From a virus: a DNA stretch of 27,022 bases. Below the pieces are notes generated by a model. That model had not been told where the DNA came from and did no database searches. It saw only the letters and a program-made list of their open reading frames with translations. The stretch spans positions 1 to 27,022 of the IMG/VR virus record IMGVR_UViG_3300046792_000038; one strand, given 5' to 3'. How positions within the stretch are numbered: position 1 is the stretch's first letter; each line of letters starts with the position of its first letter. Below are positions 1 to 27,022 of the stretch, one piece after another. A program made the translations under genes and the position numbers.

Positions 1-24
1 CCAATTCTTTGACACTTGAAAAAG

Positions 25-195
25 TGTAAGGTTTTCCGACATGTAAACATGAAATGATACTTAACTTATTTAGAATCAATAACTTAAGTAAACGTCGGTA
101 AACCTTACAACATTTTCATGTAAACGTATAAGTTTATTCTTTTGTTATGTTTACAAGGTTTTTAAAAGTGTAAGGTAAACCGATACCGACATATG
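25..195. repeat. Iteron-like repeat: three copies, one inverted
   Basis: Copy A reads GTGTAAGGTTTTCCGAC on the plus strand (25-41). Copy B is the inverted form, plus-strand GTCGGTAAACCTTACAA (94-110), equal to TTGTAAGGTTTACCGAC on the minus strand. Copy C reads GTGTAAGGTAAACCGATACCGAC (168-190). A second motif, TGTAAACA or a close variant, lies near 42-49, 119-125 and inverted at 148-155. The spacing and mixed orientation suggest binding sites for a replication or regulatory protein, but no binding protein is identified in the window. Confidence 0.55.
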
Positions 196-261
196 TTCGG
201 TGTGTCAATATTTTGACATGGTTTGTAAGTAATTGATTCTAGGTTAATAGATTATCGTATG

Positions 262-282
262 ATCTATAATCTATCATCTATT
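262..282 (+). repeat. Tandem heptamer (ATCTATN) x3
   Basis: ATCTATA, ATCTATC and ATCTATT follow each other without a gap. The upstream AATAGAT (246-252) is the exact reverse complement of the last copy, and ATAGATTAT/ATAATCTAT forms a 9-base inverted repeat overlapping the array. It is an easily melted AT-rich tract next to the iteron-like repeats, so it could be a duplex-unwinding element; this is inference. Confidence 0.5.
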
Positions 283-332
283 GACCGGGTAGACACCCCC
301 AACAGACCACACGTGAACATTTTCAGTTTCAA

Positions 333-476
333 CTAATCCCCCCTTAATATAGATTTCCTTAAACTCCTAAGAATATCCACACTAGAAACCTTCCTAATAG
401 AAGATTCTTTTTTAGGTTTCAAAAATTTTTTCCGCATCTCTTTCTGTCTTTCTTCTAATGAACCTTTACTTGGCAT
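333..476 (-). CDS. Small basic protein of unknown function, 47 aa
   Basis: ATG at 476 reads MPSKGSLEERQKEMRKKF and ends in a TAG at 333-335. It is rich in Lys and Arg and is predicted to be helical in its N-terminal half. A GGAG sits about 11 bases upstream on the minus strand, slightly far for a Shine-Dalgarno site. It has the same orientation as the replication genes at the right of the window and is divergent from the plus-strand structural genes. No family was recognised. Codon use looks like the neighbours, and the reading frame has no competing ORF, but at this length chance cannot be excluded. Confidence 0.5.
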   Translation of the reverse strand: MPSKGSLEERQKEMRKKFLKPKKESSIRKVSSVDILRSLRKSILRGD

Positions 477-629
477 AACTTTTTAAACTCCTACTTAAAT
501 TATCCGGCTTCGCCGGTAGCTGGTTAGGTATGAAGCGCGTAACCTACTGAAAGCATACCCTAAAAAGGGGTTGCACACAAGCATGAAATGTAGCATACTC
601 CCTACAAGGCCAAGTACAGGTGTATCTAT
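477..629. promoter_or_regulatory. Divergent intergenic control region with stem-loops
   Basis: This 153-base gap separates the minus-strand ORF from the plus-strand gene block, so promoters for one or both directions should lie here. Visible structure: CCGGC-TTC-GCCGG hairpin (504-516) and GGTATG paired with CATACC (527-532 and 554-559). A weak sigma70-like pair is TTGCAC (571-576) and CATACT (594-599) with a 17-base spacer, matching consensus at only 3 and 4 of 6 positions. AGCATAC occurs twice (552-558 and 592-598). The assignment rests mainly on gene orientation. Confidence 0.4.
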
Positions 630-953
630 ATGATTATAGACGGAATACATATACCAGTTACAAGACAATGGGTCGGCGATGTTTTAGAAAAGCGAGTTAA
701 GGAACAAGGTATAAAAATTGAAGACTTATTTATTATCACCCGCTGCGTAAGTAGGGCCACCGAAGGCGATACAATGTTAGAAACAGAATACGGTAAAATA
801 AGAATCTTCTTCCGTGAAGATCTCCCTCCAGGAAGATTAGCCTTAATCTGTCATAGATCTAAATTTGATTATCCTAAAAAGAATGTCGGCCTATCATATA
901 ATTTAAGCCCACAGGGTACTGTAGTTAGAAGGGAGGAAGAATATGTTAACTAA
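630..953 (+). CDS. Hypothetical protein, 107 aa
   Basis: This is the first gene of the plus-strand block. ATG at 630 is preceded by AGGTG seven bases upstream. The protein is soluble and mixed in charge, with no signal peptide or membrane segment. Its middle (EYGKIRIFFREDLPPGRLAL) looks like a beta-rich domain and the C-terminus is acidic. It overlaps the next small ORF by 11 bases, which suggests translational coupling. No family was recognised. Its place just before the putative small terminase makes a packaging or regulatory role possible, but nothing in the sequence shows this. Confidence 0.7.
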   Translation: MIIDGIHIPVTRQWVGDVLEKRVKEQGIKIEDLFIITRCVSRATEGDTMLETEYGKIRIFFREDLPPGRLALICHRSKFDYPKKNVGLSYNLSPQGTVVRREEEYVN

Positions 954-1110
954 ATTAAAGTTTCCACATGAGATTGAATTAGAAAAGATTAAATTTGCTC
1001 AGCACATGGAGAAGAAAGTTAAACTATCTCCTCTTAGGGCATTTATTAAACCTGATCCTATGATCTTTATTCTATCTAAGGAGTGCGAACAAAGTGAGTA
1101 CGCGGCTTAA
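943..1110 (+). CDS. Hypothetical protein, 55 aa
   Basis: ATG at 943 follows a strong GGGAGG ribosome binding site at good spacing and lies inside the last codons of the upstream gene. The frame runs 55 codons to TAA at 1108-1110 and overlaps the GTG start of the next gene by 17 bases. The peptide starts MLTKLKFPHEIELEKIKFAQ and is Lys/Glu-rich and probably helical. The overlap on both sides and the good ribosome binding site support a real gene in a coupled chain. Function unknown. Confidence 0.6.
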   Translation: MLTKLKFPHEIELEKIKFAQHMEKKVKLSPLRAFIKPDPMIFILSKECEQSEYAA

Positions 1111-1453
1111 CTACAGTTTAAATGATGAAGTAGTTAACGGAATTAATTCTGTTCTTTCTGATGCTGGAATAGAATCTGATGAAGTTGAGATTCCCGCAGG
1201 GGAAGAACTTTCTCATGTTCAAAAGATTTTTAAAGCTCGCGGCGCAGGAATAGAAGCCGCTGCCTCTAGAATTGCTTCATTAATGAATGACGATAAACCA
1301 GAAATAGCCTTAAGAGCAGCAGAAATCTCTCTTAAGGCTAATTCTGTTTATACTGATGCTGAAAAGAAAGTTAAGGTTCCATCTGTAGTTATCAATATAT
1401 TAAGTTCCGGCGAGGCTAAAACCCTGCTTAACTTAGTTGTACCTGTATCTTAA
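1094..1453 (+). CDS. Possible small terminase subunit, 119 aa
   Basis: The start is GTG at 1094, with AAGGAG nine bases upstream. The protein is mainly helical (about residues 10-90), then has a beta segment VKVPSVVINILSSGEAKTLL near the C-terminus. That layout, a helical N-terminal region and a short beta C-terminal segment in about 120 residues, fits small terminase subunits, which bind packaging-site DNA and recruit the large subunit. The neighbourhood, upstream of the large terminase, also fits. No clear helix-turn-helix could be proven by eye. Five genes separate it from terL, more than is usual, so the call is tentative. Confidence 0.4.
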   Translation: MSTRLNYSLNDEVVNGINSVLSDAGIESDEVEIPAGEELSHVQKIFKARGAGIEAAASRIASLMNDDKPEIALRAAEISLKANSVYTDAEKKVKVPSVVINILSSGEAKTLLNLVVPVS

Positions 1454-1471
1454 TTAGACTTAAGGAATATT

Positions 1472-1762
1472 ATGAAAACTGAGACTCCTGATTCTCCTGT
1501 AACAACTAATCCAGAAGAAAAATCAATTGAAATAGCTCCAGGACTTAATCCTGCATTACCTCTATATATAGTATGGTTTCGTAGAGGAAATCGGGCACCT
1601 GAGGTTAAAAGTTTTCAATTTCATGGAAATCTTTCACAGGCTATAGTTAAATCACGTAATTACTGTGAACAGATGGGATATAGATTTTGTGGAACATATC
1701 CTTTTCTAACAGACTTAGATAAGGAAATGGAAGCAAAACAAAGAGGAGAATTTTTCTCTTAG
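1472..1762 (+). CDS. Hypothetical protein, 96 aa
   Basis: ATG at 1472 has AAGGA five bases upstream. The first 25 residues are low-complexity and probably disordered (rich in Pro, Glu, Thr). The rest forms a compact domain with aromatic strands (LYIVWFRRGN, YRFCGTYPF) and two cysteines. Its stop codon is embedded in the ribosome binding site of the next gene (TTAGGAGG), so the two are probably co-translated. No family was recognised. Confidence 0.65.
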   Translation: MKTETPDSPVTTNPEEKSIEIAPGLNPALPLYIVWFRRGNRAPEVKSFQFHGNLSQAIVKSRNYCEQMGYRFCGTYPFLTDLDKEMEAKQRGEFFS

Positions 1763-1771
1763 GAGGATAGA

Positions 1772-1981
1772 TTGGAAAGAGACAGTATAATTCTTCTAAT
1801 CGCCATAATAGGACAAACAAGTATCTTATTGGGAGCTTTCTGGAAGTTAAGTAGTTGGACGACTAAAGTAGATATTACCCTTAAAGATTACAACGATCAT
1901 GTTATAGAAGATAAGATATTTCATAGTAGTATTACTGAAGATGTTCAAAAAATTAATATCGCTTTAGCTAAGGGAAAATGA
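1772..1981 (+). CDS. Small single-pass membrane protein, holin-like candidate, 69 aa
   Basis: The start is TTG at 1772, chosen because AGGAGG lies five bases upstream. Residues 5-26 (SIILLIAIIGQTSILLGAFW) form one membrane helix; the remainder is a charged, probably helical tail. The last bases overlap the ATG of the DUF5675-like gene in an ATGA arrangement (1978-1981), so the two are coupled. A short membrane protein next to a putative wall-acting enzyme suggests a holin or spanin-like lysis role. A one-helix protein could also be a simple membrane anchor. Confidence in the gene is good, in the lysis role moderate. Confidence 0.6.
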   Translation: MERDSIILLIAIIGQTSILLGAFWKLSSWTTKVDITLKDYNDHVIEDKIFHSSITEDVQKINIALAKGK

Positions 1982-2430
1982 AAAGATTAGACTTAATTAG
2001 AACTGCTTACTTTCCTTTTGGAACTTTTGGTAAGTTTCTTTGTGGATCTGACTGGTTAGCTACAGTAGAGCGTCCTTGGTTAAATAATGCAAGTAAGATT
2101 TCTTGTATACCTGAAGGGTCTTATACTTGTGTCCCTAGATTTTTTAATAAAGATGGTTATAATGCTATTGAAATATTAAATGTTCCTAATAGAGAAAATA
2201 TTTTATTTCATATAGCTAACTGGCCAAATGATGTTGAAGGTTGTATAGGTGTAGGTAAGACTATTTCTTGTTTAACTAGAGTAACTGGTTCCTCTGAATT
2301 AGCAGTATTAAATTCTACAGAAGCATTTAAAGTATTTATGGGTTATTATGGTGAGGGATTTGAACTCTATATCCGGCAGACCACAGGAGCGGTATTGTTT
2401 ACTAATGGGAGTAAAATAAATGGAAGCTAA
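1978..2430 (+). CDS. DUF5675-like protein, probable lysis-associated enzyme, 150 aa
   Basis: The pattern LATVERPWLNNASKISCIPEG (about residues 27-47), the VPNRENILFHIANW stretch (69-82) and the VEGCIGVG motif (86-93) match the DUF5675 phage family as I know it: a 'TvE.PW.nN...SCIP.G.Y' block, then a His and a Gly-Cys. The His78...Gly88-Cys89 arrangement resembles the active site of L,D-transpeptidase (YkuD-like) enzymes, so action on peptidoglycan is plausible but not proven for the family. It lacks a signal peptide, so release would depend on a holin. It is coupled to the upstream membrane protein, and the next small membrane protein starts inside its 3' end. Confidence 0.7.
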   Translation: MKRLDLIRTAYFPFGTFGKFLCGSDWLATVERPWLNNASKISCIPEGSYTCVPRFFNKDGYNAIEILNVPNRENILFHIANWPNDVEGCIGVGKTISCLTRVTGSSELAVLNSTEAFKVFMGYYGEGFELYIRQTTGAVLFTNGSKINGS

Positions 2431-2590
2431 GAATATTCTGAAGTCTAAAACATTTTGGTTAAATTTACTTGGCGGGGCCATCTCGATAGGAGCCTCAGGT
2501 ATTATTCCTCCAAAGTATTCTATGCCAGTTATGGCAGCGGCGAATATTGGAGTAAGGTTAATTACTAATCAACCTGTCACATTAAACTAG
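2420..2590 (+). CDS. Small membrane protein, holin-like candidate, 56 aa
   Basis: ATG at 2420 lies inside the 3' end of the DUF5675-like gene, with GGAG upstream (GGGAGTAAAATAAATG). The peptide contains KSKTFWLNLLGGAISIGASG, a hydrophobic segment, and ends with NIGVRLITNQPVTLN. Short phage proteins with an N-terminal 'SKTFW.N' segment and a C-terminal 'N..lR..T..P' motif occur often near lysis genes and are commonly called holins or hypothetical membrane proteins. TAG at 2588-2590 is followed after one base by the ATG of the Ig-like gene. Confidence 0.6.
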   Translation: MEAKNILKSKTFWLNLLGGAISIGASGIIPPKYSMPVMAAANIGVRLITNQPVTLN

Positions 2591-2591
2591 T

Positions 2592-3017
2592 ATGAAAAAA
2601 TTACTTTTATTTATTTTACTGTTTCCTATTACGCTAGCAGCCCAAACAGTAAATGGAAGTGTAACTTTATCTGCAACTGCAAGTGATCCAGTTATAGTAG
2701 GGGCAACATCTTGTGGTATTAAAGATGTTCAATTCTTTTCTGGAAGTAATCCTCTCTCACCATTATTTACTACACCTAATTCTGGAACTAACTATACTTT
2801 TGTTTGGGATACAACTAAAGTAACTAATGGAACGTATACCATTACAGCTAAAGCTACAGATAAAGCAGGTTCTAGTACAGATCCTACTAAAGTATGTGAC
2901 GGAAGTAAACCTAATACTGGAACTTCAAACGCATTAACAGTAGTAATTAATAACGCTCAACCTGATATTACTGGCCCAGTAATTAACATTACAATAGTTA
3001 TTTCTGTAGGACCGTAA
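2592..3017 (+). CDS. Secreted Ig-like (bacterial Ig domain) protein, 141 aa
   Basis: The N-terminus MKKLLLFILLFPITLAAQ is a typical signal peptide (two Lys, a hydrophobic core, a small-residue cleavage region). The mature part is one domain: VTLSATASDP, a GIKDVQFFSG strand, then FVWDTTKVTNGTYTITAKAT and DKAGSS. This is the familiar pattern of bacterial Ig-like domains of the PF17957 type. No lipobox is visible, so release to the periplasm or outside is expected rather than lipid anchoring. It sits between the lysis-like cluster and terL, and its TAA shares a base with the terL ATG. Possible roles are cell-surface binding, superinfection exclusion or a virion-exposed adhesin; none is shown by the sequence. 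Confidence 0.7.
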   Translation: MKKLLLFILLFPITLAAQTVNGSVTLSATASDPVIVGATSCGIKDVQFFSGSNPLSPLFTTPNSGTNYTFVWDTTKVTNGTYTITAKATDKAGSSTDPTKVCDGSKPNTGTSNALTVVINNAQPDITGPVINITIVISVGP

Positions 3018-4597
3018 TGGATCTTAGAATAGATTTCCGTAATCCTGAACAAGAAATATTCTTCTGGAGTCGCAAACGTAATAATAGGTTTGGTGGTGGT
3101 TTTGGTAATGGTAAGACTTATGTAGCTTGTCAAAGAGCAGTAGTAATGTTAACTACTTTCTCAGGTTACAGAATGGCTTTCTGCCGGCAGGTTTATAAAA
3201 ACCTTCGAGCCACTACGATGCAAACCTTTTTTAAGATTTGCCCTAAAGAATTTATTTTAACACATGACGAGAACTTTGGTCTTACAGTTTTCATTAATGG
3301 GTCAAGAATATATTGGCTTCATCTCGATCAGATGGATGAGGCTACGGCTAAGGGTTTTGAAATTAATTCGTTAGTTATAGATCAAGCGGAGGAAGTTGAA
3401 GAAAGTATTTTTCTATTAATGGATGCACGTGTTGGCCGTTGGGATAAAGCTATTGTTCCGCAACCTTTATTAGATCAGTTTCCAGAATGGCCACGACATA
3501 AAGTATACGGACAACCATTAGTATTAAATTATGTTGATATTCTCGACAATCCTTCTGATGATGAGTTTCACTGGGTGTCTCGTTATTTTGATGACGACTC
3601 ACCCGAACGGAAGTCATTATCAACGCATTTTTCTATTGTTAGGAAGACTGACGATAATCTTAATGATGCTGGTACTATTTCTCAAATTCTTACAAGAGAT
3701 CAGGCATGGATAGATAAGTATTATTTAGGTAAAAAAGTTATATCCGGAGGAGCAGTACACTATATTCCTAAGGAATGTAAGATTAATCCAGATGAACTAT
3801 CTCAAGAAGTCTGGGATGAACTTCTCAAAATATTGCGAAGCAAAGCATCCTTATTTAAAATACTCGATCATGGAGAAACTTCTCCTACTTGCTGCTTGTG
3901 GATTGCTTGCTACAATGGGATACATATTATATTTGGCGAATATTACCAGCCAAATGAAGTTATTTCTAAACATCGTCAGAACATATTTGATATTAACTCT
4001 GAATTAGTTGGAGAAGAAAATTGGTCTTTAGAAGTAGATGTGGCAGATCCCGCGATCTTTAAAAAAGGTACGGGAGGTCAAAAGAATGGAAACTTTTGGA
4101 CTGTAGCAGATGAATACGCTGATGAGGAAGAAATAACTGCTCCTCCGATACATTGGGGACCAGCAGATAATAATGAACTTGCTACAAGAAATAGAATAAA
4201 TGAATTATTTAGGTGCGTTCCGAAATTTAGGCACCCTATAACGACTATAACAAATTTACTGAACATTAGAAATAAAGTGGATCTCCTTCCAGATCTGCCA
4301 TCACCTGGGCTTTATTTTTTAATGAGTTCTATAAATCGTTGGCCTTATGGGGTGCACCAAGCTGTAATAGAAACATCTCGACAGAAAAAGAAACTCTTAG
4401 GTGAAATAAATGGTAAGAAGTTTTATACTGAAGATCGAGATGAAAGTGTTCCAGATCATGCTTATGATTGCGTAAGATATTATGTTGCATATCACGGAGT
4501 AGGTTTACCAATAGTGCATAAGAAGCCGCCGAAACGAAGTTTTGCATACTATAATCAAGTCTTTAAAAATAAGAACAATTTGATTAATCAAGGTTAA
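3017..4597 (+). CDS. terL: Terminase large subunit (ATPase and nuclease), 526 aa
   Basis: This is the DNA packaging motor. The Walker A motif is GGGFGNGKTY (residues 26-35, Lys33). Walker B is LVIDQAEE (119-126, Asp122 with catalytic Glu125/126). The C-terminal RNase H-like nuclease shows acidic positions in LDHGETSP (Asp284), LEVDVADPAI (Asp341/343) and SVPDHAYDCVRYYVAYH (Asp480/484). Length and domain order fit large terminases. The start overlaps the Ig-like gene's stop by one base (TAATG), and its own stop overlaps the portal start the same way, so the three are coupled. The protein docks on the portal during packaging. No frameshift or missing motif is seen. Confidence 0.93.
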   Translation: MDLRIDFRNPEQEIFFWSRKRNNRFGGGFGNGKTYVACQRAVVMLTTFSGYRMAFCRQVYKNLRATTMQTFFKICPKEFILTHDENFGLTVFINGSRIYWLHLDQMDEATAKGFEINSLVIDQAEEVEESIFLLMDARVGRWDKAIVPQPLLDQFPEWPRHKVYGQPLVLNYVDILDNPSDDEFHWVSRYFDDDSPERKSLSTHFSIVRKTDDNLNDAGTISQILTRDQAWIDKYYLGKKVISGGAVHYIPKECKINPDELSQEVWDELLKILRSKASLFKILDHGETSPTCCLWIACYNGIHIIFGEYYQPNEVISKHRQNIFDINSELVGEENWSLEVDVADPAIFKKGTGGQKNGNFWTVADEYADEEEITAPPIHWGPADNNELATRNRINELFRCVPKFRHPITTITNLLNIRNKVDLLPDLPSPGLYFLMSSINRWPYGVHQAVIETSRQKKKLLGEINGKKFYTEDRDESVPDHAYDCVRYYVAYHGVGLPIVHKKPPKRSFAYYNQVFKNKNNLINQG

Positions 4598-6486
4598 TGG
4601 CTAAAAAAGTTTCGATAGACCTTTCAATTACTACACCTTGGGGACTAAGAATTTCTCAAGCTAATAAGTATTATAAGAAATGGGAAAACCGTTTTCGTTG
4701 TGATACATTAGAAAATTATTGGGAAGGTTTTCAATGGAGATTAGCAAATGGAGTACAGATAGAATTATCTGGGTCCCGCCGGCCATACACAGTAAATCTA
4801 GTTTACACTACGATCAAAAGAAAAGTAGCAAACATAACGTATACTTATCCTGAATTTATTCTAACCCCGCGGCCTGGACAAATGGACTGGAATCAGGATT
4901 TTGCTGTAAGATCAGCGCAGTTAAAAGAAGACGCTCTAAATACTAAGGTTTCAGATCCTAGATTAGAATTTGTAGATGATATACGTTATGCGGCTTTAGA
5001 TAGTTTCTTTAGATTTGCTGTAATGGAAGTTGGATATTCTAAAGATTGGCAGAATCCTAATGCACCTAAACTTGAGATGGAATCTCATGAAGATCCATTA
5101 ATTTCTGATACAAAAGATCGTGTTGTAAAGCATGATGAACTTCCAGATAATGAAGCAGTATACACAAAATGGATCTCTGCAAGAAGATTCAGAGTCAGCA
5201 TGTCCGATAATGTTAAACTACGGAATTGTGACTGGTGCGGCTATTATGGTTTTATCTCCAAAAAGGTTCTTCAAGAAACTGAAGGTATTAAATTTCCAAG
5301 TAACTATGATACAAAGTACTATAGTATAGATACTGCGGACGCATTAGATTATTTTAAAGAAAATAAGATTGAAGGTATCTCTGACCTAGAAGACGGCGAA
5401 CTTTGTAAAGTTTGGCATATTTGGGACAATATTAGTAAGAAAAGGTTATTGATTTTAGATGGTCCATTCGTTGAAATGTATTCTGAGTCTTTTGAAAGGC
5501 TTCCTTTCGCTACTTATAGAAGTGATATCTCCCTTAAAGGATGGTATCCTATTCCTCCTGTATGGCAATGGTTATCTCCACAAAATGAAGTTAATGAAGC
5601 ACGAGAACAAATTAGAAGATATAGACGTCGTGCAACACGAAAATTTGAAGTCTCAAAAGGCGACCACGATACTGATGAATTAGAAAAATTAAAAACAGAC
5701 GAAGATGGCTCTATTATTGTAACTAAGAGAAAAGATGGAAATCCTTCAGTTAGGCCAATCCAAAATCCACAAATAGATGCAAATATTGTTGATGGATTAA
5801 CGATGGCTAAAGATGACTTTGATATAGTTGCAAGTATTCCTGTAGCTCGCGGGCGCGCAAGTGATAGACAAACTGCTACAGCTACTAGACAAATAGCTTC
5901 AGACCAAAGTATAGTAGAAAGTTTAGAACAAATAGATTTCTCTCGATTCGTTTCTGCCGTAGGGAGAGAAATGTTACTCCAGATGGGAGAAAAATTAGAG
6001 CAGGGATTCTGGATTAAATCTTCATTAGACCCTGGTAATCCAGAGGATATTTTTTCTGAGGTTCAAGATAAACAGCCTATCTATAATTATATCACTTCTC
6101 AAAGTCTTGTAGATGGATATGATTTCGATATTATCTGTAATGTCGTTAATTCTACTCCTGAAAACATGGTAAAAGAGAAAGCTTCTTTTATCGAGTTTCT
6201 TTCTTTAGTTACACAATTTCCTGCCATAGCAATGTCTCCTACATTAGTTAGAGAAACAGCATATCGTTGCGGATATAAAAATGAACGTGTTATACGTGAA
6301 TATCAGAAAATGGCTATGCTTGCATTAATGGAAAAGGCAAATATGGCTGGACAAAGTGTAGCAGCTCAAGGATTAATTCCTCAAGGAAATCAAGATAATG
6401 GGGCAGCCGCAGGTATGGCTCAAAGGCAAATGCCTAATTCTCTTAATGATATTACGGCTCAACTTTATTCTCAGGTAGGTCAATAA
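4597..6486 (+). CDS. Portal protein, 629 aa
   Basis: The gene follows terL with a TAATG overlap and precedes the scaffold and capsid genes, the usual portal position. The sequence is typical of large podovirus portals: an N-terminal block rich in aromatic and charged residues (YYKKWENRFR, SGSRRPYTVNLVYTTIKRKV), a long mixed domain, helical stem/crown segments (EVNEAREQIRRYRRRATRKF), and a Gln/Met/Ala-rich tail (about 590-629) likely to be flexible or a crown barrel. The protein would form the dodecameric ring at one capsid vertex through which DNA enters and leaves and to which the connectors bind. Identification rests on size, order and general pattern. Confidence 0.88.
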   Translation: MAKKVSIDLSITTPWGLRISQANKYYKKWENRFRCDTLENYWEGFQWRLANGVQIELSGSRRPYTVNLVYTTIKRKVANITYTYPEFILTPRPGQMDWNQDFAVRSAQLKEDALNTKVSDPRLEFVDDIRYAALDSFFRFAVMEVGYSKDWQNPNAPKLEMESHEDPLISDTKDRVVKHDELPDNEAVYTKWISARRFRVSMSDNVKLRNCDWCGYYGFISKKVLQETEGIKFPSNYDTKYYSIDTADALDYFKENKIEGISDLEDGELCKVWHIWDNISKKRLLILDGPFVEMYSESFERLPFATYRSDISLKGWYPIPPVWQWLSPQNEVNEAREQIRRYRRRATRKFEVSKGDHDTDELEKLKTDEDGSIIVTKRKDGNPSVRPIQNPQIDANIVDGLTMAKDDFDIVASIPVARGRASDRQTATATRQIASDQSIVESLEQIDFSRFVSAVGREMLLQMGEKLEQGFWIKSSLDPGNPEDIFSEVQDKQPIYNYITSQSLVDGYDFDIICNVVNSTPENMVKEKASFIEFLSLVTQFPAIAMSPTLVRETAYRCGYKNERVIREYQKMAMLALMEKANMAGQSVAAQGLIPQGNQDNGAAAGMAQRQMPNSLNDITAQLYSQVGQ

Positions 6487-6668
6487 TGATAGTTGAATCA
6501 GGTAATGGATTTCAAGTTAAGTCTGAATCAGGTTCTAAGAATTTATCTAAACCAGGTTTAAGTAAGAAAGCCGCAGTTAAGAGACTACGAGAAGTAGAAT
6601 ATTTCAAACATAGGAGTGCAGCTAACACTGTAAAACAATATGGAAAATCCGGACGAGACACCGATTAA
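6486..6668 (+). CDS. Small basic protein after the portal, 60 aa
   Basis: It begins at ATG 6486 by a TAATG overlap with the portal stop. The sequence has the form 'gfqVkSesGsKNL...SKKAAVKRLREVEYFKH', a short two-strand-and-helix protein of a type often found between portal and scaffold genes in phages; no function is established that I can name. The C-terminus (SAANTVKQYGKSG) resembles the middle of the next protein (IAGNMAKFYGKKG). It overlaps that ORF by 29 bases. Confidence 0.65.
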   Translation: MIVESGNGFQVKSESGSKNLSKPGLSKKAAVKRLREVEYFKHRSAANTVKQYGKSGRDTD

Positions 6669-6834
6669 GAAGAAAATAGTTAAGAAATCTAAAATGCACG
6701 ACCGCCGCAAGGGTGCGACTAAAGGTGAACAAAGAAAGGCTCATATTGAAAGAATAGCTGGAAATATGGCTAAGTTTTATGGTAAAAAGGGTGATAGTGT
6801 AGCTGAAATGCGTCCAAAATCTAAAGTGTATTAG
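6640..6834 (+). CDS. Small very basic protein, 64 aa
   Basis: It lies between the portal-linked 60-residue gene and the scaffold gene. It is rich in Lys and Arg (KKKIVKKSK, HDRRKGATKG, EQRKAHIER), so nucleic-acid binding or capsid-interior association is possible. The start is uncertain: ATG 6640 has no ribosome binding site and overlaps the upstream gene by 29 bases. ATG 6694 (MHDRRKGATK) would give a 46-residue form but also lacks a strong site. The stop is followed by AGGAG, which serves the next gene. Confidence 0.55.
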   Translation: MENPDETPIKKKIVKKSKMHDRRKGATKGEQRKAHIERIAGNMAKFYGKKGDSVAEMRPKSKVY

Positions 6835-6842
6835 GAGATTAT

Positions 6843-7766
6843 ATGTTACTAAGGAAATTATTCTACTTAAATCAACTAACTATTGATGAAAAAGAAGGTG
6901 ATGAAAAACCTGGCGGAGGTGATGAAGCCAAACCTACTTTAGATGAGGCTATAGATAAAGCAACTAAAGATTTAGATAAAGATGATGAAGATAGCAAGAA
7001 GGATGATGATAAAGAGGATGATAAGAAGGAAGATACTGATGATAAAGATGAAGACGAAGATGAAGATGAGGAAGATGATCTAGATGAGGATCAAAAAATT
7101 CAGGCTAAGAACGTCTTTAAACTTCTTAATAATCCTAATACTTCAATAGAGACTTTAAGAGCATTAGCCGCGCAAGCGGGATTAAAGTTAGAACAAATAG
7201 AGACTAAAAAAGAAGAGACTGCTGCAAAGAAAACGATTAAGGACATCGTAAAGGATAAAATAGGGGCTAAGTATCCTTTCTTAACAGAAGATTTAGGCGA
7301 TTTACTTGAAGATTTATTTAAAACTCAAATAACCGAGTCTACAAAAGACATTAGAACTAAGATTGCTGAGGGTGAACTTAATATACTTAAGGAAAGAATT
7401 GTTGCAGCTCAGGAAAAAGTAGTTTCTGAGTATGTAGATGTTCCAGTAGCAGTTTTAAAGGAATTTGTTAGGATGCAGGAAAATGGTGAGATTGTTCCTG
7501 GACCTAAACAACCTCCAGAAAAATTTATTAGGTTAGGAATCCGCGAGGCTGCGGAAAACCTTAAAATTTCACTAGTTAAAAAGTCTACAGGTTCTAGTGA
7601 AAGTACGTCTAAAAAGAAATCATCTCCATTAGATGAGTTAACGTCAAAGAGTAGGTCTTCTTCCAGTTCCATGAAAGATGGGATTAAATCTACCCAAGTC
7701 AAGAATATTAACGATGCTATAAGACTTGCAGAGGAGTCTATAGCTAAAGAAATGAAGAAGGCATAG
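6843..7766 (+). CDS. Scaffolding-like protein, 307 aa
   Basis: ATG 6843 has AGGAG six bases upstream. Residues about 30-85 form an extremely acidic, Asp/Glu/Lys-only stretch (for example DEDEDEDEEDDLDEDQ). The rest is helix-rich with charged heptads and a basic Ser-rich C-terminal part (KKSTGSSESTSKKKSSPL), ending LAEESIAKEMKKA. Low complexity, high charge, lack of cysteine and a position directly before the capsid gene fit a scaffolding protein that shapes the procapsid and then leaves. No protease motif is visible. The function is inferred from composition and order. Confidence 0.75.
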   Translation: MLLRKLFYLNQLTIDEKEGDEKPGGGDEAKPTLDEAIDKATKDLDKDDEDSKKDDDKEDDKKEDTDDKDEDEDEDEEDDLDEDQKIQAKNVFKLLNNPNTSIETLRALAAQAGLKLEQIETKKEETAAKKTIKDIVKDKIGAKYPFLTEDLGDLLEDLFKTQITESTKDIRTKIAEGELNILKERIVAAQEKVVSEYVDVPVAVLKEFVRMQENGEIVPGPKQPPEKFIRLGIREAAENLKISLVKKSTGSSESTSKKKSSPLDELTSKSRSSSSSMKDGIKSTQVKNINDAIRLAEESIAKEMKKA

Positions 7767-7767
7767 A

Positions 7768-8988
7768 ATGAAAGAGCGAAAAGTTAGTTTTGGTCGAATG
7801 CTTTTTGCGCTTGGAATTTTATCTGCTCAAATTTATTCACTAATTCTTCTTTTTTCTCATCATACTTATGAAGGAGTCTCACTTGCAACTATAACTTTTG
7901 GTGATACCGCGGCACCTTCAGATATTGCAAAATATTTTGATGCCTTATTTACCCAAAGTTTGGCGAATAGTCGAGGTTTGTTAGTAGATCAAATCGGTGC
8001 AAGTAACGCTTTCTTGCACATGATTATGAAATCAGATTCTTATGAGTCCGCGGATGGTGGAACACACATTGAAGAAGAATTAATGTATGCTCTTTCTCCG
8101 ATGGAATCTTATGATGGATTTGATGAATTAAGTACTGCTGAAACTGATGGTGTAACTGCCGCAATTTATGAGTGGCGTCAGCTTGCTACTCCAGTTACAT
8201 ATTCAATGAAGCAGATTATTCAGAATCGCAGAAAGATTATTAATCTTGTTAAAACTAAGATGACTCAGTGCTCAATGGGTATTGAGGAAGGTTTTTCAAG
8301 TAATTTTATGCGTGGTGGTGGTGATGCTTTAATTGACACACCAAAAACTAATCCTATTAATGGTTCACTTTCTATTGAACCATTAGGAAAACTAGTTAAG
8401 TTTGATCCTACAACCTCTACTTTGATTGGAAATATTAATCAAAGTACTTCTACATGGTGGAGGAATCAGACAAAGACTTCTGCTTCTGGAACTAACACAG
8501 GTAGTACATTCATTGCAGAATGGATGAATATTTATAATACTTGTGCACTAGGAACTGGTGGTGCTCCTGATATTTGTTTGGCAGATCAGCAAACATATGA
8601 GATTGCATCTATGTCTCTTTATCAGAAGTATCGTCAAACAAGTTCAGATACAAATTTTCCATTTACTAATATTCGTATCCCTTTTGGTAATGGCCAAAGT
8701 CTATTAGTTATGGATGATAAGGTTCCAGACGCATTTAGTAATTTAACATCTACAGCTACTTTTGGTACAATGTATCTGTTAAATTCTAAATTTTTCAAGA
8801 TTCGTCCTATTGAAGGTCGAGATTTTGAAATGTTGGAAGATGAGAATGGAAAAGTATTTACTAAACCTGCAAATCAGGATGCGCGAGTTGGACATTGTGC
8901 ATGGATGGGACAGGTTACAGTAAATAATCGTAGAAAACATGGCGTCTGGGGTAAAATCCAGCGTTCGGCTGCATTTACTTTTAGCTAG
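7768..8988 (+). CDS. Major capsid protein, 406 aa
   Basis: It follows the scaffold gene by one base. From about residue 43 the sequence (ITFGDTAAPSDIAKYFDALF, then NSRGLLVDQIGASNAFL) has the usual look of phage major capsid proteins. Further on, GIEEGFSSNFMRGGG and the C-terminal MYLLNSKFFKIRPIEGRDFE and QVTVNNRRKHGVWGKI segments fit an HK97-like fold. The odd part is the first ~40 residues: a basic start (KERKVSFGR) and a hydrophobic run MLFALGILSAQIYSLILLF resembling a signal or membrane segment. No in-frame ATG, GTG or TTG lies near residue 40, so the extension seems genuinely translated; AAGG is six bases before the ATG. Confidence 0.85.
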   Translation: MKERKVSFGRMLFALGILSAQIYSLILLFSHHTYEGVSLATITFGDTAAPSDIAKYFDALFTQSLANSRGLLVDQIGASNAFLHMIMKSDSYESADGGTHIEEELMYALSPMESYDGFDELSTAETDGVTAAIYEWRQLATPVTYSMKQIIQNRRKIINLVKTKMTQCSMGIEEGFSSNFMRGGGDALIDTPKTNPINGSLSIEPLGKLVKFDPTTSTLIGNINQSTSTWWRNQTKTSASGTNTGSTFIAEWMNIYNTCALGTGGAPDICLADQQTYEIASMSLYQKYRQTSSDTNFPFTNIRIPFGNGQSLLVMDDKVPDAFSNLTSTATFGTMYLLNSKFFKIRPIEGRDFEMLEDENGKVFTKPANQDARVGHCAWMGQVTVNNRRKHGVWGKIQRSAAFTFS

Positions 8989-9014
8989 ACTTTAATTTAT
9001 ACCCTAATCACAGG

Positions 9015-9095
9015 ATTGGGGCCTTAAGCAAGTTTCAGAGAATATTAATAACCTTACCGTTATGCGAGTTCTTTGATTCTTTAGGCCCCAATTTT
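9015..9095 (+). terminator. Long nested stem-loop after the capsid gene: terminator or structured RNA
   Basis: ATTGGGGCCTTAAG (9015-9028) pairs with CTTTAGGCCCCAAT (9079-9092) with one mismatch in 14, followed by a short T run. Inside the 50-base loop AGAGAA (9037-9042) pairs with TTCTTT (9069-9074, one G-U), and ATAAC (9048-9052) pairs with GTTAT (9059-9063). The nested pairs make one long hairpin-like fold. A typical intrinsic terminator has a much shorter loop, so this may instead be a partial terminator, mRNA stabiliser or processing site that sets capsid versus decoration protein levels. Confidence 0.6.
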
Positions 9096-9131
9096 AAGTC
9101 AAGATGAGACCGACAAAAGGGATCAATTTCA

Positions 9132-9665
9132 ATGAGATTTAAAGTAGTTGGAAGTAAGCGCGATGTAATGGCCGCAGTTTTCCGAAATTCTGATACTATT
9201 CCAATTAAAGCTGGATCTCCAGTTTTTCTAGCTTGTTCAGGAACAGAAGATGGTTTACGCTGTGTTTCTTCAAATAATTTGGCCGCAGCTTTACAGGGAA
9301 ATTACTTTGGTATCGCCTATAATGCTGTAGCTGTTAATGCTTTTGGAGAAGCCCAGGTTTTTGGATTTAATGATGGTGTTCGACTTCGAGTTTCTACAAG
9401 AGCCGTAGCATCTTCAGATGTCTGGGCAAGTTATCCGGCTGGTGGTATTGGAGATCAATTAGTTCCTATTACTGGAACTGGAACTCTTGCAGGAAGTTTG
9501 GATGCTGATCAGGGATTTTCTAATAATCTATCTCAAGCATTCTCAGTTTACTGCAAAGTTAGACTTGGACAAACTTATGCTTCTCAAACAACTCAAGCAT
9601 CTAGTTTGTTATCAGGACAGACTGCATCCTTCTTGACAGTTAAGGTTCAAGTTCACTCTATGTAA
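9132..9665 (+). CDS. Capsid decoration or head-fibre type structural protein, 177 aa
   Basis: ATG 9132 has AAGGG about ten bases upstream. The protein is Ala/Gly/Ser/Val-rich and beta-prone, with few charges. Its opening MRFKVVGSKRDVMAAVFRNS followed by IPIKAGSPVFLACSGTEDGL has the style of small capsid-associated proteins encoded directly after the major capsid gene. It is enclosed by the nested stem-loop and a strong terminator, so it may be made as a separate abundant transcript. No catalytic motif is seen. The alternative is a minor structural protein of another type. Confidence 0.6.
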   Translation: MRFKVVGSKRDVMAAVFRNSDTIPIKAGSPVFLACSGTEDGLRCVSSNNLAAALQGNYFGIAYNAVAVNAFGEAQVFGFNDGVRLRVSTRAVASSDVWASYPAGGIGDQLVPITGTGTLAGSLDADQGFSNNLSQAFSVYCKVRLGQTYASQTTQASSLLSGQTASFLTVKVQVHSM

Positions 9666-9671
9666 ACTTTT

Positions 9672-9703
9672 TGGGGGAGATAAACTCCCCCATATTTCTT
9701 CTT
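9672..9703 (+). terminator. Strong intrinsic terminator
   Basis: TGGGGGAG (9672-9679), loop ATAAA, then CTCCCCCA (9685-9692): a perfect 8-base GC-rich stem followed by TATTTCTTCTT. It lies seven bases after the stop of the decoration-type gene and ends the head block before the glycosyltransferase cassette. Confidence 0.85.
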
Positions 9704-9714
9704 AAAGGATAGAT

Positions 9715-10587
9715 ATGGAAAATAAGGTAGATATCTCAAATAAAAGGGTTTTTGTACTGGTTAATACCCTACAATCTGTAAACTCTAATGTTTACGCTAA
9801 TCATTGTCATTTTTTTACTTATTCAGCTAAAAATATACCTGGAATTAAATTTGAATTTTGGACCCCAGAAAGAATGGCTATAGATACAGCACGAAATACA
9901 GCCGCTCAAATGGCTATGGAAATGAACTGTGACTATTTAATGTTTATAGATGATGATGTCATGGTTCCACCGGATACTTTAGAAAAACTATTACTTGCTG
10001 ACAAGGATATTATAGCCGGACTCGTTATTATTCGTGGGTACCCGTTTAATAACATGGCATTTAAGTATAAGGAAAATACTATTAAAGACGGTAAAGAGGT
10101 CAGAAATCTTGATTTTTTCAACGATTTAGAAAAAGAATATGTTTATAATGATGAGTGGTATCAAAAAGAAGATATAGTTAAGGTAATAGGTGAGGAGGAA
10201 GCAACTAAACTACCTTACCGTTATAAAGAAATCCAAGAATGTGATGCTATTGGTTTCTCATGTGCTTTAATTAAGATTGATGTCTTAAAAGCGTGTCCTA
10301 AACCATACTTTTTAACTGCAAAAAATCATACTGAAGATGTTTATTTCTGTATGAAGGTGCAGGATAGTTTAGATCCTAAACCTGGAATTTTTCTACATAC
10401 TGGAGTTCAACCGGGGCATATGATGAATGCTGAGCCAGTAGAATTTGCTATTAAAGGTAAATTAAAAGCATTTTTTGATAGTTTAATGGATGAGGCTAAG
10501 TTATATCGTGGTGAAACAGACGATGGTATAGCTAGAAATCAAGCGTATATTGATGCGTGCGTAGCTCAAGTTAGGAGAACAAAATGA
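9715..10587 (+). CDS. GT-A type glycosyltransferase (family 2-like), 290 aa
   Basis: Residues 12-80 form a nucleotide-sugar binding fold: VFVLVNTLQSVN, then ARNTAAQMAMEMNCDYLMFIDDDV with the DDD metal/nucleotide motif at 79-81. Further on are CDAIGFSCALIKIDVL (176-191), TEDVYFCMKV (206-215, the ED acceptor/base region) and VQPGH (231-235), all usual for GT-A enzymes. ATG 9715 has AAGGA upstream and follows the terminator, so a promoter between 9693 and 9714 or read-through is needed. The gene ends in an ATGA overlap with the methyltransferase. Substrate unknown: a virion protein, modified DNA base or host surface sugar are options. Confidence 0.85.
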   Translation: MENKVDISNKRVFVLVNTLQSVNSNVYANHCHFFTYSAKNIPGIKFEFWTPERMAIDTARNTAAQMAMEMNCDYLMFIDDDVMVPPDTLEKLLLADKDIIAGLVIIRGYPFNNMAFKYKENTIKDGKEVRNLDFFNDLEKEYVYNDEWYQKEDIVKVIGEEEATKLPYRYKEIQECDAIGFSCALIKIDVLKACPKPYFLTAKNHTEDVYFCMKVQDSLDPKPGIFLHTGVQPGHMMNAEPVEFAIKGKLKAFFDSLMDEAKLYRGETDDGIARNQAYIDACVAQVRRTK

Positions 10588-11114
10588 AGTTGAACTACGG
10601 ATGTGGAGAGACTAAATTAAAAGATTTTATCAATATAGATGTAGAAGAATCAGTTAAACCTGATCTTGTTCTTGATTTAAAGGTACATCCATTCCCATAT
10701 GAAGCGGAAACAGTAGATTTGATTCATTGTATCCATAATATTGAACATATTGAACAAAGATATTGGCCGCAAATTTTTTGTGAGTTTTGGAGAGTACTTA
10801 AACCTGAAGGTGAATTACGTCTAGCTTATCCTGAGTTTGAAAAAGTAGCTTTTAATTTCTTAGAGAATACAAGAGGTCAGCGGGATTTTTGGAGAGCTAC
10901 TTTATATGGTAGACAACTTTATCCAGGTGATTATCATGTTGTTCCAATGGTTACGGCCGAAGTAGAAGAATATCTAACTTCTTGTGGGTTCCATAATATA
11001 GGATCTGCACCAGAACCGTTTAGAGAATATAATACTTTCTTAATAGCTAATAAAGGTCCTGCTCCCATGACTAGGGAAAATCTATTAGTTAAAGAAATCT
11101 TTTTACAAAAATGA
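10584..11114 (+). CDS. SAM-dependent (class I) methyltransferase-like protein, 176 aa
   Basis: Motif I is LNYGCGETKLKDFINIDV (residues 3-20), with the Gly-Cys-Gly loop and the acidic Asp19 that would bind the SAM ribose. VDLIHCIHNIEHI (44-56) and EFWRVLKPEGELRL (67-80) match the later core motifs of small-molecule or sugar methyltransferases. No DPPY/NPPY amino-methyltransferase motif or PC motif is present, so this is not a typical DNA methylase. It overlaps the glycosyltransferase (ATGA at 10584-10587) and the next gene (ATGA at 11111-11114). Together these suggest glycosylation and methylation of the same target. Confidence 0.8.
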   Translation: MKLNYGCGETKLKDFINIDVEESVKPDLVLDLKVHPFPYEAETVDLIHCIHNIEHIEQRYWPQIFCEFWRVLKPEGELRLAYPEFEKVAFNFLENTRGQRDFWRATLYGRQLYPGDYHVVPMVTAEVEEYLTSCGFHNIGSAPEPFREYNTFLIANKGPAPMTRENLLVKEIFLQK

Positions 11115-11365
11115 AATTAGTTGATTTGGAACCTAAATGGTTTACGTTAGGTTGGAGTACATTCGGTGCAAATCATGTGGGTTTAACTTTTAAATGCCCT
11201 CATTGTCTAAGTATAAGGTTAGCTGTAAATTTTGAAGATATAGGTTCTGGAAAAATTTGGGAGAAAACTGGTGATGACTTTACTAATATTTCGTTCTATC
11301 CTTCTATAAATGCAGAACAATCTGGCCATTGGCATGGCTGGATAATTAATGGCGAAATAAAATGA
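11111..11365 (+). CDS. DUF6527-like zinc-binding protein, 84 aa
   Basis: The layout is FKCPHCLSIRLAV (Cys29-x2-Cys32), then a Trp-containing loop, ISFYPSINAEQSGHWHGWIINGEI (60-83) with 'PSI' and two histidines (73 and 75). This pattern of one CPxC pair, a PSI motif and a HxH near the C-terminus recalls DUF6527-like phage proteins, which are thought to bind zinc; their role is unknown. Both ends overlap neighbours by ATGA, placing it firmly in the glycosyltransferase-methyltransferase-connector chain. Confidence 0.65.
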   Translation: MKLVDLEPKWFTLGWSTFGANHVGLTFKCPHCLSIRLAVNFEDIGSGKIWEKTGDDFTNISFYPSINAEQSGHWHGWIINGEIK

Positions 11366-11988
11366 GTAGTTTTGCAGATATAAAGACTGATATAAGAGAG
11401 AATCTTAATGATTCTGGCATTACATATTATTCAGCCGCAGATATGACTGAATCTATGGAAGATGCTTATTCTGATGTTTTATTCAGGACCAGATGTTCAA
11501 TTAAGAAGGTTACATTAAGTTTTATAGCAGGATGCTATTACGACTTTAAGTTTTTAGGCGTGGAAGACTTCATGTGTGTTATTGCTATTTTTAATAATAA
11601 CACAAATCATTGGCTTTTAGATGATGTTACAATAAAGGATCTTGATTCTATCCGCACTGATTGGGAAATAGCAGAAGGCCAACCACAAGTATGGTGCCCA
11701 CTAAATTTTGAACTTAATGTGATTTGGCCATATTTATCTGTGCCAACTGGTACTTTTGACCTTTATTATGCTGCAAAAGCAGCAAATATAGATGATGATA
11801 CAGACACTCCATTAATAGCTAGTGATGCTCAAAGTCTTTTAGAACAATATTGTTCTGGGGATTTATTAGAACAAGCGGAAGAATATACTAAAGCTAACGA
11901 ATACTTTAAAGACTACGAGGATACTCTTTCTGAATATTTTGATCGTGTGAAGAATCTAGCAAGGCGAGATTTATTAATTAAAATTTAA
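11362..11988 (+). CDS. Head-tail connector (adaptor) type protein, 208 aa
   Basis: The N-terminus SSFADIKTDIRENLNDSGITYYSAADMTESMEDAY is a helical segment typical of podovirus adaptor proteins that bind below the portal. The central part is beta-rich and the end is helical (EEYTKANEYFKDYEDTLSEYFDRVKNLARRDL), as in connector subunits. It starts by an ATGA overlap with the zinc-binding gene and is followed by a second connector-like gene. I recognise the style rather than a precise family. The alternative is another neck protein. Confidence 0.6.
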   Translation: MSSFADIKTDIRENLNDSGITYYSAADMTESMEDAYSDVLFRTRCSIKKVTLSFIAGCYYDFKFLGVEDFMCVIAIFNNNTNHWLLDDVTIKDLDSIRTDWEIAEGQPQVWCPLNFELNVIWPYLSVPTGTFDLYYAAKAANIDDDTDTPLIASDAQSLLEQYCSGDLLEQAEEYTKANEYFKDYEDTLSEYFDRVKNLARRDLLIKI

Positions 11989-12025
11989 ACTCTAGCTTAG
12001 TTTGAATCGAACTTCAAACTAGAGT
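11989..12025 (+). promoter_or_regulatory. Intergenic bulged stem-loop before the second connector gene
   Basis: AGTTTGAA (11999-12006) pairs with TTCAAACT (12013-12020) around a TCGAAC loop. ACTCT (11989-11993) pairs with AGAGT (12021-12025), leaving a five-base bulge AGCTT. The stem is 13 pairs, begins directly after the stop of the upstream gene and ends nine bases before the ATG at 12035. No T run follows, so an intrinsic terminator is unlikely; mRNA processing or translational control is more plausible. Confidence 0.5.
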
Positions 12026-12034
12026 ACGTCACGG

Positions 12035-12715
12035 ATGCCTCTTTTTACTTCGAGTCAGATAAACAGGTATAGTTTAGCTGCCGAACAAGCATTTACAACA
12101 GAATATCCATGTATAGTTGATAGAGTAGCATTACCTATTCTTTCAGGGACATCACTATATATTTTAAGTGATAATGTTACTAATATTCGACGTATTACCT
12201 ACAGAGGGATAAAATTAGACCCTTTTTCTCATCGAGATTTTCGAGAGAAAATTAATGGGGCTACTTCTTCAGGTACTCCTACAGATTACGTTTATAATAA
12301 TGTAGGTCAAATGACTATTAAGTTATTTCCTACTCCTATTGAAACCCTACCATCTTCTCAACTTAATCTATTTACTCCCAGTGTTATTAAAACACAGTGT
12401 ATTGTGGAATTTTACACTGTCGCGGATGGTATAGGTTATAAACTCCCAGATTATATTCGTAGAAGACTTTTAAAGGCATATGTCCTACGCCAACTTTTTC
12501 TTGCCGAAGGCAAAGGACAGAATCTTAAAGCAGCAAAATACTGGTCCGCAAAGTGGAATTATTTAATGAGATCTTATGGGGAACAGGTATATGACCAGTT
12601 AAATACACCACGAAGATTAATATCTAATTCTGGTATAGGGATGAGAAGACAATATCTAGCTCAACCTCAGTTACCAATAGCAATGCAAGGATATGGAGTA
12701 GATCCAGGAGAATAA
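12035..12715 (+). CDS. Second connector / tail-adaptor type protein, 226 aa
   Basis: The segment VALPILSGTSLYILSDNVTNIRRITYRGIKLDPFS..DF and later SGTPTDYVYNNVGQMTIKLFPTP matches the way podovirus tail-tubular or adaptor proteins read ('ipLyeLp..v..i..i.yrG..L.P...' and 'G.P..Y...ng..i.l.P.P'). The C-terminal half is helical and basic (YIRRRLLKAYVLRQLFLAEG). It would extend the portal toward the tail. The ATG at 12035 lacks a clear ribosome binding site and lies just behind a bulged stem-loop, so its translation may be controlled. A MCP-like or fibre role is unlikely. Confidence 0.6.
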   Translation: MPLFTSSQINRYSLAAEQAFTTEYPCIVDRVALPILSGTSLYILSDNVTNIRRITYRGIKLDPFSHRDFREKINGATSSGTPTDYVYNNVGQMTIKLFPTPIETLPSSQLNLFTPSVIKTQCIVEFYTVADGIGYKLPDYIRRRLLKAYVLRQLFLAEGKGQNLKAAKYWSAKWNYLMRSYGEQVYDQLNTPRRLISNSGIGMRRQYLAQPQLPIAMQGYGVDPGE

Positions 12716-12716
12716 G

Positions 12717-13169
12717 ATGATAGAAAAAAAGTCAGTTAGTTTAGCCGCAGTCAGATTAATTAATGCTGATATTTTAGCATTACCTACTACAGGTATTGAA
12801 TTGATTCCAGCCCCAGGGGCCAATAGAATTATAGTTCCTATTCATACTATACTTCATTTTAGGTCATCCGCGGCCTATACTAATTTCGATACTTTAATGG
12901 CACTTTATTTGGCTCGCGGGAGTGGAGGAAGTAGGATTCAGTACCATAATTCACCTGATCTTTTATTAGGTCAGACAGTTAATTATACAAGTATAATGCG
13001 TCCTGCTACAGACTTATTAGATGCTATAATGACTGATGCTGATACTGATGTAGTTAATAAAGCATTAAATATTAAGATGGATAATGCTTTAGGCAATTTG
13101 ACAGGTGGCGCGGCTGGAAATCTTCTTATAGTATCAACGCTATTTTATATTGCAAATATTCAGTTATAG
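12717..13169 (+). CDS. Structural protein of unknown type, 150 aa
   Basis: ATG 12717 has GGAG about eight bases upstream, inside the previous gene's end. The sequence is hydrophobic and beta-prone: IELIPAPGANRIIVPIHTILHF, then NALGNLTGGAAGNLLIVSTLFYIANIQL. The 'l.paPGa.kiIv...' pattern is common in small virion proteins of phages, often beside fibres or connectors. No enzyme motif is visible. Its place between a connector and the next small structural gene supports a virion role; exact position in the particle is unknown. Confidence 0.5.
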   Translation: MIEKKSVSLAAVRLINADILALPTTGIELIPAPGANRIIVPIHTILHFRSSAAYTNFDTLMALYLARGSGGSRIQYHNSPDLLLGQTVNYTSIMRPATDLLDAIMTDADTDVVNKALNIKMDNALGNLTGGAAGNLLIVSTLFYIANIQL

Positions 13170-13178
13170 GAGATTTAA

Positions 13179-13616
13179 ATGGCAGCCTTTACAAAATATG
13201 AACAGTTCGTAGAAGATTTATGCCAGAAAGTACATGATCTATTTGGAACATCTGGATCAACTGCTGATGTATTAAAAGTAGCCTTAACTAATACTGCTCC
13301 AGTTGTGGGAACGCATAAATTATTAGCAGATATTACTGAAATTGGAGCAGGAAACGGTTATACCGCAGGCGGAACTACTGCTACATTATCTGGAACTAGA
13401 TCTGGTGGAACTTTTACTGCGGCTGGAACAAATATTGTTTTTACTGCTTCTGGAGGAACAATAGGACCATTTAGATACGCTGTATTGTATAATAGTACTC
13501 CTGGAAGTCCATTAAAACCATTAATAGGTTATTGGGATTATGGTTCTTCAATTACGTTAAATGATACAGAAACATTCACAGTAACATTTGGTGCAAGCAT
13601 CTTTACTATTGCTTAA
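13179..13616 (+). CDS. Structural protein, capsid/tail accessory type, 145 aa
   Basis: ATG 13179 follows AGGAG. The protein opens MAAFTKYEQFVEDLCQKVHD and continues LKVALTNTAPVVGTHKLLADITEI, GNGYTAGGT, then FTASGGTIGPFRYAVLYN and LIGYWDYGSSITL. This is a recurrent phage structural protein of about 130-150 residues; I know the pattern from many tailed phages, where it is called a structural or head-fibre-like protein without proven function. It may be the base or partner of the following fibre gene, whose start lies four bases after its stop. Confidence 0.6.
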   Translation: MAAFTKYEQFVEDLCQKVHDLFGTSGSTADVLKVALTNTAPVVGTHKLLADITEIGAGNGYTAGGTTATLSGTRSGGTFTAAGTNIVFTASGGTIGPFRYAVLYNSTPGSPLKPLIGYWDYGSSITLNDTETFTVTFGASIFTIA

Positions 13617-13620
13617 TTAA

Positions 13621-14796
13621 ATGGCTTTAGCTTTTGTACAGGCTCATGGAGCAAATGTAACTGATACTAATACAACTGTATCAGTTACAGTTAGTGCTAC
13701 TGGGACTGGAAACTTATTAGTAGTTTGTCCTGATAACTTTGATGCAACTCCAGGAAATGTAGGTAGTATTACTGGAGTATCAGATGGAACTAACGCATTT
13801 ACACAAGTTCCGTCAATGGATAATTTATCTGGAACTACTGTAAGAAGTGATGTTTGGTATTTACCTGTTTCTACATCAGGAAAAACGACTATTACAGCTA
13901 CATTTAGTCGTAATACAGGATCATACTTTAAATCAATTCTATTTATTGAGATCTCTGGATTTACTAATCCTGTTGTTGACGTTCATAATGTAACTAATAC
14001 TGCTTCTTGTTCTGCAAACCAGAATGGTGCTGCTGTTACAACAACTGCGACAGTTGCAGCAATTGTTGCATTTGGAATGGTTGGAAATATAACAGCAAAT
14101 CCTCATTCTGGAAATGCTTTTACTTCAGGCGGTACAATTTCTTCTGGTGATGCTGTTTGTTCTTTATTAGCTTCTTCTACTGGAACATATACTCCTGCAT
14201 GGGATATGACAGCAGGTAATAAGTTTTGGGGAAGTACTGTTGCATTTAAAGAATCAACTACAGCTTATACTTTAACTGCAAGTGGTGGGACTTATACAAT
14301 TAGTGGGACGGCGGCGACTTTAGCTGTAGGCCGTAAAGTTTCTGCTTCTTCAGGAACATATACAATCTCAGGTACTGCTGCTGGATTAAAGGCAACTAGA
14401 AAGTTATCTGTTGCAAGTGGCACTTATTCAATTAATGGTTCAAGTGCAACTTTAAGTAAAGGATATACACTTTCAGTTAGTGGTGGTTCTTATGTTATTA
14501 CTGGGACTGCTGTAGGATTTAGGCGAACATATGTCATAGCTTCGGGATCAACAAACTATGATATTCTCGGAGGAACAGTAACTTTAAATTATAGTGCAGC
14601 AAAAGTAATTTCTGAGGATACTGGAGAACATCCAGATCAAACAGAAACAGAAAATTATTTTCGTAGGTACTGTAATGACCGAGATGCTTTAGATACTACT
14701 GAAAGATTAGCTACTGAAACTATTGGATTAAGTGAGACTTCAACAGATAATGATTTTGAATCTTACGTGAGGCGATACGGAAACGACAATGCCTGA
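13621..14796 (+). CDS. Fibre/adhesin-like protein with beta repeats, 391 aa
   Basis: Residues 1-210 form a Thr/Ser/Gly-rich beta domain that may be a jelly roll. Residues 216-325 hold five repeats of about 21 residues of the type 'sgGtYtIsGtaAtL...r.l' (for example SGGTYTISGTAATL, SSGTYTISGTAAGL). After a linker come two short motifs, ENYFRRYCND (345-353) and ESYVRRYGND (380-390), 'YxRRYxND'. No ribosome binding site precedes the ATG; it lies four bases after the upstream stop, so reinitiation is likely. Its end overlaps the hub gene by eight bases. A surface-exposed or host-binding role is inferred from the repeats. Confidence 0.6.
   Translation: MALAFVQAHGANVTDTNTTVSVTVSATGTGNLLVVCPDNFDATPGNVGSITGVSDGTNAFTQVPSMDNLSGTTVRSDVWYLPVSTSGKTTITATFSRNTGSYFKSILFIEISGFTNPVVDVHNVTNTASCSANQNGAAVTTTATVAAIVAFGMVGNITANPHSGNAFTSGGTISSGDAVCSLLASSTGTYTPAWDMTAGNKFWGSTVAFKESTTAYTLTASGGTYTISGTAATLAVGRKVSASSGTYTISGTAAGLKATRKLSVASGTYSINGSSATLSKGYTLSVSGGSYVITGTAVGFRRTYVIASGSTNYDILGGTVTLNYSAAKVISEDTGEHPDQTETENYFRRYCNDRDALDTTERLATETIGLSETSTDNDFESYVRRYGNDNA
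14266..14595 (+). repeat. Five in-frame coding repeats of about 66 bases
   Basis: Within the fibre-like gene, codons 216-325 encode five diverged copies of a ~21-22 residue unit with a conserved G-T/S-Y-x-I-x-G core and a hydrophobic-basic tail. The last copy (STNYDILGGTVTL) is the least conserved. DNA identity is lower than protein similarity, so the array is old rather than a recent expansion. Confidence 0.6.
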
Positions 14797-17272
14797 AGTA
14801 TTTAATTGGAATGATTTTAGTGCAGGATGGTGTCCATCTGATGATGCTTTAAATGGGCGTAAAAATGGCCTATTAAGGATGGAAAATGTAGAGCTAGATC
14901 TGAATGGTGCTATACAAATGTCTGGGGGAACAACTAGACAACTATCTGTGTTTACTAATACATTGCATACAATCTATCAAAAATATATAAATGGCACTCC
15001 ATACATTTATTCAGCCGATACTACAGGATTAGTCTTTAGAGGGAATACACAAATTGAAACTGGCGGTAGTGCTACTAGAGCATGTTTTAATGCAGCATAT
15101 AATTATGTTTTTGGTTTCTCAGGAAATAAAAGATTTAAAGATGATGGGACTACTGCAACAGATTTAGGTATAATTGGTCCTAGTGCTGGACCTACAGTAG
15201 TAGTTGGTGCTGCTGGAATTTTAACTGGAGATTATGAATACTGCCAAGTTAATGTATTAGTTAATGGATCTTATAGAGCTAAAAGTGTAAGATCAGCTAT
15301 TAATACAGTTTCTCCAAGTCTTCAAGTAGTAACTGTTACTCCTCAAAATCCTAGTGTTCCTAGCTCTACAGCTAATGAAGCATGGATATTCCGGAGAGGT
15401 GTAAATTTAGATACATGGTATAGAATTGCTAGAGTTACTAGTTTTGGAGCATTTACAGATAATATGTCTGATTATGATGCTTTAGCATTAGGTATAACTT
15501 TAAATGATTTCTTACTTCCAGTTAATTCTACAGGGATACCAGATGCAATTATTTCTTGTGTTGGTCCTGTTTACGGAAGGATGATTTATTTTACTGCTAA
15601 GCAAATATATTTTGGAGATATTAATTCTCCAGATTCTACAGACTCAAGAACAACTATGAATGTTACTGGAGCCAGCGGCTCTGAAACATTTAAATGGGCT
15701 ATTAAAGTAGCTAAGAATACAGTATTAGTTGGAACTGATCGAGATGTCTATATTCTTTCAGGAACATATGTTCAATTACCTGATGGTTTCCTTGATGTAA
15801 GTTTAGATCCTTTAGGTGTATCAGACCCACCTATAGGTATAGATGTTGCTTTATATCAAAACTCAGCAGTTTACATGTCTAAATCTGGATGGGTTGCATG
15901 TAATACTTCAGGTAATATAGTTAATCTTTGTTTTCCTAATACAGATCTTTTATATAAAGGAGAAGCTACATTTGAATGTGGAGCAGTAACTATTGATTTG
16001 ACTGGGGCAACAAGGTATTCGTGTACTATAGTAAAGAATAAATTATTTTGTATTGTCCCTGTTGGAGCACCTTTAGCTAGTGGATCATTTACTTCAATAC
16101 ATACTGAAGTTTATGACTTTCAAAGAAAATATTGGAGAGTAGCCTATGTAAATCTTTCACCTAAAATGTATGTAGCCCATGAGAATGGAAGTCTTTTAGG
16201 TTTTGATGATACTGATAAATTTATTAAAGTATATGATGATATAACTCGTAGGTTAGATGACGGTGCTCAAACTAGACAAACTGTACAAATATTATCTGGC
16301 TGTTTTGATTTTAATTTACCTACCGTTAGAAAAGATCTTTATACTTTAGGTATAGCAGGAGGCACAGGTTCAAGTTTATTTGGTGTTGTAATAGGTATCG
16401 GTGTTGATGGACATACTGGATATGAAGCAAATGACATTAGTACTACCGCATTTAAAGTAAATGACACTGGAGTAGGATACTATCAATTTAGATCTAGGTT
16501 TGATATTCAATCTATATCCGGTGCATCAGCAATAACTCCTTGTAGAGATATACAATTTAGAGTCTCAGGTCAAACAACAGATTTAAGATTTAAAGAATTA
16601 AGTTTATCTTATGATAAACGACCACCACAACTTACATTTTTAAGGTTACTTAATTTAGGTTTGGATTCTATAAATAAAAAGAGGATTCGTACGATTAATT
16701 TTATTATTGATACTTTAGGAAATGATATTACATTTACTCCTATAGTAGATGGGGTAGCACATTCATCAAGTATATTTAATACTACACGAAAATCAGCTGT
16801 AGCATATACTTTCTTTCAAGATAGTGATTGTTTTGGTACTGATTTTAGTGCTACCTTACAATCAAGTGCTAGTTTACCTTTTGAGTTTTATGAGGTATTA
16901 CCACCCGATGTAGTTTATCAACAGCCGGGACCTAAAGTATATAATACTATAGGTGAGATAGAAATATTACGCTATGGTAAGATTAAAGCACTTGAAATAC
17001 GAATAGATACACTTGCAGTAACTTCACTTCCTTATATTATCTATTTAGACGGAATTAGTCTTATTTCAAGTTCAATAGATATTGCCACAGACGGAGAGAA
17101 AATCTGTAGTATCCCACTACCTAAAACTATTGCAGGCAGTCTACTTAAAATAGATATTGGTCCTATAGGTGCTGGGAGATTTAGACATATTGCCACCAGG
17201 ATTCAAATTGCTAAGTCTGGATTAGATACTGAAGAAAAGTGGGTTTTCTTAGATGGTAAGGGAGCTATCTAA
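14789..17272 (+). CDS. Large tail hub / tail-nozzle type protein, 827 aa
   Basis: The opening VFNWNDFSAGWCPSDDALNGRKNGLLRMENVELDLNG and IQMSGGT reads like podovirus tail-tubular B or stabilising hub proteins ('f.gG......l..n.....eNve.d..G.l..r.G'). What follows is a long beta-rich sequence with repeated YxYxAD/GFSGNKRFKDDG and IFRRGVNLDTWYRIARV elements, as expected for a beta-propeller or nozzle ring. It is the largest gene in the window. It overlaps the fibre gene by eight bases and the collar-fibre gene by one (TAATG). A tail-tip enzyme is unlikely: no lysozyme or lyase motif is seen. Confidence 0.65.
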   Translation: MPEVFNWNDFSAGWCPSDDALNGRKNGLLRMENVELDLNGAIQMSGGTTRQLSVFTNTLHTIYQKYINGTPYIYSADTTGLVFRGNTQIETGGSATRACFNAAYNYVFGFSGNKRFKDDGTTATDLGIIGPSAGPTVVVGAAGILTGDYEYCQVNVLVNGSYRAKSVRSAINTVSPSLQVVTVTPQNPSVPSSTANEAWIFRRGVNLDTWYRIARVTSFGAFTDNMSDYDALALGITLNDFLLPVNSTGIPDAIISCVGPVYGRMIYFTAKQIYFGDINSPDSTDSRTTMNVTGASGSETFKWAIKVAKNTVLVGTDRDVYILSGTYVQLPDGFLDVSLDPLGVSDPPIGIDVALYQNSAVYMSKSGWVACNTSGNIVNLCFPNTDLLYKGEATFECGAVTIDLTGATRYSCTIVKNKLFCIVPVGAPLASGSFTSIHTEVYDFQRKYWRVAYVNLSPKMYVAHENGSLLGFDDTDKFIKVYDDITRRLDDGAQTRQTVQILSGCFDFNLPTVRKDLYTLGIAGGTGSSLFGVVIGIGVDGHTGYEANDISTTAFKVNDTGVGYYQFRSRFDIQSISGASAITPCRDIQFRVSGQTTDLRFKELSLSYDKRPPQLTFLRLLNLGLDSINKKRIRTINFIIDTLGNDITFTPIVDGVAHSSSIFNTTRKSAVAYTFFQDSDCFGTDFSATLQSSASLPFEFYEVLPPDVVYQQPGPKVYNTIGEIEILRYGKIKALEIRIDTLAVTSLPYIIYLDGISLISSSIDIATDGEKICSIPLPKTIAGSLLKIDIGPIGAGRFRHIATRIQIAKSGLDTEEKWVFLDGKGAI

Positions 17273-18429
17273 TGGTTAGTTATGAACTTCCCGATTTAAG
17301 TGTATTAGGTTATGATCCTGGACAATCTATAGGTCCAGAGCAAGATTATTTACTTAGGCAAGTAAATAGTTTACTTACTCAGAAACAAAATTTACATGGC
17401 CGGCGTATAGGAAAAGCTAAAGACGCTATTAATCCGGGGGACTATGTAACTAAAAGGCAATTAAACGGTACTTTAGTTGGGACTTTAGCACAACGGCCGC
17501 AACCTTCAAATGTAGTTGTAGGTACAACTTATTTTGCTACGGATAGAAATGTAACATATATTGCTCGTGGGGGTCACTGGTATTATTATGATGGAATACA
17601 AGATGTAACATTATCTCCAGATACTAAACCTAGTCCTAGTGTATTATATGATAATGGATATATGATCTATGCTACTGATTTTGATTGGTACTATAGATGG
17701 AATTTAATTACATGGAAAAGATTAGGTGGAGCAAATTTATATGTAGAAGGATTCTGGGTTGCTCCAACAAAACCCGGATGGGGAATAGTTGATGGAAGTA
17801 CCTACACATATTCTACAGATAATGCTTCTGTAGTTACTGGATTTACTCCTAATGATGTTAGAGGAAGATTTTTAAAGTATGGGGCTACTACTACTCCTGT
17901 AGTGGCTAATGCTCCTACTATTTCTGGGAATACAGGAAATGAATCAGTTAAACATACTCATACTACTACATCTACTGGAACTGTAGGTGGAACAGTTCAT
18001 TTACCTAGTTTAACTCATAGTCATACTTACCATTCTAGTACTGGTGTAGAAAGTGCCCCTCATGGACATTCTGTAGATGTTAGTGGACTTTCAGTTTCAG
18101 GAACTACAGGAGGTCCAAGTGGAACTACTCCAAGATTAGAAGGCTCTGCAAGTGTAGCATCAGATTCACATACACATGGATTTTCAGCAAGTATTAGTGG
18201 TTCAAGTAATACAGGAACAGAAGATGCAACACATACACATTCTTTTGAAGATACTACAGATGATGCAGTAGGTGGTGATGTAGATTTAACTTTAGCTGCT
18301 ACTTTTACTGGAAGCCCGGCTGCTTCAGGTGTAGATAGTGTAGATCATACTCATTCTGGATCTAGTTTAACTATTTCAAATGATGGTAGTCCATTAGCTT
18401 TTCAACTTATTCCATATGTTCGACTTTAA
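17272..18429 (+). CDS. Tail fibre with collar domain and HxH motifs, 385 aa
   Basis: LHGRRIGKAKDAINPGDYVTKRQLNG (43-68) is the standard fibre linker that precedes many phage fibre modules. Next comes GTTYFATDRNVTYIARGGHWYYYDG, a small beta domain. APTKPGWGIVDGSTY and TPNDVRGRFLKYGA (about 160-205) match the phage tail-collar fold. The C-terminal 170 residues are Gly/Ser/Thr-rich with six HxH motifs (HTH, HSH, HGH, HTH, HTH, HTH; first at residue 228, last at 359). It ends LAFQLIPYVRL, the usual collar-fibre ending. Likely the receptor-binding fibre. Confidence 0.8.
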   Translation: MVSYELPDLSVLGYDPGQSIGPEQDYLLRQVNSLLTQKQNLHGRRIGKAKDAINPGDYVTKRQLNGTLVGTLAQRPQPSNVVVGTTYFATDRNVTYIARGGHWYYYDGIQDVTLSPDTKPSPSVLYDNGYMIYATDFDWYYRWNLITWKRLGGANLYVEGFWVAPTKPGWGIVDGSTYTYSTDNASVVTGFTPNDVRGRFLKYGATTTPVVANAPTISGNTGNESVKHTHTTTSTGTVGGTVHLPSLTHSHTYHSSTGVESAPHGHSVDVSGLSVSGTTGGPSGTTPRLEGSASVASDSHTHGFSASISGSSNTGTEDATHTHSFEDTTDDAVGGDVDLTLAATFTGSPAASGVDSVDHTHSGSSLTISNDGSPLAFQLIPYVRL

Positions 18430-18437
18430 GAGGTTTT

Positions 18438-18653
18438 ATGAAATTAACTGTAGTTTTAAATGATAAGAAAGAAACGAAACTTGAATTTGAAAATGCTTTC
18501 CATAGTACAGTGCGTATGATAGATAGACATTTAAACATGTCTAATGAACTTTATATCTATAGAATGAATGAACTCAAAGTAGAAACCACAGTTGTTACTT
18601 TTGCTGCTGGGCAATGGAAATATTGTTTCGTTGATGATGAAGTGAAAGGATAA
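18438..18653 (+). CDS. Hypothetical small protein, 71 aa
   Basis: ATG 18438 has AGAGG four bases upstream. It is a compact alpha/beta protein with no membrane segment or signal (MKLTVVLNDKKETKLEFENA, then TTVVTFAAGQWKYCFVDDE). It lies between the collar fibre and the ejection genes. It might be a fibre chaperone or a small virion component, but no family was recognised. Confidence 0.65.
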   Translation: MKLTVVLNDKKETKLEFENAFHSTVRMIDRHLNMSNELYIYRMNELKVETTVVTFAAGQWKYCFVDDEVKG

Positions 18654-18657
18654 AGAA

Positions 18658-19359
18658 ATGCCGTTTGATTTTAAATCGTTATATAGTAATCCAGCAGCTT
18701 TAGCTGTAGGTTTATCTGCGGCCGGCGGAGCTTTGGGAAATCGTAAAGAAACTACGACCCAGACTCAAAATACAAACTTAACTCCAGAACAACAGTTACT
18801 ACTTAAACAACTAATGGAACAGCAAGCAAAATTAAGTGCTGGAACTGATTTAACTGGTTACGAAGCTGGACAAGTTTCAGATATAAATAAAACTAGAGCA
18901 TTACAGTTACAGAATGTTCAAGAAAATGCGGCCTTGCGAGGAATAACTGGTGATGCTTTAGGAAATGCTGAAAATAGTGTAGACTCACAAAGGTATGGGG
19001 ATATAGTTAAACTACATCAACAGATTCCTATGCTTCAGAATCAATTAGAGACTAATGCTCTCCAGACCGGCCAAAGTTTATTTACTGCTACGCCTAAGAA
19101 TGTTGTAGGAACAGGAACTACTCCTAATAATGCTGTAGGTGGCGGTTTATCTAATGCGGCAGCTACGTTAGCTTATTTCTTAGGTCAAGGGGCATTTAAA
19201 AAACCAAATGCTTCTACATTACCTTCAACTGTACCTAATGTATATAAAACTCCTTCATTTAATCCTGGAACTTTATATAATAAGAATACTACTCCACCAT
19301 TTATTCTTCCTTCTACATTTAATATAAATCGTACTCCTGTTTATAATCCTGGATATTAG
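18658..19359 (+). CDS. Internal virion / DNA ejection type protein, 233 aa
   Basis: ATG 18658 follows AAGGA. The N-terminus has a short hydrophobic segment NPAALAVGLSAAGGALG (11-27). Residues 40-140 are Gln-rich and helical (LTPEQQLLLKQLMEQQAKLSAG and the LQNVQENAALRGITGDALGNAE region), and the tail is Pro/Asn/Thr-rich. Podovirus ejection proteins (for example the small internal proteins of T7 and P22) have such hydrophobic-plus-helical composition and lie after the tail genes, before the largest internal protein. First of three similar genes; the role is inferred. Confidence 0.6.
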   Translation: MPFDFKSLYSNPAALAVGLSAAGGALGNRKETTTQTQNTNLTPEQQLLLKQLMEQQAKLSAGTDLTGYEAGQVSDINKTRALQLQNVQENAALRGITGDALGNAENSVDSQRYGDIVKLHQQIPMLQNQLETNALQTGQSLFTATPKNVVGTGTTPNNAVGGGLSNAAATLAYFLGQGAFKKPNASTLPSTVPNVYKTPSFNPGTLYNKNTTPPFILPSTFNINRTPVYNPGY

Positions 19360-19368
19360 GAGTTTAAG

Positions 19369-20661
19369 ATGCCAGTTAAATTAGATGTATCAAATAGTAT
19401 TATAAGTGCCTACGCATTAGGTAAGCAAGAAGCTACTACTGCTGAAGAATTAAAAAAGAAACAAGAACAGACTCAAGTTGAGAATGAGCAGAAACAAGCT
19501 CAGATTGATGCTCAAAAGCAACAGTTTGAAGAATCTTTAGCTAATGATAAAGCTAATCAACTTGCTACTCATAAACTTCAACAAGCTCAATTAGATTTAC
19601 AGCAACAGTCAGCTAGACAACAATTAATTCAAGGGGCTGAACAAACTGGGAATGTTCCATCAGGGTATAATATTACTTCTCAAGATCAATATGAGATGAG
19701 TCCTAATGTTTTTGGAACTAGAATTACTGCTACTAATCCCGCTACAGGTGAAACTATTCAATTTAGGGCACCTAGATCAGCGGCTCAGGAAACTGGAACA
19801 TTAAAAGCCACTGAAGCTAAACCAGCATTAGAGCAGAATATAGATTATGAAAAGCAATTAAAATTATTCGAAAGTAATCTTCAAGAAGAAACCGCTAAAA
19901 GTTTAGCCCAAGGTAAGGATAGTGCTGAAGTTCGTCAGTTAAATATTAAGAATGCTCATGATAAGACTATGGAACAACTTAAATATGAACATGATCTTAA
20001 TTTGGCTAATATAAAAGGTAACTTTGAGTTACAAAAAGAAGGTGCTAAGGCCGCGAACCTTCCAGAAACTTGGGGTTTATTAACACTTGATCCTGATACT
20101 AGAGCTAAATTAAAGTTACCTCCTGGGGCTACTTGGAATGATGCTTTTCCTGGGGCTAAGATGCCGGCTAAGGCTCAGGATGAATTTAAACAATACAGTA
20201 CTGTAGAAGATTTAGCTACTACAGTTAAGGATGCGTTAGAAAAAACTTATTCTGATGGTCAAACAGGTTATCAGAAGTATTTTCTTGGGGCAGGATTTGG
20301 TAGTATTGCAGATAGATTACAAAATATTGCTGGTCAAGCTGATCCAGTTGTAGAAAATATTAGACCTGATATAGGTAAAATATTTGTTGCAATGAAGGAA
20401 AATGCTAAGGTAGGGTCTGTTGTTTCTCCACAAGAAGAAAAGTGGGTAAAATCTTATGCTGGTGGGATTGAAAGGTCTTTAACCCCTGATAGAGCTAAAG
20501 CTATATTTGATAAACTTATTCCTACAGTTAGGCAAGCTAGATTAGAAACTGTTCTCTCAAATAGTAAATCTAATAGAAAAGAAGCTGTGCCTGAAACTAG
20601 AACTACTCAACCTACTACTGATGAAAATACGCTGCCCGGTGGATTTAGAATAGGACAGTAA
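19369..20661 (+). CDS. Internal virion / ejection type protein, coiled coil, 430 aa
   Basis: ATG 19369 follows AGGAG. Residues 20-85 are a long Gln/Glu/Lys coiled coil (EELKKKQEQTQVENEQKQAQ and on). After a beta-containing middle (residues ~95-145, NPATGETIQFRAPRS) comes another coiled region near 160-230 and a soluble helical domain to about 400. The end is Thr-rich and disordered. This composition fits ejection proteins that thread through the portal and assemble in the host envelope. No peptidoglycan hydrolase motif is evident. It would act with the neighbouring 233- and 758-residue proteins. Confidence 0.6.
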   Translation: MPVKLDVSNSIISAYALGKQEATTAEELKKKQEQTQVENEQKQAQIDAQKQQFEESLANDKANQLATHKLQQAQLDLQQQSARQQLIQGAEQTGNVPSGYNITSQDQYEMSPNVFGTRITATNPATGETIQFRAPRSAAQETGTLKATEAKPALEQNIDYEKQLKLFESNLQEETAKSLAQGKDSAEVRQLNIKNAHDKTMEQLKYEHDLNLANIKGNFELQKEGAKAANLPETWGLLTLDPDTRAKLKLPPGATWNDAFPGAKMPAKAQDEFKQYSTVEDLATTVKDALEKTYSDGQTGYQKYFLGAGFGSIADRLQNIAGQADPVVENIRPDIGKIFVAMKENAKVGSVVSPQEEKWVKSYAGGIERSLTPDRAKAIFDKLIPTVRQARLETVLSNSKSNRKEAVPETRTTQPTTDENTLPGGFRIGQ

Positions 20662-20666
20662 ATGAA

Positions 20667-22943
20667 ATGGCAGAAAAAACATATCCAATTATAGCTCCTG
20701 ATGGAACTAAATTTAATATTACTGGTCCAGATAATGCTTCTAAAGAAGACATAGGAAAAGCAGCAGCCGCGGCCTATGAAAAGATTAAGGCTAGAGTTAC
20801 AACTCCGGCGGTTAACTTAACTTCTCAAGATGTTACAAATCCTACTATAAAGCCAACAATTGATTTAACTGCAAAAGATACTACAAATCCAGTTTATACT
20901 GGCTCGCTTCCAGGTCACGCTACAGGTATTTCTAGTCAAGATACAAATGCAAAAGGTTTAGTTGCTGAAGCCCTACAGAGATTATTACCTGCGGATACTT
21001 ATAATCATCCACTTATTCAAAGTTTAATTAATAAAACTCCAGAAAGTCAATCAGAAGTTGCGCCTCTTGCTCGCGATATTATTTCTGATGGTGCTGGTGC
21101 CCTAGCTATTGGAGCATTTCCTGAAGTAACTTTACCAGCTACTTTAGCCGGTTCAGCAGTTATGGCAACTGTAGATCAATACTTAAGGCATGCTTCTGGG
21201 GAAGGAACTGGATCAAGTACTTTTCCACATAATCCTTTATATGCTGGAATAGAACAAACAGGATTGAATGAATTAGCTGGTAGAGTTATTGGCGTGGCTG
21301 GAAAAGCATTAGCTCCTGGAGATTTAATAGATCGAGTTCCAGGAGTAACTGATGAATTAAAAAATCTAAATCCTACTTATTCTCAATATGAAGCTAGTCC
21401 AAAGCATTCTTCTTTAATAGAAGATTATTTTGGCCGAGGTGCCAAGGAAGCATCTATTGCTGATAGTACTAAACGTGCAAAGATAAGATCTAATGAGTTG
21501 ATTGCAGATTTAACTATTCCTAATGTCAGCGGCCCAGTATCTTCTATTAGTAATGATGCTAGGGCTGAATTAATGATGGCAGAAAATAGGGCTAGTTATG
21601 ATAAGTTTGTAGCAACTTCAAATAAAGAAGCACAAAATGCTGTAGCTGGTGCTGACTTATATCCTAAACAACTTCCTGGAACTGTTGTTCAAACTCCTAT
21701 TCAAGTACCAGTAATGTCTGGAGGAATACAAACAGGAACTCAAACTGTAAATGCTTCAAGTGTTGTTGCTGGAAAAGTAGTTAATGGTCCTATAGATCTA
21801 AATAGAACATTACCTGAACTATTAAAAATTCGTAGTGAAATGTACCCTAATGGTATTATTACTCCAGATGTAAATACTCCTGTTTCTAGAACTATAAATG
21901 ATATTTTTAAAGCGATTGATGCAAAATTTGATCCTCAAGGTAATTTAATTTCATCTAATCCATTAGGATTTAAAGAAGCGTGGGATGCTAAACAGGCTAT
22001 TGATGCTTTAGGTTATGGCCATTTAACTGAAAACATTAATGCAGTAGATGGAAGATTTAGAAGGATTTCAAATTCTTTAAATAAAGATATTGATGAGAGT
22101 ATTCCTAAATGGTCGAATGATCCATCACAAGCTCCACAACTTGCAAGTATAAATCAATCTTGGCAACAAAGCAAGGCTATAGTTCAAAAAAGACATGAAC
22201 TTTGGGGACCAATAGGAGAAACTGGTAAATCTGCTGACACATTATTAAATACTGAAAATGCTCCAAGAGAAGTAATGGATTCCATCCTTGGGGATTATAA
22301 AAAGATGGGAAGGTTCTTAGAGTCCGGGGAGGCTACAGTTAATGGTCAGACTGTAACTTCTACTAATGGTAGGAAAGATCTTCAAGGTTATTTCTTTAAG
22401 AAATTAGAGCAGGATAACTGGACACCCTATAGTCCAGAAAATCGTGATGTGGGGGTATTAAATGGAGATCAATATGCTACTGACTATAATAAGTTTAGAC
22501 AGTCAACTGAAGGAATTAAACTATTAGGTACTTTAAACAGTGCTAAAGCTCGCCGATGGGACGATTTTGTTGATGCTGTTCAGAAGACTACTAACCAGTT
22601 AAATAATAATAATAACTATATTAAGTTTAGGTTTGGTACAGCCACATTAGGTTTAGCAGGAGAATTATTAGCAGAACATTCAGACTCAGCTATGTTAACT
22701 CGTGGGGCTATAGTCTCTGGTTATATAGGAATGGGTGTAGTAGCAAGAATCATGTCTAACGATAATTATGCTCCAATTTTATTAGGTTTATTACATGGCC
22801 GGCCGCTAGGTATGAGTTTTCAGGCTGCTTCCAGGCTTTTAGTCCAAGGTATGTCTGGTGGGCATATTACTTTGACTCTTAAAGATGGATCTAAACAAGA
22901 AGCAGTAGTTGGTACTGATGGTAAAATCAGACCAGTTAAGTAA
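20667..22943 (+). CDS. Large internal virion / ejection protein, 758 aa
   Basis: The N-terminus (TYPIIAPDGTKFNITGPDNASKEDIGKAAAAA) is a short domain seen at the start of some large phage internal proteins. Residues 51-61 and 67-77 repeat LTxxDxTNPx. A hydrophobic Ala/Gly stretch lies at 141-170 (AGALAIGAFPEVTLPATLAG), and another near the C-terminus (GAIVSGYIGMGVVARIM and LLGLLHGRPLG), the segments that could insert in a membrane during DNA entry. The middle is helical. It is the last plus-strand gene; its stop abuts the convergent minus-strand genes. An ATG at 20662 out of frame is ignored. The role is inferred from size, order and composition. Confidence 0.65.
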   Translation: MAEKTYPIIAPDGTKFNITGPDNASKEDIGKAAAAAYEKIKARVTTPAVNLTSQDVTNPTIKPTIDLTAKDTTNPVYTGSLPGHATGISSQDTNAKGLVAEALQRLLPADTYNHPLIQSLINKTPESQSEVAPLARDIISDGAGALAIGAFPEVTLPATLAGSAVMATVDQYLRHASGEGTGSSTFPHNPLYAGIEQTGLNELAGRVIGVAGKALAPGDLIDRVPGVTDELKNLNPTYSQYEASPKHSSLIEDYFGRGAKEASIADSTKRAKIRSNELIADLTIPNVSGPVSSISNDARAELMMAENRASYDKFVATSNKEAQNAVAGADLYPKQLPGTVVQTPIQVPVMSGGIQTGTQTVNASSVVAGKVVNGPIDLNRTLPELLKIRSEMYPNGIITPDVNTPVSRTINDIFKAIDAKFDPQGNLISSNPLGFKEAWDAKQAIDALGYGHLTENINAVDGRFRRISNSLNKDIDESIPKWSNDPSQAPQLASINQSWQQSKAIVQKRHELWGPIGETGKSADTLLNTENAPREVMDSILGDYKKMGRFLESGEATVNGQTVTSTNGRKDLQGYFFKKLEQDNWTPYSPENRDVGVLNGDQYATDYNKFRQSTEGIKLLGTLNSAKARRWDDFVDAVQKTTNQLNNNNNYIKFRFGTATLGLAGELLAEHSDSAMLTRGAIVSGYIGMGVVARIMSNDNYAPILLGLLHGRPLGMSFQAASRLLVQGMSGGHITLTLKDGSKQEAVVGTDGKIRPVK

Positions 22944-23018
22944 TTACTTATGTCTATGTTTAGGGTATCGACCAGACCATAACCATACTAAGAAGAACGC
23001 AATGAAATATATTAACAT
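22944..23018 (-). CDS. 24-residue membrane microprotein
   Basis: ATG at 23018 has a perfect AGGAG at 23029-23025, six bases upstream, and reads one membrane helix MLIYFIAFFLVWLWSG followed by the basic tail RYPKHRHK, ending in TAA at 22944-22946. The stop abuts the stop of the plus-strand ejection gene without a spare base. It is far below usual length cut-offs, but hydrophobic helix plus positive tail plus strong ribosome binding site supports a real gene. A role in membrane or lysis control, or toxicity to the host, is possible; nothing proves one. Confidence 0.55.
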   Translation of the reverse strand: MLIYFIAFFLVWLWSGRYPKHRHK

Positions 23019-23074
23019 TTTAATCTCCTAAATAGAAAGTAAATCTCCAGTAACCTAATAAGATAAATATGTGA

Positions 23075-23124
23075 CCACTATGATAACAAAACTTAAGTTT
23101 AAATAGTGGGATATAGTAGTATCC
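23075..23124. terminator. Weak stem-loops at the convergent junction
   Basis: CCACTAT (23075-23081) pairs with ATAGTGG (23103-23109) around the palindrome AAACTTAAGTTT (23089-23100). Immediately after, GGATA (23109-23113) pairs with TATCC (23120-23124). Stems are AT-rich and no clean T run follows on either strand, so an intrinsic terminator is doubtful. Its place between the Cys-rich small gene and the membrane microprotein makes a transcript end or processing site reasonable. Confidence 0.3.
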
Positions 23125-23145
23125 TCTATACTGTATTTTCATAAT

Positions 23146-23331
23146 TTAATATTCATCATCTATTGGTTCAGAATCAATAATACTATAATCGCTACCATCC
23201 TTAATATGTTCACATGCCTCATCCCATGCACTATCATTTTCATTCAATGTAGTAGCATTCGTATCTGACTCATATTCTCCTCGAACCCATATAAACTCTC
23301 CACATATTAAACAAACACATTTAAATCTCAT
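23146..23331 (-). CDS. Small acidic protein with CxCxxC motif, 61 aa
   Basis: It starts nine bases after the stop of the DUF3987-like gene, with GAGG about seven bases before the ATG. The N-terminus FKCVCLICGEFIW has a CxCxxCG knuckle that could hold one side of a zinc site; a fourth ligand may be Cys39 or a His near it. The C-terminus is highly acidic (SEPIDDEY). Small zinc-knuckle plus acidic proteins often regulate or mimic nucleic acid. Co-transcription with the replication genes is likely. No family was recognised. Confidence 0.65.
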   Translation of the reverse strand: MRFKCVCLICGEFIWVRGEYESDTNATTLNENDSAWDEACEHIKDGSDYSIIDSEPIDDEY

Positions 23332-23340
23332 TTTTAGCCC

Positions 23341-24558
23341 TCATGGTTTAATACCTTTATTATTTAATGCCGCCGTCATAGCATCTATACCCTTTTGAGT
23401 CATTTGAAAGTAAATTTTATTTCCTTTATGAACCATCATAAGTAAATTAGCTTGAATAAAAGTATCAATAATACTGTCTAATTCCTCAGCTTGAACCTCA
23501 TTCCAATATTGAAATAGGATCTCCTGTTTACTTAACGTATTCTCTTTTGCCTGCCAAAATAAGTTAAATATAAAAGCAGAGCTGCCGGCTTTTTCTGATC
23601 TTCCACTTCCCATAGCATATATTTCATAATTCGGTCTTAATGCTGTAACCTCAAGTATAGACCGTTCTATGTCCTTTAATTCTATTGTCATCCTTGAATC
23701 TGAGACAGCTAATATCATAGCTATCTTTAATATTAGAGTATGAATCCCTTCTACTACCCCAGTTTTACTACCATACTTTTCATAGTTTTTATATAGGTCT
23801 TCATACCATGTTGTAAAAAATCTAGCCGAACAATCATCTAAAGTTACCCTACCGGCCATTTTACTAATTTGTAAAAGTACTTTGACTAATTCATTCCAAT
23901 GCTCTGTATCTTTAAGTTCATCTACAATCTTATCTGGATTAAATAATGAATTAGGTGGTCTAAATTCGTCTGGTTTGATAAGGAGAGTTCTTCGTAATAA
24001 CCCACCGTAGTTAGCTCTTGAAGTGTATACTTCTCTAAGTAATGTTTCATTGCTTCCTGCGAGCATACTGACACATAGGTTTTTAATAATAATCGTTCCT
24101 GATCTGAGGTCATAAGGAAATGTCTCCGAGAAATCATACATTCTTGTTAACATCGGAATAAGTCTAGGATCGTCCACAAAGAATGATGATAATTCTTCTG
24201 CAAGAATTAAGCACGCGCCGCCCCGCAAGGTGATACCTTTTCCTTTTATAGGTAAGTCTTGAGATAATTTATCAAGTATACCTTGAACCGAGGCTGTCCC
24301 TGTAAAAGTCTTAGTTGTATTAGTCTCCGTTAAAAGTGCGTTTGACACTTTCATTGGCTCGCCTTTACGGTATTTAGCTGAATCTGCTAAGAGTACGGTA
24401 TATGTATTAGGATATATCTTACTTCTTTTATATTGTAGAAATACATTAAATCTTAAAGAAGAAGCAATAGTACTATAAGCAGCCCATTTCCAAAAACTTG
24501 TAGGACTCTCGTATTCACGAGTATAGTCAATGAATAGGCTAACATAATCTGACGGCAT
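23341..24558 (-). CDS. DUF3987-like helicase/primase-associated ATPase, 405 aa
   Basis: Residues 18-70 follow the family pattern 'F..W.ay..ia..l...v......iyPN.Y.vLla.sa..RKG': SFWKWAAYSTIASSLRFNVF, then YPNTYTVLLADSAKYRKGEP. The P-loop is atypical: instead of GxxGxGKS it reads ADSAKYRKG (58-66), a variant I associate with phage DUF3987 proteins. The Walker B-like ACLILAEELSSFF (115-127) follows. Residues about 330-400 form a winged-helix domain (SKQEILFQYWNEVQAEELDS, IQANLLMM). It lies 13 bases after the polymerase stop, in the same operon, so it probably helps unwind or prime. Only a weak ribosome binding site (AAAGA) precedes the ATG. Confidence 0.7.
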   Translation of the reverse strand: MPSDYVSLFIDYTREYESPTSFWKWAAYSTIASSLRFNVFLQYKRSKIYPNTYTVLLADSAKYRKGEPMKVSNALLTETNTTKTFTGTASVQGILDKLSQDLPIKGKGITLRGGACLILAEELSSFFVDDPRLIPMLTRMYDFSETFPYDLRSGTIIIKNLCVSMLAGSNETLLREVYTSRANYGGLLRRTLLIKPDEFRPPNSLFNPDKIVDELKDTEHWNELVKVLLQISKMAGRVTLDDCSARFFTTWYEDLYKNYEKYGSKTGVVEGIHTLILKIAMILAVSDSRMTIELKDIERSILEVTALRPNYEIYAMGSGRSEKAGSSAFIFNLFWQAKENTLSKQEILFQYWNEVQAEELDSIIDTFIQANLLMMVHKGNKIYFQMTQKGIDAMTAALNNKGIKP

Positions 24559-24571
24559 TCTTTATTTTCTT

Positions 24572-27022
24572 TCATATTTTAACTTCTACCATATTCATCC
24601 AGTTGGCTTCGCCAATGAATAGTTCTGTAGGAATAACTAATTCGAAATCCCTACTTAAGCTACAATTTAAAAAGTTTATAGGTCGTTCGTAAATTCTTTT
24701 GAATGTTTCTAAGTATTTTTCTTTTAAGTCTTTGTGTACTGTTGCTAGTATTGAGTCGTGTTGTTCTGAGTTAAATTTGTATTCCGTCATGTATCCTGGA
24801 AGTTGGTCTGCTATTCTCCACATAGTAAATTTAGTTAGATCACTTATTGTACTTTGAGGTATATATGCTATTGCTTCTTTAAGCAAGGATTCATCATATT
24901 TAGCATAAAATGTCCTGCTGCGGCCCCAAGGAGTTCTTAAGACACGAGTCCTTCTTATAATATCTTCTATTTCTTTATGGAACACGTCCTTAAGTTGCGG
25001 TTCCCTAGCATGAAATTTTTCTAGTGCATCTATACAGAATCCTAAAGGTAAATGTGTCATTTGAGCCATTCTAAATGCGCCCATAAGATAGTTACCCGCG
25101 TGTCTCACTTTTTTTCCAAGGTCATAATAAGTTATTCCTACTTTAGGGATCGCGGGACCTTTAGACGTAATTAAATTTGCATCCATGTTAAAGATCGCCG
25201 CAGCAGTTTTTGCGTGAATCTTTGGTTTAAGATCCATATTAGCCAAGTTTTCATAGTCTTCAGCAAGAACAAAAACAACCCTCGCTTCTGCTCCTGCTCC
25301 GTCACCTTCAATAAAAATAAAGTTATGCGGTGGGATAAAGATTTCTCGCATATCCGAAGCAATTTCCGCGTCATCGAAATCATTAAATATTTCCTCATCT
25401 ATAGCAAAGCCATGTTTACTTATTGTTTGGAGACTTCTACCCAACCTTTTGGTAGCCTTTGTAGAGTTAGGATCATCGGAAGTTCTAAATCTTTCATCAA
25501 TAGTTTTAGAGCAAGAACTTCGTCCTGTTTCTGTACCAGACAGATTATAAGATCCTCTAAAAGTATTATCTGGATGTAATGGTGTATTGAGATACTCAAC
25601 CACTTTTGCAAGTTTTCTACATACGATAATTCTGGATAATATATTATATCCAATTTTACCAGTTTTTTGGTCATCTCCGTGGTGTATAAGTAAGTCATCA
25701 AGCGTATCTTTATCGGTCTTAAAGGATTTAACTCCAAATTCGTTAGTTTTATATCTAAGGGGAAATCCAAGTTGGTCATAGATTAAACTTCCTACTTGTT
25801 TAGGGGATCTTGCATTAAACTCTTTATTGCCTACAAGTGACCTTAAGATAAATTCATTATTATCATAAAGTCTATGATACTTTTCGAGCTTCTTATGTTT
25901 AACTTCATTATCTACTAAAAGTCCTGTATTGTCTAGGTTCTTGTATATAAGAATTGATGGAGCAATCTCGTTATTATATAACTGTTTTGCATATGGGTCT
26001 TCTTCCAACTCTTTATCTTCTTCAACTGAAACGATGTGGGCCGCAAGGCTATCTTTTGCGTTATATAAGTATAATCTGTCTTTATCGTGCTTTTTTGGGT
26101 CAAATTCTTTTCCTTCATCTTTATAGTATGGGATGTTAGTATAGATACTAGTATAGAAATCTAGTCCCTTAGGTAACTCTGGATAGATTAATGCACCCTT
26201 TAACATGGAGTCAGATGTTACATTATTTAGATAGAATCCATGCCGTTCAAGGATAATCCAGTCATACTTAATATTCTGATTATTCTTCTCAAGACTTGAA
26301 GAAAGTATCTTAGCTATACGTTTCCAGAATAAGACTCGTTCATACTTATCTAAGGTATAGTCTCCCATTGGGACTGATACTGCTTCCCAACCATCAAAGC
26401 AAAAACTAATACAGGTTATTAAACCACCGTAAGTCTCTATATCAAACGTAACCCTTTTAGGTTCTTTCTTCCATTGACGGTCTAAAAATCTATCAAATTC
26501 TTCATACCGGCGGCATACCCAAACTATTCCTTCAGAAGATATATCTCTATTTTGTCGTTCTTTTGCTATTTTCTGAAAGTCTAATTGTGTATAGGATCTT
26601 GCCGTGGCATCGGAGTATAAAAGTTGCGGGCCTACTATTGGTATAACTTTAATTTGTGATCCAAGACTAAGTATCCAATCAGCCCTAAGAGGTAAAACAC
26701 TCCCGCGATAACAATAGACCCAATACTTCCTACTTCTGGGTTTAGATATAGTACTGATATATGGATAGACAACGCCAAGAGCAATATCGTCGAGAGGAAT
26801 AATAACAGTCGGATTAATGTCACGTAATTCTTGAAGTAAAACTTCTTCATAATATTTTAAGTCTACATTATTTAGTGCTTCTTTTAAGAGTTTAGTATTA
26901 GTACCTGAGTAAGCAAGTTTCTCCTTAATGAAGGTACTACGGTAACAGTTCTTAATGTTTATACCGTGTGGCCTTAAGTAGGAGTTTAAAGTACCTTCGA
27001 TTGATCCTACAAGTGCAATCCC
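24572..27022 (-). CDS. DNA polymerase, family A, with N-terminal UDG-like domain (5' end outside window), at least 816 aa
   Basis: The frame is open from the window edge; the internal ATG at 26368 is not the start, because the exonuclease motif lies upstream of it. Numbering from the window edge: residues 1-160 resemble family-4 uracil-DNA glycosylase (GTLNSYLRPHGINIKNCY, INPTVIIPLDDIAL, IKVIPIVGPQLLYSD). The 3'-5' exonuclease is FDIETYG (193-199), KYDWIIL (about 253) and YNAKD (320-324). Polymerase motif A is EGDGAGAEAR (572-581), motif B GKKVRHAGNYLMGA (636-649), motif C QHDS (754-757). GTETGRSS and the LQTIS strand are also present. It synthesises phage DNA with proofreading. The UDG-like HPS motif reads GPQ, so that domain is probably not a glycosylase. 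Confidence 0.9.
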   Translation of the reverse strand, partial: GIALVGSIEGTLNSYLRPHGINIKNCYRSTFIKEKLAYSGTNTKLLKEALNNVDLKYYEEVLLQELRDINPTVIIPLDDIALGVVYPYISTISKPRSRKYWVYCYRGSVLPLRADWILSLGSQIKVIPIVGPQLLYSDATARSYTQLDFQKIAKERQNRDISSEGIVWVCRRYEEFDRFLDRQWKKEPKRVTFDIETYGGLITCISFCFDGWEAVSVPMGDYTLDKYERVLFWKRIAKILSSSLEKNNQNIKYDWIILERHGFYLNNVTSDSMLKGALIYPELPKGLDFYTSIYTNIPYYKDEGKEFDPKKHDKDRLYLYNAKDSLAAHIVSVEEDKELEEDPYAKQLYNNEIAPSILIYKNLDNTGLLVDNEVKHKKLEKYHRLYDNNEFILRSLVGNKEFNARSPKQVGSLIYDQLGFPLRYKTNEFGVKSFKTDKDTLDDLLIHHGDDQKTGKIGYNILSRIIVCRKLAKVVEYLNTPLHPDNTFRGSYNLSGTETGRSSCSKTIDERFRTSDDPNSTKATKRLGRSLQTISKHGFAIDEEIFNDFDDAEIASDMREIFIPPHNFIFIEGDGAGAEARVVFVLAEDYENLANMDLKPKIHAKTAAAIFNMDANLITSKGPAIPKVGITYYDLGKKVRHAGNYLMGAFRMAQMTHLPLGFCIDALEKFHAREPQLKDVFHKEIEDIIRRTRVLRTPWGRSRTFYAKYDESLLKEAIAYIPQSTISDLTKFTMWRIADQLPGYMTEYKFNSEQHDSILATVHKDLKEKYLETFKRIYERPINFLNCSLSRDFELVIPTELFIGEANWMNMVEVKI

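Follow-up and report, generated by a model that had tools for sequence, protein, structure and literature searches.

Fusions of a uracil-DNA glycosylase (UDG)-like domain with a phage family A DNA polymerase (PolA) have already been described. In Bacillus phage SPO1, gp31 is a family A polymerase with a family-4 UDG-like domain at its N-terminus, and this domain matches the structure of the Thermus enzyme TTUDGA (PDB 1ui0) with an E-value of 2.8e-27. DNA polymerase I of Pseudomonas phage PaBG (gp205) is also a UDG-polymerase fusion and has been treated in terms of uracil removal (PMC7412058); a text search of that paper found no active-site analysis of gp205. Judging from sequence matches, the PDB entry 9qhs_A ('Putative DNA-directed DNA polymerase I', 1142 aa) is apparently a solved structure of another such fusion, and no paper describing 9qhs was found in the open-access literature. 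TTUDGA and mycobacterial UdgX, on the other hand, are free-standing Fe-S enzymes with the motifs GE(A/G/Q)PG and HP(S/A). UdgX is close to family 4, and the roles of three of the pocket residues discussed below are taken from it: E52 (motif A), N91 (TN motif) and H178 (motif B) are its catalytic and uracil-binding residues (PMC10359453). In vaccinia virus, the UDG D4 serves as a polymerase processivity factor, only short products being made without it; the K160V mutation abolishes this processivity function but leaves catalysis and DNA binding in place (PMC4450493).

The window analysed here is a whole virus record of 27,022 bases (IMGVR_UViG_3300046792_000038), in which the DNA polymerase gene is cut at the right end of the contig. 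The gene occupies an open minus-strand frame of 816 codons (24572-27022) that reaches the contig edge, in agreement with the sequence-only reading, which had continued the frame 218 codons 5' of the internal ATG that begins a 598-aa open reading frame (ORF). These 816 residues of a total of 849 match PF00476 (E 1.8e-22) and phrog_17 DNA polymerase (7.7e-61). The sequence to the right of the window, whose retrieval had been proposed, was read from two near-identical IMG/VR contigs (L001 and L002), which supply the missing first 33 residues; the protein starts there with MIETEKVLVASHGYSDADIFFLGGHPLKDDILN. Compared over 2451 bases, the window and L001 show 4 nucleotide differences and a single amino-acid difference. 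The full protein of 849 aa consists of the N-terminal domain, a 3'-5' exonuclease and a family A polymerase in one frame, which is the arrangement of the SPO1-type fusion; the joining of a UDG-like domain to a family A polymerase had been proposed.

The N-terminal domain, as far as it lies within the window (26558-27022, minus strand), comprises residues 34-188 of the 849-aa protein, the first 33 being outside. The three strings on which a family-4 UDG ancestry had been suggested by eye were located in it: GTLNSYLRPHGINIKNCY in the region 26921-26995, NPTVIIPLDD within 26774-26815, and IKVIPIVGPQLL at 26618-26653. Searched by itself against Pfam, the window protein matched no UDG family, its weak GSKIP match was taken as chance, and PF03167 found nothing in the window contig; since such single-sequence searches failed, homology had to be established with relatives, profiles and structure. 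Two profiles were built, one from ten N-terminal domains of the window's clade (A1) and one from sixteen relatives with intact motifs (A2). Against the PDB, the best chain for A1 was 1ui0 (E 8.6e-4), followed by 27 chains that all belonged to family-4 UDG or UdgX, and an unrelated chain appeared only at E 0.57; A2 matched 1ui0 at E 1.4e-34. The UDG_fam4 model TIGR00758 matched all 16 members of A2, with L028 below the curated cut-off, and the two profiles could be aligned along almost the full length of both (probability 99.3). The score of A2 on the first 192 residues of the window protein was 33.8 bits, whereas 2000 shuffles reached at most 4.8 bits, so the resemblance is not due to chance. 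The AlphaFold model of the L001 domain (pLDDT 93.1, pTM 0.84) has the alpha/beta/alpha fold of family-4 UDG: in Foldseek, its 36 best PDB matches were all family-4 UDG or UdgX, including 1l9g (E 8.5e-12) and TTUDGA itself, the comparison that had been proposed (1ui0, E 2.5e-11, TM 0.69 by target length, probability 1.00). Profile and model identify the domain as a genuine homologue of family-4 UDG. In 9qhs_A, the apparent solved fusion, residues 14-156 match A2 (E 3.8e-9), but it was not matched by A1, the profile of the window's clade.

Although the domain shares with TTUDGA and UdgX the fold, the order of motifs, the RG motif and the prolines of motifs A and B, it lacks their pocket residues E, F, N and H and their cysteines. 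In the window protein, these four positions are occupied by G, L, T and G. Motif A, predicted to lie beyond the window, was indeed found in L001 and L002, where it reads GGHPL instead of GE(A/G)PG, without the catalytic Glu. The Phe of PFVG, which stacks on uracil, is replaced by Leu in GIALVGS (27002-27022, minus strand), the counterpart of G(K/R)PFVG. The segment at 26921-26995 (minus strand), which ends with CYRSTFIKE and is the counterpart of VYVTNVVK, has Thr in place of the uracil-reading Asn. In motif B, IKVIPIVGPQLL (minus strand), HP(S/A) has become GPQ, the catalytic, uracil-contacting His being Gly (VGP at 26627-26635). The loss of this His was the broken motif originally noticed; the alignment bears it out, and the damage had been understated, since the losses extend to motif A, to the Phe and Asn that stack on and read uracil, and to a loop Gly. 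The latter is the Gly of 'LG', which is Asp in NPTVIIPLDDIALG (26774-26815, minus strand); 14 of 14 intact relatives keep it, and Asp replaces it in each of the nine sequences compared from the window's clade. Located after the third strand, this Gly probably matches by position the Gly-Ser phosphate loop in family-1 enzymes. Across the window's clade, the Asn position is T, I, A, V or L and the His position is G or S. This clade lacks the cysteines of the [4Fe-4S] cluster, as do nearly all fused relatives, the complete set of four being found only in Pseudomonas phage PMBT14. In addition, a basic and aromatic insert, SKPRSRKYWVYCYRGSVLPLR (26684-26746, minus strand), partly specific to the clade, continues into a conserved RGS; its basic stretch KP(R/K)xR(K/x)(Y/H)W, which precedes CYRGS in the protein, is common to most of the clade. 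The mean net charge of the domain is +7.6 in the window's clade and +3.8 in intact domains. The motif losses are shared by nine relatives with 44-54% identity to the L001 domain, which excludes sequencing error as their source.

Among 105 distinct readable domains, the pocket is intact (EFNH) in 43 and all four residues are lost in 33. Together they form a natural series from EFNH through the partial states DFYH, DLNH and DLCG to the fully lost GLTG. The Glu position is Asp in nearly all eroded sequences outside the window's clade and Gly within it. SPO1, unlike the window, has a pocket that is only partly altered (E, M, S, H). A quick, unrooted tree was inferred from the exonuclease and polymerase part, leaving out the N-terminal domain. 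Its intact outlying members are MW202489, L078, L068 and L054, and the eroded sequences fall into a 28-member clade that includes the window, a 13-member clade nested among intact sequences, and Desulfofustis phage MD01, which adjoins the intact L078. A constraint uniting the two large eroded groups was 38 log units worse (p-AU 0.019, in a test that left out the long branches PMBT14 and MW202489), and a single origin of these two clades is rejected. Judged from this tree, the pocket was lost in at least three lineages. PMBT14 (L081, 4944-7448) has kept the four Fe-S cysteines, and its pocket (D, G, P, H) is broken differently, possibly representing another independent loss that may be connected with modified DNA; a dCMP deaminase gene and a gene resembling that of thymidylate synthase neighbour its polymerase.

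The retention of the domain was examined by a second search of viral and genome collections, using only the exonuclease and polymerase part as query (A5). The N-terminal domain was present at 86 of the 87 loci returned, the sole exception (L170) being a 267-residue fragment at a contig edge; these loci are the nearest relatives, many on contigs shared with the first search, and polymerases free of the domain may occur at greater distance. In the pairs for which dS was computable, dN/dS was 0.06-0.13 in eroded domains vs 0.03-0.10 in the exonuclease and polymerase part, values that are reliable as an order of magnitude, dS being high and near saturation in many pairs. By these ratios, the eroded domain is under purifying selection. 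The window's clade has 49 invariant domain positions, among them new residues in the pocket region (G24, L37, E42 and D111), which points to fixation and not drift. PF03167 gave exactly one match in each of the 43 records in which it matched, always in the polymerase. Among the matches listed in a plasmid search, only the polymerase part was found, from about residue 198 of the query, and no record reached 80% coverage. The search of genome collections returned seven metagenome-assembled genome (MAG) contigs, from which no reliable host could be assigned.

In the remainder of the protein, the catalytic residues are intact. The exonuclease domain (approximately 25928-26527, minus strand) contains the motifs TFDIETY (26429-26449), NQNIKYDW (26258-26281) and YLYNAKDS (26048-26071), and its catalytic residues D227, E229, D287 and D357, together with D607 and D789 of the polymerase (L001 numbering), are invariant in 46 full-length sequences, as expected from an active family A enzyme. 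The polymerase domain (24683-25843, minus strand) corresponds to the PF00476 match over residues 394-780 and resembles Klenow fragment in Foldseek (E 2.3e-28). The full-length model (pLDDT 90.6) has a pTM of 0.89, an indirect measure that is consistent with a fixed placement of the N-terminal domain; the 50 Foldseek matches listed for it were only polymerases and are silent on domain placement. In L069 (ORF 5875-9402) and L072 (ORF 3182-6631), about 330 extra residues precede the conserved RHA of the fingers motif; these inserts contain a LAGLIDADG domain, end with ITDDFIVTHNT, and apparently represent in-frame inteins at the polymerase active site. The polymerase ORF of L079 stops early, at 565 aa, though the match runs on to 8254, which suggests a frameshift, an intron or a split gene.

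The polymerase gene is followed directly downstream by a primase-like gene (23341-24558, minus strand; phrog_14296 DNA primase, E 1.2e-13), and upstream of the polymerase, in L001, are a PD-(D/E)XK nuclease gene and small genes. No thymidylate synthase homologue was found in any of 45 IMG/VR relatives, some of whose contigs are fragments; only SPO1 and PMBT14 have one. In this respect too SPO1, a large phage with a dUMP hydroxymethylase nearby, differs from the window's clade. Similarly, dUTPase was absent from all 36 records searched, whether intact or eroded, some again being fragments. These searches gave no correlate for a tie between pocket loss and thymidine modification or uracil metabolism. 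Elsewhere in the window, a glycosyltransferase gene (Anp1/GT2-like, 9715-10587) and a methyltransferase gene (10584-11114) lie within the structural module, flanked by major head protein and adaptor genes, and genes for a DUF5675 protein (1978-2430) and a Bacterial Ig-domain protein (2592-3017) are located just ahead of the terminase gene (3017-4597).

Three roles had been put forward for the domain: uracil sensor, DNA clamp and structural domain. The last fits best, and we consider it probable that the domain is a pseudoenzyme retained as a docked structural, DNA-binding or partner-binding part of the replicase. In the ancestral event, a family-4 UDG would have been joined to the N-terminus of a phage PolA; the pocket would have stayed intact in many relatives and been lost stepwise in the window's lineage, where the domain would no longer excise or read uracil. 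Packed against the exonuclease and polymerase core as a fixed part of the polymerase, it would most likely stabilise the enzyme and add DNA or partner contacts that favour processivity, perhaps with some contribution from the new conserved basic loop. The pocket has been lost often and repeatedly, yet no case of a lost domain was seen, and this suggests a built-in replicase pseudoenzyme. The clamp is a candidate role, but not through the canonical DNA face of UDG, the alteration of which (loop Gly to Asp) weakens the simple version of this idea. As an analogy, vaccinia D4 likewise places a UDG fold in the replicase of a virus, where its role can be separated from catalysis, but it is a distinct, still active family-1-type protein, attached through A20 to a family B polymerase. 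It is suggestive, though only by this analogy, that D4 K160 lies in the Gly-Ser loop, which is apparently altered in the window domain.

It is unlikely, but the best surviving alternative, that the pocket was repurposed, with another base, a nucleotide or a partner peptide bound via G24, L37, E42, D111 and D112. Positions invariant in the intact clade have been re-fixed with different residues in the window's clade, as such a change would predict, but fixed residues are equally expected from a repacked structural core or interface, and the ligand is only hypothetical. Somewhat less credible still is a sensor of uracil or another base, which would not cut but hold template uracil ahead of the fork and so stall the polymerase. 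Archaeal PolB, with its N-terminal pocket, is a precedent for such read-ahead of uracil, and the retained UDG fold and universal fusion to the polymerase agree with it. However, the Asn, Phe and His that hold uracil are all replaced in the window's clade, the Asn position is free to vary, unlike a kept recognition pocket, and the absence of dUTPase offers no link to uracil metabolism. The canonical UDG residues of a pocket able to hold uracil are lost, although a different pocket may exist; the sensor is unlikely because its uracil-holding residues have gone. That the domain is a decaying, functionless passenger might be suspected from the loss of its active site in several lineages, but this reading, which we regard as very improbable, is rejected on the retention, the invariant positions and the dN/dS far below 1 described above. 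Least probable of all is a still-active glycosylase with unconventional chemistry: motifs A and B still have their Pro and the RG motif is retained, superfamily members vary in both motifs A and B, and active enzymes do not all have the motif B His (MUG and TDG use other residues), which leaves unusual activity a slight chance, but the water-activating and uracil-contact positions were lost jointly and the loop Gly is Asp.

With the pseudoenzyme reading preferred for the window, a broader proposal can be made tentatively: phage PolA may have repeatedly converted a fused UDG into a non-catalytic replicase module for processivity or partner binding, in parallel to the poxvirus UDG factor and with many intermediates still extant. 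The fusion itself was known, and the new part is the erosion series; no description of repeated, graded loss of the uracil site with the domain retained, in a large family of soil-phage polymerases, was found in the open-access literature. Domains like that of the window should not be annotated as active uracil-DNA glycosylases, because PF03167 still matches many eroded copies above the Pfam cut-off. The series from intact to lost pockets offers ready-made proteins for separating repair from replication roles. UDG-polymerase fusions have hitherto been read as repair-coupled polymerases, and a domain that outlasts its uracil site in several lineages argues that its main job may lie in the polymerase itself.
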